DNA from: Oceanispirochaeta crateris
GTDB lineage: Bacteria > Spirochaetota > Spirochaetia > DSM-2461
NCBI RefSeq assembly: GCF_008329965.1
Contig: NZ_CP036150.1
Coordinates: 1,488,001 to 1,552,000, forward strand
Length of the DNA: 64,000 bases
Reading direction: 5' to 3'
Under the pieces are notes generated by a model. It saw only the letters and a program-made list of their open reading frames with translations, did not search any database and was not told the origin of the DNA. This document shows, one piece after another, positions 1-64,000 of this stretch. Position 1 is the stretch's first letter. Every line of letters starts with the position of its first letter. Position numbers and translations under genes: made by a program.

Positions 1-423
1 AAGATATTGAATACCAGGATAAGTTGATTCCATGGATTCAAGAATTTTTGAAAATTCTTCCTCATTTTCAATCCCTGAAATACTCATATGGAAATCATCA
101 AAACTCTTGAGAACCCTATTGCTGATATCATCTTTCACAACATAAATGGGAAGAATGAGATCCATGGCCAACTTCATTTTTTTCTCAGTTGCTTCCTGAT
201 TAATAAATGTAAGAGGTTTCTCCAGGATGACATCTTCGGTAACGATATCCCCTTCCTTATAGTTATAAAAGGATTCTCTCAAAAAGATTTTATCGAATTG
301 TGTCAATATGAGTATTGTCAGAACGATGATAAAATAATACATGATCAGAATTTTTCTGTTCATAGTAGAATTATCTTTCACCAGTGTGTGTTCAAGAAAA
401 TTAATTCGTATGTTCTTGTTCAT
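1..423 (-). CDS. PgpH/YqfF-like 7TM-HD family membrane protein, N-terminal part (runs off the window)
   Basis: The first 141 codons are visible; the reading frame stays open to the window edge. The start ATG (421-423) lies inside the end of phoH, overlapping it by 23 nt. A short polar leader is followed by one hydrophobic segment (about residues 33-47, ILIMYYFIIVLTILILT) and then an extracytoplasmic region containing a YKEGDIVTEDVILEKP stretch. That layout is typical of the extracellular domain (7TMR-HDED) of HD phosphohydrolases such as PgpH, which degrade cyclic di-AMP in Firmicutes. The phoH-yqfF-ybeY gene order is common in bacteria and supports the call. The HD catalytic domain is outside the window, so the enzymatic role is inferred from family and context only. 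Confidence 0.7.
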   Translation of the reverse strand, partial: MNKNIRINFLEHTLVKDNSTMNRKILIMYYFIIVLTILILTQFDKIFLRESFYNYKEGDIVTEDVILEKPLTFINQEATEKKMKLAMDLILPIYVVKDDISNRVLKSFDDFHMSISGIENEEEFSKILESMESTYPGIQYL

Positions 424-1363
424 AAGCCTCTAATATTTTTTTAACTAATGGATGGCGCACAACATCGCCTCTTTGAAACGATGAAAAACCGATGCCTTCC
501 ACATTTTTCAAAATCCCAGCCGCCTGGATCAATCCTGATTTTTCTTTACAAGGGAGATCAATCTGTGTCAAATCTCCTGTTATTATAGCCCGGGAACCTT
601 CTCCTAACCTCGTAAGAAACATTTTCATCTGTTCCTGGGTTGTGTTCTGAGCTTCATCAAGGACGATAATACAGTTTTTTAGACTACGCCCTCTCATATA
701 GGCTAAAGGTGAAATCTCATAAAGATTCATTTCATGCATCTTTTGAAAGGCTGAAGTTGTTAGAACCTCCTCCATAGCATCAAATAAAGGCTTTAGATAA
801 GGATCCAACTTTTGTGTTAGATCTCCAGGAAGATATCCCAGATTCTCACCAGCTTCAATAACAGGTCTTGAAAGGACGAGCTTTCGAAACCGTCTATTGA
901 GAATCTCTCCCAGAGCATAAGCGATAGCCAGGAAAGTTTTCCCTGTACCGGCGGGGCCTACTCCAAAGGATAGATCATGATTCTGCATGGATGAGATATA
1001 ACGGGCCTGATTCAGGTTTCTCGGGGTGATTCTGCTGATTCCCCCGGGTATATTAATTTCATGACTTAGAAAATCCCGGCTTCTCAGATCCGGATCGTTT
1101 TCTATATGCGTGTGAAACAGGGTCTCAATCATATAAGGATCGGGGATCTTTTTCTGCTTAACCGAGAAGAGTAAATCATTGAGAATTGATTCAAAAACAG
1201 TATTAAGTTCACTGTTTTCGGGTGCAAGATGGATTTCATTGCCTCTTGTAAAGATACGAGTTTGCAATAATTTTTCCAACTGCTTGAGATTCCGGTCATT
1301 TGGTCCACAGATCTTACTCAGGGTATCCGGATCTTCAATAACGATCATATCAGTGCTTATCAA
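401..1363 (-). CDS. phoH: PhoH family ATPase
   Basis: A 320-residue PhoH-like P-loop ATPase. Walker A is GPAGTGKT (136-143) and Walker B is VLDEAQN (234-240), followed by the family-typical ITGDLTQIDL block (about 261-270). An N-terminal KH-like segment precedes the ATPase domain, as in bacterial PhoH proteins. The start is probably TTG at 1361-1363, because AAGGA lies 7 nt upstream; an in-frame ATG lies 15 nt further in. The gene overlaps the next, PgpH-like, gene by 23 nt, which suggests translational coupling. PhoH proteins are linked to RNA metabolism and stress, but the precise substrate is not known from this sequence. Confidence 0.93.
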   Translation of the reverse strand: MISTDMIVIEDPDTLSKICGPNDRNLKQLEKLLQTRIFTRGNEIHLAPENSELNTVFESILNDLLFSVKQKKIPDPYMIETLFHTHIENDPDLRSRDFLSHEINIPGGISRITPRNLNQARYISSMQNHDLSFGVGPAGTGKTFLAIAYALGEILNRRFRKLVLSRPVIEAGENLGYLPGDLTQKLDPYLKPLFDAMEEVLTTSAFQKMHEMNLYEISPLAYMRGRSLKNCIIVLDEAQNTTQEQMKMFLTRLGEGSRAIITGDLTQIDLPCKEKSGLIQAAGILKNVEGIGFSSFQRGDVVRHPLVKKILEAYEQEHTN

Positions 1364-1428
1364 ATAAAATCCTTAATAAATGACAGTTTAACGCCACTTC
1401 AATGGCATAGTCAAGAACTCTAAACTAC

Positions 1429-4400
1429 TCATTGATTGTCCACACTCCACAGATCATCCTCTCTTTGTATCAGGGTTTTGATTTGAGGAATAGGGTTCCA
1501 GACAAGGGCAATGGAAAACTCAGAATACCAGTCATAAGAATTGTCCACAAATTTTGGGTATCCTGAATAAAGGAATGTTAAATCCCAGTCTCTTAGGTGA
1601 TGAACTAGTTCCAGTCCAATCTTTTCCAAATTAAAATTCGAATCATATCTGTCTTGTTGATCAGGACTAAAAATATTAACCGATTTATACAAGTCTTCCC
1701 AGAAGCTGTAATTTTCCTGTATGCCCAGCTTATCCCTATAATGTTCAAAATATAGATACATATTTTTATTGCTGGAGGTCATACTGAAATTCAAATCCAA
1801 AAATTGGAAAATACTATAATTGAAAGACCAGTTCAAACTGAGAGTATTATTATTATATTGCTGAAGATTAACCTGCCAGTCAACGTTCAGATCTGTATCG
1901 AAATTGATTCTGTTATTCCACAAAGGTTCTTTAATGAGATCCAGAGTATACCCTGTATTGAACAGAGAAGGAACAAAGGAATCATCTTCCTGTACCCATG
2001 AATAGCTTGATATATCCCACTCATAAGGTGTTGTATATTCATGTGTATAGGCGGCATAAAAACCAAAAGTATCGACCCTTGAAACACTCTTGGTCAGACT
2101 CTTTTCTTCAAAATCATATTCTAATGTCTGATTCAAAGAGATTCCTTCCATCGGTGTATAGGATGACGTAAAAGTAAGGGGCAAAAATGTCCATTCGTCG
2201 TCCTCTTTCTCAATGGTCTGAGAAACACTGGAACTCCAGTTGAAAATATTATACCCCGCCTTATGTGTATAGGTTTCTTTTGATTCCAAAGGTGGAAGAA
2301 TAAAACTGGAACTACTGGAAACAAACGCATTACCCGCATCGTATTTTATAAACATTCCAGTTTTATGCTGATTGATTCGATCTTCATCCCACGCGGCCCA
2401 AACTTCATCATAAACGGGGGTTCCACCATCTTCATAACTATCAAATGTTTTTTCATAGAGTTGATTGTCAAAATTGTAACTGAAATTAGAACTGGAGAAT
2501 TCATCTATATCTTTTAACGGGAAATACTGGCTGCTTAGCTTGTTATTCCAATCTATAGAAATGGATCTGTAGTCGGTCAGTCTCTGTGAATAATCCACAT
2601 CATCCTGATCAAGGCCAAATACATTTAGATGAGAACGATAGTTATTTGTATAGGTATTAACATTGATGATAGAAACCCGCTTGTCGAAAAAACGATTATC
2701 AAAGGTGGTTGAAAGACGGTTATTAAACTGCAATGTGGACTCATCCAGTTCAAAATTAATATCTTCGGGTTTATCCCATTCAGAGTTATCAGTGGTTCCC
2801 TCCACATTTATGAGAGAACTGATGGTGTATGTAAAAGAGTTTTCATATAAAACAGACTCTTGATTATGTAAATTTTCTGTCCAGAATTCACCAGGAAGCA
2901 GGGACTCAGACGGGCTATCGTCCTCCTTCTCCTCTTCCTTTTTCTCATCCCAGGGAGGAACGAGAAGATCCTTGTCATCTGACTCAGGAGGGACCTCCTG
3001 AGTCGAAGCCCAACCCCAGCCATCCCTGCTTGAATAAGAAAGAGGAGTTCCCGAAACAGTTAACTGTGCATAGGGAAATGCAATGCTGTCTGGATAAAAA
3101 AATACACGGGATGGAGAAAGAGAACTATCCACTGACTCATTGTCCCGGCGGTTCCACTCCATATTGAAACGAATAGGATTAATGCCGATTGAACTCACAT
3201 ATGGTTTTAACTGTTCTGGTTGAAAAATCTTGCTATAGGACACGGTCCAATCCATGTCTGTCACCGTGTCCGGCAGATCTTCATCACTCGTATTGGAAGT
3301 TAAAGCCGAATTCAACCAGTCAAAGGATTCATCTCGATCCATAAAATCTTCATTAAAATAAGGATCTGAATAAAAAGGCAAGTCTCCGCTTATGCCTGCA
3401 AAGGTAAAAGAGAGATCATTCCCCCAGCGAAAGGGAATGTCATAACTCCCCAGGGCTGTGCTATTCCACTGTGAAACATACTCACCAGAATCATTTTCAA
3501 AATAAATATTTCCAGAGCTATCAATATTGCGACTGACACCAATTCCACTGGTAAAATCAATTGTATTAGAGCTTTTACCGCTGAAGGAACCGTCAATACC
3601 CGTATAAGCTCCCAGACGGGAATACCAGTCGGCCATGATTTTCAGGGTATCATCAGAAACATCCGAAGATGAATTCAGTTTTTCCTTTTTCATGAGGTAA
3701 AGGCCTTCCCGAACCTCTTCATACTCTTGATCTGAGGAGCTTCCCAGGCTTAAAAATGAAAAATCATCACTTTTCTCTTTCTGACCAATGAGGTAGGTGG
3801 TGGTCTGCAAAAAGGTACCATTGAGGGTCTTAGTTCCAATGACCGGATTAAAAATCATTTCATTCCCTGGTTTATAATAAAAAGGAATGTAAATAAGAGG
3901 GATATGCCCAAGGTAGAGGATTCCATTCAGAACACCCCATTCCTGGGGGCCCATAAGCCAGAGCTTTGATGCTTTCAGTTGAAAATCAGGATCATCCCGG
4001 TTCTGTGTTTTAATAGAACCGTCATCCAGGATGAAGATACCACCGGAACCGGATTTCCGGATTGTCTCCCCTGTAAAATAGAAGGTATATTCCTCACCAT
4101 CTACGATTTCCTTTCTAAAAGAGGTCCCCTTGAAGATAAGCCCGCTCCAGGAGGTAATGGAAAAATCCAGACTATCCCCATAAAACACATCCTCTGTATC
4201 ACCTGAGATAAGGGTATACTTTAAATTGCCCCGGGCCGTTATGATTTGCCTTTCCTGATTGAATACAAGTTCATCGGCAATGATGATATGACGTCTGGGA
4301 TTGGCCCCCTGCTCTTCCATTTCAACTTCGACATTTCCCTTCAAAAGGATCATCTGCTCATCATTTTCTTCTATGGTAAAATAGTCAGTATTGTAGGCTG

Positions 4401-4746
4401 ATCGGACAGTAATAATAGAAACATTTTCATTGATTTTTCGGTTATCCGATGGCTTTAAGCCGTAATAATTTAAAAGCTGAGTCCGAAGGGCCTGAGTATT
4501 GCCACTTTCTGATAATTTTAAAGAACTGCACCAGGCTACTAATTCATAATAACCGGCCGTTTCAATGTCTTTGATCAGTGTTTTTTCATACAAAGAAAGG
4601 TTTTTCTCATGAGGATCGGGCTCTATTTCGGAAGAATCTTCCGAAATTAGGGGGGAAAGTTCATCTAAGACCTCACTTTCCTGAGAGACAAGAAAGGACA
4701 AAATGAGAAAGAAAAATAAAGTTGCACTGACAAGGTGTTTATTCAT
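1429..4746 (-). CDS. LptD/OstA-like outer-membrane protein
   Basis: A large exported protein of 1105 residues beginning with a signal peptide (MNKHLVSATLFFFLILSFLVS). After a spacer, about residues 110-240 carry the OstA/LptA-like jellyroll pattern of short beta strands (for example ILLKGNVEVEM, IIADELVFNQERQIITARGNLKY). The remainder is dominated by alternating aromatic/polar beta strands, as in an outer-membrane barrel. An acidic, Pro-rich stretch (EKKEEEKEDD, near residue 610) interrupts it. The C-terminus is not a canonical terminal Phe. LptD inserts LPS in Proteobacteria; spirochaete homologues are longer and their lipid cargo is uncertain. It sits 2 nt downstream of uvrA and may be co-transcribed with it. 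Confidence 0.75.
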   Translation of the reverse strand: MNKHLVSATLFFFLILSFLVSQESEVLDELSPLISEDSSEIEPDPHEKNLSLYEKTLIKDIETAGYYELVAWCSSLKLSESGNTQALRTQLLNYYGLKPSDNRKINENVSIITVRSAYNTDYFTIEENDEQMILLKGNVEVEMEEQGANPRRHIIIADELVFNQERQIITARGNLKYTLISGDTEDVFYGDSLDFSITSWSGLIFKGTSFRKEIVDGEEYTFYFTGETIRKSGSGGIFILDDGSIKTQNRDDPDFQLKASKLWLMGPQEWGVLNGILYLGHIPLIYIPFYYKPGNEMIFNPVIGTKTLNGTFLQTTTYLIGQKEKSDDFSFLSLGSSSDQEYEEVREGLYLMKKEKLNSSSDVSDDTLKIMADWYSRLGAYTGIDGSFSGKSSNTIDFTSGIGVSRNIDSSGNIYFENDSGEYVSQWNSTALGSYDIPFRWGNDLSFTFAGISGDLPFYSDPYFNEDFMDRDESFDWLNSALTSNTSDEDLPDTVTDMDWTVSYSKIFQPEQLKPYVSSIGINPIRFNMEWNRRDNESVDSSLSPSRVFFYPDSIAFPYAQLTVSGTPLSYSSRDGWGWASTQEVPPESDDKDLLVPPWDEKKEEEKEDDSPSESLLPGEFWTENLHNQESVLYENSFTYTISSLINVEGTTDNSEWDKPEDINFELDESTLQFNNRLSTTFDNRFFDKRVSIINVNTYTNNYRSHLNVFGLDQDDVDYSQRLTDYRSISIDWNNKLSSQYFPLKDIDEFSSSNFSYNFDNQLYEKTFDSYEDGGTPVYDEVWAAWDEDRINQHKTGMFIKYDAGNAFVSSSSSFILPPLESKETYTHKAGYNIFNWSSSVSQTIEKEDDEWTFLPLTFTSSYTPMEGISLNQTLEYDFEEKSLTKSVSRVDTFGFYAAYTHEYTTPYEWDISSYSWVQEDDSFVPSLFNTGYTLDLIKEPLWNNRINFDTDLNVDWQVNLQQYNNNTLSLNWSFNYSIFQFLDLNFSMTSSNKNMYLYFEHYRDKLGIQENYSFWEDLYKSVNIFSPDQQDRYDSNFNLEKIGLELVHHLRDWDLTFLYSGYPKFVDNSYDWYSEFSIALVWNPIPQIKTLIQREDDLWSVDNQ

Positions 4747-4748
4747 GC

Positions 4749-7562
4749 TCAGGGAAGAAGTTCTTTTAAAAACCGTCCAGTATAGGATTTTTTACATTTA
4801 GCCACTTCTTCAGGGGTTCCTGCAACTAGAAGATATCCCCCTTTATCTCCTCCTTCCGGTCCTAGATCAATAACATGATCAGAAACTTTGATGACATCAA
4901 GGTTGTGCTCGATCATACAGATTGTATTCTTTTTGTCCACAAGAGTTTGTAGGACCTCCAAAAGCTGTTTTACATCGGCGAAATGAAGTCCCGTGGTTGG
5001 TTCATCTATGATGTAAAAAGTTTTTCCAGTCTGCCTCTTTGATAATTCCAGAGCCAGTTTAACACGCTGGGCCTCTCCACCGGATAAAGTCAGTGCAGAC
5101 TGTCCCAAATTGATATAGCCCAAACCGACGGACTGAAGAGTCCTGCATTTGTGGGCTATGGAAGGAATAGCTGAGAAAAAGACAACCGCCTCATCAATGG
5201 AAAGTTCCAATACTTCGTGAATATTTTTGCCCTTATACCGGATTTCCAATGTTTCTCTGTTAAATCTCTTTCCTTTACAAACATCACAGGTGACATAAAC
5301 ATCGGGGAGAAAATGCATTTCAATCTTCTGTGTTCCCGCCCCCTGGCAATTCTCGCAGCGTCCACCCTTTACATTGAATGAAAAGCGTCCCGGTTTGTAG
5401 CCTCTGGCTTTGGAGTCCGGTAGGGAGGCGAAGAGATCACGGATGGGGGTAAATAATCCGACATAGGTAGCCGGGTTAGACCGGGGAGTTCTGCCGATGG
5501 CACTCTGGTCAATGCAGATGACCTTATCAATATTTTCCATACCGGAAATGCTTTTACATTCCCCTACGGGGTGCTTTGTTCTATTGATCTGATTGTTCAA
5601 ACCAGGATAAAGAATATCCGTGAGCAGTGTAGATTTACCAGAGCCTGAAACCCCGGTGATCACTGTCATAGTTCCCAAAGGAATAGTGATGTCAAGATTT
5701 TTAAGGTTGTGTTCATTTGCCCCTTTCACCACAATGGATTGACCCGTTCCTTCCCGCCTTTTTGCGGGGATATCGATCGTAATAGCTCCGCTTAGAAATT
5801 GACCTGTGGGACTTTCGGGATTAGTTAAAATATCTTCCAGTGTTCCTTCTGCGGCTATCCGGCCTCCATGAACACCAGCACCGGGACCAATATCCACAAT
5901 ATAATCTGCGGTTCTCAAAGTTTGTTCATCATGCTCTACGACAATGAGGGTGTTGCCGATATCACGCAAATGCTTGAGTGTATTGATCAGACGCTCATTA
6001 TCTCTTTGATGAAGCCCAATGGTCGGTTCATCCAGGATATACAGGACTCCCACCAAGGATGACCCAATCTGGGTCGCTAAACGGATTCTCTGAGCTTCAC
6101 CGCCTGAGAGTGTTGCAGCTTCCCTGTGAAGGGTAAGATATTCAAGGCCGACACTTTCGAGGAAACTCAAACGGTTGCGGATCTCCTTCAAGATCTGCTC
6201 GGCGATATGCTGCTCCGTTTCATTGAGTTCCAGAGAATTGAAAAAATCAGAACCTTCTTTAATTGATAACTGAGACAGATCATCAATATTCTTGTCATGA
6301 ACCTTAACATGAAGCGATTCTGTTCTGAGCCTTTTCCCCCCGCAACTGTGACAGGTTTTCTTTTCCATAAAACCTTCAATCCAATCTTTCATGGAATCGG
6401 AAGAACTCTCTTTATATCGCCGTTTCAGATCATCAATGATGCCCTTATACTCGGAAGTGTATTCAAACCTTCCGGTTCCTTCTTTGTTTTCATAAAGGAC
6501 TTCAATCTTATCCTCAGTACCATATAGCATTATTTCAAGGATTTTTTCATCCAGATCTTCCAAAGGAGTATCTAGGGAAAAATCATAGAAACTGGATAGA
6601 GCCTCAAACCAGCTTCGATGCCAATTGGCTTTAGGGTTATAAGGAGCCACGCCATGTTTATTAAATGAAAGGCTAAGATCGGGAAAGATTTTATCTCTTG
6701 AAAACTCAAGAGTCTGACCAAGACCGGAACAATCGGGACAGGCTCCATAGGGGTTATTAAAACTAAAGAGTCGGGGCTGAAGCTCAGGCATACTGAAACC
6801 GCAGCTGGGACAAGAATTTTTTTCTGAAAAATACTGTTCTGAACCTTCGCCCTTATCCATGATGATGACCTGTCCCTCAGAGAGAGTCAGAGCTGTTTCG
6901 ATGGATTGAGTCAGACGGGAGATCGTTTCATTTGTGAGTTTAACCCGGTCTACGACAACTTCGATAGAGTGCTTTTTATTCTTTTCGAGTTTGATTTCTT
7001 CTTCTAGGGACAGGATCTCCCCGTCGATGCGAACTCTGACAAATCCTGACTTTAAAGCATCTTCCAATATTTTTTTATGCTCCCCCTTCTTTCCCTTAAC
7101 CAGGGGAGAGAGAATCACAAGTTTACTGCCTTCAGGCTTTGACCTCACAGCATCGATGATCTGATCGACCGATTGCTCTTTGATTAGAATATTGCATTTA
7201 GGACAGTAAGGTATGCCTATACGGGCAAAAAGAAGGCGGAGATAATCATATATTTCTGTGATGGTTCCAACGGTGGAACGAGGATTTTTATGAGTTGTTT
7301 TCTGTTCAATTGAAATTGCGGGAGATAATCCTTCAATGTAGTCCACATCGGGTTTATCCATTCGGCCCAGAAACTGTCGTGCATAAGCAGAGAGAGACTC
7401 GACATACCGCCTCTGTCCCTCTGCAAAAATTGTATCAAATGCCAGAGAGGACTTCCCGCTGCCGCTAAGCCCTGAAATAACGATAAATTTATCACGGGGT
7501 AGTTCCAGATTTATATTTTTTAGGTTGTGTTCTCTGGCGCCTTTAATGATTAGGTTTTTCAT
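4749..7562 (-). CDS. uvrA: Excinuclease ABC subunit A (UvrA)
   Basis: A full-length 937-residue UvrA, the damage-recognition ATPase of nucleotide excision repair. There are two ABC modules: the first Walker A is GLSGSGKS (31-38), the second GVSGSGKS (around 635), and both halves contain the LSGGEAQR signature. Zinc-finger cysteines are visible as CPKC, CPSC/CPDC, CHSCGG and CENC/CDVC pairs. The start ATG and length match the family. It is followed 2 nt later by the lptD-like gene. Its partner uvrB lies separately at about 24.3 kb, so the two are not one operon here. Confidence 0.98.
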
Positions 7563-7581
7563 TCAGGTACTTTACTCCTGT

Positions 7582-8700
7582 TCAGTACTTTAAAAAAGGG
7601 GTTTCTAGTTCTGGATTTTTAATTTTTTCTAGAGCGAGGGTTTTCCAGGTACTATTATGACTGCTCATGGTTAAAAGAGACCATAATTCCATGGCTCTAT
7701 CCGGGATGCCTTCTTGATAAAGGGCTTCTCCAATAAAATAGAGAGCACTGTAAAGAGTTTCCAAATTCAGAAAGGAGTTCTCTCCCAAATGGTTTTCAAG
7801 CTTTAAGAGAGTATATAAAGACGGTGACATATGAAAGGTCGAGAATGTCTCATTTATTATTTTTTCAGCCGCAATCCTGTCTTCTTCTATTTGTAAGGCT
7901 TTTAAGCTGTTTAAGTCTCTTTTAAACATAAAATCAGAACGGCTTAAACGGCAAAGATTCTCATAAACATCAATAAGAAACTCTTCATCATTTTCCCAGG
8001 CTTCTTCCATATCTACGGGAAAAGAAAAATCGGGATACCGGTCAATGAGGGACTCAATACCGGCACTGTATAAACTCAAAAGAGGATACAAATTCTTGAC
8101 AAGAGAACTCTTCCAGAGTCCTTCTCCACTATAAAAGCGTCCCAACCGGGATGTGGCTTCCAGAGAATAGGTCAACTGGAGCCGATACAAAAGGAGTAAT
8201 TTATCTATCCCCTCAGATTTCAGAACCTGTACATAAGAGTGCTCCCGCCTAATAACTTCACTATTCCTTTTCATTTCATTGTCAAAAATAGATAGGAGCA
8301 CCTGCTCATACTGGTCGTAATCTTTCTCATTGAGATAGATGTCAGAGAGACTGTAATAGATTTTCCATTTATCATCAGGGACATACAGGAACCTAGCATC
8401 TTGAATGGCTTCTTCATATCGTTCTTTAGCCAGAAGAGAATCTCCTTCGGCCTCATAAATCCGGCCGATCCAGTAAGTTGCCTCTGGAGTTAAAATGCCC
8501 TCTCCTGCAGACAGAGTTATCAGTTCAAGGGCCTCACTCAGCCGTCCTTGTTCGAACATTGCCAGCCCTTTTTCATAAAGTATCCATCCAGGTAAATCCT
8601 GTTTCTCCAGGGATTGACCACTGAGTGAAACAAGAGTCAGGAAGAAAATTCCTGCCGCAATTGTTCTAATTCTTCCAAAAATGCCTCTTTTGCCGAACAA
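7582..8700 (-). CDS. Exported TPR-repeat protein, function unknown
   Basis: A 372-residue protein with a basic N-terminus and a hydrophobic signal segment (about 13-28, ending near SLSGQS), followed by helical repeats resembling tetratricopeptides (for example residues 38-110, with ATYWIGRIYEAEGDSLLAKERYEEAI). It is probably periplasmic and involved in protein contacts; no catalytic motif is seen. The start appears to be TTG at 8698-8700: GGAGGG lies 7 nt upstream, inside ispG, and no ATG follows before the signal segment. The gene therefore overlaps the end of ispG by 64 nt. No specific function can be assigned. Confidence 0.8.
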   Translation of the reverse strand: MFGKRGIFGRIRTIAAGIFFLTLVSLSGQSLEKQDLPGWILYEKGLAMFEQGRLSEALELITLSAGEGILTPEATYWIGRIYEAEGDSLLAKERYEEAIQDARFLYVPDDKWKIYYSLSDIYLNEKDYDQYEQVLLSIFDNEMKRNSEVIRREHSYVQVLKSEGIDKLLLLYRLQLTYSLEATSRLGRFYSGEGLWKSSLVKNLYPLLSLYSAGIESLIDRYPDFSFPVDMEEAWENDEEFLIDVYENLCRLSRSDFMFKRDLNSLKALQIEEDRIAAEKIINETFSTFHMSPSLYTLLKLENHLGENSFLNLETLYSALYFIGEALYQEGIPDRAMELWSLLTMSSHNSTWKTLALEKIKNPELETPFLKY

Positions 8701-9698
8701 ATGTCTTCCCTCCGTATGATTTCACCCTGTTTGAAAATCAGGACCTGTTTCCCATTACCGGTGATACCAAGATCCGCATGCCTTGCCTCACCAGGTCCGT
8801 TTACTGAGCAGCCCATGACCGCCACAGAGGCTTCCAAGGGTAATGTATTGAGTTCTTCCTTAATCGATTCAAGAAACCCATGAGTATCAAAAGAAGTTCT
8901 GCCGCATTTTGGACAGGAAATAATCTTTATTCTCCCCTTTTTTAGACCCAGATTTGTCAGTAATTCTGATGCTGCCAAAATTTCATATTCAGGACTGTCA
9001 GAAATTGAAATTCTAATTGTTTCTCCAATACCCTCTTTGAGCAGCCCAGACAATCCTATGGTCGATTTAACAATGGCCGGAATAAGTGGTCCAGCCTCGG
9101 TAATCCCCAAATGGAGCGGATAATCATGATGCTTCCTGAATTCTTTATTTGAAAGATAAGTGACATCTATATCTGAAGATTTCAGAGAAATCACAATATC
9201 CCGAAACCCTTTACGTTCGAAAATTTCAAGATTTCCCTCAGCCGCTTCTACCAGTCTTTGACTCCTAGCTGAAGCAGACCATTCTCCTGATGTATTCAAA
9301 GAACCCTCATTGGCTCCGATTCTAATCACCGTACCATGATCAGCTGCGGCTGCAATGATTTCTTCTATTTTCCAGGATTCTCCGATATTTCCAGGATTGA
9401 TTCTAATTTTATGAAATCCCGCCTCAATGGCTTTTAAAGCAATTTTATAATCGAAATGAATATCACCAACGAGTGGCATAGTAGTTTTTTTGAGCAATGG
9501 AGCCAGCTGATCCACAGCCTGAAGATTTGGTAAGGCAAAACGAATAAGATCGCAACCTTTCCGATTCAGGTTATCCACCGCGGCGATGAGTGAATCATCA
9601 ACAATAGAGACCGGTTTATCCCACATTGTCTGAATACTGACAGGAGAACCTCCGCCCATGGGTACTGAACCGACTTGTATGATTCTGGATGTGGTCAA
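8637..9698 (-). CDS. ispG: 4-hydroxy-3-methylbut-2-en-1-yl diphosphate synthase (IspG/GcpE)
   Basis: A 353-residue IspG, the penultimate enzyme of the MEP isoprenoid pathway, which converts MEcPP to HMBPP using a [4Fe-4S] cluster. The cluster ligands are visible as CPKC (C262, C265) and C297 in MGCSVNGPGEA, with the conserved Glu nearby. The N-terminal TIM-barrel contains the VGDIHFDYKIAL and RINPGNIG motifs. The start is TTG with GGAGGG four nucleotides upstream. The C-terminus overlaps the TPR gene by 64 nt. ispE of the same pathway lies at about 60.4 kb. Confidence 0.97.
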   Translation of the reverse strand: MTTSRIIQVGSVPMGGGSPVSIQTMWDKPVSIVDDSLIAAVDNLNRKGCDLIRFALPNLQAVDQLAPLLKKTTMPLVGDIHFDYKIALKAIEAGFHKIRINPGNIGESWKIEEIIAAAADHGTVIRIGANEGSLNTSGEWSASARSQRLVEAAEGNLEIFERKGFRDIVISLKSSDIDVTYLSNKEFRKHHDYPLHLGITEAGPLIPAIVKSTIGLSGLLKEGIGETIRISISDSPEYEILAASELLTNLGLKKGRIKIISCPKCGRTSFDTHGFLESIKEELNTLPLEASVAVMGCSVNGPGEARHADLGITGNGKQVLIFKQGEIIRREDICSAKEAFLEELEQLRQEFSS

Positions 9699-9780
9699 TT
9701 GTCCCTCCTATAGGATTTGAACTCAAAAAGAGCCCTGATTTTTTCATATAAGCCGTAAAAGGCTCATAAGAATCATATTC

Positions 9781-9786
9781 ATTATA
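9781..9786 (-). promoter_or_regulatory. Possible -10 element upstream of ispG
   Basis: The minus strand reads TATAAT here, 82 nt upstream of the ispG start. No good -35 hexamer is seen at the right distance, so this is a weak promoter call. The rest of the 190-nt gap before the ATPase operon holds only the terminator hairpin. Confidence 0.25.
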
Positions 9787-9840
9787 GGTGATGATAGGAA
9801 AAGACTGAAGTATTATCCATAAAATCTGAAAAGGTGATCA

Positions 9841-9874
9841 AAAAAAATGACTCCTTTTCAGGAGTCATTTTTTA
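9841..9874 (-). terminator. Intrinsic terminator at the end of the V-type ATPase operon
   Basis: A 9-bp perfect stem, ATGACTCCT / AGGAGTCAT, with a 4-nt loop (9856-9859) is flanked by A and T runs on either side. It lies directly after the stop codon of the K-subunit gene. The flanking A/T runs make it usable in both directions. Confidence 0.85.
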
Positions 9875-9889
9875 TCGAATACCAACGAA

Positions 9890-10312
9890 TTAGAGGGCAC
9901 CCATCAGGAATACCATTGCAAAAAGAGCTACGGTCTCAATGACACCAAGAACCATAAGATAGTTCACAAAGCCTTTTCCTGTTTCACCCATGGCATCTGC
10001 GGCTCCAGCTCCAGCTTTTCCCTGTGCATAGGCAGAAGCACCCATGGCAAGTCCACCGAACAATCCCATCCCCAGAAGCTTCATTCCTTCAGCACCAGAA
10101 GCAAGCATCTGATTCATCAATATGAAACCGTAAATAGTCTGAGTCAGAGGAGCACCAACAAAAGCAACCAAGAGGAAGGGTGCAGGCTTATTTGCAGCAA
10201 AACATTTTTTCCAGGCACCGATAGCAGCCTGTCCGGCAACACCAGCTCCAAATGCAGATCCAAAACCAGCAAGTCCCAGTGCAGCAGCAAATCCCATCAA
10301 TCCAATATCCAT
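9890..10312 (-). CDS. ntpK: V-type ATP synthase subunit K (membrane rotor c-ring subunit)
   Basis: A 140-residue, four-helix proteolipid. Two alpha-helical hairpins are separated near residue 75, and the segments are rich in Gly and Ala, as in V-type c subunits. The ion-binding carboxylate is E126 in LGVIETVALF of the second hairpin; the matching place in the first hairpin holds Q58 (GAPLTQTIYG), so there is one carboxylate per protomer as in NtpK. Whether the ring binds sodium or protons cannot be settled by eye. It is the last gene of the operon, separated from subunit I by 170 nt that contain two hairpin repeats. Confidence 0.94.
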   Translation of the reverse strand: MDIGLMGFAAALGLAGFGSAFGAGVAGQAAIGAWKKCFAANKPAPFLLVAFVGAPLTQTIYGFILMNQMLASGAEGMKLLGMGLFGGLAMGASAYAQGKAGAGAADAMGETGKGFVNYLMVLGVIETVALFAMVFLMGAL

Positions 10313-10387
10313 AATATTCTCCTCATTTTACCGAACCCCCTCTGGAGTCTCGATGTTTCTAATTTATTATCAAGTTTCTACTTTGGC

Positions 10388-10495
10388 CCAAGGCAATAAC
10401 ATTGCCCCGGTTTTTTACCTGCTCAGGGCCGAAGCCTCTAAGCGCTACCAGCGCAATAACATTGCCCTGGTAATTCTCCCGCTCAGGGCCGAAGG
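10388..10495. repeat. Two direct 60-bp-spaced copies of a hairpin repeat between ntpI and ntpK
   Basis: Two copies of a roughly 48-nt unit lie exactly 60 nt apart (10388-10435 and 10448-10495). Each has a 10-bp near-palindrome around an AAC loop: 10388-10410 and 10448-10470. Each also shares the downstream block GCTCAGGGCCGAAG (10421-10434 and 10481-10494). The second copy runs into the last codons and stop of the I-subunit gene. On the transcribed strand the arms pair apart from one mismatch in one copy and two G-U pairs in the other. No T-run follows, so they do not look like simple terminators. Confidence 0.85.
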
Positions 10496-12309
10496 GCCTT
10501 CTGAAAAGGTTTATATTTAATACCAGACCATTCCATATCCAAATGACCCGAATATTCCAGCATATTGAGCCTTACACCATGAACAATCAGTGAAAGTGCT
10601 CCCATCACAATATTAAGAGAGTGCCCCAGCAGAAGAATCAAAGCACCGCCAATCATGGCGACTCCGGGCTCCTGCATCAAGGGTGCTGCCATAGTATTAA
10701 AACTCACAGCAATAGCAAGAGATGCCAACCCTACAGCAAAGAGTCTGATATACGAAATGATATCCGAAAGCAGACCTATAGAATCAAGAAAAAGATTAAA
10801 CAAACCTATGGGGTTCAAACCTTTTAGAACACCCTTTAGGAAATGAACTCCCTTCTCCTGCTGGCCAAATACAATGACAGCGAGAAGTCCACCAGCTATC
10901 ATCCTTAAGGCATAGGGAGGAATAGGAGAGATCCCTAAAACAAGAAACAAGACAATGTGATAAATACCAAGGAGCATGGAGAGCCACCCCAGTTGTTCAA
11001 AAGCTTGCAGTGAAGGCATTCTAAAAATAAAATTCTTAAATCTTGCAATACACAGCTGTATGGTTGCGATAACAAAACACATATATTTAATAGTATTACC
11101 GCTATCTATGTCTGCACCGAATATTTCCGGGAAGGCCGCAATCTGCGGTATAACCAAACCTTTCAAAGGCTCAAGGTTTCCAAGCCCGATAGATCCGAAC
11201 CAGTTGCCTGTTAAGGCGCCCCAGATGATTGCCCCTGTACTAAGCAGGTACATCAAATTGAACCCGGGTCCACCCTTCTTGAACTTAAACCTCATCAATA
11301 TGGTGATGATCAGAAACAGAGAACCGTAGCCAGCATCTCCAATAATCATTGAGAAAAACAGAGTAAAGGAGATTAAGAAGTCGAGACTGATATCCATTTC
11401 TCTGTACCCAGGCAAGACCTCGAGGATATCAAACAGAGGTTTGATTGTCGTCACAACCTTGTTGTTTTCAACAAGGGAAGGGACTAAATCTTCCTCGGTA
11501 GGTTCACTTAAGAGAACTGCCCAACCATTATCTGCGGCCAGAGATTTTATATTTTCTGAATCTCGGGTAGGAATAAACCCTGTGAAATACAGCAGAGATT
11601 CTTCATCACCTAACCCGGATCGCAAGCTCTCATATTGAATATCCTGGTCAAGAATACCCATTCTTTTTTCAAGCAGTTCCCGCCTTTCGGCAAGGGCCAA
11701 GAGGCGCTCTTCTATGTCTGCCATGCTTTTTTCTTCTGTAAGCATCTGTTGTTTGAGCTCGGAAATTCCGAACTCCGGAAGCTGAACTGCCTCAATTTCA
11801 GGGAAAGGATCATCTCCTGTCACGGCGACAATGCCAAAAACAGACGTCTTGGTTTCTTTGACTGAAAAAGTCGTCCAAGTTTGAGAAAGCTCCGACCATT
11901 TTGGCTTGGTCATTTCATAAAACCGTAGATCCACTCCTCTGCTTCTTAGAATGGAAATTTCCGAAGGATCAAAATCCCCCCAGGGTTCCCATTTAACCAG
12001 ATCGGAAGCAATGGAGGACCTCTTATCTTCAGACTCTTTCCTGGAATCCAGAAGTTGGAGGATCTCGGATGCTAATGATTCTGCAGCTTCGGTAGAATAA
12101 CTTTCAGTCTTCACTTTCACCTTAGGATCAAGCACCATATGAGCTTTCTCAACCCGGGCAAAGGCTGCATTCAGTGAAGTCAGAGTGTCGCTGCTTCCCG
12201 CAAAATCCTGCTCGAGGTGAACCACACCAGCCTTACGGATTTTTTCTAGAGCACTATCCTTTTCTGCTTCTAGAAAGATAAAAGAGGCCTTTTTCATTTT
12301 TACAATCAT
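10483..12309 (-). CDS. ntpI: V-type ATP synthase subunit I (stator/ion-channel a subunit)
   Basis: A 608-residue protein. The N-terminal half (about 1-300) is soluble with coiled-coil stretches that form the peripheral-stalk contact; the C-terminal half has multiple membrane helices. The essential channel arginine is probably in SYIRLFAVGLASLAIA (around residue 525), a conserved block of V-type a/I subunits, and the GDAGYGS motif (about 325) marks the start of the membrane domain. It starts 1 nt after the D-subunit gene. The stop codon lies within the second copy of the intergenic repeat. Confidence 0.93.
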   Translation of the reverse strand: MIVKMKKASFIFLEAEKDSALEKIRKAGVVHLEQDFAGSSDTLTSLNAAFARVEKAHMVLDPKVKVKTESYSTEAAESLASEILQLLDSRKESEDKRSSIASDLVKWEPWGDFDPSEISILRSRGVDLRFYEMTKPKWSELSQTWTTFSVKETKTSVFGIVAVTGDDPFPEIEAVQLPEFGISELKQQMLTEEKSMADIEERLLALAERRELLEKRMGILDQDIQYESLRSGLGDEESLLYFTGFIPTRDSENIKSLAADNGWAVLLSEPTEEDLVPSLVENNKVVTTIKPLFDILEVLPGYREMDISLDFLISFTLFFSMIIGDAGYGSLFLIITILMRFKFKKGGPGFNLMYLLSTGAIIWGALTGNWFGSIGLGNLEPLKGLVIPQIAAFPEIFGADIDSGNTIKYMCFVIATIQLCIARFKNFIFRMPSLQAFEQLGWLSMLLGIYHIVLFLVLGISPIPPYALRMIAGGLLAVIVFGQQEKGVHFLKGVLKGLNPIGLFNLFLDSIGLLSDIISYIRLFAVGLASLAIAVSFNTMAAPLMQEPGVAMIGGALILLLGHSLNIVMGALSLIVHGVRLNMLEYSGHLDMEWSGIKYKPFQKALRP

Positions 12310-12310
12310 A

Positions 12311-12910
12311 TCAGCCTGCCTTTACCATTTTTTTCTTGGACATTTTACCTCGGACAACAGCAGCAGTCTGCTGATCTCCCAGATAAACCCCAATTTTCTT
12401 GATATTTTCTCTTGCTTCAGGAATTTTAACTTTTTCAAAAAGATTGACCCTTTGAGTTGTTGTCCTTAATTCCCTGGCAAGCCGTTTTATCTGCTCTTCC
12501 AATACCTGATATTCAAGATCCAGAAGTATAATCTGCTTTACCTTCTCCACGGCCTTATCGACCCAGAGAGGCATTTCAAAGAGGTTATAGGAAACAGGAT
12601 AAAACTCTCCACCCTCAAAGACAGGGATTTCAACACCGGCGATGTTGCCCGTATTGGTTTTAACACCCTTGACTCTGATCAGGGTTCCATCCAAACCGAC
12701 ATCTTCTCCAAAGACACCAATCCAGTTACGGAACTCTTTGTTTAGAGCTTCCTGTTTCTGACGAACCTCAGCTTCTCGAATCTCCACATTTCGGATTTCA
12801 ATTTGGAGCTGCTGTTTTTTAAGAATCAACGTGGGAAGATAGCGGGAAAACATTTTTAATTCATCTTTCTGCTTCTTCTGTTCATTCTTTGTCAGTTTAA
12901 TTTTAGCCAT
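12311..12910 (-). CDS. ntpD: V-type ATP synthase subunit D (central shaft)
   Basis: A 199-residue, highly charged, largely helical protein. Long N- and C-terminal helices (about 5-70 and 125-185) would form the coiled-coil rotor shaft inside the A3B3 hexamer; the RLARELRTTTQRVNLFEKVKIP block near residue 150 is typical of subunit D. It is immediately adjacent to the B-subunit gene (no gap) and to the I-subunit gene (1 nt). Confidence 0.93.
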   Translation of the reverse strand: MAKIKLTKNEQKKQKDELKMFSRYLPTLILKKQQLQIEIRNVEIREAEVRQKQEALNKEFRNWIGVFGEDVGLDGTLIRVKGVKTNTGNIAGVEIPVFEGGEFYPVSYNLFEMPLWVDKAVEKVKQIILLDLEYQVLEEQIKRLARELRTTTQRVNLFEKVKIPEARENIKKIGVYLGDQQTAAVVRGKMSKKKMVKAG

Positions 12911-14212
12911 TTAAACTCTCTCTGCGGGCCAGAACTTTTCGATCAGGGATGACTTTAGTCCTGTTTCTTCAGGGCTAAAACACTCTGCCATTATGGACCA
13001 GCCATTATCAAGGGCTTTCTCCAGGGGTGTATTTACGGAAAGGTCCATCATTTCTGCCTCAAAACGGGCTCCGTATTTCAGCAATTTCGTGTCCCATTCG
13101 GACATATTAAAACCCATGGACTGCTTCTCCAGAGATTCTTTATAGGAAGCATAAAGTTTAATCATACCGTCCATTAGGGCTCTATGGTCATCCCTAGTCT
13201 TATCATTAACCTGCTGTTTAAGACGAGAGAGTGAACCAAAAGGCTCGATTCGTCCATTTTTAAGATAATACTGTCCTTCTGTGATATACCCGGTATTATC
13301 AGGTACAGGATGGGTTACATCATCACCAGGCATTGTGGTTACACCAAGAATGGTAATAGAACCAGAACCGGCAATATCAACAGCCTTTTCATAACGGGAT
13401 GCCAGCTGAGAATAAAGGTCCCCTGGGTATCCACGGTTTGACGGAACCTGTTCCTGAGTGATGGCAATCTCTTTCATGGCATCTGCAAAGTTGGTCATAT
13501 CTGTCAGCAGTACAAGGACTTTTTTACCCTGCAAAGCGAATTTTTCGGCGACTGCCAACGAAACATCCGGGACCTGGAGGCATTCTACAATGGGGTCTGC
13601 AGCGGTATGAACAAACATGATTGTTCTGCTCATAGCTCCTCCAGCTTCCAATGTATCTTTGAAAAAGAGGTAGTCATCATACTTGAGTCCCATTCCACCG
13701 AGGATAATCATATCAACCTCTGCCTGCATCGCGATTCTGGCCAATAGATCATTGTAAGGTTCACCAGAAACCGAAAAAATGGGGAGTTTTTGACTTTCCA
13801 CCAAGGTATTAAAAAGGTCGATCATGGGAATACCGGTCCGGATCATGTTCTTGGGAATAATCCTGTTGGCAGGGTTAAAAGAAGGTCCCCCGATGGGAAT
13901 CATATTCTCATTCAGTGTCGGACCATTGTCCCTTGGTTCTCCAGAACCACTGAAAATCCGTCCCATAAGGTTATCTGAAAAAGAAACCTGCATAGGATGC
14001 CCCAGAAAACGGACTTCGTCTCCTGTAGAAATACCACGGCCTCCGGAAAAAACCTGAAGAGACACATTGTCATCGTCCAGTTTGATGACTTCTGCCAGAG
14101 AATCCCCATAAGTGGTAGAGATTTCAGCCAGGTCTCCATACTTTGCTCCGTCGGCTTTAACTGTAATAACATTTCCGACGATTGAATCAATTTTGCTGTA
14201 AACTTTTCTCAT
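12911..14212 (-). CDS. ntpB: V-type ATP synthase subunit B (non-catalytic)
   Basis: A 433-residue regulatory nucleotide-binding subunit. It has the RecA-like fold but lacks a true Walker A; the equivalent region reads [15 protein letters not shown] (about 147), as expected for B subunits. Other family blocks are [17 protein letters not shown] and [21 protein letters not shown]. It forms the A3B3 head with subunit A, encoded 8 nt upstream, and contributes arginine to the interface sites. Confidence 0.96.
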
Positions 14213-14220
14213 CTTATCCC

Positions 14221-15984
14221 TCAGTTCTTAGCCATTAAAGCGGCGGCTTTTTCATCTACGCGGATTTTCTTATCTGCGATGAATTTTTTAATTTCACCTT
14301 CGAGTTTCTTAAAACCGTCACACTGCCACTCAGAACCGTTGTAGTCCAGAATCAGCTGTCTCAACTGATTAAACCAGCTTCGGGCTTCATCTTTACTGCT
14401 CAAATCCAATTCTGCAGTAAGGATTTCCATCATCAGGTTAAAAACATATTTTTGTCTGTCCGGTGATACAGCCGCATCGACGGGGTCAAAGGAGTTTTGC
14501 TGAAAATAGGCAGCATCCAGAAGTTCACCCTTCTGATACTGAATAAAGTCCTGTAAGGATGTACCTTCTTCTCCAACAACCTTCATCATTGATTCGATCT
14601 CATTGGCTCTAAAAAGTATGTTATAAGCATATTCAGTTTTATGAGGATCGATGATGCCGCTATACTTACTCCATGAATCAATGGGATGAATAGCAGGATA
14701 CTTACGGGCATCAGAACGCTCTCTCGAAAGGCCATGAAAAGCACCCACAACTTTCAAGGTAGCCTGCGTTACAGGCTCTTCAAAGTTACCACCGGCAGGA
14801 GAAACTGTTCCCCCGATTGTGACTGATCCCTTTCTACCGTCTTTCAATCTGACTAGTCCCGCTCTCTCGTAAAAACCTGCAATTGTAGATTCAAGATATG
14901 CCGGAAAGGCTTCTTCACCGGGAATCTCTTCCAATCGACCGGACATCTCTCTCATGGCCTGGGCCCAACGGGAAGTAGAGTCGGCGAGAAGAAGAACATC
15001 CAATCCCATCTGACGATAATATTCAGCCAGTGTCACAGCTGTATAAACCGAAGCCTCACGGGAGGCAACAGGCATAGAGGATGTATTACAGATTATGATT
15101 GTTCTTTCCATCAGGGAACGACCGGTCTTTGGGTCCAGAAGTTCGGGAAATTCTTTCAAGGTTTCTACAACTTCACCTGCACGTTCACCGCAGGCTGCCA
15201 CGATAACGATATCTACGTCGGCAAATTTTGAGGTGATCTGCTGTAAAACAGTCTTTCCGGCACCAAATGGGCCGGGAATACAATAAGTCCCCCCCTTGGC
15301 AACAGGCAAAAACGTATCGATCAAACGAACCTGAGTCACCATGGGCTCTACAGGTTTAAGCCGTTCTGCATAACAGTTCACGGCTTTTTTGACAGGCCAT
15401 TGAAAACTCATGGTCAAAGGAATGAGATTCCCCTTGGAGTCTTCCACCTCTGCAACAGTGTCTTTGAGGGTATAACTTCCCTTGGGTTTAATTGATTTAA
15501 CTATATAATTATCAAGGAGAGAAAAAGGGACCAGCACCTGATGGGTAAAGGGACCTTCCGGTACAGAACCGATGACATCCGCTTTGGCCACGGTATCACC
15601 TTCTTTCACAACGGGTGTGAACTCCCACATTTGATCCTTAGGAAGGGGATCTAAATAAAATCCTCTTTCGAGAAAGTGACCGGCCTTTTTTGCCAATTCT
15701 GGCAGAGGGTTTTGCAAACCATCATAAACCTGTCCAAGGAGTCCCGGCCCCAGTTCTACGGCCAGAAGTTCTTTGGAGAACTCAACGGGATCTCCAATAC
15801 CAATTCCTTTTGTGATTTCAAAAACCTGCATCTGGACCCGGTCTCCATTGACTCGAATAATCTCAGACTTCAGTTTTTTACCTTCGGTTAAGACATAACC
15901 TACTTCATTCAACTGAACGGTGCCGGCCACTTCTACAGTCACCATATTTCCATTGACACCAACTACTTTACCACTGCTTTTCAT
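14221..15984 (-). CDS. ntpA: V-type ATP synthase subunit A (catalytic)
   Basis: The 587-residue catalytic subunit. Walker A is GPFGAGKT (238-245); the catalytic Glu lies in the CGERAGE segment that follows and Walker B in [18 protein letters not shown]. The extra non-homologous region typical of V/A-type A subunits (about 110-190) distinguishes it from F-type beta. Its start overlaps the DUF2764 stop by 4 nt (ATGA), so translation is likely coupled. Confidence 0.97.
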
Positions 15985-16541
15985 TCTTGTTCTCCAACTG
16001 CAACATCATCTATTCCGGAGAGGATATTTTTATAAATTCCCTGATATTTCGCAAAACCGGTTTCTTCATCAAAACAGCGTTTTCTTTCAATAATCTGAAG
16101 CTGCAGTGAATAAAGAACCAGAAACTCAAGGTCAAAGAAATGACCGACTTTCAGGCTTTCAATATATTCCCAACGCCCCTTATTCAGGGTATTTTCTGCG
16201 ATTAATGGAGATTCTTCTTTGAATGCGGCTGCTGCCAGTGATGCAGTATCCGCAAAACGATCTCCTTTCCTTGTATACTCATCCGCCTCTAATCCGAGAG
16301 CAGATGATCGAAGAGCAACCAGCTCATTCCGCAGGCTGATCTCCCATTTTCGGTATTCTTCAGCAATACCGGGGAATTCCATATCGGTCTCAGGATTGAT
16401 CAATGAAGATTTGAGTATATCCCACTCTGAAGGCTTCAGCCATTTATGGCAATCTTCAAGGTAATCACTATGCTTCAAATCTACAGGCTCATCATATTTA
16501 AGCATGGGAAGTGAAGCCACGGTATAATAAAACTGACCCAA
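15981..16541 (-). CDS. DUF2764 family protein associated with V-type ATPase
   Basis: A 186-residue protein beginning MGQFYYTVASLPML, the start of DUF2764 proteins, which sit between the E and A subunit genes in spirochaete and Bacteroidetes V-ATPase operons. It is mainly helical and charged, with no membrane segment or catalytic motif. Position and helix content suggest a subunit C-like or stator role, since no ntpC, ntpF or ntpG gene is apparent in this operon. That role is an inference. Confidence 0.8.
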   Translation of the reverse strand: MGQFYYTVASLPMLKYDEPVDLKHSDYLEDCHKWLKPSEWDILKSSLINPETDMEFPGIAEEYRKWEISLRNELVALRSSALGLEADEYTRKGDRFADTASLAAAAFKEESPLIAENTLNKGRWEYIESLKVGHFFDLEFLVLYSLQLQIIERKRCFDEETGFAKYQGIYKNILSGIDDVAVGEQE

Positions 16542-16552
16542 AACAGACTCCT

Positions 16553-17152
16553 TTATTTTTCCAGAATACTCATGAGTCCGGGGTTCAAGTATTTGCTCAG
16601 CAATTCCATGAGTTCTTTATCAGAAAAGTCATAAAAAGCACGGCCATCTTTTACAGAGATTCTAAAACCTGCTTCTATATCATTAAAGGGTTTGATTTCC
16701 AATCCCTTAGTGATTTCGGCTTTCAATTCTGATTTGAATTGGCTTTCCATGGACTTCAAGGTTTCAGGAGCGACAAGAACTGTTAGATCTTTCAACTCAT
16801 CTTCCTTCCAGGATTTAAGGACAGATACGATACATTCTTTTAGACTGTCACCCTTGAGGACTTCGGCTGTTCCAGACTGTACAATTCTGTCAAAAAGTTC
16901 TTCCACATCTTTTTTGATACTGAGAAGCAGATCTCTTCCAGCTTGCTTTAGGGCCTCTTTACCCGCCTGTTCCATACGACTGGCTTCATTTTGAGCCTGG
17001 GATTTAATATCTGCGGCTTCTTTTTCTGCATTTTCGATGAGTGCAGCAGCCTTTTTCTCGGCTTCACTTATAATTCGTGAGGAGTTTTCCTCTGCATTTT
17101 TCACACCGTCATTCTTGATCTTTTCAATAAGTTCCTTAACCTGAACATCCAT
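16553..17152 (-). CDS. ntpE: V-type ATP synthase subunit E (peripheral stalk)
   Basis: A 199-residue protein with a long charged N-terminal helix rich in Ala, Glu and Lys (about 1-90, ENAEKEAADIKSQAQNEASR), characteristic of E-type peripheral-stalk subunits, followed by a compact C-terminal domain that binds the A3B3 head. It lies 11 nt upstream of the DUF2764 gene. A partner G/H subunit is not obvious; the small upstream proteins are candidates. Confidence 0.82.
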   Translation of the reverse strand: MDVQVKELIEKIKNDGVKNAEENSSRIISEAEKKAAALIENAEKEAADIKSQAQNEASRMEQAGKEALKQAGRDLLLSIKKDVEELFDRIVQSGTAEVLKGDSLKECIVSVLKSWKEDELKDLTVLVAPETLKSMESQFKSELKAEITKGLEIKPFNDIEAGFRISVKDGRAFYDFSDKELMELLSKYLNPGLMSILEK

Positions 17153-17167
17153 GCGATTCCAACCTCT

Positions 17168-17518
17168 TTAATAGATATATTTTACAACTTTCTGTATTTT
17201 CCGCTCCGCCAGAAGAAAAACTGCTTTGGGAAATTGATTCTCTTCTACAAAACTTTTCAGAAAGACACTTAAACCCTGTATAAAAGAATCTTTGTCTTCA
17301 TATTCGTCTATTGGAAATTTCTCCAATTCGGGAACCATCTTATCCAGACAATGCATCTCTCTTTCTAAAAGAGCTTCATTTTCAAGTTGCACATATTGCC
17401 TGATTTCCCGATTTGTATATCGGCTCTTGTAAATCTCAATCAATAATAATGTATCCTCCCGGGTCTCTTCCAACTCGACCTTGAGAATTTTTATGAAAAG
17501 TCTTTTTTTATCAGTCAT
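17168..17518 (-). CDS. Uncharacterised small helical protein upstream of V-type ATPase
   Basis: A 116-residue, soluble, charged protein with predicted long helices (for example residues 10-60, including EETREDTLLLIEIYKSRYTNREI). There is no signal peptide or cysteine motif. It lies 15 nt upstream of ntpE in the same direction and so is probably in the operon. I do not recognise a family. Its position would suit an ATPase accessory or stalk subunit, but nothing in the sequence proves this. Confidence 0.7.
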   Translation of the reverse strand: MTDKKRLFIKILKVELEETREDTLLLIEIYKSRYTNREIRQYVQLENEALLEREMHCLDKMVPELEKFPIDEYEDKDSFIQGLSVFLKSFVEENQFPKAVFLLAERKIQKVVKYIY

Positions 17519-17567
17519 GACAAACTCCTTTTCTAGAAAAAATTATCGATTCAAGATTCTAATGTAT

Positions 17568-17966
17568 TTAAGCAAACCCTAGGTTTAGATCCCCCCATAT
17601 TTTAATCATATTACCATCAAAACCAATTTCCAGTAATCTTTCAGGAAATTCATTTTTTATTGCTTCTTCTAGTTTTACCAGGACTTGGTCCAGAATTTCT
17701 CTTTTAAGTTTGAGATCAACTTTTTCCAGAGTAGACAATTCTATCTCTATCAAATATCCCCTGCCGGTATCACTCCTATAACCAGGAGTAAACACAGCCT
17801 GAACATTAAACAATCCATCCATTTCAGGATTGGATGTTTCTCCACTCAACGGCCTGTTAGGCCTGAGGGTATACAAAGCTCCATACTGTTCTTCAAGCCA
17901 AAGATCTATCTGATCACAGATCTCTTTGAGCTTTTTATCCCATTCTATGGACTTTGGATGGAGCAT
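17568..17966 (-). CDS. Conserved-looking hypothetical protein upstream of V-type ATPase
   Basis: A 132-residue soluble protein with an N-terminal helix (about 8-28), a Gly/Asn/Pro-rich middle (RPNRPLSGETSNPEMDGLF) and a beta-alpha C-terminal half containing GRGYLIEIELSTLEKVD and FDGNMIKIWGDLNLG. No signal peptide is present. It lies 3 nt after the lipoprotein gene and 49 nt before the 116-residue protein, which suggests co-transcription with the ATPase. I do not recognise the family. Confidence 0.7.
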   Translation of the reverse strand: MLHPKSIEWDKKLKEICDQIDLWLEEQYGALYTLRPNRPLSGETSNPEMDGLFNVQAVFTPGYRSDTGRGYLIEIELSTLEKVDLKLKREILDQVLVKLEEAIKNEFPERLLEIGFDGNMIKIWGDLNLGFA

Positions 17967-17969
17967 ACA

Positions 17970-18572
17970 TCACCACTCAACCGACCAGACCAAATTATTC
18001 CGCCTAAAAACATCCGGAATCGAAATATCAAATAGGACGGTCCTTCCAGAAACACTCCCATAAGTACTGGACCTGATATTTCTTGGAAAGGTCAGATCAA
18101 AAACCAACCGGTCCTCAGAAAATAAGGAATCCAACAGATTCAATGACTCCTGGTCTATAGGCTCTGTACCATCCAGAATGTGCATTGTCATTGAGGACAC
18201 ATCCCCATTATTCTCACTTTCTATAGAGAATCCGAGAAACTCACTCAGATCAATAATATTTTGATAATCTAATTCTGCATTTATATAAATATATTCGCTG
18301 TCTTCTGTTTCCGAATAGGATCTGACCGATACGCTCGGATTCAAAGCTGTTAGCTCATCAAAATCACTGCGTTTGATGGGCAAAGGGATAAGATTTTGAG
18401 AAGTAATTGAGTCTTTTTGGACTCCAGCCGCTTTTTTATTGATCCGGTAATCCAGGCTAAGACGCCCGGCTCCCGATGCAGAATGGTCTAAGCCAGTAGT
18501 GATTGTGAGACACGAAGTGAGGGAAACTATGAGTAATAGAAGGAGTAAACTCCCCATTGTATTCTTTTTCAT
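17970..18572 (-). CDS. Uncharacterised lipoprotein at the head of the V-type ATPase operon
   Basis: A 200-residue lipoprotein: signal sequence MKKNTMGSLLLLLLIVS followed by the lipobox LTSC (Cys about 21). The mature part is rich in beta-strand patterns (for example RLSLDYRINKKAAG, YIYINAELDYQNIIDL, GRTVLFDISIPDVF) and ends NNLVWSVEW. It would be anchored in the inner or outer membrane. It is the first gene of the apparent operon, with a promoter-like sequence just upstream. The function is unknown. Confidence 0.75.
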   Translation of the reverse strand: MKKNTMGSLLLLLLIVSLTSCLTITTGLDHSASGAGRLSLDYRINKKAAGVQKDSITSQNLIPLPIKRSDFDELTALNPSVSVRSYSETEDSEYIYINAELDYQNIIDLSEFLGFSIESENNGDVSSMTMHILDGTEPIDQESLNLLDSLFSEDRLVFDLTFPRNIRSSTYGSVSGRTVLFDISIPDVFRRNNLVWSVEW

Positions 18573-18588
18573 ACTTTGTTCCTTTTCA

Positions 18589-18618
18589 TATATATCATGA
18601 AAAACACGTACAGTTCAA
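18589..18618 (-). promoter_or_regulatory. Candidate sigma-70 promoter for the lipoprotein/V-ATPase operon
   Basis: On the minus strand TTGAAC (18613-18618) is followed after 18 nt by TATATA (18589-18594), and AAAGGAAC then precedes the lipoprotein ATG. The leader would be very short. This would be the only promoter needed for the whole ATPase operon, which is why it merits listing. Confidence 0.4.
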
Positions 18619-18649
18619 CTATTAAGATCAAGAACTCAAAATCGCATGT

Positions 18650-19573
18650 TCAATATTTTTGTTCATTCTCAATGAGTTCTTTCATCATCCTCATATAGCT
18701 TTCATAGCGATCGGCGTTGATGATCCCCTCATTTACCGCCTTTTTAACAGCGCATTTTGGCTCATGCATGTGCCGGCAACCGGCAAATGAACACTCCTCT
18801 TCCAGGCAGTTAAAATCTGGAAACCAGTGAGAAAGATCCGCACTCTCAATTCCCCAGAGTAAAAGATCACGAATGCCGGGAGTGTCAATGATATATCCTG
18901 GAGCATTATCATAGGGAATCATGACGGCGAAGTTTGTCGTATGTTTTCCCCTGGACATCTTTTCAGAGACCTCTGCAGTTTTCTGGCTGGCACCGGGAAT
19001 CAACAGGTTAAGCAATGTTGACTTACCGACACCCGACTGTCCAGCAAACCCTACGATTTTCCCCTTGATTTCTTCCCGAAGAGAGTCAACACCCTCTCCT
19101 GTCTCACAGGAAGTATACCTGACGTCCAGCCCTAGAGATTTAAAATTCTCGAGCCTCTGAGCAACCCATTCAGGAATTTCCTGATCCGATTTATTCAGTA
19201 TAACCGCCACATCCAAATGCCCCTGCTCTGCTAAAATAAGTGCTCTGTCAATAAAGCGGGGCCGGAATGGTGGCGACTCTGGTGAAACAATGCAAAACAG
19301 CGTTTCCATATTGACGGCGAGAGTCTGAAGTGCCCGTCCTTTTTTATTCCAGCGAGCAAAATAGTTCGTCCTGTCGTAGCGGCTTAGGAGCATCCCCTTA
19401 TTTTCTTCGGCATTGTCTTCAAATTCTACCCAGTCACCGGCAGACAGAGGGTTATAAAAACGGGTTTCAAAATCCATTTTTTTCCCTTTGATCCGGCATT
19501 CCCGAATGCGTCCATCCTCTTCTCCTTTGACCGAGAAAATATTATTGATTCCCCAGAGAACTAATCCCTTCAT
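18650..19573 (-). CDS. rsgA: Ribosome small-subunit-dependent GTPase A (RsgA)
   Basis: A 307-residue circularly permuted GTPase that acts in late 30S ribosome assembly. The permuted order is visible: G4 NKSD (127-130), then G1 GQSGVGKS (178-185), then G3 DTPG (230-233). The N-terminal OB fold covers about residues 1-75. A C-terminal zinc site follows the pattern C-x4-C-x-H-x5-C (C261, C266, H268, C274). Its start overlaps the stop of murI by 4 nt. Confidence 0.97.
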   Translation of the reverse strand: MKGLVLWGINNIFSVKGEEDGRIRECRIKGKKMDFETRFYNPLSAGDWVEFEDNAEENKGMLLSRYDRTNYFARWNKKGRALQTLAVNMETLFCIVSPESPPFRPRFIDRALILAEQGHLDVAVILNKSDQEIPEWVAQRLENFKSLGLDVRYTSCETGEGVDSLREEIKGKIVGFAGQSGVGKSTLLNLLIPGASQKTAEVSEKMSRGKHTTNFAVMIPYDNAPGYIIDTPGIRDLLLWGIESADLSHWFPDFNCLEEECSFAGCRHMHEPKCAVKKAVNEGIINADRYESYMRMMKELIENEQKY

Positions 19574-20388
19574 GATTCATTGACCTCCAGAGTAGAAAGG
19601 ATCATCTGATACTGATCTGCCACAGAACGGTATAGCTCTTCATTTTTACTTTTCGAAGTGATATAAAAGAGATTCTGACTCAAAGGCCCCTTAGATCCTA
19701 AACCCGTTGAATTCTCCGGTAGTAATTGAAGAATTCTTCGCCCGACTCCCTCTGTTGAATCGACAATAGAGACTTCAGAAGGAAGCCATTTTTCAAACCA
19801 GGGTTTGAGGAGAATAAAATGTGTACACCCCAAAACAAGGGTCTTCCACTGCTTATCTGTAACCAGGTTTATATAGGGCGCAAGAACGGTTTGTATCTCC
19901 GCTTCGTGCGCCTGATAAAGGCGGTGTTCAACAAAGCGGACCAGATCAGAAGCTGCTCTTGTCTCGATATTCTGAGAAGGTGCAAACTGATGAATCAATG
20001 TCTTTAAATATTTCCCTTTCACGGTGTTTTCTGTTGCCAAAACTCCGATATTTCCCTCTCCCCCACTCTCAGCTGCGGGTTTAACAGCGGGAACAACCCC
20101 GACAAAGGGTAGATGAAACCTAGACCTTAATACATCCAATGCCGTTACAGAAAGGGTATTACAGGCGATAACCCCCAGATCCGGATTGTGAAGTTTAATC
20201 ATCTCTTTGGTAATATTTATCACGCGCTCCTTTAAAAAGGAGTTGCTTCTGTTTCCGTAGGGAAAACACTCATTGTCGGCGAGGTAAATGATATTCCAGG
20301 AAGGCTTTTGCTTTTGTATCCATTCCATGTAAGGAATTCCACCGAGCCCCGAGTCCAGGAAAAAGACATGTGGTTGACCATCTATCAA
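19570..20388 (-). CDS. murI: Glutamate racemase
   Basis: A 272-residue MurI, which supplies D-glutamate for peptidoglycan. The two catalytic cysteines are C76 in IACNTLS and C188 in LGCTHF; the N-terminal block FFLDSGLGGIPYMEWI and the NECFPYGN motif are family hallmarks. It overlaps the upstream Cys-rich gene and the downstream rsgA by ATGA at both ends, so the three genes are probably translated together. Confidence 0.96.
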   Translation of the reverse strand: MIDGQPHVFFLDSGLGGIPYMEWIQKQKPSWNIIYLADNECFPYGNRSNSFLKERVINITKEMIKLHNPDLGVIACNTLSVTALDVLRSRFHLPFVGVVPAVKPAAESGGEGNIGVLATENTVKGKYLKTLIHQFAPSQNIETRAASDLVRFVEHRLYQAHEAEIQTVLAPYINLVTDKQWKTLVLGCTHFILLKPWFEKWLPSEVSIVDSTEGVGRRILQLLPENSTGLGSKGPLSQNLFYITSKSKNEELYRSVADQYQMILSTLEVNES

Positions 20389-20663
20389 GAGAACAGATCC
20401 TCGAGCTTTTTTTTGGCATCCTTTTCTTTTTCATGAGAGGACTGGCCTCTTTGAACGCAAGAAGGTGAGAAAAAATCACAAAAATTAGCTCTGTCTTTTT
20501 CAACAACTTTATCTGCCTGAGGTTCCCGGCATTGATTGGCAGATGCTGTATCATAATGAATACAGTTAAAACATATCTTCAACTCTTTATCGCAATGAGA
20601 ACAGAGACTGGTCCTGTATATCTTTTCGTCACTTTCGTTCCCACAGAAATAACATTTATTCAT
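20385..20663 (-). CDS. Small cysteine-rich, probably zinc- or Fe-S-binding protein
   Basis: A 92-residue protein with nine cysteines in its first 70 residues: CxxC at 4/7, 21/24 and 31/34, then C45, C62 and C69. The spacing of the first two pairs suggests a zinc ribbon; the later block CFNCIHY...QCREP...NFCDFF is a second cysteine module. The tail is charged and lysine-rich. It is the first gene of the murI-rsgA group. I recognise no named family; metal binding is inferred from the cysteine pattern. Confidence 0.75.
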   Translation of the reverse strand: MNKCYFCGNESDEKIYRTSLCSHCDKELKICFNCIHYDTASANQCREPQADKVVEKDRANFCDFFSPSCVQRGQSSHEKEKDAKKKLEDLFS

Positions 20664-20715
20664 AATCGGATCTTAACCCCTTGTCAAAGAAAAGGCAATA
20701 AATTACACATTTTAT

Positions 20716-21306
20716 ATGTTCAACTTGGATTTATGTTCCTGGCCTGGGTGTAAAAACCCTGTAGACAGGAATTCTCGTTTCTGCAATACCCATATAAAAA
20801 TGGACTACCAAAAGGAAATAGAAAACTATCTCCTTTCAAATGAAGTAATTATGAATTTAAAAGCTCCCGGATTAATCTTTGAAGGTTTGGATTTACGGGG
20901 CAAAAGATTTATTAACTGCTACTTTCACCACACTCTTTGGAAAAACTGCCGTTTTGATAATTCCCGCTTTCAGATGTGCTTTTTTGACGATTCTGTGATC
21001 ACGAACTGCCATTTTCTCAAAGTAAACATGCTTCAATGTGTTTTTACCATGGCTGTACTTCAGGATACAACGTTCAGAGGATCCGATCTTATATCCGTAA
21101 ATTTGAATAGAATCAAATCAAGGCATTGTGACTTCAGTGAATCCGATTTGTATTACTCCAGGTTTATCGGAAGTTCCCTGAAAGAAACTCTCTTTGTAGA
21201 CTGCAATCTGAAGAGAGTCGATTTCTGTCTCTCCAGGATGAAAAGGATTAGTTTCCGCTACTCCAATTCTGAAGAAGCCTATTTTCAAAAGGAACACCGA
21301 GGATGA
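20716..21306 (+). CDS. Pentapeptide-repeat protein with N-terminal Cys/His motif
   Basis: A 196-residue protein. An N-terminal motif C-x4-C-x10-C-x2-H (C7, C12, C23, H26) looks like a small zinc site. It is followed, from about residue 50, by a run of pentapeptide-like repeats with central Phe or Leu (for example CRFDN, SRFQM, CFFDD, CHFLK, TFRGS, CDFSE, SDLYY), which fold as a right-handed beta helix. No Shine-Dalgarno is visible before the ATG, but starting later would lose the Cys/His motif. It is divergent from the murI group and overlaps the next gene by ATGA. The function is unknown. Confidence 0.8.
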   Translation: MFNLDLCSWPGCKNPVDRNSRFCNTHIKMDYQKEIENYLLSNEVIMNLKAPGLIFEGLDLRGKRFINCYFHHTLWKNCRFDNSRFQMCFFDDSVITNCHFLKVNMLQCVFTMAVLQDTTFRGSDLISVNLNRIKSRHCDFSESDLYYSRFIGSSLKETLFVDCNLKRVDFCLSRMKRISFRYSNSEEAYFQKEHRG

Positions 21307-21869
21307 AACTATTTAATCATTTTGCCGCAGTTGGCTTCAGTAACACATATCTTGTGGGCGGGGATTCCGGGGGTGAGGCCCTGCTCATAGACCCCGGTGT
21401 CATGGATGTGTCTCTTTTGGAATTAATAGAAAAAAATAGTTATTACATACGTTATATTTTGATAACCCATAGTCATTGGAATCATTTTGGAGGAGTAAAC
21501 ACCCTCCTGAAAATATACGACGCTCAGGTCTATTCGGCTCGTAATAACTTAGAAGAAATCCCCTCTATGGAACTCAAAGAAGGGACATATAAGTTCTCCA
21601 GTATGGAAATAGAGGTCATCCCGATACTGGGACACAGCGATGATTCACTGGTTTTCAGAATCGGAAACTTTTTCTTCACAGGAGATGTTCTTTCTGCCGG
21701 CAGAACGGGTACTGCTCCGGACAAGATAAGTCGGGATACCCTGTTTCTGGAACTGGAGGAGAAACTATTCACCCGAGACCCCCATGGCATATTACTGCCT
21801 GGTCATGGTCCGCCTACAACGATCAAAGCCGAAACCCAGTTATATCAAAAATATGAAAAGCATAGATAA
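21303..21869 (+). CDS. Metallo-beta-lactamase-fold hydrolase (glyoxalase II-like)
   Basis: A 188-residue MBL-fold protein. Metal-binding motifs are HSHWNH (H56, H58, N60, H61), GHSDDS (about 117), FTGD (about 128) and GHGPPT near the C-terminus. The canonical first motif is HxHxDH; here the Asp is replaced by Asn (codon AAT), which would weaken or change the second metal site. The family includes hydroxyacylglutathione hydrolases. It is co-transcribed with the pentapeptide-repeat gene (4-nt overlap). Confidence 0.85.
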   Translation: MKLFNHFAAVGFSNTYLVGGDSGGEALLIDPGVMDVSLLELIEKNSYYIRYILITHSHWNHFGGVNTLLKIYDAQVYSARNNLEEIPSMELKEGTYKFSSMEIEVIPILGHSDDSLVFRIGNFFFTGDVLSAGRTGTAPDKISRDTLFLELEEKLFTRDPHGILLPGHGPPTTIKAETQLYQKYEKHR

Positions 21870-21880
21870 AATCATCTGTG

Positions 21881-22801
21881 TTATTTCTGATTCAACCTTT
21901 CTTTCAGCTCGTTAAACCGTTCTGGAACAGGAGCCTCAAAATGCCTCATTTCGGATTCACCAGGAAGTACAATTCCGAGTTTCCAGGAGTGAAGCATAAG
22001 GGTGACATCTCCAACAATATTATCTTTACGAGCATATAGAGAATCACCTAGAATGGGACAGCCCATGGACAGAAGATGAACACGGATCTGATGAGTCCGG
22101 CCTGTTTCGAGTTTCAGTTTGATAAGAGAATATCGTTCCCAAGACTCAAGAACTTCATACTTAGTCAGAGCGTACTTACCCTTTGTCTCATGGACTTTGA
22201 ATTTTTTTCGATTCTTTTCATCCCGAGTAATGAAGGTCTCAATCTTACCTCGTCTGGTAGGAAGCCGGCCCTTGATGAAGGCAAGGTAATACTTTTCGGT
22301 TGTTCTGTTTCTAAATTGCTCAGAAAGGGCTTCAAGAGAGTCGGGTGTCTTGGCTGTGATAATCAGACCAGAGGTATCCTTATCGAGACGGTGTACAATT
22401 CCAGGCCTGAGCGGATCATCTTCAAAATGGTTTCCTAACTGCTGATTGTAATACAGCAATCCCTGAACGAGAGTACCACTGTAATGGCCCGCACCAGGAT
22501 GGACGACAAGCCCCTGGGGTTTATTGAGTACAATGACATCATCATTTTCAAACAGAATATCAAGGTCCATCTTTTCCGGAGCAAAATCCGGTTCATCCGG
22601 GGCAGTCCAGGAGATCTGAAGAACATCTTTATCCTTGACCTTTTTTGAAAGTTTGATCTCCTGATGATTCAGGAAAACCTGAATTTTATGTGATTCAAAC
22701 TGGCTTCTTCTCATAACTCCAGCATGTGAAATATACTTATCAACCCTCAGACTCTCCTCTGGAGGGAGACTGACGATGATCTCTTTTGTTTCTTTATTCA
22801 C
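21881..22801 (-). CDS. RluA/RluD family pseudouridine synthase
   Basis: About 306 residues. An N-terminal S4-like RNA-binding segment (RVDKYISHAGVMRRSQFESHK) precedes the catalytic domain, in which HRLDKDTSGL contains the active-site Asp. The domain arrangement matches RluD, which modifies 23S rRNA helix 69, but RluA-family substrates cannot be assigned safely by eye. I place the start at GTG 22799-22801, since GAGG lies just upstream; an upstream ATG (22834) would overlap the previous gene by 41 nt and lacks such a site. Confidence 0.9.
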   Translation of the reverse strand: MNKETKEIIVSLPPEESLRVDKYISHAGVMRRSQFESHKIQVFLNHQEIKLSKKVKDKDVLQISWTAPDEPDFAPEKMDLDILFENDDVIVLNKPQGLVVHPGAGHYSGTLVQGLLYYNQQLGNHFEDDPLRPGIVHRLDKDTSGLIITAKTPDSLEALSEQFRNRTTEKYYLAFIKGRLPTRRGKIETFITRDEKNRKKFKVHETKGKYALTKYEVLESWERYSLIKLKLETGRTHQIRVHLLSMGCPILGDSLYARKDNIVGDVTLMLHSWKLGIVLPGESEMRHFEAPVPERFNELKERLNQK

Positions 22802-23213
22802 TCTTTTCCTCTTCCACAAACTCCGGATACTCATTTTCTTGATTCCGTGATTGATTCTTTATAATCTTAGCGATAATCAGGTCTCCCACAGCAATGACTC
22901 CCGAAAGAGCCGCGGATGTGATTAATAGGAATTTCAATTCGTCCTGCTTTTTCTCAGAAGCCAGGGAAAATTCCGAATTGAATCCCGTGCCGGCATAGGT
23001 GGCCACTTCATACACAAGAGAACTCATGATATAGGTCAGCGGAAATGATCCAAAAAGAATTACTTCAAATCTTCTGGCATCATGAGCCCATTCAGGAAAT
23101 TCAACATCCTGATATGGAAGGGGCTCAGTTAACGGTCCATTCATCTCCTGAGACGGCAGAACTGCCGCCTGAATCAGCAATAGAACCAATCCGATGATCC
23201 TCGGAGCCGTCAT
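22794..23213 (-). CDS. Uncharacterised exported or membrane protein
   Basis: A 139-residue protein: hydrophobic N-terminus (about 5-21, probable signal peptide), a moderately hydrophobic segment near 50-68 (EVILFGSFPLTYIMSSLVYEV) and a clear membrane helix at about 94-114 (FLLITSAALSGVIAVGDLIIAKII), ending in an acidic tail. It sits between yggS (2-nt gap) and the pseudouridine synthase. I do not recognise a family. Confidence 0.65.
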   Translation of the reverse strand: MTAPRIIGLVLLLIQAAVLPSQEMNGPLTEPLPYQDVEFPEWAHDARRFEVILFGSFPLTYIMSSLVYEVATYAGTGFNSEFSLASEKKQDELKFLLITSAALSGVIAVGDLIIAKIIKNQSRNQENEYPEFVEEEKSE

Positions 23214-23215
23214 GA

Positions 23216-23902
23216 TCAGGATCTATACCCAAATATAGCACTGCCGATCCTCAAGAGAGTAGAACCTTCTTGAACAGCCCAGTGATAGTCGGATGACATT
23301 CCCATGGAAAGAACGGAAAAATCCTGATCCCGATATAGACTCATCAGTTTTTCTTGTAGATTCCGGCATCGGGCAAAAGCAGACCTGACCTGAACCTCAT
23401 CCTTTGTAAAAGGAGCGATGGTCATGAGTCCTTCCATTTTGATGCCGCTGTTCTCGCGGATCCACCCAGCTGTTTCGATGATCTCCTCTTCTGATGAAAA
23501 ACCTGTTTTCTTCCCTTCTTCAGCCGTCTTCAGCTGGAGCAGGACACGGAGTACACGATCCTGATCCTTAGAAGTCTGAACAAGTTTTTCAGCCAGTTCT
23601 CTTGAATCGATTGTTTGAATACAATCAAAAACAGATACAGCCGTTTTGATCTTGTTCTTCTGCAAGTGGCCAATAAGGTGCAGATCAATATCATCGGGTA
23701 ATAAAGCAAACTTTTCTTGGGCTTCGGCGACACGATTTTCGCCAAACAACCTCTGCCCCGCATCATAAGCCTCACGAATCAATTCCACAGGATTTGTCTT
23801 ACTCACAGCCATGAGTTTGATATCAGAGGAATTTCGACCTGCCTTGAGGGCAGCCTGCTCTATGGAGCTTTGTACTTTTTTAATATTTTCAAGAACACTC
23901 AT
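23216..23902 (-). CDS. YggS/PLPBP family PLP homeostasis protein
   Basis: A 228-residue alanine-racemase-fold protein. The PLP-binding lysine is in LMAVSKTNPVE (K35); HLIGHLQKNK (about 77-86) and the C-terminal LSMGMSSDY/RIGSAIFG blocks match the YggS family, which buffers pyridoxal phosphate and affects amino-acid metabolism. It has no catalytic racemase activity in characterised members. Confidence 0.94.
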   Translation of the reverse strand: MSVLENIKKVQSSIEQAALKAGRNSSDIKLMAVSKTNPVELIREAYDAGQRLFGENRVAEAQEKFALLPDDIDLHLIGHLQKNKIKTAVSVFDCIQTIDSRELAEKLVQTSKDQDRVLRVLLQLKTAEEGKKTGFSSEEEIIETAGWIRENSGIKMEGLMTIAPFTKDEVQVRSAFARCRNLQEKLMSLYRDQDFSVLSMGMSSDYHWAVQEGSTLLRIGSAIFGYRS

Positions 23903-23946
23903 GGAATGAATCTATCACAGCTTTCCTATTCTGGAAAAGAGATCAT

Positions 23947-24327
23947 TCACGGGAGAGTACCAAGAAGTCTCTCAGAAGCTGTTTTAGCCTTCTCTTTTGT
24001 TGAATAACTATCCAGAGAGCTGTCTTTAACCCATCCGTTCAACCTATCTTTGCTGATATGAAACCAGATAGAACTGTTCCGGCCTTCATTTATGTAATGG
24101 ACGGACTCAATCTGAACAAGATCTCCCTTTCTCAATGTGGTAACAATATGCTGATCATTGTTAGGTTCTTTGTTTATTTTCAAATAGGAAACATTGACAA
24201 CTCCCCAACTGGTTGTTCCCTTCATGATGGGGGTTGAAGGTAAAACTATTTCGGGAACATCGATCTTCTGAGAACAAGAAAGAGGAACAATCAGCAGGAT
24301 CAGAATGAGTCTCAAGGCCTTCCTCAT
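23947..24327 (-). CDS. Small lipoprotein with SH3-like domain
   Basis: A 126-residue lipoprotein: hydrophobic signal (RLILILLIVPL) and lipobox PLSC (Cys 18). Residues about 42-105 form an SH3b-like beta domain (VNVSYLKINKEPNNDQHIVTTLRKGDLVQIESV ... WFHISKDRLNGWVKDSSL), a fold that often binds peptidoglycan. The start overlaps the uvrB stop by 4 nt (ATGA), so it is coupled to uvrB, an unexpected partner. Confidence 0.75.
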   Translation of the reverse strand: MRKALRLILILLIVPLSCSQKIDVPEIVLPSTPIMKGTTSWGVVNVSYLKINKEPNNDQHIVTTLRKGDLVQIESVHYINEGRNSSIWFHISKDRLNGWVKDSSLDSYSTKEKAKTASERLLGTLP

Positions 24328-26312
24328 AATTTCTCACCCTTGAGCTCTGCTATTTCATCTCTGAGAACCGCCGCTTCTTCAAATTCCATATTTTTAGCCT
24401 TTTCCAGCATTTCCTTTTCCAGTGCTTTTATAAGTTTTTTCTTCTGAACAGGATCAAGGAGGTTAACATTATCCTTCATCACAGAAATTGTCATCTCTTC
24501 GGCTTTCTTTTTCTGTTCTGTTTTTCTGATCAGGATATCCTGTACAGCTTTTATTATAGTTTCAGGAGTTATGCCATGATCTTCATTATACTTTTTTTGG
24601 ATTTCTCTCCTGCGTGACGTTTCCCTGATGGCTTCGGCCATGGCCGGGGATTCCTTGTCGGCATACATGATGACCCGCCCGTGGGCATTTCTGGCAGCAC
24701 GGCCAATGGTCTGGATCAGAGACGTAGTTGATCGGAGAAAACCAATCTTATCCGCATCCATGATGGCAATGAGAGAAACCTCGGGAATATCCAGCCCTTC
24801 CCGGAGAAGATTGATTCCCACAAGTACATCAAACTTCCCCAGTCTCAGATCACGAATGATTTCTACCCGCTCAATGGTTTCCACTTCGGAATGAAGATAG
24901 TTGACCTTCAATCCTAATTCATTCAAATAATCAGTCAGATCCTCTGCCATTCTTTTTGTCAGGGTTGTGATGAGAACACGTTCACCAATTTCGATTCTTT
25001 TTCTGATTTCACCATAGAGGTTTTCCATCTGCCCCTCTGTGGGCCGTACCTCTATGATAGGATCCAGAAGACCCGTTGGTCTGATAATCTGCTCTACAAC
25101 GAGTTCGGACTTATCAAGCTCCTCCTGTCTTGGCGTGGCAGAGACATACAAAAGCTGTTTCTTAAATGCCTCAAACTCTGTATAGACCAGGGGTCTGTTA
25201 TCCAGGGCAGAAGGAAGGCGGAATCCAAAATTTACAAGATTAGTTTTTCTGGAGCGATCCCCCTCATACATGGCTCTGATCTGGGAGAGTGTGACATGGG
25301 ACTCGTCGACGATAGTCAAAAAGTCAGGTGGAAAATAATCTAGAAGGACTTCAGGGCGTTCTCCAGCTTCACGGCCAGAAAGTTGACGGGAATAGTTTTC
25401 TATTCCGGAGCAATACCCCATTTCTTCCATCATTTCCAGATCATATTCAGTTCTTGTCTTGAGGCGCTGAGCCTCAACAATCTGACCTCTGGACTCAAAA
25501 AACTCTATTTGCTGAACCAATTCAGCTCTGATATCTTTCAAAGACTTTACAATCCGGTCTTCGGGCATCACAAAATGCTTTGCCGGATAGATTGTACACA
25601 TGGGAAGGTCTTCTAAAATCTCACCGGAAACGGGATTAAAACGCCGTAAGGACTCGATTTCATCCCAATCAAAGCTTATCCGGTAAGCTTCTTTCAAATA
25701 GGCCGGGTAGAGTTCCATCACATCACCGCGCACCCTGAACTTTCCTCTCTCCAAGACCATATCATTTCGTTCATACTGGAGAGAAATGAGATTTCGGATG
25801 ATCTCATCACGATTATAGCTTTCCCCTTTGAGGAGCTGAATCCTCATATCTTTATAGGAAGAGGGGTTACCCAGTCCGTATATACACGAAACTGTGGACA
25901 CTATAAGAACATCGGGACGCTCCATCAGGCTCATGGTTGCCGAAAGACGCATCCTGTCAATTTCTTCGTTTATAGAAGAGTCTTTCTCTATGTACAGATC
26001 CCGGGAAGGAACATACGCCTCTGGCTGATAGTAGTCGTAGTAAGAAACAAAGTACTCTACAGCATTATGGGGAAAAAAGTCCTTAAACTCTCTATAGAGC
26101 TGTGCTGCCAGGGTTTTATTATGAGAAATGATGAGAGTCGGTTTCTGCAAATTTTCAATAATTTTTGCCATCGTGAAGGTTTTACCAGAACCAGTAACCC
26201 CCTGAAGGGTGGCTCTTTGTGCCCCCTCTAGAAAAACCTCCGATAACTTATTGATCGCATTTATCTGATCACCTGCAGCATCAAAGGGAGAAACAACTTT
26301 AAATTTATCCAT
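24324..26312 (-). CDS. uvrB: Excinuclease ABC subunit B (UvrB)
   Basis: A 662-residue UvrB helicase-like repair protein. Walker A is GVTGSGKT (38-45); the beta-hairpin tyrosines lie in YYDYYQPEAYVP (about 92-103); helicase motif DESHVTLSQ and motif VI QTIGRAARN are present, and the C-terminal UVR domain (about 620-655) binds UvrC. The length matches the family. Confidence 0.98.
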   Translation of the reverse strand: MDKFKVVSPFDAAGDQINAINKLSEVFLEGAQRATLQGVTGSGKTFTMAKIIENLQKPTLIISHNKTLAAQLYREFKDFFPHNAVEYFVSYYDYYQPEAYVPSRDLYIEKDSSINEEIDRMRLSATMSLMERPDVLIVSTVSCIYGLGNPSSYKDMRIQLLKGESYNRDEIIRNLISLQYERNDMVLERGKFRVRGDVMELYPAYLKEAYRISFDWDEIESLRRFNPVSGEILEDLPMCTIYPAKHFVMPEDRIVKSLKDIRAELVQQIEFFESRGQIVEAQRLKTRTEYDLEMMEEMGYCSGIENYSRQLSGREAGERPEVLLDYFPPDFLTIVDESHVTLSQIRAMYEGDRSRKTNLVNFGFRLPSALDNRPLVYTEFEAFKKQLLYVSATPRQEELDKSELVVEQIIRPTGLLDPIIEVRPTEGQMENLYGEIRKRIEIGERVLITTLTKRMAEDLTDYLNELGLKVNYLHSEVETIERVEIIRDLRLGKFDVLVGINLLREGLDIPEVSLIAIMDADKIGFLRSTTSLIQTIGRAARNAHGRVIMYADKESPAMAEAIRETSRRREIQKKYNEDHGITPETIIKAVQDILIRKTEQKKKAEEMTISVMKDNVNLLDPVQKKKLIKALEKEMLEKAKNMEFEEAAVLRDEIAELKGEKL

Positions 26313-26348
26313 TGGGCCTTACTCTCCCTGAAAACACTCGCGTCAGCT

Positions 26349-27557
26349 TCAATTTGTTGGTCTTTCAGAAAGCATAACTTGGATTTTTTTAAGTTGCTTC
26401 CCTCTCAAGACCACCACTTCAACCTTATCTCCGGGCCTCGTTGCTTCTAGAGCTCCATAAAAATCGGACAAGGTTGCTATTTCCTCACCATTAATGGATG
26501 TAATAATATCTCCGCCCAGGTAAATCACGGAATTCCCGCTCCGGACTGCCTGGTCTGGATTTCCTCCCTGAAGACCCGCTTCTTCTCCATTACCACCGCT
26601 GATTACACGAGAAATGAGGATACCCTTTGAAATGGGCAATTTACCATACCGCACAAGGGAGGGGAAAAGCTGAACAGGAATAATATCAATCCAGCCCCTT
26701 TGAACTTTACCATACTTCATTAAATCGGGAACAACTCTCCTGGCCGTATCCACAGGGATTGCAAAACCAACTCCAACAGATCCTCCAGAGGGGGTATAAA
26801 TCATTGTATTAATCCCAATCATTTCACCCTTGGTATTGATCAGAGGACCACCGGAATTCCCAGGATTGATAGACGCATCGGTCTGAATCATATCACGGAT
26901 AACCAGACCCGAATCATTTTTTAAAGGACGACCTAATCCAGAAACGATCCCTGTAGTCAGCGTCCTCTCAAAGGCGAAGGGGTTTCCAATGGCAATAACC
27001 TTCTGTCCCACCTTCAGATTTTCTGAAGTACCAAAAGGGATTGTCACCAGCTCTTTGCCTTCGGGCTTGAACTGCAGAACCGAAAGATCGTTTTCATAAT
27101 CTGTTCCCACAACTTCCCCTTCATACTGACTCCCGTCAGCCAGGGTGATATACACTTTATAGGCCTTATCAACGACATGATTATTGGTGAGAACAAACCC
27201 GCGTTTATCTATGATAGCTCCTGATCCGGAAGAACCTTCCTGTGGAATAGGTTCTAGGAACCAGTTATAACCGACGACCTCGGTAGTGATATTGACAACG
27301 GCTTCATTATATTTCTCATAAATATGAATGTTAGTCAGTTCATCCTCAGAGTATTCACTTGCATTGTATACAGGACTCCCTAAAGCAGGCCCCATTTGAG
27401 TTGGCAAAATCTCTGCTTCAGGAAAAACATTTTCAACGAAATGTGATTGTTCTGTATCAGAAAAGGAGATGACACCAAATCCAAAGAGGAGTAAAAAAAC
27501 AACCAGGACTGTCCCTAATGAATAAAAAATGACCTGATTTCTGCTATAGAGTTTCAT
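26349..27557 (-). CDS. Membrane-anchored HtrA/DegS-like serine protease
   Basis: About 402 residues from the ATG at 27555-27557, chosen because GGAGGAAAGGA precedes it; a longer ORF to 27620 would overlap the promoter. An N-terminal membrane helix (about 8-29) is followed by a trypsin-like domain with catalytic His (NNHVVD), Asp (ENDLSVLQF) and Ser (PGNSGGP), then one PDZ domain near the C-terminus (GKLPISKGILISRVISGG ... DIITSINGEEIATLSDF). A single anchor with a single PDZ resembles DegS. It probably acts in envelope protein quality control. Confidence 0.92.
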   Translation of the reverse strand: MKLYSRNQVIFYSLGTVLVVFLLLFGFGVISFSDTEQSHFVENVFPEAEILPTQMGPALGSPVYNASEYSEDELTNIHIYEKYNEAVVNITTEVVGYNWFLEPIPQEGSSGSGAIIDKRGFVLTNNHVVDKAYKVYITLADGSQYEGEVVGTDYENDLSVLQFKPEGKELVTIPFGTSENLKVGQKVIAIGNPFAFERTLTTGIVSGLGRPLKNDSGLVIRDMIQTDASINPGNSGGPLINTKGEMIGINTMIYTPSGGSVGVGFAIPVDTARRVVPDLMKYGKVQRGWIDIIPVQLFPSLVRYGKLPISKGILISRVISGGNGEEAGLQGGNPDQAVRSGNSVIYLGGDIITSINGEEIATLSDFYGALEATRPGDKVEVVVLRGKQLKKIQVMLSERPTN

Positions 27558-27587
27558 TATAGATCCTTTCCTCCTATTCACACTCAT

Positions 27588-27616
27588 AAAATACTGGAAA
27601 AATCCATATTTTTCAA
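27588..27616 (-). promoter_or_regulatory. Candidate promoter for the HtrA-like protease
   Basis: On the minus strand TTGAAA (27611-27616) is spaced 17 nt from TATTTT (27588-27593), about 30 nt upstream of the chosen ATG. It supports the shorter reading of the protease gene. Confidence 0.45.
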
Positions 27617-27636
27617 ACATTGGGTCTCATTTATAT

Positions 27637-27678
27637 AAAAAAAAGACCTGACTGCCTCATATACAAGACAGTCAGGTC
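27637..27678 (-). terminator. Intrinsic terminator after the peroxiredoxin gene
   Basis: A perfect 10-bp stem GACCTGACTG / CAGTCAGGTC (27645-27654 with 27669-27678) and a 14-nt loop, followed on the minus strand by a run of eight T. It lies 22 nt after the peroxiredoxin stop. Confidence 0.9.
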
Positions 27679-27699
27679 CATACAAATACTATTTAAATA

Positions 27700-28419
27700 C
27701 TATTTTTTCGCAATAGCTTTCAGCACTTTGTCTTTATCCATTTTTTTACTGCAGAAAAACCAGTCCTGACAGGTCATATCTTCTTTACCATCCATTCTAT
27801 CCTTCGCCGCGCCACAGGAGCCTGCAGGACCTACGATAACATCATCACCAGGTCTCCAGTCAGCAGGAGTGGCAACACCAAACTCATCGGCGGTTTTAAG
27901 TGCCTGAAGAACTCTGTAAAGTTCATCAAAGTTTCTTCCCAGACTCAGGGGGTAGTAAATTATTGTTCTAATCATTCCCTTAGGGTCAATAAAGAATACA
28001 GCTCTAACAGCTTTGGTAGTATCTTCACCAGGCTGAATCATCCCATATTGTTTGGCAATATTCATGGTTATATCTTCTATGAGTGGGAAATTTACTTCCA
28101 CATTCGTATGACCGTTATAGGAGAGTTTCTCTTTAATAGTCCTGAGCCAGGCTATATGACTGTACAAACCATCAATAGACAGACCCACAAGATCGCATCC
28201 AGCTTCTTTAAACTGATCTTCCATGCTGGCAAATGTAATAAATTCTGAGGAACAAACAGGTGTGAAATCCGCAGGATGGCTGAAAAGGATGACCCATCGA
28301 CCAGAATAATCCTCGGGAAAATTGATGTCTCCCTGAGTTGTAATGGCTTTAAATGAAGGGGCTTTATCTCCAATCCTTGGCATTGATACTACAGGTTCCT
28401 GAACTGTTACTTCTTCCAT
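27700..28419 (-). CDS. Peroxiredoxin (AhpC/TSA, Prx6/archaeal-like type)
   Basis: A 239-residue thiol peroxidase. The peroxidatic Cys is C56 in HPADFTPVCSSEF; the sequence resembles the Prx6-type enzymes common in archaea and anaerobes. A C-terminal arm holds C202, C217 and C223 (GSCGAAK; TCQDWFFCSKK), the last two as C-x5-C; one is likely the resolving cysteine. The gene lies directly downstream of perR, with a palindromic promoter region between them and a strong terminator behind, which fits peroxide-responsive control. Confidence 0.93.
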   Translation of the reverse strand: MEEVTVQEPVVSMPRIGDKAPSFKAITTQGDINFPEDYSGRWVILFSHPADFTPVCSSEFITFASMEDQFKEAGCDLVGLSIDGLYSHIAWLRTIKEKLSYNGHTNVEVNFPLIEDITMNIAKQYGMIQPGEDTTKAVRAVFFIDPKGMIRTIIYYPLSLGRNFDELYRVLQALKTADEFGVATPADWRPGDDVIVGPAGSCGAAKDRMDGKEDMTCQDWFFCSKKMDKDKVLKAIAKK

Positions 28420-28458
28420 ACTCTACTCCTTGTATACCAGAATCCCTGGTAATAATTA

Positions 28459-28488
28459 TTTACAGATCTCTCAAGAGATCTCTATCAA
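28459..28488 (-). promoter_or_regulatory. Promoter-operator candidate of the peroxiredoxin gene
   Basis: On the minus strand TTGATA (28483-28488) and TGTAAA (28459-28464) are 18 nt apart. An 18-bp palindrome AGATCTCTCAAGAGATCT (28464-28481; 8-bp arms, 2-nt centre) occupies the whole spacer, a usual operator position. It does not resemble the classical PerR box, so the binding protein is unknown. It could alternatively be a weak hairpin behind perR, but there is no T-run. Confidence 0.45.
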
Positions 28489-28524
28489 GTAATCGGAACG
28501 ATTATTAATAGACACTTAAAAAAA

Positions 28525-28902
28525 TCAGCCGCACTTACGGCATATCCCAAAAAATTCAAGTCGATGCTTATTGGTTTTCAGACCAAATTTCTTCTCGACC
28601 TGACTGTTTAACTCTTCCATTACCGGCATTTCCAAGTCACTGACTTCACCACAGTTCTCACAGACAAAATGGTAATGTCCACCCTTTTTGGCTTCATACC
28701 TGTCAAAGGTACTTCCAAAATCAATCCTGTCCACAAGATCCTGTTCAACAAGAATTGATAAATTTCGATAGACAGTTCCTAAACTCAGACGGCTGTTTTC
28801 CTTCTTGAGCTTGTCATAAATCCAATTTGCAGTCGGATGAATATTTGTTTCACGCAGAATATTGAGGATCTCATCTCTTTGTTTACTTTTTCTATATTCC
28901 AT
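28525..28902 (-). CDS. perR: Fur-family peroxide regulator (PerR-like)
   Basis: About 125 residues from the ATG at 28900-28902; a longer ORF to 28947 would add an unlikely hydrophobic leader. Winged-helix domain about 1-75, with recognition-helix region LSLGTVYRNLSIL. Structural zinc site: C81/C84 and C121/C124. Regulatory metal residues H22, H76, H78 and D89 fit a PerR-like site; the C-terminal HRLEFFGICRKC closely resembles PerR. PerR senses peroxide by metal-catalysed oxidation. A 7-1-7 palindrome lies just upstream and the peroxiredoxin gene just downstream. Confidence 0.88.
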   Translation of the reverse strand: MEYRKSKQRDEILNILRETNIHPTANWIYDKLKKENSRLSLGTVYRNLSILVEQDLVDRIDFGSTFDRYEAKKGGHYHFVCENCGEVSDLEMPVMEELNSQVEKKFGLKTNKHRLEFFGICRKCG

Positions 28903-28921
28903 CCCACAACCAATAATAAGA

Positions 28922-28961
28922 ATTGTTACTAACAATATACTCCTCAAAATTTATAAGTCAA
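28922..28961 (-). promoter_or_regulatory. perR promoter with a 7-1-7 palindromic operator
   Basis: On the minus strand TTGACT (28956-28961) and TATATT (28934-28939) are spaced 16 nt. A perfect palindrome ATTGTTACTAACAAT (28922-28936; 7-bp arms, single central base) overlaps the -10 element. The 7-1-7 geometry is that of Fur/PerR family operators, though the base sequence differs from the B. subtilis PerR box. Confidence 0.5.
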
Positions 28962-29032
28962 TACTTTCTTTGCCAAATAAAGCAGTCTATATGTTTATTT
29001 TCATATATTCCTATAATTTAATCTATTTCTGT

Positions 29033-32000
29033 CTATGCTTTGACTTCAAAAACATCTAAAAGCTTTTCAAATTCCATGGGTTTGTAGAAATAAAAGCCCT
29101 GAATTTCATCGCAGGATTTCTCTGTGAGAAATGAAATTTGTGAATTACTTTCAACTCCTTCTGCAATGACCTTGAGACCCATACTCTTAGAAAGAGCAAT
29201 GATAAAACTGGTTATCGATTCATCATGAGTACTTTTTGAAATTCCCTGAATAAATTGCTTATCAATTTTGATTCTATCTACAGGAAGGTGTCTGAGACGG
29301 GAGAGGGATGAATACTCTGTACCGAAATCATCAATTGACAGAGTGATTCCAAGCTCTCTCAAGTTCTTCAAAACTTGCTGAACATCTGTAAAATCACCCA
29401 TGGCGATGCTTTCAGTTATTTCTAACTCCAAATATTCCGGCTTTAACTCACTTTGATAAAGGGTCTCCTTGACCATGTCCACTAAGGATGAACCGCTAAA
29501 TTGTTTTACAGACAAATTCACAGCCACCCGAATACACGGTCCTCCCCGGTCCTGCAGGTCTTTGTTGTCTTTGCATGCCTTGTACAAAACCCATTTCCCA
29601 ATATCATTTATTAAACCGATATCCTCAGCCAGAGGAATAAAGTCCAAAGGTGGTAAGAGTCCTTTTTCTGGATGGTTCCAGCGGATAAGTGCCTCCATGC
29701 CAATGATTTTAGTACCGCTTATATCCGTTTGCGGTTGGTAATTTAGAACAAATTCGTCTCTTTCCAAGGCTCTGTACAACTCGTTTGATAATTGCATTTT
29801 CTCATCGGCGGTCTTATTCATTTCCTGGCTAAAAAAAGTGTAGCGATTCTTCCCCTCCCCTTTTGAAACATACATCGCTGTATCGGCATTCTTAAATAAG
29901 AGCTCTCCATTCTTACCATCTCCAGGAAAACAACTGATCCCCAGACTTCCTGTGATATAAAATTTTTCACCGGCCAAACTAATGGGTTCCACCAGGGCTT
30001 GCAGGAGCTTCTCTGCAATAGCTGCAGCCTCATTCTGATTGTTTAACTGAGATAAAATAAACAGGAACTCGTCTCCACCAAACCGGGACATGGTATCATA
30101 GTCCCGAATTCGACTCGATAAGGTCTCTGCAACACGGCGCAGAAGCAGATCACCCGCATCATGTCCCATGGTATCATTAATGTATTTGAATGAATCGAGA
30201 TCCATCATGATGACAGCAACAGTTTTTTCAGTCCGATCTGCCAAGGCTAAGGCCTTATCCAACTGATCAAAGAAAAACAAACGATTAGGAAGTCCCGTGA
30301 GGGCATCATAGTAGGCCATAAAACTGATTTTTTGTTCATTCTCAATCTTCAATAACCCATCAGCAATGAGATTAGATGGGATGCCCATAATCTGCCTCAT
30401 TTCTTTGATGCTGATGGGATGGATTGGATTACTGAAATTCAATCCGAGAATAGAGTATAAATGGCCTTCCCGAATTTCACTCACAGCAACAAGAGATGTT
30501 ACAGAAGGATGAAACATTTTTTTAAACCAGTCAAAATCAGAAGGAAGCAAATTCAAATCTTCAATATATACAGGGTTTTCCGCCATCATGAGTTGTAAAA
30601 ACTGGTCAAACTTATATTCTGAAACCTCCGGGGGAAGCTCCCAATCTATAGGATTTCCGCCAATGCCCCAATTGTAAATATTCTGGATACTTCGATTCTC
30701 CTTGCCACAACAAACAAGAAATGCTTCCCGGGCGTTCGAGAAGAGACCCAATTCTTCAAGAATCGATTCAAAACACTCCTTCTGGTTCTCATGACTGATG
30801 GTTACAAGACTGGAGGAAATCCTGGAAATCATCTCCTGATAAGCTATACGGCTCTCATTTTCGTTTAAGCGGTTTAAATAAACTTTATGTATATAGGAAG
30901 CAATGAAAGCACTCACTATGAAAAACAGAATTTTGGGCAGATAAATCAAAACCATATTTCTGTAATGAGGTTCTTTTGAGAGTATCATCAGCCAAATATT
31001 TCCCAGAACAGATACTGATGCAACAGAATATAACAAATGCTTTTTGTTATATAGTATAGAAATAAAGATAATAGGAATAGGAAAAGTCCAAGCATAGTTA
31101 TAAATTTCCTGATTAGAGAGAAAGGCCATAATCATCAATATGGATATATTGACAGTAACAAGCATAATATTATCTCTATCCTTCCCATTGATAACAATAC
31201 GGGGTAGAAAAAGCAGAATAGTCCCTGTTACAAGTAATGAGAGACTAAACTGTACGCTACTATAATGGTCCTGTAGGAGTATGGTTTGGATGATCATATA
31301 AACTATGCTGATCAGAATAAACAAACTGCTCAAATATTGATAAAATCGAAGCTGTTCGAATTCACTTAAAATAACTCCTGTTGATACTTTTTTTAAATCT
31401 TCCGATTCGGGCATGACATGGTTCCGCTTTATTTCATAAAATAAAACTGATAGGGGCATTAATATAAACAGATGAGCCATGGAGGGGATCTTGGCTGCAA
31501 TTATCAAATTCAAAAAAATTTCCAAAAATGCTCCGAGTCCCAGTGCCGCAATGAATGAAAGCGCAATTCTCAATACCCGGATCTCTTCTTTTTTATTCTT
31601 GCGGAACTTCCAGAATAACAAAATTCCAAAAACAAGAATTGAATAAGTCATGTAATAAATATTAAAAAAAGTGTTCCAAAAACTATTTACCTGGAGATTC
31701 GCCCATCCAAAATATGTTTGTATGAGTTGATATTCACTGTTGGCTATTGTCCCAATGACTGAGAAAACAGCGATACAAACTATTGCTGGAAGATAAATGG
31801 CGTATAGAATTTTCTTTTTGAGAATTGTCTCTCCCCAAAAGAGGACTAGGAAAAAATGCAGCAGAAAGCTGTAAAGGGTAGACCAGCCAAAAACAGCCAC
31901 TCGTCTCCATACCAAGGAGATCTCATATTCTGGTGCAACACCCGCAAACATGAGGGAAGAGATCCAAATACTAAGAGAGAGACTAAGGAGAGAAAAAAGT

Positions 32001-32110
32001 CTGTTTATTGGTGATTTTTGGTTTAGAGAAAAGGCCCACATTCCAATAAGGAAACAGAAGGAAAAAGCAATATAAGCAGACAGTTGATATAAAAAATATA
32101 AAAGTATCAA
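29033..32110 (-). CDS. Membrane-bound GGDEF-EAL cyclic di-GMP enzyme
   Basis: A 1025-residue signalling protein. About 11-12 membrane helices fill residues 1-400; the first block resembles the 7TM module found before histidine kinases. A GAF-like region spans about 430-580. The GGDEF domain contains the intact motif RFGGDEF with an RxxD inhibitory site just ahead (RDYDTMS). The EAL domain retains GMEALIRW, VNLSVKQF, LEITES, IDDFGTEYSS and IAEGVES, so both cyclase and phosphodiesterase appear intact. The start is TTG with AGGTGA upstream. Confidence 0.93.
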   Translation of the reverse strand: MILLYFLYQLSAYIAFSFCFLIGMWAFSLNQKSPINRLFSLLSLSLSIWISSLMFAGVAPEYEISLVWRRVAVFGWSTLYSFLLHFFLVLFWGETILKKKILYAIYLPAIVCIAVFSVIGTIANSEYQLIQTYFGWANLQVNSFWNTFFNIYYMTYSILVFGILLFWKFRKNKKEEIRVLRIALSFIAALGLGAFLEIFLNLIIAAKIPSMAHLFILMPLSVLFYEIKRNHVMPESEDLKKVSTGVILSEFEQLRFYQYLSSLFILISIVYMIIQTILLQDHYSSVQFSLSLLVTGTILLFLPRIVINGKDRDNIMLVTVNISILMIMAFLSNQEIYNYAWTFPIPIIFISILYNKKHLLYSVASVSVLGNIWLMILSKEPHYRNMVLIYLPKILFFIVSAFIASYIHKVYLNRLNENESRIAYQEMISRISSSLVTISHENQKECFESILEELGLFSNAREAFLVCCGKENRSIQNIYNWGIGGNPIDWELPPEVSEYKFDQFLQLMMAENPVYIEDLNLLPSDFDWFKKMFHPSVTSLVAVSEIREGHLYSILGLNFSNPIHPISIKEMRQIMGIPSNLIADGLLKIENEQKISFMAYYDALTGLPNRLFFFDQLDKALALADRTEKTVAVIMMDLDSFKYINDTMGHDAGDLLLRRVAETLSSRIRDYDTMSRFGGDEFLFILSQLNNQNEAAAIAEKLLQALVEPISLAGEKFYITGSLGISCFPGDGKNGELLFKNADTAMYVSKGEGKNRYTFFSQEMNKTADEKMQLSNELYRALERDEFVLNYQPQTDISGTKIIGMEALIRWNHPEKGLLPPLDFIPLAEDIGLINDIGKWVLYKACKDNKDLQDRGGPCIRVAVNLSVKQFSGSSLVDMVKETLYQSELKPEYLELEITESIAMGDFTDVQQVLKNLRELGITLSIDDFGTEYSSLSRLRHLPVDRIKIDKQFIQGISKSTHDESITSFIIALSKSMGLKVIAEGVESNSQISFLTEKSCDEIQGFYFYKPMEFEKLLDVFEVKA

Positions 32111-32329
32111 AGCATCACCTAGAAAGATTCATTTCAATAACAATGACTAAAAGTCATCAGCATTAATAAATATCATTTGTTTACAAAATACAACCCGGAA
32201 GAGAGAAGAAGTATCTAATCAGGTTAAAAAATATTTCTTTCCTGATCACTTATGATTCATTTATAGTTTGTTCAATCCCCTTTAGCAAGAAATCATGGGA
32301 TTCCTATATCAAATAAAATTAGATTGCCT

Positions 32330-32337
32330 GATTTGTC
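32330..32337. repeat. Left target-site duplication of the IS256-family element
   Basis: GATTTGTC, identical to the 8 bp immediately beyond the right end (33665-33672). Eight-base duplications are usual for IS256-family insertion. Confidence 0.92.
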
Positions 32338-33664
32338 GACCCTGTAAATAAAACTGTGTAACTGCCTAATTCTGAATAGCCCAAAAAGGGCAATAGGAGT
32401 TAGGATGAATAGTATCATGATAGACAAAGATCGTTTGGATGAGTTAGCCACAGAATTGGCTAAAGGGGTTAAGACCGAGGCAGACTTGGCTGATCCTCTT
32501 GGCCAGCTGATGAAGCTGACAATTGAAAAAGCTCTAAATGCTGAAATGGATAATCATCTTGGTTATGAAAAGCATTCTCGGAAAGGGCACAACAAAAAAA
32601 ATAGCCGTAATGGCTACAATTCAAAGAAAGTAAAAACTGATTCAGGGGAACTTGAAATAGAAACACCTCGGGATAGAGACTCAGAGTTTGAACCTCAAAT
32701 GGTTAAGAAAGGTCAAAGAAGACTTCTAGGTTTTGATCAGAAGATTCTCACCCTTTACGCCAAAGGCCAGACAACCAGAGATATCGCTGAGACACTTAAA
32801 GATTTATATGGTGTAGATGTCTCTCATACCCTTATTTCTCAGGTAACAGATTCTGTTCTTGAAGAAGTGGAACAGTGGCAGAACCGCCCCTTGGACAGCT
32901 TATATCCCATCATTTATCTGGATTGCATCGTAGTCAAAGTACATCAGGACAAACGGGTCATCAAAAAGGCTGTTTACCTGGCTCTAGGGATCACTACTGA
33001 AGGTATAAAGGAATTATTGGGGCTCTGGATCTCTGAGAACGAAGGAGCCAAATTCTGGCTTTCTGTGCTGACAGAGCTCCAGAACCGGGGTGTTCAGGAT
33101 ATCTTTATAGCGTGTGTCGATGGACTAACTGGATTTCCTGAAGCTATCAATACCGTCTATCCTAAAACAAAGATTCAGCTCTGTATTGTACATATGGTCA
33201 GGAACTCCTTGAAATATGTTTCATACAAGGATCGAAAGGAAGCTGCTAGAGATTTGAAGGCAATCTACTCATCAATCACTCTGGATGAAGCAGAAAGAGA
33301 GCTTAATAATTTTGCTGAAAAGTGGGATAGCCAGTATGGCTCTATTAGTAAAATGTGGAAAAGACATTGGGAAAATCTGATAGCAATTTATGATTACCCA
33401 GATGAAATCCGGAAAATCATCTATACCACTAATGCAATAGAATCTTTGAACAGTGTCATTCGAAAAGCGATCAAGAATCGGAAGATCTTTCCCAATGACA
33501 AATCTGCATTTAAGATCGTATACTTGGCTATACAGCAGGCCTCCAAAAAATGGACTATGCCACTAAGAGCATGGAAACCTGCCATGAATCGATTTCAGTT
33601 GGAATATGGAGATCGATTTACAGATGAATAAGTTAGGCATTTACACAGGAAACTTTACAGGCTC
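32338..33664 (+). mobile_element. Complete IS256-family insertion sequence (1327 bp)
   Basis: The element is bounded by imperfect 32-bp inverted repeats, left 32338-32369 and right 33633-33664, matching at 25 of 32 positions by my count; the ends read GACCCTGTAAA and GAGCCTGTAAA (inward). It holds one intact transposase gene and is flanked by a perfect 8-bp target duplication. Intact ends, gene and duplication point to a recent insertion. It landed next to a hairpin (33673-33696) in the gap between the cyclic di-GMP gene and the flavodiiron gene and disrupts no visible gene. Confidence 0.95.
32405..33631 (+). CDS. IS256-family transposase (Mutator-type DDE)
   Basis: A 408-residue transposase. 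The catalytic triad is readable as D173 (YLDCIVVKV), D239 (ACVDGLTGFPEA) and E346 (TTNAIESLNSVIRK), each in the block typical of the IS256/Mutator superfamily. An N-terminal helix-turn-helix-like region binds DNA (GQTTRDIAETLKDLYG, about 121-136). AGGAG precedes the ATG and a small GCCC-A5-GGGC hairpin (32379-32391) lies ahead of it, which may limit read-through translation. The stop codon lies at the edge of the right inverted repeat. The frame is intact. Confidence 0.97.
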   Translation: MNSIMIDKDRLDELATELAKGVKTEADLADPLGQLMKLTIEKALNAEMDNHLGYEKHSRKGHNKKNSRNGYNSKKVKTDSGELEIETPRDRDSEFEPQMVKKGQRRLLGFDQKILTLYAKGQTTRDIAETLKDLYGVDVSHTLISQVTDSVLEEVEQWQNRPLDSLYPIIYLDCIVVKVHQDKRVIKKAVYLALGITTEGIKELLGLWISENEGAKFWLSVLTELQNRGVQDIFIACVDGLTGFPEAINTVYPKTKIQLCIVHMVRNSLKYVSYKDRKEAARDLKAIYSSITLDEAERELNNFAEKWDSQYGSISKMWKRHWENLIAIYDYPDEIRKIIYTTNAIESLNSVIRKAIKNRKIFPNDKSAFKIVYLAIQQASKKWTMPLRAWKPAMNRFQLEYGDRFTDE

Positions 33665-33672
33665 GATTTGTC
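33665..33672. repeat. Right target-site duplication of the IS256-family element
   Basis: GATTTGTC, a perfect copy of 32330-32337. Confidence 0.92.
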
Positions 33673-33696
33673 CCGGCCTCTGATTCTAAAGGCCGG
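33673..33696 (-). terminator. Hairpin after the flavodiiron gene
   Basis: A 7-bp GC-rich stem CCGGCCT / AGGCCGG with a 10-nt loop lies 11 nt beyond the flavodiiron stop codon. No T-run follows in either the present or the reconstructed pre-insertion sequence, so it may terminate weakly or protect the 3' end. The insertion sequence sits directly against it. Confidence 0.5.
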
Positions 33697-33706
33697 AATT
33701 CTTCCC

Positions 33707-34930
33707 TCACTCTGCCATCATCAGATCAAGGGTATGATACACGGCTCTTTTAAATCCTGTTCTACTTTCTTCGTTCAAAGAGAATCTGATCCTTATGGGA
33801 AAATAGACATCTGTCATTCCTGTAGACTTCACGATTTGACTCGTATTGAGCGTTGTAAACCCTGATTGATTCAAATAATCCTGAATGATTTCAATGGGCT
33901 CACCGCTCCATCCATAAGAACCGAAGGCCACAGCGTATTTTCCTTCGAGATCGATTGTCTCCAGCTTCTTCAACACAGATTCCATATTCCCGATCATATC
34001 GGCATATCGTGTCGACGTCCCAAAGAAGACAATATCAGCTTTATTGATTTCAGAAACAACAGCATCAAGTTCTGTACGATTCACATCTATCACATTCATC
34101 TCAATGCCATTAGCCTCGTAAAGTTCTTTTATTTCACTGGCAATTTCGCGTGTATTCCCCGTCATTGACGAATATAAAACCAGACCCTTCCGGGATGTTT
34201 CTACATTGCGGCTCATATCATCATAGATCTGTATAAATTTTTGTACATCTTCTCTAAGTAAATATCCATGGGAAGGTGCGATGAGAGCAATATCCAGTCC
34301 TTTAATCTTTTCAATCATTTCCCTTACATACATCCGGTGAGGATGCATTATCAGGGTATAATACGTCTTAAAATCCTCAAGGATGTCATTTGATTCTTTG
34401 TCGTTAAAGTAATGTTCATTGGCAACATGGGTAGAGAAAATGTCACAAGAAAAAAGAGTTTTGTCTTCTACACAATAGGTCACCATCGTTTCTTCCGTGT
34501 GCAGATAGGGTGTTTCGATAAAAGACAGAGTTTTTCCACCAATATCCAGGGTATCACCAGTCTTAACAACCAGAAAGGTTCTGTCATGGAGTTTATACAT
34601 CTCTTTCAGTTCATACACAGCGGCCTGTGTGCAGACAATAACAGCATTGACGGCCTTAGCGGCCAGAGTTCTCAATCCCCCCGAATGATCTGGTTCGGTA
34701 TGGTTGATCACAATATACTGGATTTCCTCAAGATTGATCTCTTTTTCCAAATTATCCCGAAATTCTTTACCAAATGAGATATCCACTGTATCAATAATTG
34801 TCGGCTTCTCTGATTTAATCAGATAACTGTTGTATGTCGTCCCCTTAGTCAGAATAAGTCTATGAAAGGGAACATCACGGTTATCAACCTTACCTACCCA
34901 AAAAGTATTGTCATGAATTTGAATACTCAT
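33707..34930 (-). CDS. Flavodiiron protein (A-type flavoprotein, O2/NO reductase)
   Basis: About 407 residues. The N-terminal metallo-beta-lactamase-like domain keeps the diiron ligands H77-x-E79-x-D81, H144, D163 and H221 (motifs NHTEPDHSGG, YLHTEET, SCDIFSTH, PSHGYL). The C-terminal flavodoxin domain (from about 250, LVLYSSMTGNTREIA) binds FMN. Such enzymes reduce oxygen or nitric oxide in anaerobes. The start is ATG 34928-34930 with GGAGG five bases upstream; the longer frame would translate its own Shine-Dalgarno. Two Crp/Fnr-like boxes lie upstream and an Fnr-like gene follows that. Confidence 0.94.
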   Translation of the reverse strand: MSIQIHDNTFWVGKVDNRDVPFHRLILTKGTTYNSYLIKSEKPTIIDTVDISFGKEFRDNLEKEINLEEIQYIVINHTEPDHSGGLRTLAAKAVNAVIVCTQAAVYELKEMYKLHDRTFLVVKTGDTLDIGGKTLSFIETPYLHTEETMVTYCVEDKTLFSCDIFSTHVANEHYFNDKESNDILEDFKTYYTLIMHPHRMYVREMIEKIKGLDIALIAPSHGYLLREDVQKFIQIYDDMSRNVETSRKGLVLYSSMTGNTREIASEIKELYEANGIEMNVIDVNRTELDAVVSEINKADIVFFGTSTRYADMIGNMESVLKKLETIDLEGKYAVAFGSYGWSGEPIEIIQDYLNQSGFTTLNTSQIVKSTGMTDVYFPIRIRFSLNEESRTGFKRAVYHTLDLMMAE

Positions 34931-34960
34931 CTCTACCTCCAAAATATTTCATAATCTGAT

Positions 34961-34974
34961 TTGAGGATAATCAA
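34961..34974. promoter_or_regulatory. Fnr-like binding site upstream of the flavodiiron gene
   Basis: The plus strand reads TTGAGGATAATCAA, matching the Fnr consensus TTGAT-N4-ATCAA at 9 of 10 positions. It ends 30 nt before the flavodiiron ATG, close enough to overlap a promoter, so repression is at least as likely as activation. Confidence 0.55.
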
Positions 34975-34990
34975 GAATAGAGATTCAAAA

Positions 34991-35006
34991 TGTGATTTGG
35001 AGCACA
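34991..35006. promoter_or_regulatory. Second Crp/Fnr-type box upstream of the flavodiiron gene
   Basis: TGTGATTTGGAGCACA matches the Crp-type consensus TGTGA-N6-TCACA at 9 of 10 positions. It lies 16 nt upstream of the Fnr-like box and 13 nt after the end of the regulator gene. Confidence 0.45.
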
Positions 35007-35019
35007 GTTTTAGAATTTT

Positions 35020-35742
35020 TTAAAGAAAATTCATCAATTCATCCATTTCAAGAATGATAATCGTTTTATTTCCTTTGGTCTGAAGTATGCCTAAGTGCTC
35101 AAACTGACTCAGCTTGCGGCTCATGGTTTCTCTGGTGACCCCGGCATAACTGGCCATTTCTTCTCTGTTGATGGGAATATTCACATGTATTTGATTGTTC
35201 TTTGTAATCCCATACTTTTCGGATAATTCAAGAAGAACATAGGCCACTTTGGAATTCGTATCATTGGTCGACAGATTTTGAACCAGATTCTCCGTCTGAA
35301 TTAATCTTCTGGAAATTTCTGTCATAATTTTTCGATTGATATCAGGATGTTCTCTCAAAAGCCCATCCATATCGGATTTAGAAAGAGTGCAGATTTTTAC
35401 TTCTGAAATGGCAATAGCCGAAAAGTTATATGGTTCATCTTCACTGAATAAGTAAAATTCACCAAAAAAAGATCCATTTGAAAGAATCCTCAGAATCTGT
35501 TCTTTCCCATCTTTATTAAATTTTGACAGTTTAACCTTACCATCATTGACAATATATAACCTGGATGAAATATCTCCTTCATGACAGAGGTATTCCCCTT
35601 TTGAATAGCTTTTATGTCCAGTCAAGCTCACAATTTTTTGTATATCCTTATCAAGAAGTGAAGAAAAAATTGAGACTTTTTTAGCACAAAGATTATTATG
35701 ACAGGTTCTGCAAAGACCTGTTTCACCTTGGTCGACGTTCAT
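35020..35742 (-). CDS. Crp/Fnr-family regulator with N-terminal cysteine cluster
   Basis: About 240 residues from ATG 35740-35742. The N-terminus has C11-x2-C14-x4-C19 (CRTCHNNLC), a pattern suited to an Fnr-type [4Fe-4S] oxygen or NO sensor. A cyclic-nucleotide-binding-like beta-roll covers about 25-140, then a dimer helix, then a winged-helix domain with recognition helix YAGVTRETMSRKLSQFEHLG (about 195-214). Glu and Arg in VTRETMSR fit Fnr-like DNA recognition. The flavodiiron gene lies directly downstream, and an inverted repeat lies upstream. Confidence 0.88.
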   Translation of the reverse strand: MNVDQGETGLCRTCHNNLCAKKVSIFSSLLDKDIQKIVSLTGHKSYSKGEYLCHEGDISSRLYIVNDGKVKLSKFNKDGKEQILRILSNGSFFGEFYLFSEDEPYNFSAIAISEVKICTLSKSDMDGLLREHPDINRKIMTEISRRLIQTENLVQNLSTNDTNSKVAYVLLELSEKYGITKNNQIHVNIPINREEMASYAGVTRETMSRKLSQFEHLGILQTKGNKTIIILEMDELMNFL

Positions 35743-35766
35743 TATCCCCAATATAGAAGGTGCCTG

Positions 35767-35807
35767 TTCTTAAGTCAAATGATTGTCCCTGCAATACGAC
35801 TTAAGAA
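35767..35807. promoter_or_regulatory. Perfect long inverted repeat upstream of the Fnr-like gene
   Basis: TTCTTAAGTC (35767-35776) and GACTTAAGAA (35798-35807) are exact reverse complements separated by 21 nt, so the half-sites lie about three helical turns apart. Each half contains CTTAAG. The repeat sits 24 nt upstream of the regulator's ATG and does not resemble an Fnr box. An operator for another factor, or a transcript hairpin behind the ABC region, are both possible. Confidence 0.5.
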
Positions 35808-35831
35808 AGTCCTTTAATTCCCGAATATGCA

Positions 35832-36569
35832 TCAATTATACTTTAATACTGTATTGAAAAACCGGCTGACCCTCTCGTCAGAGTTCTGAACAAAGAGCTC
35901 TTCAGGTGTCCCCTGCCCTATCAATCCGCCATCTCCCACAAAGAGGATATAGTCAGCAGCCTGTCTGGCAAAACCCATTTCATGAGTCACAAGGATCAGA
36001 CGCATTCCTTCACTCCGAAGCTCTCCGATCAAATCAAGAACCTCAGAGGTAAATTCAGGGTCCAAAGCAGAAGTCGGTTCATCCAGCAAAAGGAATTCAG
36101 GACCAATGGCCACGGCTCTGCAGATGGCGATTCTCTGTTTCTGACCTCCCGAGAGTTGTGCAGGCTTTTTAAACGCCTGGTCCGCTAGATTAAACCTTTC
36201 CAAAAGCACTAAAGCCTCATCCTGGGCCTGCTTTTCCTTGTATCCATGCACTTTCACAAGGGGGAGTGTAATATTCTCCAAGGCTGTGAGATGTGGGAAA
36301 AGGTTGTAGGATTGAAATACCATGCCAATCCTTTTTCTATACTCACGCAAACTTTCTTCACTCTTAAATTCGATAAGCCGGTCATTGATGAGTATATTTC
36401 CACCATCGGGCTGTTCGAGTCCTGCGATCAAACGCAGAAGCGTAGTTTTCCCTCCGCCTGAGGGACCTATCAATACAAGAGAGCGTACATCTCCCAGGGT
36501 GAGAGATATTTTATCCAGGACCTTCAATTCACCATAGTGTTTACTTAATTGATCAAGCTCAAGTTTCAT
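35832..36569 (-). CDS. Polar amino-acid ABC transporter, ATP-binding protein
   Basis: A 245-residue ABC ATPase of the GlnQ/ArtP type. Walker A is GPSGGGKT (35-42), signature LSGGQKQR, Walker B LLLDEPTSALDPE, and the switch His is in LVTHEMGFAR. It energises the permease whose gene overlaps it by 11 nt. The substrate cannot be fixed but the family handles polar amino acids. Confidence 0.94.
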   Translation of the reverse strand: MKLELDQLSKHYGELKVLDKISLTLGDVRSLVLIGPSGGGKTTLLRLIAGLEQPDGGNILINDRLIEFKSEESLREYRKRIGMVFQSYNLFPHLTALENITLPLVKVHGYKEKQAQDEALVLLERFNLADQAFKKPAQLSGGQKQRIAICRAVAIGPEFLLLDEPTSALDPEFTSEVLDLIGELRSEGMRLILVTHEMGFARQAADYILFVGDGGLIGQGTPEELFVQNSDERVSRFFNTVLKYN

Positions 36570-37332
36570 AGCTGAATATCCTTTCCAGATAGCGTGTGAG
36601 ACCTGAAATCGGCAAGGTCACAAGAAGATACCCTATAGCCAAAGGCAGATAGGCTTCCATTGTAGAGAAAGTATTGGCATTCATTTCCCGGGCAGCCATC
36701 GTAAACTCTTTAATAGCAATCACGGATAAAAGGGATGAGTCTTTGATCAGGGATGCCAACTGTCCAGCCAGTGAGGGTAAAATCCTTGTTATCACCTGTG
36801 GAAAGATCACATACCGGTATGTTTGGTAGCTTGAAAAACCCAAAGATCGAGCCGACTCTTTCTGGCTTTCTGCGATACTCTCCACTCCCCCCCGGATAAT
36901 CTCCGCAATGTAGGCCCCGGAAAATACAGCCATGATCAGTACACCCACAACAAAGCGGTTATTGATCCCTGCCGCATTAGCAATGACATAAAAGAATATA
37001 AGGATCTGTACCAATAGGGGTGTACCCCGTACCAGTTCAATATAGAAGAGAGAGAAATAACGGAATGGGAGCAAACGGCTCTTCTGACCCAGTCCAAAGA
37101 GTATTCCCAAGAACAGACTAAGCACGAGGGCAAACAGCGAGATGAGGAGAGTCATCCCGTAGCCTTTAAGAAAATTCATCCGGTAGTTGTAAATTGTATT
37201 CCATGCGAAACGGTATCCAAGACGGCTAAAGCCGAACCAGAACACAGCAGACAGAATCAGGGCGACCAGAAGCCAGCTGAAAAAATGGGCAAACCGGTTA
37301 TCCTGGCCTTCCCTATCTGTAATAAGATTCAT
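36559..37332 (-). CDS. Polar amino-acid ABC transporter, permease
   Basis: A 257-residue membrane protein with five or more hydrophobic segments and the HisM/GlnP-type EAA loop (SIAESQKESARSLGFSSYQTYRYVIFPQ, about 172-199) that contacts the ATPase. Only one permease gene is present, so it probably forms a homodimer. It lies 15 nt downstream of the binding-protein gene. Confidence 0.93.
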   Translation of the reverse strand: MNLITDREGQDNRFAHFFSWLLVALILSAVFWFGFSRLGYRFAWNTIYNYRMNFLKGYGMTLLISLFALVLSLFLGILFGLGQKSRLLPFRYFSLFYIELVRGTPLLVQILIFFYVIANAAGINNRFVVGVLIMAVFSGAYIAEIIRGGVESIAESQKESARSLGFSSYQTYRYVIFPQVITRILPSLAGQLASLIKDSSLLSVIAIKEFTMAAREMNANTFSTMEAYLPLAIGYLLVTLPISGLTRYLERIFSYET

Positions 37333-37347
37333 TGAATGCCTCAGAAA

Positions 37348-38151
37348 CTAAAGAGCGAAGAAAGAAGGGACACCTGCATCATCAAAAATCTGTTTGATTT
37401 CTGTCAAATACTTTTTCTCAAGGGCCTCAAATCCACCTTTTTGGCGGTAATCAAGAATGAAAGCATCCACTTCAGCCTTTAGACTATTATCTTTTTTCAT
37501 AGCAACGCCCCATCCTCCGCTTGTTCCGGGAAGGTTCTCCAAATTAACCCAGGTTGACTCTGGAAATTTTTTCTGAAGCTCAAAAGTTGTAAGAGCATCA
37601 TAGATAAATGCATCGACTTTCCCTTGAGAAACTTCAAGAGAACAGGCAGCTACTTCATCAAAGATTCTGATGCTTTCTTCTGGAAGATTTTCTTGTGCCC
37701 ACAGAGCACCGATAGTTCCGGATTTTACTGCAGTGGTGACACCTTCCTTAGACAGATCAGCATAAGAAGTCACACTGGAATCTTTATTAATCAATAACGT
37801 CAGCCCTGAAGCCGCATAGGGAATGGAAAAATCCACAACTTCTTTTCTTTCATCAGTAATAGTCATGGATGAAATGACAAGATCTGCCTTTCCTGACTGA
37901 AGAGAGGGAATCAAACCTGTCCATGAGGTATTTTCAATTTTTACCGGTCGATCAAGGTACTCCCCAAGGGCATAAGCCATTTCGACACTGATTCCTGAAG
38001 GAGTTCCGTCGGCTTCGGCCATTTCAAAGGGAGGAAACTGAAGTTCCATGGCCACAACGAGGGTCTTATCCTCTTTTTTAGAACAGGAAGAAACCATAAA
38101 TATCATTAAGAAGAGCAATACAGACAGGATATATCCTGTTTTCTTTTTCAT
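37348..38151 (-). CDS. Amino-acid ABC transporter substrate-binding lipoprotein
   Basis: A 267-residue family-3 solute-binding protein. It carries a lipoprotein signal (ILSVLLFLMIFMVSSC, lipobox VSSC, Cys 23), then the conserved opening LVVAMELQFPPFEMAEADG, followed by GISVEMAYALGE and ADLVISSMTITDERKEVVDFS. It would present a polar amino acid to the permease. It is the first gene of the operon. Confidence 0.93.
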   Translation of the reverse strand: MKKKTGYILSVLLFLMIFMVSSCSKKEDKTLVVAMELQFPPFEMAEADGTPSGISVEMAYALGEYLDRPVKIENTSWTGLIPSLQSGKADLVISSMTITDERKEVVDFSIPYAASGLTLLINKDSSVTSYADLSKEGVTTAVKSGTIGALWAQENLPEESIRIFDEVAACSLEVSQGKVDAFIYDALTTFELQKKFPESTWVNLENLPGTSGGWGVAMKKDNSLKAEVDAFILDYRQKGGFEALEKKYLTEIKQIFDDAGVPSFFAL

Positions 38152-38185
38152 ACGAATTAGTCCTTATTTTTTTCTTTAATGATTC

Positions 38186-38215
38186 AATTAACGAATATTT
38201 CTATTCGATTTGCAA
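38186..38215 (-). promoter_or_regulatory. ABC-transporter promoter with a palindrome in its spacer
   Basis: On the minus strand TTGCAA (38210-38215) and TTAATT (38186-38191) are 18 nt apart. The spacer is almost filled by the perfect palindrome CGAATATTTCTATTCG (38192-38207; 6-bp arms, 4-nt centre). AATAAGGA before the ATG gives the ribosome site. The hexamers are only moderate matches. I see nothing else in the remaining gap up to comM. Confidence 0.4.
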
Positions 38216-38410
38216 GGATACAGAGCAAATACATACTGTAAAATTGAATTGATCACCACAAAATCTTATTGTTCCCAAAAGATTCCACGGCTTGTAAACA
38301 AAAAGACGATTTGAGCCCCAACCGTAAAATTGAGATATGAATACTTTACAGGATGTTCCTTTCCCCTTCAATGGCATTCAAGTAGAAATCAAAATTCTTA
38401 AATGTTGAAT

Positions 38411-39961
38411 TCACCCCTCATTCCAAAAAAGACTGCTGTCTCCATAGCGTCTATACTGTCCTGCTTCTTCCAGATCCTCCTGTTGAATCTGCTCGTGTTC
38501 AGCTAAATCCGCTATTGTTCTAGCTACCTTTAAAACAGAATGGCAAGCCCTTGATGAGAATCCAATTTTTCGTGCCATGAGGGCAAAGTAATCCTGTAAT
38601 TCCTTACTCAAAGGACAGAATTCCTGAATCATAGCCCCTGTCAGGGATCTGTTCCGGTGGATTCCAATAGGGGCATAACGTCTTTTCTGCCTCCTTACAG
38701 CTTCATCGATTTTCACACGGAGGTCGGCGGAACTCTCAGAACTCCGGGTCAATAAAACCTCAGCTTTGACCGTATCCACAGGCATTCTGATATCGATTCG
38801 ATCCATCAAGGCTCCGCCAATCTTTTTCCAGTAACGGCTGACTTCCAGGGGACTGCATATGCACACAGAATCTCCCCGTCCCATATTCCCACAGGGACAA
38901 GGATTGGCAGCCATCAAAAGCTGGAAGTCCGAAGGATACCAGTAGGACTTTCCCGCCCTCACAATGGTCACCTTTCCGCTTTCCAGAGGTTCTCTCAGAC
39001 ATTGAAGAATACGCCCTTGAAACTCAGGTGTTTCATCCAAAAATAAAACACCTCCATGAGCCAGAGAGATTTCGCCCGGTGAAATCTGTATTCCTCCACC
39101 GATGAGTCCTTCCAATGTGGCCGAGTGGTGGGGAGCGCGGAAGGGAGGACGCCTGAGAATACCACCTCCCGGTCCCAATTTTCCTGCTTGAGACCAGATT
39201 CTGGAAACCTCAAAGGAACGGTCATCTTCCAAATCTGGTAACAGTCCTTCCAGCATGGTAGCGGCCAGTGTTTTTCCAGAACCGGGAGGACCGAATAGGA
39301 GCATATGATGCCCTCCAGCGGCTGCCACCATGAGAGCACGTTTAAGAGCGGCCTGTCCCTTTAAGTCCTTGATATCCGGACTGGTAGGCTGCTCAAAGTT
39401 TTGTTTTACCTTCAATTGTATGCATTGTTGTGCCGGTTTGTTTCTCATGGATAAAAGATCATTCAACTCATTCAGATGAGACAGGGGTATGATATCCACG
39501 GCTCCTGCAGAGATGGCTTCCCCGCAGTTATCCAAGGGGAGTAGGAATTTCCGGATGCCCCCTTTTAAGGCGGCAGAAACGGCCGAGAGAGTCCCTTTGA
39601 CAGGGCGAAGCCGGCCAGAAAGTTCCAGTTCTCCCAGCACAAGCCACTTATCATCCTGCAGCTCATTATCAGATTTTTTAGTAATTTGTCCCGATGCGAC
39701 AAGAACCGCCACAGCCAGGGACAGATCAAAGGAGGCCCCCTCCTTGCGGATATCAGCGGGGGCCATATTGATAAGGATTCTTCCGCTTGGGAATTGAAAA
39801 CCAGACTGCAAAATGGCCACCCGGATTCTCTCCCGAGCTTCCCTGACGGCTCCATCTGGAAGTCCTACGATGTCCACTGCCGGAATCCCCCTCCGGATAT
39901 ACACCTCAACACCGATGAGATGCCCCTCAAAACCAGCCGCAACAAAACTGAAAACCTGCAT
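38411..39961 (-). CDS. comM: ComM/YifB-like AAA+ ATPase (Mg-chelatase-like)
   Basis: About 516 residues. An N-terminal Lon-protease-like domain (MQVFSFVAAGFEGHLIGVEV onwards) precedes an AAA+ Mg-chelatase-like domain with Walker A GPPGSGKT (about 228) and a FLDE Walker B, plus a C-terminal domain containing CxCG-type cysteines (NPCPCGNMG, SVCICSP). ComM is a branch-migration helicase used during natural transformation; homologues occur in species not known to be competent. The start ATG 39959-39961 is preferred over an upstream ATG because GGGGGAAGG precedes it. Confidence 0.92.
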   Translation of the reverse strand: MQVFSFVAAGFEGHLIGVEVYIRRGIPAVDIVGLPDGAVREARERIRVAILQSGFQFPSGRILINMAPADIRKEGASFDLSLAVAVLVASGQITKKSDNELQDDKWLVLGELELSGRLRPVKGTLSAVSAALKGGIRKFLLPLDNCGEAISAGAVDIIPLSHLNELNDLLSMRNKPAQQCIQLKVKQNFEQPTSPDIKDLKGQAALKRALMVAAAGGHHMLLFGPPGSGKTLAATMLEGLLPDLEDDRSFEVSRIWSQAGKLGPGGGILRRPPFRAPHHSATLEGLIGGGIQISPGEISLAHGGVLFLDETPEFQGRILQCLREPLESGKVTIVRAGKSYWYPSDFQLLMAANPCPCGNMGRGDSVCICSPLEVSRYWKKIGGALMDRIDIRMPVDTVKAEVLLTRSSESSADLRVKIDEAVRRQKRRYAPIGIHRNRSLTGAMIQEFCPLSKELQDYFALMARKIGFSSRACHSVLKVARTIADLAEHEQIQQEDLEEAGQYRRYGDSSLFWNEG

Positions 39962-40011
39962 TCCTTCCCCCACAAGCATTAAAACGGAAGGAACAATAGG
40001 AATGCTTCAAA

Positions 40012-40464
40012 CTACTGAAAGCTCAGCCTCTCTTTTTCTACGAGGGAATCACAAAGTTCATTGTATTTGTCTCCTGAATGCCCTTTGACCCAATGCCAGG
40101 ATAATTCAAACTGATCACAAAGACCCTTCATACGGAGCCATAGATCTTTATTTTTGACAGGCTGTTTGGATGCAGTCTTCCATCCATTCCTTATCCACCC
40201 GTGGATCCAGACAGTCAATCCATTTTTAACATACTGAGAGTCTGTATAAATCTGAGCCTTGGGAGACAAACCCATCTCCTGTATTTTTTCCAGTGCGCTT
40301 ATAACTGCTGTCATTTCCATTCTATTGTTGGTGGTTTCTGCCTCACCTCCGGAGAAATGATGTTCTTGTCCATCAATGAGGAGGACACAGGCCCATCCTC
40401 CTGGACCAGGATTCCCGGTGCATCCACCGTCTGTATAAATGATGATTGATTCTTCTGTATTCAT
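40012..40464 (-). CDS. rnhA: Ribonuclease HI
   Basis: A 150-residue RNase H1 that removes RNA from RNA-DNA hybrids. The catalytic residues are D12 (YTDGGCTGNPG), E50 (NRMEMTAV), D75 (YTDSQYV) and D139 (ELCDSL). The start is ATG 40462-40464, where homology begins, but no strong Shine-Dalgarno precedes it. A longer frame to 40551 adds 29 unrelated residues and its first ATG is the complement of the opposite gene's ribosome-binding site. Confidence 0.93.
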   Translation of the reverse strand: MNTEESIIIYTDGGCTGNPGPGGWACVLLIDGQEHHFSGGEAETTNNRMEMTAVISALEKIQEMGLSPKAQIYTDSQYVKNGLTVWIHGWIRNGWKTASKQPVKNKDLWLRMKGLCDQFELSWHWVKGHSGDKYNELCDSLVEKERLSFQ

Positions 40465-40551
40465 GGACAAAAGAATACATTTTTTTGGGAAAACGGGATA
40501 GGGAAAAAAAACATTTCCTGTTAGCATATTTGAAAATCGCCGGAGGTACAT

Positions 40552-40836
40552 ATGAATGTAAAAAAAATATTAGAAGAATACAGTCTGGAAATAGACGATA
40601 TCAGATGGTACCTATCTAAAGTGATGACTGAGAAGCTTATGTTTTTAATGGAGACTCCTGAAGAATTAACCCGCTTTATCTGGTCGGCTGAATTGAGTGA
40701 TCAACTCTACAATATGGAAGAACGATATCTGACGACCCTGCAGGATCAAATCAATGAAAACACCCTAGATGAAAGCCATCTCAGAGACCTTCTTTCAGAT
40801 ATGGAAACAACCCGGAGACAGAGGTTCGGTTACTGA
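40552..40836 (+). CDS. Small acidic hypothetical protein
   Basis: A 94-residue soluble protein, strongly acidic and predicted mostly helical (VKKILEEYSLEIDDIRWYLS at the N-terminus; MEETRRQRFGY-like basic C-terminus reading METTRRQRFGY). A good ribosome site, CGGAGG, lies 6 nt upstream of the ATG. It is divergent from rnhA and convergent with the phosphohexomutase gene. I do not recognise a family. Confidence 0.7.
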   Translation: MNVKKILEEYSLEIDDIRWYLSKVMTEKLMFLMETPEELTRFIWSAELSDQLYNMEERYLTTLQDQINENTLDESHLRDLLSDMETTRRQRFGY

Positions 40837-40854
40837 TCCGGGCTGATGGGTTGA

Positions 40855-42609
40855 TTAGGATGCCGGCATCATTGCCAGAATATCCTTTTCAATGGCCTTC
40901 ATTTTGGTGGAGACCTGTTTTTTTGCTTCTTTCAGATCCAATCCTTTTTTACCGCAAATCGAAGCGTAAAATTTAATTTTGGGTTCTGTTCCAGAGGGCC
41001 GGGCCGTAATCAGGCTTCCATCCTCCAGGACAAACTGCAAGACATTGGAAGAAGGAAGATCAATATTTGTGTCCAGCTCTGATGTCAAAAGATTCCTAGT
41101 TGTTCCATCCTTATAATCTTTGAAAGCAGTTACTTTAATACCGCCGAGTTCTGCCGGTGGAGTTTTTCTGAGCTTCGTCATGAGCGAGGACATAACTTCC
41201 TGTCCAGACTGTCCCTTAAAATACTGTGATATCAGAGTCTCTTCGTAGTAGCCAAAACGCGTGTATATGTCATTTAAATGATCAAGGACCGTTCTACCCT
41301 GGGTCACATTCCAAAGAGCCATTTCTGCACTCATTGTAGCAGCAGAAACAGCATCCTTATCGCGGACTTCATTTTCGACAAGGAATCCATAACTTTCTTC
41401 TCCGCCGAAGACATAATGATGAGATCCCGTTTCTTCAAACTCCCTCATTTTTTCGCCAATGAATTTAAAACCAGTCAACACCTTAAATGTATCCGCACCA
41501 TAGGATTCTGCAATCCGGTTCTGAAGATCTGTTGTAACGATTGTATTCACAAAAGCGGGATGGGTTGGCAAAGATCCCAGCTCTTTTCTGGATAAGAAGA
41601 TATAGTCAGTAAGAAGGGCACCCAATTGATTTCCAGTGATGAGTGTATAATCATCACCATCGGGCACGGCAATACCCAACCTATCAGCGTCAGGGTCCGT
41701 TCCCATGACCAAATCGGCTTTTTCCCGTTTGGCATAATCCAATGCCATCTGCATGGCTTCTGTGATTTCGGGATTAGGAAATGCCACTGTTGGAAAAGCC
41801 CCATCAGGTTCTCTTTGTTCCTTAACTGTGATCACACGTATTCCCATTTTGGTGAGAGCCTCTTCAACAGGAACCGTTCCGCAGCCATGAAGAGGAGTAT
41901 ACACGACCTTTAGGTCTCGTCCTTTCTCTTTCACAAGTTCCGGCCTAAGCGATTGGGCTATGACCATATCCAGATAAGGGACATCAATGGACTTATCAAT
42001 CATGAAAAAGAGATTTTTGTGTATAGCCTCTTCTTTAGAAATAACATTAATCTCTTCATTAACAGCTCTCACTTCAGAGATAATACCTGTATCATGGGGA
42101 GATGTGATTTGGGCGCCATCCTCCCAGTAAACCTTATAACCATTGTATTCTGCAGGATTGTGGCTGGCAGTCACCATCACACCCGCACAGCATTTCAACT
42201 CTCTTACGGCATAGGAAAGCTCAGGTGTAGGCCTCAGGGAGGTAAATAAATGAGCTTCAATGCCGTTGCCGGCAAAAACCAGAGCAGCCTGTTCTGCAAA
42301 AAGGTCGGAAAAATGCCGTGAATCATAGGATAGGACTACACGCCTTTTCCCCTGTGGTGCATGTTTCACAATATAATTTGCAAGCCCCTGTGTCGCTTTT
42401 CTGACGGTGTAGGGATTCATGCGGTTCAACCCGCCACCAATAACTCCCCGAAGACCTCCTGTTCCAAACGATAGATCCGTATAGAAGCGGTCATTCAGTT
42501 CTTCCCAATTTTCCTGAGTCAAAAGGGCCTCAACCTGTTTACTGAAATGAGGGTTGTCCTCTTTCTTCAAGTAGTCTTTTGCTTTAGTAATCAGCTCATT
42601 ATGATCCAT
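40855..42609 (-). CDS. Phosphoglucomutase/phosphomannomutase (alpha-D-phosphohexomutase)
   Basis: About 584 residues. The phosphoserine is S149 in TASHNPAEYNGYKVYW; the metal site is GTDPDADRLG (near 302), the sugar loop GGEESYGF (about 395) and the phosphate-binding loop RPSGTEPKIKFY (about 550). It interconverts hexose 1- and 6-phosphates. The start is ATG 42607-42609 with GAGGGG seven bases ahead; the longer frame begins with a TTG inside the previous gene. Confidence 0.95.
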   Translation of the reverse strand: MDHNELITKAKDYLKKEDNPHFSKQVEALLTQENWEELNDRFYTDLSFGTGGLRGVIGGGLNRMNPYTVRKATQGLANYIVKHAPQGKRRVVLSYDSRHFSDLFAEQAALVFAGNGIEAHLFTSLRPTPELSYAVRELKCCAGVMVTASHNPAEYNGYKVYWEDGAQITSPHDTGIISEVRAVNEEINVISKEEAIHKNLFFMIDKSIDVPYLDMVIAQSLRPELVKEKGRDLKVVYTPLHGCGTVPVEEALTKMGIRVITVKEQREPDGAFPTVAFPNPEITEAMQMALDYAKREKADLVMGTDPDADRLGIAVPDGDDYTLITGNQLGALLTDYIFLSRKELGSLPTHPAFVNTIVTTDLQNRIAESYGADTFKVLTGFKFIGEKMREFEETGSHHYVFGGEESYGFLVENEVRDKDAVSAATMSAEMALWNVTQGRTVLDHLNDIYTRFGYYEETLISQYFKGQSGQEVMSSLMTKLRKTPPAELGGIKVTAFKDYKDGTTRNLLTSELDTNIDLPSSNVLQFVLEDGSLITARPSGTEPKIKFYASICGKKGLDLKEAKKQVSTKMKAIEKDILAMMPAS

Positions 42610-42650
42610 TTCAAACCCCTCGAATATTTCATTCTTTGCCTTTGTTAAGT

Positions 42651-43307
42651 TTATACAATCCAATCCAGGATTTCATCTGCTTTGGATACAAATCCGATTT
42701 TCTTGTACTTCTCAAGCTCCCTTCTTTGCCTATAACCCCATAATACTGCAAGGGCATCCAGTTTTCCAGCCAGAGCTGTCTCCATATCCACCTCAGAATC
42801 ACCAATATATAAAATTTCATGGGGCTTATAACCCGTTTTTCTAATGACCTCTTCGACTCCGCGGACATCCGGCTTCAAAGGAAGATCCGGAAGAGCACCG
42901 AAAACGTCTCGAAATGTTTCGGGTGGAAACAATTTTTGAATAATCAAGTTGGCTGTAACCTGATCTTTATTTGTGTAGACAAAAAGAGAAAGGCCCTTTT
43001 GAAGGAGCTGAACCAACAGATCCTGAATACCCTCATAGATTTCAATGTGAGAACAGGGATCTGCTCTGTAATACTTCATTAAGAGAGTCATTCCATGATC
43101 CATTTCTTCTGCATTCAAATGGGGCATTGTCAACTCAAGTGATCGTCTTAACCCCCACCCCACCCTCGTGGAATAATTGGAAGTCTCCTGTGGAGGATGA
43201 CCAAAGTCCTGAAGAACCTTATTCACTGCCGCTGCAATATCTTTCATGGAATCAACTAATGTTCCGTCCAGATCAAATATGATCGCTTTATAAGTATGTT
43301 TGTGCAT
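42651..43307 (-). CDS. HAD-family phosphatase (phosphoglycolate phosphatase-like)
   Basis: A 218-residue HAD hydrolase: motif I FDLDGTLVDS (nucleophile D12, D14), motif II in VYTNKDQ, and motif IV GDSEVDMETA. A helical cap lies at about residues 20-85. The family includes Gph and related phosphatases; the exact substrate is not clear. It lies 41 nt upstream of the phosphohexomutase and is probably in the same transcript. Confidence 0.9.
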   Translation of the reverse strand: MHKHTYKAIIFDLDGTLVDSMKDIAAAVNKVLQDFGHPPQETSNYSTRVGWGLRRSLELTMPHLNAEEMDHGMTLLMKYYRADPCSHIEIYEGIQDLLVQLLQKGLSLFVYTNKDQVTANLIIQKLFPPETFRDVFGALPDLPLKPDVRGVEEVIRKTGYKPHEILYIGDSEVDMETALAGKLDALAVLWGYRQRRELEKYKKIGFVSKADEILDWIV

Positions 43308-43391
43308 AAAATTAGCATATTCGAAAGGCTTCTGATTGACAACTCATGGAAATAGACTATTTCAAGTCATTGATTCACGGTATTATGACAA

Positions 43392-44480
43392 ATGGCCAAT
43401 ATTCTATTCTTAGAACCCTTTTACTCGGGGTCTCATAAATACTTTGCGGATGGATTTATCCGCCACTCTCAGCATAATGTTCAGCTTTTGAGCCTTCCCG
43501 GGAGATTCTGGAAGTGGCGCATGGAATCTGCAGGGATGGAATTTGCTCAAAGGATAAACTCTCTCAAAAAGCCCGATTTGGTCCTCGCTACCAACCTGAT
43601 GGATTTGTCTCAGTGGAAGACTTTTTCCGCATGGAGTGAAATCCCCCATCTCCTGTATGTTCATGAGAATCAACTGGATTATCCTCTGAAGGATGGTGAA
43701 AGAAGGGATCTTCACTATGTCTGGAAGGATTATACAAATTATAGGATTGCCGATAGAATCGTATTTAATTCCCGGTATAATCTTGACAGTTTCTGTCGAA
43801 AGTTCGGAAAATTCAGGGCCAGTCTTCCCGATATGAAACCCGAAAATCCAGAGACTGACTTCAGGAGTAAATCTTCAATCATCCCACCTGGATGCTCTCT
43901 TGTTGACACTAGGGGTCTCATATCCCAAGATCAGAAAAAGGAGGCTCCCCTCTTCTTATGGAATCATCGCTGGGAACATGACAAAAACCCAGAAGTTTTT
44001 TTCTCACTTCTTACAAGGCTAAAAAAGGAATCGATCCCCTTTGAACTGGCGGTGGTTGGAGAGTCCTTCAAAGATAGTCCCCCCTGCTTCAAAGAGGCAA
44101 AGTCGCAATTCTCTAAAGAACTTGTACATTTTGGTTTTGTCCAGAACAGAAACGAGTATGAACAGTGGCTGAAACTGGCGGATTTTGTTTTTACAACAGC
44201 CCTTCAGGAGAATTTCGGAATATCAATGGTAGAAGCCATGAGTGCGGGCTGTATTCCCCTCATGCCAAACCGACTGGCTTATCCTGAAGTCTTGCCGTCA
44301 GATTTTCACGACCTTTTTCTCTATGAAAATGAAGAAGATTTATTCACCAAACTAAGTCATCTCTTGAAGAGGTATGATAGGGAAGCCATAGGAATACAAT
44401 TGAGCAAAGAAATGAAACAATATGGATGGGAAGAAATAATCAAAAAATTTGATAGTTTAATTGAAAAAATGTTGGATTAA
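43392..44480 (+). CDS. DUF3524 glycosyltransferase, probable tRNA-queuosine mannosyltransferase (QTMAN/GTDC1-like)
   Basis: A 362-residue GT-B glycosyltransferase. The N-terminal half has the DUF3524 hallmark EPFYSGSHKYFADG (about 8-21) and LPGRFWKWRMES (about 36-47), shared with animal GTDC1, now known as QTMAN, which mannosylates queuosine in tRNA-Asp. The C-terminal half is a family-4-like domain with the E-x7-E block ENFGISMVEAMSAG and FGFVQNRNEYEQWL. It is likely a bacterial homologue. A tRNA-Asp(GUC) gene lies about 2.4 kb away. The acceptor is inferred, not shown. No clear Shine-Dalgarno precedes the ATG. Confidence 0.78.
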   Translation: MANILFLEPFYSGSHKYFADGFIRHSQHNVQLLSLPGRFWKWRMESAGMEFAQRINSLKKPDLVLATNLMDLSQWKTFSAWSEIPHLLYVHENQLDYPLKDGERRDLHYVWKDYTNYRIADRIVFNSRYNLDSFCRKFGKFRASLPDMKPENPETDFRSKSSIIPPGCSLVDTRGLISQDQKKEAPLFLWNHRWEHDKNPEVFFSLLTRLKKESIPFELAVVGESFKDSPPCFKEAKSQFSKELVHFGFVQNRNEYEQWLKLADFVFTTALQENFGISMVEAMSAGCIPLMPNRLAYPEVLPSDFHDLFLYENEEDLFTKLSHLLKRYDREAIGIQLSKEMKQYGWEEIIKKFDSLIEKMLD

Positions 44481-44731
44481 ATATCTTTATCGGAAAATTT
44501 ATACAACTGTTGAGGAGTCGTGTAGAGAAAGCCCTTGTCATCCAGAATCAGAAGATCATGGTCCCCCTTGATTTGGAGCACTGGATAAACCTTACCCCGA
44601 GTCACATGTGTTTGAGCCTCAAGAAATGGGTCAATCATTCCAGGAAAGGAGGGAGATTTTTCTCTCACGGCACAATTATCATCAAAATCATCCCGGAGCT
44701 CTACATAAAAAAGTGGATGGATATCTTCCAT
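44477..44731 (-). CDS. Small hypothetical protein next to the sigma factor
   Basis: An 84-residue protein with a beta-rich C-terminal half (THVTRGKVYPVLQIKGDHDLLILDDKGFLYTTPQQLYKF) and an acidic N-terminus. Its stop overlaps the glycosyltransferase stop by 4 nt on the opposite strand. It lies 43 nt after the sigma-factor gene in the same direction. The sequence looks protein-like, but the ribosome site is weak and an opposing 96-codon frame covers much of the same DNA. Function unknown. Confidence 0.5.
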   Translation of the reverse strand: MEDIHPLFYVELRDDFDDNCAVREKSPSFPGMIDPFLEAQTHVTRGKVYPVLQIKGDHDLLILDDKGFLYTTPQQLYKFSDKDI

Positions 44732-44774
44732 ATAGTGAATATCGACAGATCAAAAGAAAATAATCAGTTAAAAA

Positions 44775-45731
44775 CTAAACGTAATCTTCAAGATCTTTAA
44801 TGACTTTAAAATTTCTCATCTTGCCGATGGCCATTTCCTGAATCTGGCGGACCCGTTCCCTTGTGATCCCCAGAACTTTTCCTGTCTCTTCCAGGGTCAA
44901 AGGATTCTTACCGTTCAAACCGAATCGCAACTGAATAATCTTCATTTCTCTTTCGCTGAGTTGTTTGAGAACATCATTGATAGTATCCTGCAAGGAGAGA
45001 TTGAAGACCATCTCTATGGGTTCCTGATTATGCTCATCCTTAATCAAATCACTGAGCCTCGTCATATGATCCTGATCTACAGTGGTATCCAGAGAAGCCG
45101 TTTCCTGGGACAAGGACATGATTTCCTTTATTTTCTCCACCGGGAGGTTCATATAATCGGCCATTTCCTCGGGAAGTGGATCTCGACCCAAATCCTGAGT
45201 CAGTTGTTTGGATACAAGATAACTCTTTTTAATCGTATTCAGCATATGGATGGGAATACGGATAATCCTTGATTTATCGGCCAGGGATTTAATGATAGCC
45301 TGCCTGATCCACCAGGTTCCATATGTTGAAAATCGACAACCCTTTGTGTAATCGAAGCGGTCAACAGCCTCGATGAGGCCGATATTCCCCTCATCGATCA
45401 GATCCAGAAGAGACATGCCTCTATGCTGATACTTTTTAGCTATGGAAACAACCAATCTTAGGTTGGATTGAATCATTCTGTTCTTTAGGTTTTTGATTTG
45501 ATCTTCAAAGAGCCTCTTCTGAACCAAAAAATCCTCTTGGGAGATGTTCTCGGATTCAACTTCAAGGTCTAATTCTTCAAGCTGTATACCCAGTTTTTCA
45601 AGCCGGATACCAATATCCTGCTCTTCACCAATTGTCAGAAGGTTATATTTGGAGATTTGTTTTAAATACAGAGCCAGAGGATCTGTTTCATTGTTAATAG
45701 AGTCTTTTGTATCTTCGTTGATTTTTCTCAT
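44775..45731 (-). CDS. RNA polymerase sigma-70 family factor (group 1/2-like, short)
   Basis: A 318-residue sigma factor without the long N-terminal region 1.1 of RpoD. Region 1.2 is [17 protein letters not shown]; regions 2.1-2.4 include [30 protein letters not shown] and [12 protein letters not shown]; region 3 follows; region 4.2 is [21 protein letters not shown]. The -10 and -35 recognition residues appear conserved, so it should read sigma-70-like promoters. The short form resembles RpoS-type alternative factors, but a main-sigma role cannot be excluded. Confidence 0.9.
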
Positions 45732-45751
45732 AATACATCCGGGTTAATAAT

Positions 45752-46642
45752 TTACCCCCTAGGTGCAGAAACTACACTTACGGGGATTCCGTCTTTAAAA
45801 ACGGAAAAGTACATACTCACAGTTCTAGTAGCCAATCCGGAATGTCCTAATCTGCCGATACGGGAACCTGCCTGAACATACTCGCCAACATTTACAAAGA
45901 CATCTTCATTCCCGCCGTACAGATAGATATAACCATTCACATCAATTAAAATAACCTGGCCAAATCCTCTATAGGGACCCGTCCATACAACACTGCCTGA
46001 GGCAATGGATTTTACCAAAGATGCTTCAGGAGCCTCTATCTTGACTCCTCTCAACTTACCAGTCAATGACTGTTTCACTCCCTCTACAGGCCATACAAGG
46101 TTATCTGAGAAGGAAGTGGATACCTGGGGTACCTTGCTTTCAGCAGCAGGCGTGGTCACAGTTGTCTTTGCACTGTTGGAGACAATCACTGACTCCCCTG
46201 GTTTCAAGATTCGATTTCCGTTAAAATCATTCAGTTCAAATAACTCATTTACAGATAATCCATGATTCCGGGCTATTCTATAAAATGTATCACCTTTTTG
46301 TACAATATACTGGCTTGTTTCTGAATTTTCATTGGAATTTCCTGAATTTGATCCAGGAATAATCAATTGACTACCAACGGATAGATTCTCTGGAGAATTA
46401 ATACTGTTGGCATTCATAATTTCATCCACAGTCACACCATACTTTCTGGAAAGACTATAAAGTGTTTCTCCCTGCTGCAATGTATGACTTAGCGGCTGTG
46501 CATAGATTGAGATTGAAAGAATCAGAAAAATTATTATGGAAATTATCCGAGTTCTAAAGTTCTGCATACCTTCAAGTTCGGCTATATGAGGGATGAACTG
46601 TACATTCTTTATCAAAAATACATCGCCTGATATGGATTTCAT
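45752..46642 (-). CDS. LysM / degenerate LytM (M23-like) envelope protein
   Basis: Up to 296 residues. A hydrophobic signal segment (IISIIIFLILSISIYAQ, about 32-48) precedes two LysM domains (about 52-96 and 110-153) and an M23-like C-terminal fold (about 185-290). The peptidase's zinc ligands are lost: the usual HxH is SMYF and no H-x3-D is present, so it is probably an NlpD/EnvC-like regulator of amidases. The first ATG has AAGGA upstream but adds 25 residues before the signal; ATG 46565-46567 is the alternative. The sigma-factor gene follows. Confidence 0.83.
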   Translation of the reverse strand: MKSISGDVFLIKNVQFIPHIAELEGMQNFRTRIISIIIFLILSISIYAQPLSHTLQQGETLYSLSRKYGVTVDEIMNANSINSPENLSVGSQLIIPGSNSGNSNENSETSQYIVQKGDTFYRIARNHGLSVNELFELNDFNGNRILKPGESVIVSNSAKTTVTTPAAESKVPQVSTSFSDNLVWPVEGVKQSLTGKLRGVKIEAPEASLVKSIASGSVVWTGPYRGFGQVILIDVNGYIYLYGGNEDVFVNVGEYVQAGSRIGRLGHSGLATRTVSMYFSVFKDGIPVSVVSAPRG

Positions 46643-46684
46643 TCAATCAATCCTTCCTGCATGAATCCGCAGATAGGGACGCAA

Positions 46685-46722
46685 TAAAAAAACAGACTTT
46701 CAGCATTTTGTACCCGAGTCTG
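46685..46722 (-). terminator. Intrinsic terminator downstream of tRNA-Pro
   Basis: Stem CAGACT / AGTCTG (46693-46698 with 46717-46722) with an 18-nt loop, followed on the minus strand by seven T. It would end the tRNA transcript before the LysM gene. Confidence 0.7.
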
Positions 46723-46761
46723 CAGAAAAATAGAATCTATCTGAAGTAGTGATGATGAAAA

Positions 46762-46836
46762 GTCGGGCTGAGAGGATTTGAACCTCCGGCCTCACCGTCC
46801 CGAACGGCGCGCGCTAGCCTCTGCGCTACAGCCCGA
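46762..46836 (-). tRNA. tRNA-Pro (anticodon CGG)
   Basis: A 75-nt cloverleaf. The acceptor stem TCGGGCT / AGCCCGA pairs fully; anticodon arm CGCCG-TTCGGGA-CGGTG gives anticodon CGG; the T arm has loop TTCAAAT. The 3' CCA is not encoded. It lies in tandem with tRNA-Asp. Confidence 0.93.
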
Positions 46837-46844
46837 TAAAAACA

Positions 46845-46872
46845 AGAAATGCCCTCTTTCGAGGGCATTTCT
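46845..46872 (-). terminator. Hairpin between tRNA-Asp and tRNA-Pro
   Basis: A 12-bp perfect stem AGAAATGCCCTC / GAGGGCATTTCT around a 4-nt loop (46857-46860), with a modest T-rich stretch after it on the minus strand. It may partially separate the two tRNA transcripts or act as a processing site. Confidence 0.65.
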
Positions 46873-46882
46873 ATCCAATAAG

Positions 46883-46956
46883 CGGAAGCGACGGGCCTCG
46901 AACCCGCGATCTCCGGCTTGACAGGCCGGCGCGATAACCAACTTCGCTACGCCTCC
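46883..46956 (-). tRNA. tRNA-Asp (anticodon GTC)
   Basis: A 74-nt cloverleaf. Acceptor GGAGGCG / CGCTTCC, with one G-U pair; anticodon loop CTGTCAA gives GTC; T loop TTCGAGG; discriminator G. CCA is not encoded. The GUC anticodon is a queuosine acceptor, relevant to the glycosyltransferase at 43.4 kb. Confidence 0.94.
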
Positions 46957-46968
46957 ATTCAATGGCGT

Positions 46969-46997
46969 ACTTTAACGATCTGACGAGGGATTGTCAA
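46969..46997 (-). promoter_or_regulatory. Strong promoter of the tRNA-Asp/tRNA-Pro genes
   Basis: On the minus strand TTGACA (46992-46997) and TAAAGT (46969-46974) are spaced exactly 17 nt and lie 12 nt upstream of tRNA-Asp. Confidence 0.7.
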
Positions 46998-47095
46998 CAC
47001 CCTGGTTCAAGAAGGTAAAAAATATATATGGGATAGAAAAATGATATTATAAAACTGTGACATTTATTGGCATTTCAATTCCTTGTTCAACCAAG

Positions 47096-47124
47096 TTGAC
47101 AGCTGTACCCTTTCATGGTAATTT
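47096..47124 (+). promoter_or_regulatory. Promoter of the PpiD/SurA-like gene
   Basis: TTGACA (47096-47101), a 17-nt spacer and TAATTT (47119-47124) precede the ATG at 47167, with AAGGA at 47156-47160. The region between the tRNA promoter and this one holds nothing else I can support. Confidence 0.65.
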
Positions 47125-47166
47125 TTCGATGCTTTGCAATAATTAATACAGTTATAAGGACGACTT

Positions 47167-48708
47167 ATGTCTCAACACGAAAAAAAAGTTTCAAACACAC
47201 CAAATTCAGATAAGGTGAAAATCGATAAATCCCACAAACATCAGCAAAAATTGATGATTGGAACCATCATTATACTGGTTTTTACGATCATCAGTTTTGT
47301 CTTAGTACCCGCCATGGCCGGCTCCGGCGGTGGCAGTGGTTCTCTTGTTTTTGGTAAATACGGAAAGAAAGTGATCAACTTTCAGCAGGGAAACTATTTC
47401 TCCCAGCAGGTGGAATCTATCAATAATATGTATAGAGATTCATTGGGAGGTACAGGAAATGTTGATTTTCTTAGACAACTCATATGGCGATCTGCCTTCA
47501 ATCAAACTGTTGTTCGTACGGCTATTCTTGAAGAAATGAATGAATCGGGTTTTAATGTTTCCTCGAAAGGAATAGACAGAGGCATTGTTGAAAGCGGCAT
47601 GTTCAGTGAGAATGGACGCTTTGACGAAGATGCCTATATGAGCACTTCAGCATCAAGAATCAAAGAGATAAGAACCTCCCTGAATGAAGATCTCACGGTT
47701 CAGACTTTCTATATTGACACCATTTACAATCAGAAAAGATCGACTCAAATGATGGATTTCTTACTGGATATGGGAAATCCTGAAAAGAACTTTGTCTATG
47801 CCAGCCTGCCCTACTCCTCATTCCCCGATGATCAGGTCATTGAGTACGGAAATAAAAATAGTCATCTTTTTGAAGAAATCCAACTCAAGAGAATAACTCT
47901 CACTTCCAGTGAAGAAGAGGCGTCTACAATTTTGAAGAAACTGGAAGCCGGTGAACAGTCTTTTGAAGATCTAGCCAAGACCTATTCAACAGATTCCTAT
48001 GGGGAAGACGGCGGTACCATGGGTGCAACCTTCAAATACACCTTGCTCACCTTCTTAAATGAAGACCAGGCCTCTCAGGTGATGTCTTTGACCAGCGGCC
48101 AACACAGTACAGTCATCGAATCAGAGGGAAGCTGGTATATCTTTATGGCAGACTCTGATACTCAAAAACCAGATTTTAGTTCTGACGTTCAGATTTCTAC
48201 AGTCAGATCTTATATGGAAAGAGAAGAGGTTGGACTCATAGAAGATTTTCTAATGGGACAGGCCGAAGAAATGGCACTGCTGGCTCATACCAGCAATTTG
48301 AACGAAGCGGCTGCTGAGTTTGGTGCTCTCAGTAATGAAACAGGATTCATTGCACCTGTTTATGGAAATGTTCCTTTTATCATCAATAGCCCCGGCAATA
48401 ATAAAGACAGCAGCCTTCTGAGTGCTGCGGCCTATAGCGACGAATTCTTTGAAAAGGTATTTGTACTAAAGAACCCCGGTGAAACTTCACAACCTATGGT
48501 TCTAGACAGAAGCGTTGTGGTATTCTCACTACTTGATGAACAGGAAGGCTTTAGCTATCCCGATGAATACAAGGAATATATCCGGGCAGAACTGGCCAAT
48601 GAACTCTCCCAGTATCAGCAGAGTGAATTGCAGAATATTTTTATGAGTTCTCCCAAATTAAAAGATAACTTTACATCTACCTATAACCGGGTTTTTGCTG
48701 AATCCTGA
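47167..48708 (+). CDS. Membrane-anchored peptidyl-prolyl isomerase (PpiD/SurA-like)
   Basis: A 513-residue periplasmic foldase. A cytoplasmic polar N-terminus (1-28) is followed by one membrane helix (about 30-50) and a SurA-N-like helical region. A parvulin domain spans about residues 235-325 (ILKKLEAGEQSFEDLAKTYSTDSYGEDGGTMG). This single-anchor arrangement is that of PpiD. It probably assists folding of exported proteins. The DUF115 gene follows after 8 nt. Confidence 0.87.
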   Translation: MSQHEKKVSNTPNSDKVKIDKSHKHQQKLMIGTIIILVFTIISFVLVPAMAGSGGGSGSLVFGKYGKKVINFQQGNYFSQQVESINNMYRDSLGGTGNVDFLRQLIWRSAFNQTVVRTAILEEMNESGFNVSSKGIDRGIVESGMFSENGRFDEDAYMSTSASRIKEIRTSLNEDLTVQTFYIDTIYNQKRSTQMMDFLLDMGNPEKNFVYASLPYSSFPDDQVIEYGNKNSHLFEEIQLKRITLTSSEEEASTILKKLEAGEQSFEDLAKTYSTDSYGEDGGTMGATFKYTLLTFLNEDQASQVMSLTSGQHSTVIESEGSWYIFMADSDTQKPDFSSDVQISTVRSYMEREEVGLIEDFLMGQAEEMALLAHTSNLNEAAAEFGALSNETGFIAPVYGNVPFIINSPGNNKDSSLLSAAAYSDEFFEKVFVLKNPGETSQPMVLDRSVVVFSLLDEQEGFSYPDEYKEYIRAELANELSQYQQSELQNIFMSSPKLKDNFTSTYNRVFAES

Positions 48709-48716
48709 GAAATACG

Positions 48717-50312
48717 GTGGAAGAGAAGGTTGGCCTGACACAGGCTCCAAATGGTGAAGACTATGTTCTGTGTCAGGGGAAATCCCTCTATTCAAGATAT
48801 GCCCCATCTGCATCGTCAGAGAGGGCTGCTTCTCTAGCTGAAATGAAAGAGAACTGCATCTACATAGTCCCGTCCCCCCTTCTGGGCTACGGGATTTTTT
48901 CTTTTATAAAGAGAATGCCCGAGAGTTCAGTATTAATTGGTATAGAATGTGATCAGGATCTGATGGCCCTAACGGCCCCACAGCAGCAGCGAATAATGAA
49001 AGAGATCCCCGGGTATCGTTGTTACAGAATCGGCAGCCCTGGCCAGCTTTACGAGCTTTTCAGAAGGACTCAAACAGGCCAATACCGCCATTGTTCACTC
49101 CTAGCGTTAAACGGCGGATACGGCGCCAATAAATCCAGATACGACGCACTATTTTCAACACTTCAGCTTTTTATGAAAAACTACTGGCAAAACAGGCTGA
49201 CCATGGCCAAAATGGGTCATCTCTGGATCAAAAATCTTGCTGAAAATCTTTCGTTTCTTGCACAACGCGACATCAAAGAATTCCATACACAGAAGCCTGT
49301 TTTACTGGCAGGTGCAGGAGAATCTCTTGAAAAGACGATCCCGCTTATTCAAAGATACAGAGATTCAATCTATTTGCTTTGCGTTGATACGGCTCTGCAG
49401 CCACTGTTGAGATCGGACATACTCCCCGACGGGATTGTCAATTTAGAGGCTCAGTTCTACAACCTGAAAGATTTCTATGGCCTTCAGAATCATAAGTTTG
49501 ACCTATTTTCCGATATAACGGCATTTCCTTCGACCCTAAGACTCCCGAACTGCACCCACTACATTTTTACATCTTCCTTTGAAGAAACAACTCTGCACTC
49601 CAGGCTTCGATCTTCAAGGCTGTTGCCCAGTGAAATCCCGCCCCTGGGCTCAGTGGGAGTCACAGCCCTTTACCTGGCTGGAGAAATAAGCCATTCCAGG
49701 ATATTTATCACCGGTCTGGACTTTTCCTATATTCAGGGGAAAACTCATGCCAGGGAGACCCCCTTTCATGACTGGTGTCGCTTGCAGGAAGGACGTCTTA
49801 AGGGAGATGTTTGGTATACATTTTCTAAGAGCAGGCCTTCCTATCCTGCTGTGGGAAAAATAGAAAAACTCGTGACCAACAGAATATTAGAAAGCTATGG
49901 TAAGCAACTGGAAGACCTGTGCAAAACCATGGACCATCGAGTCTTTGATTTGGGAAAAATGGGACTGAAAATGTCGATACCGACTCTAGAGACCAAAGAG
50001 TTTGAACATATGATTCAATCTATAAAGATAGGCACCGGAATTAAGAATTACCCGGAGAGTCCTAATGAGAAAAAGAACACAGTTCTAGAGTTCAAAAAAT
50101 CAGAAATAGAAAGACTGAAGAATCTATTATTTCTTTGGGAAGGCGTCGTTTCCGGAAAGTATGAGGAACAAGAATTATTACCGTATATCACGGATTGTGA
50201 CTATTTGTATTTTCATTTTCCAGATAGAAAAGAACTGCCCAATACTGACCCGGCTTTCCTGTTCAGAGTGATCAGGGAAGCCAGGATTATCTTGAAGCAT
50301 CTTTCAAAATAA
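48717..50312 (+). CDS. DUF115 / MptE-like (Maf-related) protein
   Basis: A 531-residue soluble protein. The central part contains the DUF115 Rossmann-like block LLAGAGESLEKTIPLIQRYRDSIYLLCVDTA (about 194-224) and PDGIVNLEAQFYNLKDF, followed by GVTALYLAGEISHSRIFITGLDFSY. The family spans archaeal pterin kinase MptE and bacterial motility-associated Maf glycosyltransferases; in spirochaetes such proteins are often near motility or envelope genes. The start appears to be GTG with a weak ribosome site. The exact activity is not assignable. Confidence 0.72.
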   Translation: MEEKVGLTQAPNGEDYVLCQGKSLYSRYAPSASSERAASLAEMKENCIYIVPSPLLGYGIFSFIKRMPESSVLIGIECDQDLMALTAPQQQRIMKEIPGYRCYRIGSPGQLYELFRRTQTGQYRHCSLLALNGGYGANKSRYDALFSTLQLFMKNYWQNRLTMAKMGHLWIKNLAENLSFLAQRDIKEFHTQKPVLLAGAGESLEKTIPLIQRYRDSIYLLCVDTALQPLLRSDILPDGIVNLEAQFYNLKDFYGLQNHKFDLFSDITAFPSTLRLPNCTHYIFTSSFEETTLHSRLRSSRLLPSEIPPLGSVGVTALYLAGEISHSRIFITGLDFSYIQGKTHARETPFHDWCRLQEGRLKGDVWYTFSKSRPSYPAVGKIEKLVTNRILESYGKQLEDLCKTMDHRVFDLGKMGLKMSIPTLETKEFEHMIQSIKIGTGIKNYPESPNEKKNTVLEFKKSEIERLKNLLFLWEGVVSGKYEEQELLPYITDCDYLYFHFPDRKELPNTDPAFLFRVIREARIILKHLSK

Positions 50313-50316
50313 ATAT

Positions 50317-52128
50317 TTAATCATCATCACTGGTTTTTAGAACAGCAAGGAATGCAGACTGTGGAAGTTCTACATTACCCACCATCTTCATCCTCTTCTT
50401 TCCTTCTTTCTGCTTTTCCAGCAACTTTCTTTTTCTGGAGATATCACCACCGTAGCATTTGGATGTGACATCTTTTCTGAGAGCACTGATCGTCTCTCTC
50501 GAAATGACTGTGTTACCAATGGCTGCCTGAATAGGAATTTTGAACTGCTGCCTCGTTATTTCCTGCTTCAGTTTTTTACAGACAATTCGTCCTCTTTCAT
50601 AGGCATTGTCTTTAAACACCAACTGCGACAGGGCATCGACCCGATCTCCATTGATTACGATATCCAGCTTCACCAGATTAGTAGGTCTGAAACCAATGAC
50701 TTCATAATCAAAAGATGCATACCCTTTACTAATTGATTTCAATTTGTCATAAAAATCAAAAAGAACCTCTGCCAGAGGCATTGCGAATTTAATTTCGACT
50801 CTTTTTTCATCCAGATAATTCATACTGGTCTGAATACCGCGCTTGCCCATGCAAAGGGTCATGATAGAACCTAAATAATCCGTAGGAGTGATGATATCCG
50901 CTTGAATGAAAGGCTCTTCACAGAGTTCAATCGTACCCGGATCTGGATACTCAGCCGGGTTATCCAGGAAATACACTTCCCCGTCCTGACGGGTAATCCT
51001 GTACCGCACAGAGGGAGAGGTCAGGACAATATTCAGGCCGAACTCTCTTTCTAGCCTTTCCTGGATGACCTCAAGATGAAGGAGGCCCAGAAATCCACAG
51101 CGAAAACCAAATCCCAAGGCTGCCGAGGCATCTTTCTCATAAATCAGAGAGGCATCATTGAGTTTTAATTTATCAATAGCCGCATGGAGTTCTTCATACT
51201 GATTTGTGTCTACTGGATACACTGAAGAGAATACAACCGGTTTGACCTCTCTGAACCCTGATAACGCCTCTTCACAAGGATTTTTTGTCAATGTGATAGT
51301 ATCACCGACACGAATATCCGAAATATTCTTAATACCGGCTATGATATAGCCGACCTGTCCCGCCTTCAGATCTTTTTGGGGAACAAGACCCAACTTAAAG
51401 ATTCCGACGTCCTCCACCTTGTATTTGCTGTTGTTGGACATGATGCATATCTCATCTCCTGCCTTAATTGTTCCTTCAAACAAACGGATATGAATCACAA
51501 CACCTCTATAAGCATCGTAATGGGAATCGAATATTAGACATTTTAATGGATTTTCGGAGGAACCGCCGGGAGACGGAATCCACTTGATCAATCCTTCAAT
51601 GAGTTCTTCAACATTTTTTCCCGTCTTAGCAGAAACGGGATAAATCATCTCGCGTTCCAAACCCAGATCATGTTCTATCTGATCTGCAACACGCTCCAGG
51701 TCTGCACTGGGCAGATCCATCTTATTCACAACAGGAACTATATCTAGATCATGATCCAAAGCCATATACATATTGGATAAGGTTTGGGCTTCAACCCCTT
51801 GAGATGCATCTACCAGCAGGAGTGCCCCTTCGCAGGCCGAGATGGCCCTGGAGACTTCATAAGAGAAGTCCACATGTCCAGGAGTATCAACAAGATTGAG
51901 CTGATAGGTATTTCCGTCTACGGAATTAAACTCAATGGTGACAGCCTGGGATTTTATAGTGATTCCACGCTCACGTTCAATATCCATTGAGTCAAGCATC
52001 TGCTCTTTAAAATCCCTATCAGAAACGGAATGACATCTCTGAAGAAAGCGGTCTGCAAGAGTAGATTTGCCATGATCAATATGTGCGATAATGCAAAAAT
52101 TTCTGATTTTTTCCTGTTCGTATTTCAT
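50317..52128 (-). CDS. lepA: Elongation factor 4 (LepA)
   Basis: About 603 residues of a translational GTPase. G1 is AHIDHGKST (near 14), G2 region RERGITIKSQAV, G3 DTPGHVDF, G4 NKMDLP; domains II-V follow and the C-terminal LepA-specific domain ends KKRMKMVGNVELPQSAFLAVL. It acts on stalled or mispositioned ribosomes. The start is ATG 52126-52128; a longer frame begins with TTG and is not supported by a ribosome site. Confidence 0.97.
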   Translation of the reverse strand: MKYEQEKIRNFCIIAHIDHGKSTLADRFLQRCHSVSDRDFKEQMLDSMDIERERGITIKSQAVTIEFNSVDGNTYQLNLVDTPGHVDFSYEVSRAISACEGALLLVDASQGVEAQTLSNMYMALDHDLDIVPVVNKMDLPSADLERVADQIEHDLGLEREMIYPVSAKTGKNVEELIEGLIKWIPSPGGSSENPLKCLIFDSHYDAYRGVVIHIRLFEGTIKAGDEICIMSNNSKYKVEDVGIFKLGLVPQKDLKAGQVGYIIAGIKNISDIRVGDTITLTKNPCEEALSGFREVKPVVFSSVYPVDTNQYEELHAAIDKLKLNDASLIYEKDASAALGFGFRCGFLGLLHLEVIQERLEREFGLNIVLTSPSVRYRITRQDGEVYFLDNPAEYPDPGTIELCEEPFIQADIITPTDYLGSIMTLCMGKRGIQTSMNYLDEKRVEIKFAMPLAEVLFDFYDKLKSISKGYASFDYEVIGFRPTNLVKLDIVINGDRVDALSQLVFKDNAYERGRIVCKKLKQEITRQQFKIPIQAAIGNTVISRETISALRKDVTSKCYGGDISRKRKLLEKQKEGKKRMKMVGNVELPQSAFLAVLKTSDDD

Positions 52129-52168
52129 GTATGAGAAATATATACGAAACAATCATTTTCTTCAATCA

Positions 52169-53968
52169 TCAAAAGAAGATAGCTGATTCTAAACCGGCAC
52201 CAAGTTGCACCGCACTTTCCAGGTATCCAGCCTTCACACCCTTGAATACAAACTGAATCAGAACATATCCATCCTTTTCATTAACCTGCCACTTTCTCAA
52301 AATGATTACGTCATTAGCAGAGATGCTCGCCTCATCCGCTGCACCACCGGTATAGACCTTCTGGACCGTATATTGTGACTTTGAAACTTGAGAGAGGACC
52401 ATGCCAAACAGAGGAGGAATCAGATTTTCTCTTGTATCCTTTTTGACGGCTTCTTCAAAGGGAATATCAGGTCGTTCTGCCACAGCTACTGTTGATTTTT
52501 TGACAGTATCACCAGATTTCCATTCCAATTCTATGAGGGTTCCTGGGACCATTCCCAGAAGTTTGTCACGGACATGCTGGTTTTTAGACACAGATTCCCC
52601 ATTCACAGAGAGGATACTGTCTCCCCTCTGTAATCCGAGTTTGCCTGCAGGAGAATCCGGCATGACATACAAAACTTCCAAGCCCTTAAAACTCTGATAC
52701 CCCCCAATTCCGATCCAGGAGTGGGTTAAGGCCCCTCCCTCATAAAGGGAAGGAAGAAGTTTTTTGACATATTCGCCATCAATGGCAAAATTCACACCTT
52801 CAAATCCCGTAATACCTGCAAAGACAATGCCATTCACTTCAGAATCACGATTCATGAGAGGACCGCCGCTGTTTCCGGGATTGATAGGGACATCAATCTG
52901 AATGGACTCACCCATAGTCTGCAGTTGTCTTCCAACAGCAGAGACTGTTCCGGAAGTAATTGTATTATTGAGTCCACCGGGAGAACCAATGGCGAAAATT
53001 TGCTCTCCCAATTTAAACTGATCCGCTCCGGAGAAGGAAAAAACATATGGAGCCTCAATCTCGGTCTTCAACAAAGCGATATCAAAATGCCTGTCCCATC
53101 CAACAACTCTTGCGGGTATTTTCTCACCCCGTTCATCTGAAAGTTTGATGAACAAACGGGAATATCCTTTATATTCAGGATTAACTTCACTCTCTATAAC
53201 ATGATAATTTGTCAAAATATAGCCGGCTTTATCGATAAAAAACCCACTGCCGATGCTGCGATCAGGATACCCCACACCTCGATCTAAACGCAGCCCCTTA
53301 TCCACCCAAACGGTGACTGTTCCCTGGAGCAGATCTTCCATACCCACTGATTGTTCCAGAAAGTCCTGAACTTCTTCCAAAGGAGTTAATCCTCTCTTAA
53401 TCTGTTCATCAACAATCAAGGATAGAGCTTTTTTATTCTCCCCCCTATGAAACCTGTTAGCAAGGTACTCAAGGTCAGCATCGCTTAGATCTTCCGCCTT
53501 GATAAAACCAAGAGAGATCATAGAGGCGGCCGCTCCAGTTTTCTCAAACTCGAGCAGATTTTTTATATATTCGGCTTTAATTTGTGTGCTATCCAAGCCG
53601 GTATCCACAAGATCTTTTCTGTTAAGAGTAGAAAGAGAATAAAGGAGGGAGAGGGCTTTTCGATAGTCACGGGATGTCACAGAATCAGTCAGCAGTCCCT
53701 TCATATTCAAGAGCGCCTGCTCTTCCAATTCAGTATAATTCAATCCTTCTACCGGATTTTGATCCTTATCCTTGTAGAAATAGATCATCTGAAGAGCCTC
53801 TGTCGGGTTTTCTTCATCCAGAAGCAGATCAATTTGTTCTTTTATTCGCCCGTCCCGGTCATATACTGTGGGCTCATCATCAACTGCCGGATCTGTACTG
53901 GTACATGAAAAAAATATGGCAAAGCTGAAGAGTATTAATATTATTTTTCTTATCCCGATATATGTCAT
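52169..53968 (-). CDS. HtrA-like serine protease lipoprotein with two PDZ-like domains
   Basis: About 599 residues. The lipoprotein signal ends in lipobox FFSC (Cys near 22), so the protease is lipid-anchored. A helical region (about 40-190) precedes a trypsin-like domain with His (TNYHVIES), Asp (HFDIALLK) and Ser (PGNSGGP). A PDZ follows (GLEVLYVMPDSPAGKLGLQRGDSILSVNG) and a second, weaker one ends the protein. The start is ATG 53966-53968, overlapping the upstream stop by ATGA. It is clearly distinct from the DegS-like gene at 26.3 kb. Confidence 0.88.
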   Translation of the reverse strand: MTYIGIRKIILILFSFAIFFSCTSTDPAVDDEPTVYDRDGRIKEQIDLLLDEENPTEALQMIYFYKDKDQNPVEGLNYTELEEQALLNMKGLLTDSVTSRDYRKALSLLYSLSTLNRKDLVDTGLDSTQIKAEYIKNLLEFEKTGAAASMISLGFIKAEDLSDADLEYLANRFHRGENKKALSLIVDEQIKRGLTPLEEVQDFLEQSVGMEDLLQGTVTVWVDKGLRLDRGVGYPDRSIGSGFFIDKAGYILTNYHVIESEVNPEYKGYSRLFIKLSDERGEKIPARVVGWDRHFDIALLKTEIEAPYVFSFSGADQFKLGEQIFAIGSPGGLNNTITSGTVSAVGRQLQTMGESIQIDVPINPGNSGGPLMNRDSEVNGIVFAGITGFEGVNFAIDGEYVKKLLPSLYEGGALTHSWIGIGGYQSFKGLEVLYVMPDSPAGKLGLQRGDSILSVNGESVSKNQHVRDKLLGMVPGTLIELEWKSGDTVKKSTVAVAERPDIPFEEAVKKDTRENLIPPLFGMVLSQVSKSQYTVQKVYTGGAADEASISANDVIILRKWQVNEKDGYVLIQFVFKGVKAGYLESAVQLGAGLESAIFF

Positions 53969-55587
53969 TGTTGTCCTGATTTTGTATCTAGTATTCGTTC
54001 TACCCATGATCCGTCATCTTTTTGTTCTAAGAGGGCATTGTAAAAACCATCTTTGGAAAAATCCCAGAGTTGAAACCTTCTTCTATTCCATAAATCCTGA
54101 ATTTCTTCCAATCGCCCCATTTCTCCCTCATACTCGAAACCGGAAAAACGGCCAGAGACATACTTTTCTTTGAGATCAAACTCTCCATCTCCATCGATGT
54201 CCCGATAACCTTCAAAGGGTAACCAGTCATTCAACAAAACGACCCGGTCAAATTGTCCATCAAAATTAGAGTCTTCCCGAAATCGACGTATCATCCCGTC
54301 AACGACCGTATACTCCCTAAAAGGACTAATCCTTGGAATTGTTACGGAATCAATAAGAGAAAAGCTATTTCTAAGGATTTCTGATTCAGGGAAATTGATC
54401 ATTTTGATTTTTTCAGGATGCAGAAGCAGAGAAACATGAAGATTCTCCTGAGCTTCTATCAAAGGGTATTCAAAACTACCGGGCAGATACCTGTATTCCC
54501 GCTGATTTCTATTTTCACCATTGATGATGATTCTGTCTAAATAGGGATAATTATAATAATATAAGTGGTGAAGACTACGGACATCCTGGTAAAGGATCTC
54601 CATCAGCTGATTCGATTCATTCCACTTTAGATGAGAATCGATGATTCCATCCTGATCCGGATCAATCATCCATTCCAGTTCATTGTCTGACTTTCTGAGA
54701 AAAAAATCTGCAATACCATCACCTGTGCTATCCAGACTGATGCGTGTGATTCGATGCATCAATGAGCCGATATCAGGATTTTTCTGAATATACATCTGTA
54801 AGGAAAGGAGAGGCCAGACCCTCTCACTGTCTGTAAAATCCAGAACAGCACCGGCCTCTGAGGGAAGTTCAAAGAGAATTTCCCTAAAATACCAGCTGTT
54901 CAAATCTTGATACTGTTCAAGATACAAAGCAGCGAGAGACCGAGAATTCTTACATTCAGGAGACAAGATCGTTCGGGCCATCAAGTCGGGATAAAGGATG
55001 CCCTGACGCCTGATATATTCTGAAAGTATCCCCGGGTAGTAGGACTCAGGAGTCCAGGATGACAAGAGAATCAAAAACCTTTGATCCTGAAAACGATAGA
55101 CCCCTTCAGCAGCCAATTCTATGGCTTTTGTGAAATTGCCCTGTCTCTGCAATGAAAGCACAGTATAAAAGAGGATATCCGGATTATCCCTCATGAGCTC
55201 ATTACTGGAAAAGTAAAGAAACACAAGGTCTTCATCATATCCAAGACGGTATTGTACTTCAAATAACCAGCCCAAAATATCTATTGTATTGACCTGTTCC
55301 GGTTGGAAACCGCTGTAATAGGCTTTAGAAAACCAGTCGGATGCTTCCTGATAATGCCCGGCCCTCCTGGATTCGAGGCCTCGGAATGTTAGGAGATCAG
55401 GATTCAGTTCATCATATTCAAAACCCTTGAGGGTCAGATCTCTAAACTCGGGCCATTTTTCATTGACATAAGCATTCCAAGCATGATGGGCATACAGATG
55501 AGCTAGCTCTTTATCCTGTGTTTGAGAAGAAATCTCAAAGAGGATACCGAGTAATAAAAGAATTGAGACTATAATTGTTTTTTTCAC
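53965..55587 (-). CDS. Exported TPR protein with DxDxDG calcium-loop-like repeats
   Basis: A 540-residue protein with a signal peptide (KTIIVSILLLLGILFEIS). The first half (about 28-200) has TPR-like helical repeats. The second half contains several acidic loops resembling calcium-binding DxDxDG motifs: DSTGDGIADF, DPDQDGIIDS, DSNFDGQFDR and DIDGDGEFDL. Such loops are usual in extracellular or periplasmic proteins. It overlaps the HtrA-like gene by 4 nt and follows ftsH by 7 nt, so a shared role in envelope proteolysis is plausible but unproven. Confidence 0.75.
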   Translation of the reverse strand: MKKTIIVSILLLLGILFEISSQTQDKELAHLYAHHAWNAYVNEKWPEFRDLTLKGFEYDELNPDLLTFRGLESRRAGHYQEASDWFSKAYYSGFQPEQVNTIDILGWLFEVQYRLGYDEDLVFLYFSSNELMRDNPDILFYTVLSLQRQGNFTKAIELAAEGVYRFQDQRFLILLSSWTPESYYPGILSEYIRRQGILYPDLMARTILSPECKNSRSLAALYLEQYQDLNSWYFREILFELPSEAGAVLDFTDSERVWPLLSLQMYIQKNPDIGSLMHRITRISLDSTGDGIADFFLRKSDNELEWMIDPDQDGIIDSHLKWNESNQLMEILYQDVRSLHHLYYYNYPYLDRIIINGENRNQREYRYLPGSFEYPLIEAQENLHVSLLLHPEKIKMINFPESEILRNSFSLIDSVTIPRISPFREYTVVDGMIRRFREDSNFDGQFDRVVLLNDWLPFEGYRDIDGDGEFDLKEKYVSGRFSGFEYEGEMGRLEEIQDLWNRRRFQLWDFSKDGFYNALLEQKDDGSWVERILDTKSGQQ

Positions 55588-55594
55588 TTAATTT

Positions 55595-57460
55595 TTATGT
55601 TTCACTTTTTTTAAATTCCACTCCGAGAATCTCCCGGATCTGATTATCATCCAGGGTTTCATCCACTAGTAGTTTCTGTGTAATCCTTTCAAGTTTATCT
55701 TTGTGCTTCTGAATAATACTTCTGGCTCTGTTTAGATTATCATTCAGAATTCTTCTGACCTCATTGTCAATGAGTGAAGCTGTGGCATCAGAATAGTCTT
55801 TATGCTGAGCGATCTCCTTCCCAATAAAAATGGGTTCATCATCATTCCCCAGAGCGATGGGTCCGATTTTACTGCTCATTCCCCACTCGCACACCATTTT
55901 TTTAGCCATACCTGTTGCTTGATCAATATCATTCTTAGCACCTGTTGTAGTTACATTGTAAATGAGCTCTTCGGCAACATACCCACCGTAGCATATACAA
56001 ATACGATCTTCAATCCAGGAGCGGCTTATGGAGTACTGATCATTTTCGGGAAGAGAAAAGGTAACTCCCAAAGCACGGCCTCTGGGAATGATGGTAACTT
56101 TATGAACGGGATCCGCAAACTCCAGAAAATAATGAAGGAGGGTATGACCGGCTTCATGATAGGCCGTCATTTCTCTTTCATGAGATGTCATGACTCTGGA
56201 TCTTCTGGCAACCCCCATCATGACCTTATCACGGGCTTCTTCAAAATCTTCATGTTCCACGACCTGAGAGCCTCTGCGTGCCGCGAATAGAGCGGCCTCG
56301 TTGACAAGGCTTGCCAAATTGGCACCGGAGCTTCCCGGTGTGGCTCTTGCAACAATGGAAATATCCACATGGGGAGAGAGATTAATTCTGCTGGCGTGAA
56401 TCTTAATGATGGCTTCCCGCTCCTTAACATCAGGCATATCAACAACAACCTGACGATCAAAACGGCCTGGCCTAAGCAAAGCAGGATCTAGAACATCCGG
56501 ACGGTTTGTCGCAGCTATGATGATCACCGCTGCTTCAGTATCAAATCCATCCATCTCAACGAGCAGCTGGTTCAAAGTCTGTTCTCTTTCATCATGACCG
56601 CCACCATAACCGGCGCCCCTTGTGCGTCCCACCGCATCAATTTCATCAATAAAAATGATACAGGGAGCATTCTTACGCCCCTGTTCAAATAGATCACGAA
56701 CACGGCTGGCACCCACTCCAACAAACATTTCTACAAAGTCTGACCCGGACATATGAAAAAAAGGAACAGCAGCTTCTCCAGCGACCGCCTTGGCAAGCAT
56801 GGTTTTCCCCGTACCGGGATTCCCCACAAGAAGAATACCCTTGGGGATTTTAGCTCCAATCTTCGTATATTTTTCGGAATGCTTTAAAAAATCAACGACT
56901 TCCATTAATTCATTTTTAGATTCCTGCTGGCCTGCCACATCGGCGAAGCAGATGCTGTCCTTACCCTGATCATATCTTTTAGCTTTGCTCTTGCCGAAGC
57001 TGAAGGCTTTATTTCCTCCTCCCTGGACACTCCGAAACATCCACCAAATGAATAGAAAAGTCAGCCCCCAGGGAAGCATCTGCAACAGAAACATGGAAGG
57101 AGGAACAGTTTGCTCTCCCCCTTTGATGCTGACACCCCTCTCGATTAGGAGTTCCATGAGTTTATCATCGTAATAGGGAATGATTGTTTTGAAAGGGAGT
57201 CCGCTTTTACCGACATCATCAGGACTGACATAGCGGCCCAGAATTTCTTTTTGATCTAAAATCTGAACATCGTAAACCAGATCCTTATTGACATACTGAA
57301 GGAACATTGAATATGGAATTTCACTAGGTTCATTTTGAGCTGAATAGGAAAAGAAGAACATGAAGAACAGAATTAGAAATCCAAGAAAAACCAGAGCACT
57401 TCTATTGTTATTAAAGTTGAAATTAAAGTCATCTTTGTTTTTATTTTCTTCCTGGGGCAT
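55595..57460 (-). CDS. ftsH: ATP-dependent zinc metalloprotease FtsH
   Basis: About 621 residues. Two membrane helices (about 22-42 and 122-140) flank a periplasmic domain; an AAA domain follows with Walker A GNPGTGKT, Walker [12 protein letters not shown] and second region of homology RPGRFDRQ; the protease domain has the zinc motif HEAGH. It degrades membrane and short-lived proteins. The start is ATG 57458-57460, with GAGGTGA ahead, overlapping tilS by 20 nt. Confidence 0.97.
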
Positions 57461-58826
57461 AGTCACCTCTGACTATAATTATAACACATAGATGATTAGT
57501 GTTTCTTCCAATTTCTAATCTTTTTTTGTTTTCTCTCCAAGAATACAAAATCTCACCATCGGCATCAATCACACATAAAACCTTTCGCCCCGAGCAAAGA
57601 AGCGTTAGGGAATCCTGTTTTTTCTTTGTATACGGCCTTAACTCGGTGGCCGACAAGGGGGATCGGACAATAAGAGTGTTCACCTCCTGGGGCAAATCAA
57701 GTACCTTGTCACCCCCAGAAATACCACAGGACTCTTTTAACTCAAGAGTAAAGCGGTCAGAACGGTAAGGGCTGTCCAGATTCAAATTGAAAAAAAAATG
57801 ATCCCACTGGTTTGACCTTTCTATCTGTTCCAGAATCAGGCGGTCCTGTTTTTTATAGAATTGGATTCCATGCCCCTTGAGGATCATCCCTTTGTCATCG
57901 GAAAGACTCTCCAGGGGATTAAAAAAACTCCTGGGTATCCTGTTGTCAGAATATCTGGAATGCATGATTAGATTCATGTTTTTTAGTAAAAGGCTTCTTT
58001 GACTCACAAGGGGCAGTCTCTTAAAATCAGAAAAGTTACAGATTCTCCTTCCACCGGAACTCGTCCAGGGACACTGTTCGTCAATGAGACTGTTGTAATG
58101 ATTTAAAATAGAGAGGGTATCCTCTCTCAGACGATGTAAGGAAGAAGTCCCCTCGGGAAAGATCTCCCCGATTTGCCTCATCAGATCAAGCCTTATTTTA
58201 TTGCGTAGGTAATCTTTTTCAAAATTACTACTGTCATGAACAAAAGCGATTTGAATGGATTCCAGGTATGACATGATTGAGAGCCGGTCTATTTGAATGA
58301 GAGGACGAATCAGATTCTCCCGTTCCTCGGGTATACCTTTTAGACCTTCAAGCCCTCCTCCGGAAAACAAACGCATGAGAATTGTTTCTTCTTGATCATT
58401 GCGGTTGTGTCCCAGAGCTGTGAGAGAACAAACTTCTGATTTCTGCATGATACGATCAAAAAAACGGTAACGATAAAGACGGGCTGCGGCTTCAACCCCC
58501 GTGTGCTTCTTTAGGGCAAAGGAAGTTAAGAACCCGGGCATAAGATTCTTTTGATGAAGGGGGATATTCATTTCTGAAGTAAGACGCTCTACTTTAAGCT
58601 CTTCCTGCGAGAGTTCATCGGCGGGTCGAATCCCATGGTTCACATAGGCAGCTTCCAGGGTATAATTCAATTCTGTTCTGAATTTTTGAAGTAACACCAG
58701 AAGCGCCGTAGAATCAGGACCTCCGGAGAAGGCCGTTACAATCCTGAGTGGCCGCTTGTGTTGGCTTAATTGAGAACTTAAAGTCGCATAGAATTGTGTT
58801 TCAACTTTTTTTTGAATTGATTTCAT
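57441..58826 (-). CDS. tilS: tRNA(Ile)-lysidine synthase
   Basis: A 461-residue TilS, which converts the wobble cytidine of tRNA-Ile(CAU) to lysidine. The PP-loop SGGPDS is at 34-39, with the companion blocks [12 protein letters not shown] and [19 protein letters not shown]. The C-terminal region (about 385-450) contains the TilS C-terminal domain. tilS next to ftsH is a widely conserved bacterial pairing. The gene overlaps ftsH at its end and pth at its start. Confidence 0.95.
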
Positions 58827-59415
58827 TTAAAAGCTGTTCCATTTCTTGATCTACCAGACTTTGGATGATAGAAGCAGTGCGCTGTAAAGCCGAGTCTACA
58901 AGCTGACGGTCACTGTCGGAAAAGACACCAAGGACATGGTCGATAACAGATTCTTCTTTCCCGGGCCGGCCTATGCCTATGTAGATTCTAAAAAACTCTC
59001 CTGTGCCCAGTGTATGAATAATTGATTTCAGGCCGTTATGCCCAGCCGAAGAACCTCGAGGCTTCATGCGAACACGCCCTGGGAGTAAATCCATATTGTC
59101 AGTAACAATAATAATATCTTCAGCAGAGAGTGAGAGTTTTTTCACGAGACCTGGAAGAATGTCACCCGATCTGTTCATATAGGTCAGAGGCTCTACAAGG
59201 TGGATACGCCTCTGACCCCTCAATAGGGAACCGTAAAGATAATTCCGAAAAAGAGGCTTCCTCATAAATAAATTGAGCTGCTTTGAAAGCAGCTCAATTA
59301 AATCAAACCCGACATTATGCCGGGTTCTTTCATATTTCAGCCCGGGATTCCCCAGACCGACAATAAGTAGATCAGAATAAGATTTATTCTGCGGTACCTT
59401 CTTCAGCAGCTTCAT
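58801..59415 (-). CDS. pth: Peptidyl-tRNA hydrolase
   Basis: About 204 residues. The motif LLIVGLGNPGLKYERTRHNVGFD holds the conserved Asn (23) and the catalytic His (33); DNMDLLPG and GHNGLKS follow. It recycles peptidyl-tRNA. The start is placed at ATG 59413-59415, with AAGGTGA upstream; a longer frame to 59472 has a low-complexity Leu/Lys leader and lies wholly within rplY. It overlaps rplY by 32 nt and tilS by 26 nt. Confidence 0.95.
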   Translation of the reverse strand: MKLLKKVPQNKSYSDLLIVGLGNPGLKYERTRHNVGFDLIELLSKQLNLFMRKPLFRNYLYGSLLRGQRRIHLVEPLTYMNRSGDILPGLVKKLSLSAEDIIIVTDNMDLLPGRVRMKPRGSSAGHNGLKSIIHTLGTGEFFRIYIGIGRPGKEESVIDHVLGVFSDSDRQLVDSALQRTASIIQSLVDQEMEQLLNEINSKKS

Positions 59416-59995
59416 CTTCACCTTCATCTTCAGTTTCAACAACAGCAGCCTTGGGTGATGTAATAACAACAACAGTCTGCGTTTCTGAGTTCAGGAATTT
59501 AACACCATCTTCGAGGGGAACCTGACTAACATGAATTGAGTCTCCCATCCCCAGAGATGTAATATCAATTTCAATGGCCTCGGGAAGATCCTTGGGCAGA
59601 CATTCGATTTCCAGCTCATGCAATTTCTGTTCAACCGCACCACCTTCCTTGGCACCAGCTGAGTTACCAACAAGGTGAATAGGAACGCGAGTCTTAAGGG
59701 TTTTTCCCTGTTCAAACTCAAAAAAGTCAATGTGCTTAATTGTCTCGGTTACAATATCCTCATCAATATCTTTCACTAGGACTTCGATAGTCTTACCACC
59801 TAGTTCAAGCTTAATAATTGTATTTTCTGTAACAACTCTAAATTTTTTACCAAACTCAATGGCATTTACCGCAATATGAAGAGGATCTGTGTGTCCGTAG
59901 ACAACGGCAGGAATTAAACCTTCGCTCCTCAATTTCTTGGCAGGACCTTTCTTGAATTCTGTTCTTTCAATGACAGAAAGGGTTTTCTGCTCCAT
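59384..59995 (-). CDS. rplY: Ribosomal protein L25 / general stress protein Ctc
   Basis: About 203 residues of the long Ctc/TL5 form. The N-terminal L25 domain (about 1-90) binds 5S rRNA; the second beta domain follows, and an acidic tail (EDEGEDEAAEEG) ends it. The start is ATG 59993-59995 with AAGGAGAG upstream, rather than the TTG six bases earlier. It lies between tRNA-Gln and pth, matching the rplY-pth order of many bacteria. Confidence 0.95.
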   Translation of the reverse strand: MEQKTLSVIERTEFKKGPAKKLRSEGLIPAVVYGHTDPLHIAVNAIEFGKKFRVVTENTIIKLELGGKTIEVLVKDIDEDIVTETIKHIDFFEFEQGKTLKTRVPIHLVGNSAGAKEGGAVEQKLHELEIECLPKDLPEAIEIDITSLGMGDSIHVSQVPLEDGVKFLNSETQTVVVITSPKAAVVETEDEGEDEAAEEGTAE

Positions 59996-60023
59996 CTTCA
60001 ACTCTCCTTCGAATAACAGATAC

Positions 60024-60095
60024 CTTGGACGGCAGGATTCGAACCTACGAATGCCGGGATCAAAACCCGGTGGCTTACCGCTTGCCGACGTCCAA
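60024..60095 (-). tRNA. tRNA-Gln (anticodon TTG)
   Basis: A 72-nt cloverleaf. Acceptor TTGGACG / CGTCCAA pairs fully with U1-A72 and discriminator G, both typical of tRNA-Gln. Anticodon arm CCGGG-TTTTGAT-CCCGG gives TTG; T loop TTCGAAT. No CCA is encoded. It lies between spoVG and rplY. Confidence 0.94.
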
Positions 60096-60110
60096 ATTTT
60101 GTTTTAAATA

Positions 60111-60398
60111 TCAACCATCACCTTCTTCCAGATTTTCTGGTTCAGGTTCAAGATTGTTATATTCATCCAGGATTCTATCCTGTAGGATAGTCCTGAAGTC
60201 TGTATTAATGGGATGAGCAACATCCTTATACACACCATTTTTAGTTTTCCTGCTAGGCATAGCAATGAAAACACCACTGTCACCTTCAATAATCTTTACA
60301 TTGTGAACAACAAAAGACTCATCAAACGTAACTGTTACATATGCCTTTAGTTTACCGTCTGCATTGACCTTACGAATGCGGATGTCAGTAATCTCCAT
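60111..60398 (-). CDS. spoVG: SpoVG family regulatory protein
   Basis: A 95-residue SpoVG. The opening MEITDIRIRKV, the middle FVVHNVKIIEGDSGVFIAMP and the SRKT-x4-KDVAHPI block are all conserved. Borrelia and Bacillus homologues bind DNA and RNA. GGAGGAG precedes the ATG. The gene lies between ispE and tRNA-Gln, as ispE-spoVG-ctc-pth do in Bacillus-like genomes. Confidence 0.97.
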   Translation of the reverse strand: MEITDIRIRKVNADGKLKAYVTVTFDESFVVHNVKIIEGDSGVFIAMPSRKTKNGVYKDVAHPINTDFRTILQDRILDEYNNLEPEPENLEEGDG

Positions 60399-60436
60399 AC
60401 AGCTCCTCCTACCGCTTTAGTGCAATATAACAATCA

Positions 60437-61327
60437 TTATATTACAACTGCATCAGGAATGCTATTAAGGAAATTAATTCTTTCTACAAAAGGAAACTGC
60501 CCTTTTAAAGACTGTTCCGCATTCATGGCTGATCTTTGCGAATGGAAGAGCCCGAACATCGCGCTGCCGCTTCCAGATAAACCTGCAAATATAGCTTCTG
60601 CATCATAAAGAAGTTTAGAAATAAACTCAAGAGGTTTGGATTCTTTTCTGTAAGTTTCCAGGAAGCTGTTAAAAAAGGGCCATTCTTCGGGTTTCTCATG
60701 CAGATAGGCCTTGAGCATATCTTCTTTGGTCAGAACATATTGATCCAGTATTCCCTTCTCAAATGCATGGTCTATTTCCCTATACGCAGCTGCTGTTGAA
60801 ATGCCGGCTCCAGCTCCTTTTACAAGAACTCCATAGAGACTGGGGACATGCCCCGTATCTTCGAGGATTTCTCCCCGGCCTGTAACTACAGCTGAAGGGT
60901 ATTTAAGAAAAAAGGGAACATCACTCCCCAGTTGAGATGCCATGGTAAACAGAGCATGGTTTCCAGGGTGTATCTCTAAAAGGAGCATCAACCCTTTGAG
61001 GACAGCAGCGGCATCGGATGAACCGCCACCCAATCCTGCTTCGCTGGGAATTCTTTTTGTAACCCGAACTTTCACACCTCTCTGATCTGAACAGTTTTTA
61101 CGAAAAAGCTCTATGGTTTTGAAAATCAGGTTGTCTTCCGGCAGACAGGGAAAATCACCTTCAATAATGATTTCACCCTCTTTTTCCGTCAACTCCATGA
61201 TGATGTCATCATAGAAACTGACAGCCTGAAAAAGAGAACAGATGTCATGAAACCCATCAGGCCGGAGACTTCCGACCTGGAGATGAAGATTGATTTTAGC
61301 CGGGGCCTGAATACTAACTGTTCTCAT
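60437..61327 (-). CDS. ispE: 4-diphosphocytidyl-2-C-methyl-D-erythritol kinase (IspE)
   Basis: About 296 residues of a GHMP-family kinase. The opening APAKINLHLQVGSLRPDGFHD, the ATP loop PSEAGLGGGSSDAAAVL and the C-terminal LSGSGSAMFG are diagnostic. It phosphorylates CDP-ME in the MEP pathway. The start is ATG 61325-61327 with GAGGGG nine bases upstream; earlier in-frame starts lack suitable spacing. It overlaps the end of nadB by 14 nt. Confidence 0.96.
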   Translation of the reverse strand: MRTVSIQAPAKINLHLQVGSLRPDGFHDICSLFQAVSFYDDIIMELTEKEGEIIIEGDFPCLPEDNLIFKTIELFRKNCSDQRGVKVRVTKRIPSEAGLGGGSSDAAAVLKGLMLLLEIHPGNHALFTMASQLGSDVPFFLKYPSAVVTGRGEILEDTGHVPSLYGVLVKGAGAGISTAAAYREIDHAFEKGILDQYVLTKEDMLKAYLHEKPEEWPFFNSFLETYRKESKPLEFISKLLYDAEAIFAGLSGSGSAMFGLFHSQRSAMNAEQSLKGQFPFVERINFLNSIPDAVVI

Positions 61328-62906
61328 GGGGCACATCCCCTCTGATAATATAATGGCATCCTCTTGAATGCTTGTTATTATAGGCTGCATTGGTTATTAC
61401 CGAAGCAGCCAAGACAGAGTTCCTCAATTCTACCAGGTCTCTTGTCAGTCCTGCCTGCCTATAGAACCTGTCAATTCTGTGAGAATGATAGTTCAGATCA
61501 GACAAGGCTCGAGACAGACGTTTTGTAGACCTTATGATACCCACATAATTCCACATCAGACTCTGAATGGTATGAACATCACTTTTGATCAATACGGGAT
61601 CGACCTTATCTTCATTGGCAGGAAAAATCCATTGCGGAATGGAGCGCCGCATGGACAGGGACGGCCGTTCATGAGTTTGAGAGATAGACCAGCCGGCCCG
61701 CAGACCCAGAACAAGCCCTTCGAGGAGAGAGATAGACGCCAGTCTGTTTGCTCCATGAACTCCCGTACAGGCAGTTTCTCCAACGGCATAAAGCCCTGGA
61801 ATAGTCGTTTGTCCATCCATATCAACCTTCACTCCGCCGCAAAAATAGTGAGCAGCAGGGACGACCGGAATAGGTTCCTTCGTAATATCTAGTCCCACTT
61901 CCAAACACTTACTGTAAATTCCAGGAAAGCGTTTGGGAATATCGACACTCATACGGGGTGTATCCAGGTAAACATAGGTAGATCCACAGCGCTCCATTTC
62001 CATGTAAATGGACCTGGATACCTCGTCACGGGGGGCCAGATCTTTGAGACTGGGATTATATCGTTCCATAAAGGGCTCACCCTTCTTGTTGATCAGGATG
62101 GCCCCTTCACCACGTACAGCCTCGGATATCAGAAAATTTTCTGCATCCCTATGGTACAAAGTGGTAGGATGGAACTGCACATATTCGGAGTTAATCAGGC
62201 TGGCTCCTGCCTGGTAGGCCATGGCTATCCCATCACCTGTCGCGATAGAAGGATTGGAGGAGTGAAGGTACAGATTTCCCACACCGCCTGTGGCCAGAAC
62301 GACGGCTCCGGCAAAAACAGGATTTACGGATTTTGTTTCACAATTGAGGATATAGGCACCAATGATACGATTCTTACCATATCTGGATTGTGTATCGGTA
62401 GAATGATGGCAGCTGGAGATGAGGTCGATTGCCATATGAAATGGAAAAACCTGAATCCCTTTCAGTTTTTTAACATAAGCCAGCATACCCTTCTCTATAG
62501 CCTTACCGCTAATATCTCTCTCATGGTAGATGCGCCTTACTGAATGAACCGCTTCTCTTGTCAGATCAAGCTGCCCCTTACTGTCCCTCGAAAAAGAAAT
62601 TCCAAGTTTCTTCACCAAATATTCGTCTACCAGATCCGGTCCGGTTTTGGATAAAAGATTCACAGCCTCTGTACTGTTGAGAAAATCTCCTGCCTTAATG
62701 ATGTCTTCCGACAGAAGCTCTGGACTGTCTTCATGCCCATTCCCAACAATGCCTCCCTGAGCATAATAGGTATTCGTTTCCTCAAGATCTCCAGATTTAC
62801 TGAAGATCCCGACCTTCAAACCTTTTTCACTGGCGGTTACAGCCGTTGCAAGCCCGGAGATTCCTGTTCCAATGACAATGACGTCAAATTGATCGTTTTC
62901 TGACAA
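61314..62906 (-). CDS. nadB: L-aspartate oxidase
   Basis: A 530-residue flavoprotein that oxidises aspartate to iminoaspartate in NAD synthesis. The FAD-binding VIGTGISGLATAVTA is at 11-25; ETNTYYAQGGIV, QFHPTTLY, RDEVSRSIYMEM and the His/Arg-rich GVHGANRLASISLLEGLV are family blocks. nadC lies 3 nt upstream in the same direction. Confidence 0.96.
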   Translation of the reverse strand: MSENDQFDVIVIGTGISGLATAVTASEKGLKVGIFSKSGDLEETNTYYAQGGIVGNGHEDSPELLSEDIIKAGDFLNSTEAVNLLSKTGPDLVDEYLVKKLGISFSRDSKGQLDLTREAVHSVRRIYHERDISGKAIEKGMLAYVKKLKGIQVFPFHMAIDLISSCHHSTDTQSRYGKNRIIGAYILNCETKSVNPVFAGAVVLATGGVGNLYLHSSNPSIATGDGIAMAYQAGASLINSEYVQFHPTTLYHRDAENFLISEAVRGEGAILINKKGEPFMERYNPSLKDLAPRDEVSRSIYMEMERCGSTYVYLDTPRMSVDIPKRFPGIYSKCLEVGLDITKEPIPVVPAAHYFCGGVKVDMDGQTTIPGLYAVGETACTGVHGANRLASISLLEGLVLGLRAGWSISQTHERPSLSMRRSIPQWIFPANEDKVDPVLIKSDVHTIQSLMWNYVGIIRSTKRLSRALSDLNYHSHRIDRFYRQAGLTRDLVELRNSVLAASVITNAAYNNKHSRGCHYIIRGDVPHENS

Positions 62907-62909
62907 TGA

Positions 62910-63758
62910 TTACTCCATAACAAGAGAAAAATCGAAGGCTTTTACCGAATGTGTTAATTTTCCAATGGAAATATAATCCACACCTGTATTGTTATACTTT
63001 TTAATCTTTTCCAGGTCCATATTACCCGATGCTTCAAATTCAACATGCCCCTGTCTCATAGAGACAGCCTCTGAAGTCATTTCCGGACTCATATTATCCA
63101 GCATGATGACATCAACCCGGCAGTCCAAGGCTTCTTTGACTTCTTCCAGGGTGCGGCATTCTACTTCAATACGATAGTGATCACCCCATTTATCACGGAC
63201 TCTTGTCACGGCAGAGCTGATTGAACCGGCTGCATCTATATGATTATCCTTGATCATAATCATGTCATACAGTCCCATTCTATGATTTTGCCCTCCCCCC
63301 ATCTTTACGGCATACTTCGATAAAGATCTATATCCAGGAAGTGTCTTTCTAGTATCCAGAATGACTACATGACCATTCTCTTGGGCCGTTTTGATATGCT
63401 GGGCCGTACAACTGGCAATACCTGAAAGAAATGAAAGGAAATTAATGGCCGTCCTTTCTGCTTCCAGAACTGCCGCGACAGGACCAGTAACGGTGGCAAC
63501 TATATCTCCCGGTTTCAGAGAACTGCCGTCATCCATCTTCTTCCTTACGACAATTCGAGAATCAACTTTGACAAAAACCTGAGAAAAAAAGGAAATCCCC
63601 GCCAGGATACCTGTATCTTTGCTTTTCAAAACTGCCGTAGTTATTTGATTGTCATCAAATATGGCTCGTGATGTAATGTCTCCTGAATCGTGGAGATCTT
63701 CATTCAGAGCTAGTTTCAATAAATTATTAAAATTTTCATCATTCATAATAAAAATCAT
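62910..63758 (-). CDS. nadC: Nicotinate-nucleotide pyrophosphorylase (carboxylating)
   Basis: A 282-residue NadC, converting quinolinate to nicotinate mononucleotide. The motifs ILDTRKTLPGYR, KMGGGQNHRMGLYDMIMIKDNH and VDVIMLDNMSPE line the active site; EAERTAINFLSFLSGIA precedes them. An in-frame ATG four codons later (63744-63746) could be the real start; no ribosome site distinguishes them. It pairs with nadB; a nadA gene for quinolinate synthase is not in view. Confidence 0.96.
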   Translation of the reverse strand: MIFIMNDENFNNLLKLALNEDLHDSGDITSRAIFDDNQITTAVLKSKDTGILAGISFFSQVFVKVDSRIVVRKKMDDGSSLKPGDIVATVTGPVAAVLEAERTAINFLSFLSGIASCTAQHIKTAQENGHVVILDTRKTLPGYRSLSKYAVKMGGGQNHRMGLYDMIMIKDNHIDAAGSISSAVTRVRDKWGDHYRIEVECRTLEEVKEALDCRVDVIMLDNMSPEMTSEAVSMRQGHVEFEASGNMDLEKIKKYNNTGVDYISIGKLTHSVKAFDFSLVME

Positions 63759-63778
63759 TTTAATTTATATATCAGCGG

Positions 63779-63807
63779 TTGGCAATATTAGTAAAAAATG
63801 ATATTAA
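63779..63807 (+). promoter_or_regulatory. Promoter of the divergent acidic gene
   Basis: TTGGCA (63779-63784), a 17-nt spacer and TATTAA (63802-63807) precede the ATG at 63850, with AAGGA just ahead of that codon. Confidence 0.55.
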
Positions 63808-63849
63808 ATTATTAAATCCAAAAGGCATCTCCACATGAAGGATTAATGA

Positions 63850-64000
63850 ATGATTCAATCAGATTCGAATATCAAGAACGCTGACCCGGAGCCTATTTCT
63901 TATTTTAGCATAGCCGAAGAAGATGAATTATTAGAGCAGAACATAGATGCTTTTGATGAGAAGATGGATAACGAATACGATGATGGCATCGCCCAATCAA
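63850..64000 (+). CDS. Acidic hypothetical protein, N-terminal part (runs off the window)
   Basis: The first 50 codons are open to the window edge. The peptide is very acidic (IAEEDELLEQNIDAF, DNEYDDG) with no hydrophobic stretch. The ATG at 63850 has AAGGA eight bases upstream, and a promoter lies ahead. No family can be named from this fragment. Confidence 0.6.
   Translation, partial: MIQSDSNIKNADPEPISYFSIAEEDELLEQNIDAFDEKMDNEYDDGIAQS

Follow-up and report, generated by a model that had tools for sequence, protein, structure and literature searches.

A bacterial QTMAN homologue and the probable glycosylation of queuosine in bacteria, with possible precursor salvage in a queA-less Chloroflexota clade

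The window, by which we mean the whole 64,000-nucleotide stretch of Oceanispirochaeta crateris DNA that was analysed, encodes a homologue of the animal queuosine mannosyltransferase QTMAN. Because this protein is related to the animal enzyme over its full length, and because the spirochaete carries its own genes for making queuosine (Q), sugar-decorated queuosine, reported so far only in animals, probably exists in many bacteria too. We consider it likely that the window protein glycosylates Q and, with somewhat less assurance, that its product would be mannosyl-Q on tRNA-Asp, by homology with the animal enzyme. More tentatively, at a little under even confidence, we propose that QTMAN homologues make glycosylated Q a widespread modification of bacterial tRNA, and that a clade of Chloroflexota which has lost queA relies on salvage of a Q precursor and uses a variant QTMAN to glycosylate Q, mirroring the combination of salvage and mannosylation in animals.

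A Pfam search of the 362-aa protein matched QTMAN_N (PF12038.13, earlier named DUF3524) over positions 1–167 of the 168-position profile (E = 2.6e-51; 174.2 bits, cut-off 25), and Glycos_transf_1 (PF00534; E = 4.1e-14) over the donor-binding domain (Table 1). The initial annotation had called the protein a bacterial QTMAN homologue from two DUF3524 signatures, EPFYSGSHK and LPGRFWKWRMES, and from a GT-B donor domain with an E-x7-E block; the profile search that it proposed bears this out, and every one of these elements is present. Among 63 aligned bacterial members, which are 36–45% identical to the window protein, 29 positions are invariant, and the two signatures are represented among them, as is the R/K pair of the GT4 domain. 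E8, S14 and H15 are invariant in the first signature, and W40, W42 and R43 in the second, where K41 and M44 are nearly so. H91, E92 and Q94 of the HENQ motif are likewise invariant, with N93 nearly invariant, and these residues are candidates for an acceptor-binding or catalytic role. R193 and K198, both invariant, would form the diphosphate-binding pair expected of GT4 enzymes. The first position of the E-x7-E block is E or D across the family, and E281 is conserved.

Table 1 Positions in the window of the QTMAN-family gene, its domains and motifs, and the nearby tRNA-Asp gene
Feature	Position	Strand	Source
QTMAN-family glycosyltransferase gene, 362 aa, ATG start	43392..44480	+	ORF, Pfam, AF2 model
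QTMAN_N (DUF3524) N-terminal domain, residues 3-167	43398..43892	+	PF12038
EPFYSGSHK signature, residues 8-16	43413..43439	+	Alignment of 63 members
LPGRFWKWRMES signature, residues 35-46	43494..43529	+	Alignment of 63 members
HENQ motif, residues 91-94	43662..43673	+	Alignment of 63 members
GT4 donor-binding domain, residues 181-328	43932..44375	+	PF00534
HRWEHDK, residues 192-198	43965..43985	+	Alignment of 63 members
E-x7-E block E273-E281 (QENFGISMVEA)	44208..44234	+	Two alignments
tRNA-Asp(GUC), predicted substrate tRNA, loop C-U-G34-U-C-A-A	46882..46956	-	ARAGORN, sequence

The structure prediction that the initial annotation had asked for came out in its favour: AlphaFold2, given 63 sequences, produced a model of high confidence over its whole length (pLDDT 93.5, pTM 0.91) with a GT-B/GT4 fold. 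Its closest folds are retaining GT4 enzymes (Z about 26–32), namely SPS, MshA, BshA, a methylmannose-polysaccharide mannosyltransferase, SenB, PimB′ (3oka) and PimA (2gej). Several of these, PimA and PimB′ included, use GDP-mannose, and MshA, BshA and SenB are small-molecule glycosyltransferases; across the fold neighbours, the donors vary between UDP-, ADP- and GDP-sugars. The modelled fold supports the enzyme class rather than a choice of substrate. A PDB sequence search returned no chain matching the N-terminal half, and no GTDC1 chain. All the sequence and fold features examined place the window protein in the QTMAN family, an assignment that is not new, since the Pfam family name already labels such proteins.

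The genome of the window's own organism, a spirochaete assembly of one contig (C1; 4.01 Mb, 96% complete), contains genes for Q synthesis, the absence of which the initial annotation had said would count against the proposal. Profile searches placed tgt at C1:1414423-1415502 (507 bits against a cut-off of 306.75) and queA, directly preceded by a RuvB-like gene, at C1:1442904-1443917 (415 bits against 267.45). For queG, the third gene on that list, there is a divergent homologue below cut-off: a 301-aa protein (C1, about 3349930–3350834; L096:2430-3335) whose best family is TIGR00276, at 139.8 bits where the cut-off is 200, followed by reductive dehalogenase at 29 bits. It has two 4Fe-4S-type cysteine clusters, the second of which is GCTICQDVCPWN, and we read it as a divergent, sub-threshold QueG. 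It may also be a paralogue, because similar sub-threshold proteins lie beside QueH in some Desulfobacterota genomes; others occur in the QTMAN-positive genomes G149, G155 and G156. Profile searches of the window's own genome gave no match for QueH and nothing over cut-off for GluQRS. The specificity loop of the Tgt is GGLSVGE, which would make it a preQ1-type enzyme by a published criterion (PMC11570991).

We propose that preQ1, made or imported by the cell, would be swapped by Tgt for G34 in tRNAs with GUN anticodons, after which QueA would add the epoxy-cyclopentane and the divergent QueG would reduce the epoxy intermediate to Q. The QTMAN homologue, a retaining enzyme of GT-B fold, would use its N-terminal domain to bind Q34-tRNA, with tRNA-Asp the most likely species. 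It would then attach a hexose to one of the cyclopentenediol hydroxyls, the best candidate being mannose donated by GDP-mannose. The computations show directly the family to which the protein belongs, its fold, and that tgt, queA and a QueG homologue are in the genome. For the sugar, its donor, the hydroxyl that receives it and tRNA-Asp as the target, the prediction follows the animal enzyme.

The family is patchy yet widespread in bacteria. PF12038 matched in 6 of 149 Spirochaetota, 24 of 198 Desulfobacterota and 36 of 350 Chloroflexota genomes (two of these 36, G600 and G668, with weak, divergent matches of 43–48 bits); 14 well-known control genomes gave no match. A scan of a genome collection found at least 582 relatives in many phyla, and among the 80 retained are members from Bacteroidota, Balneolota, Desulfobacterota, Spirochaetota, Planctomycetota, Chloroflexota, Marinimicrobia, KSB1 and others. 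Spread by phages or plasmids was rejected as an explanation: no QTMAN match was found on plasmids, no relative among IMG/VR viral contigs, and phages gave only partial matches to the glycosyltransferase domain, at about 28–30% identity and none covering 80% of the query. Two loci, L043 and L044, carry near-identical QTMAN genes in metagenome-assembled genomes labelled Bacteroidetes and KSB1; contamination of one or other bin is probable.

In a multi-phylum set of QTMAN-positive genomes, queA was found in 52 of 56, and the other four have QueG (G033 and G171) or QueH (G161 and G198), such that all 56 carry a Q-maturation gene (QueA, QueG or QueH). G161 and G198 lack tgt as well, and the completeness of G033 is 76%; these observations suggest incomplete assemblies. 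In Spirochaetota and Desulfobacterota, co-occurrence with queA is uninformative, since the gene is near-universal there (140/149 and 187/198 genomes, respectively). Chloroflexota, where queA is patchy, is the real test, and here the naive co-occurrence prediction failed: queA is present in 11 of 36 QTMAN-positive genomes as against 201 of 314 without QTMAN (Fisher P = 2e-4), a negative association. Hence, we rejected co-occurrence with queA as proof. GluQRS (YadB), the bacterial glutamyl-queuosine tRNA-Asp synthetase, also adds a group to Q34 of tRNA-Asp. Mutual exclusion of the two enzymes through this shared target was likewise rejected, GluQRS being present in 4 of 24 Desulfobacterota with QTMAN and in 17 of 174 without. 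Separately, six Bacteroidota/Balneolota genomes (G174, G194, G195, G177, G179 and G186) have two to four QueA-like genes, including a divergent form of 410–424 aa, and many Chloroflexota have two QueA-like genes.

In a tree of 117 proteins, 22 of the 25 from queA-less Chloroflexota fall in a single 23-member clade (SH-aLRT 97), and 22 of the 23 clade genomes lack queA, the remaining member, G701, having a weak queA match. In four clade genomes, QTMAN lies on single contigs of 4.7–5.8 Mb, which indicates that the loss of queA is real. The signatures of the clade are altered (E8D and K41R; FYGGSHK to FHGGSHA; RFWKWRM to GGWRWRM). We read the smallest clade member, G534 (3.1 Mb), in stretches totalling 1.2 Mb, which contain a Tgt (462 bits). 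Its gene is followed, in order, by those for a substrate-binding ECF component, a T component and an A-A′ ATPase, a complete ECF transporter (contig C5, L189:9391-14039). The best family for the substrate-binding component is CD3073-type, at 99.5 bits against a cut-off of 180. Import of Q precursors is known for ECF transporters of the QueT/QrtT group (PMC11130926, PMC11570991), and the tgt and ECF genes are a candidate Q-precursor salvage operon. The G534 Tgt loop is GGSLGAN, as against GGLSVGE in the preQ1 type, and this altered loop, along with the adjoining transporter genes, would fit salvage of a precursor. Because this loop is one residue shorter, the residue that replaces the key valine is ambiguous in the alignment, and we rejected reading the loop as a plain Val-to-Gly change of the queuine type. 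Queuine salvage as in animals is a reasonable explanation of the queA-less exception, drawn from this one genome. In G630, also queA-less, no tgt was found in the 0.4 of 4.7 Mb read, a sample too small to inform.

The tRNA-Asp(GUC) gene that the initial annotation had noted about 2.4 kb from the QTMAN gene, calling the proximity suggestive but perhaps chance, is there. On one side of QTMAN lie divergently transcribed genes for a HAD-phosphatase and a phospho-sugar mutase of PGM/PMM type; on the other lie genes for a sigma-70-type factor and a LysM/M23 protein, along with tRNA-Pro and tRNA-Asp, and rnhA is a further neighbour. Parts of this block recur in five related spirochaete loci (L007, L011, L070, L023 and L035), and the window, L007 and L011 have in common a single syntenic block in which tRNA-Asp is near QTMAN and which also holds the sigma factor and LysM genes. 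A Chloroflexota locus, L136, has a tRNA-Asp(GTC) gene at 7986–8062, about 1.1 kb from QTMAN, independent of spirochaete synteny; the remaining loci scanned have no such neighbour. Proximity to tRNA-Asp is probably local synteny, and we rejected it as a functional linkage. Since the window shares it only with two close spirochaete loci and one Chloroflexota locus, it is weak evidence of function, at most suggestive. No conservation of the neighbourhood was found outside spirochaetes. A tally across loci found glycosyltransferase family 1 matches in 2 of 104 flanking genes, with no polysaccharide gene cluster among those 104 or among the neighbours of QTMAN in the window. We conclude that QTMAN is a stand-alone gene, and its varied flanking genes, lacking any polysaccharide cluster, speak against a role in making sugar polymers.

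Two other genes of the window recur in related loci. One (40552–40836, + strand) encodes a 94-aa protein with no Pfam match over cut-off and recurs close to the mutase gene in L007 and L035. The second (48717–50312, + strand) encodes a protein with an MptE-like domain (PF01973, 89 bits) and adjoins a gene for a SurA/PpiC-type protein; both of this pair are also in L007 and L011.

The enzyme might glycosylate Q34 with a sugar, hydroxyl or tRNA other than those of the animal enzyme (for example glucose or galactose, or tRNA-Tyr, -His or -Asn). A GT4 donor domain alone leaves the sugar unfixed, as the varied donors of the fold neighbours illustrate; tRNA-Asp adjacency is not general, and coexistence with GluQRS in some Desulfobacterota would fit another tRNA or hydroxyl. 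However, the full-length match is to a profile named after a tRNA-Asp mannosyltransferase, and the core residues are conserved across phyla, and we regard such a shift in specificity as unlikely. We give still less weight to a conventional GT4 enzyme whose acceptor is a lipid, a polysaccharide or another small molecule, with DUF3524 just an acceptor domain shared by descent. The Q-maturation genes of the multi-phylum carriers, the varied flanking genes and the polymer models all argue against it: in an NCBIfam search, no polymer-glycosyltransferase family (HpsP, EpsE or LPS glycosyltransferases) exceeded its cut-off, the best scoring 29.1 bits against 550, and thus the better sugar-polymer match that the initial annotation had named as counter-evidence did not appear. 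In favour of such an enzyme are low-scoring GT4 matches to numerous glycosyltransferases of polymers and lipids, the queA-less Chloroflexota carriers (sampled for tgt in G534 and G630), and the phospho-sugar mutase gene, two genes away on the other strand.

A further alternative concerns the Chloroflexota clade alone, where the enzyme could have moved to another acceptor after the loss of QueA while acting on Q elsewhere, which is compatible with Q glycosylation by the window protein. The near-complete absence of queA from the clade and its changed N-terminal signatures are in keeping with such a move. Nevertheless, the catalytic and most of the invariant residues are retained, the changes are mild, and the sampled member, G534, has a Tgt with an adjacent ECF transporter; we consider a change of acceptor distinctly improbable.

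If bacterial homologues do make mannosyl-Q, bacteria would share the trait of a sugar on the wobble base, and simple knock-outs could then probe what it does in translation. Whether the animal enzyme was inherited or was transferred from bacteria would also become answerable. The patchy distribution of the family and the queA-less clade offer natural contrasts for testing both role and origin. A 2020 review assigns ManQ and GalQ to eukaryotes only and gives them as absent from bacteria (PMC7694415). We found no paper on bacterial QTMAN members in the open-access literature, to which our search was confined, subscription papers lying outside it; as far as we have seen there, the predicted bacterial product manQ is unreported.

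Animal QTMAN (GTDC1) modifies the Q of tRNA-Asp with alpha-mannose at the allylic hydroxyl (PMC12518689), an activity also described in a passage of PMC12313893 that cites Zhao et al. 2023. By family profile, the window protein shares with it the whole QTMAN_N domain and the GT4 donor domain, and genes for the Q-tRNA that the animal enzyme uses as substrate are present in the window's cell. They differ in that the window protein is bacterial and its host has its own queA route, whereas animals salvage queuine. PimA and PimB′, which are GT4 mannosyltransferases using GDP-mannose, resemble the window protein in their GT-B fold (Z 25.8–27.5 to the model) but act on a lipid acceptor and are 15–17% identical to it over the structural alignment. 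GluQRS, named in the same 2020 review (PMC7694415), belongs to a family unrelated to that of the window protein and uses a different chemistry.
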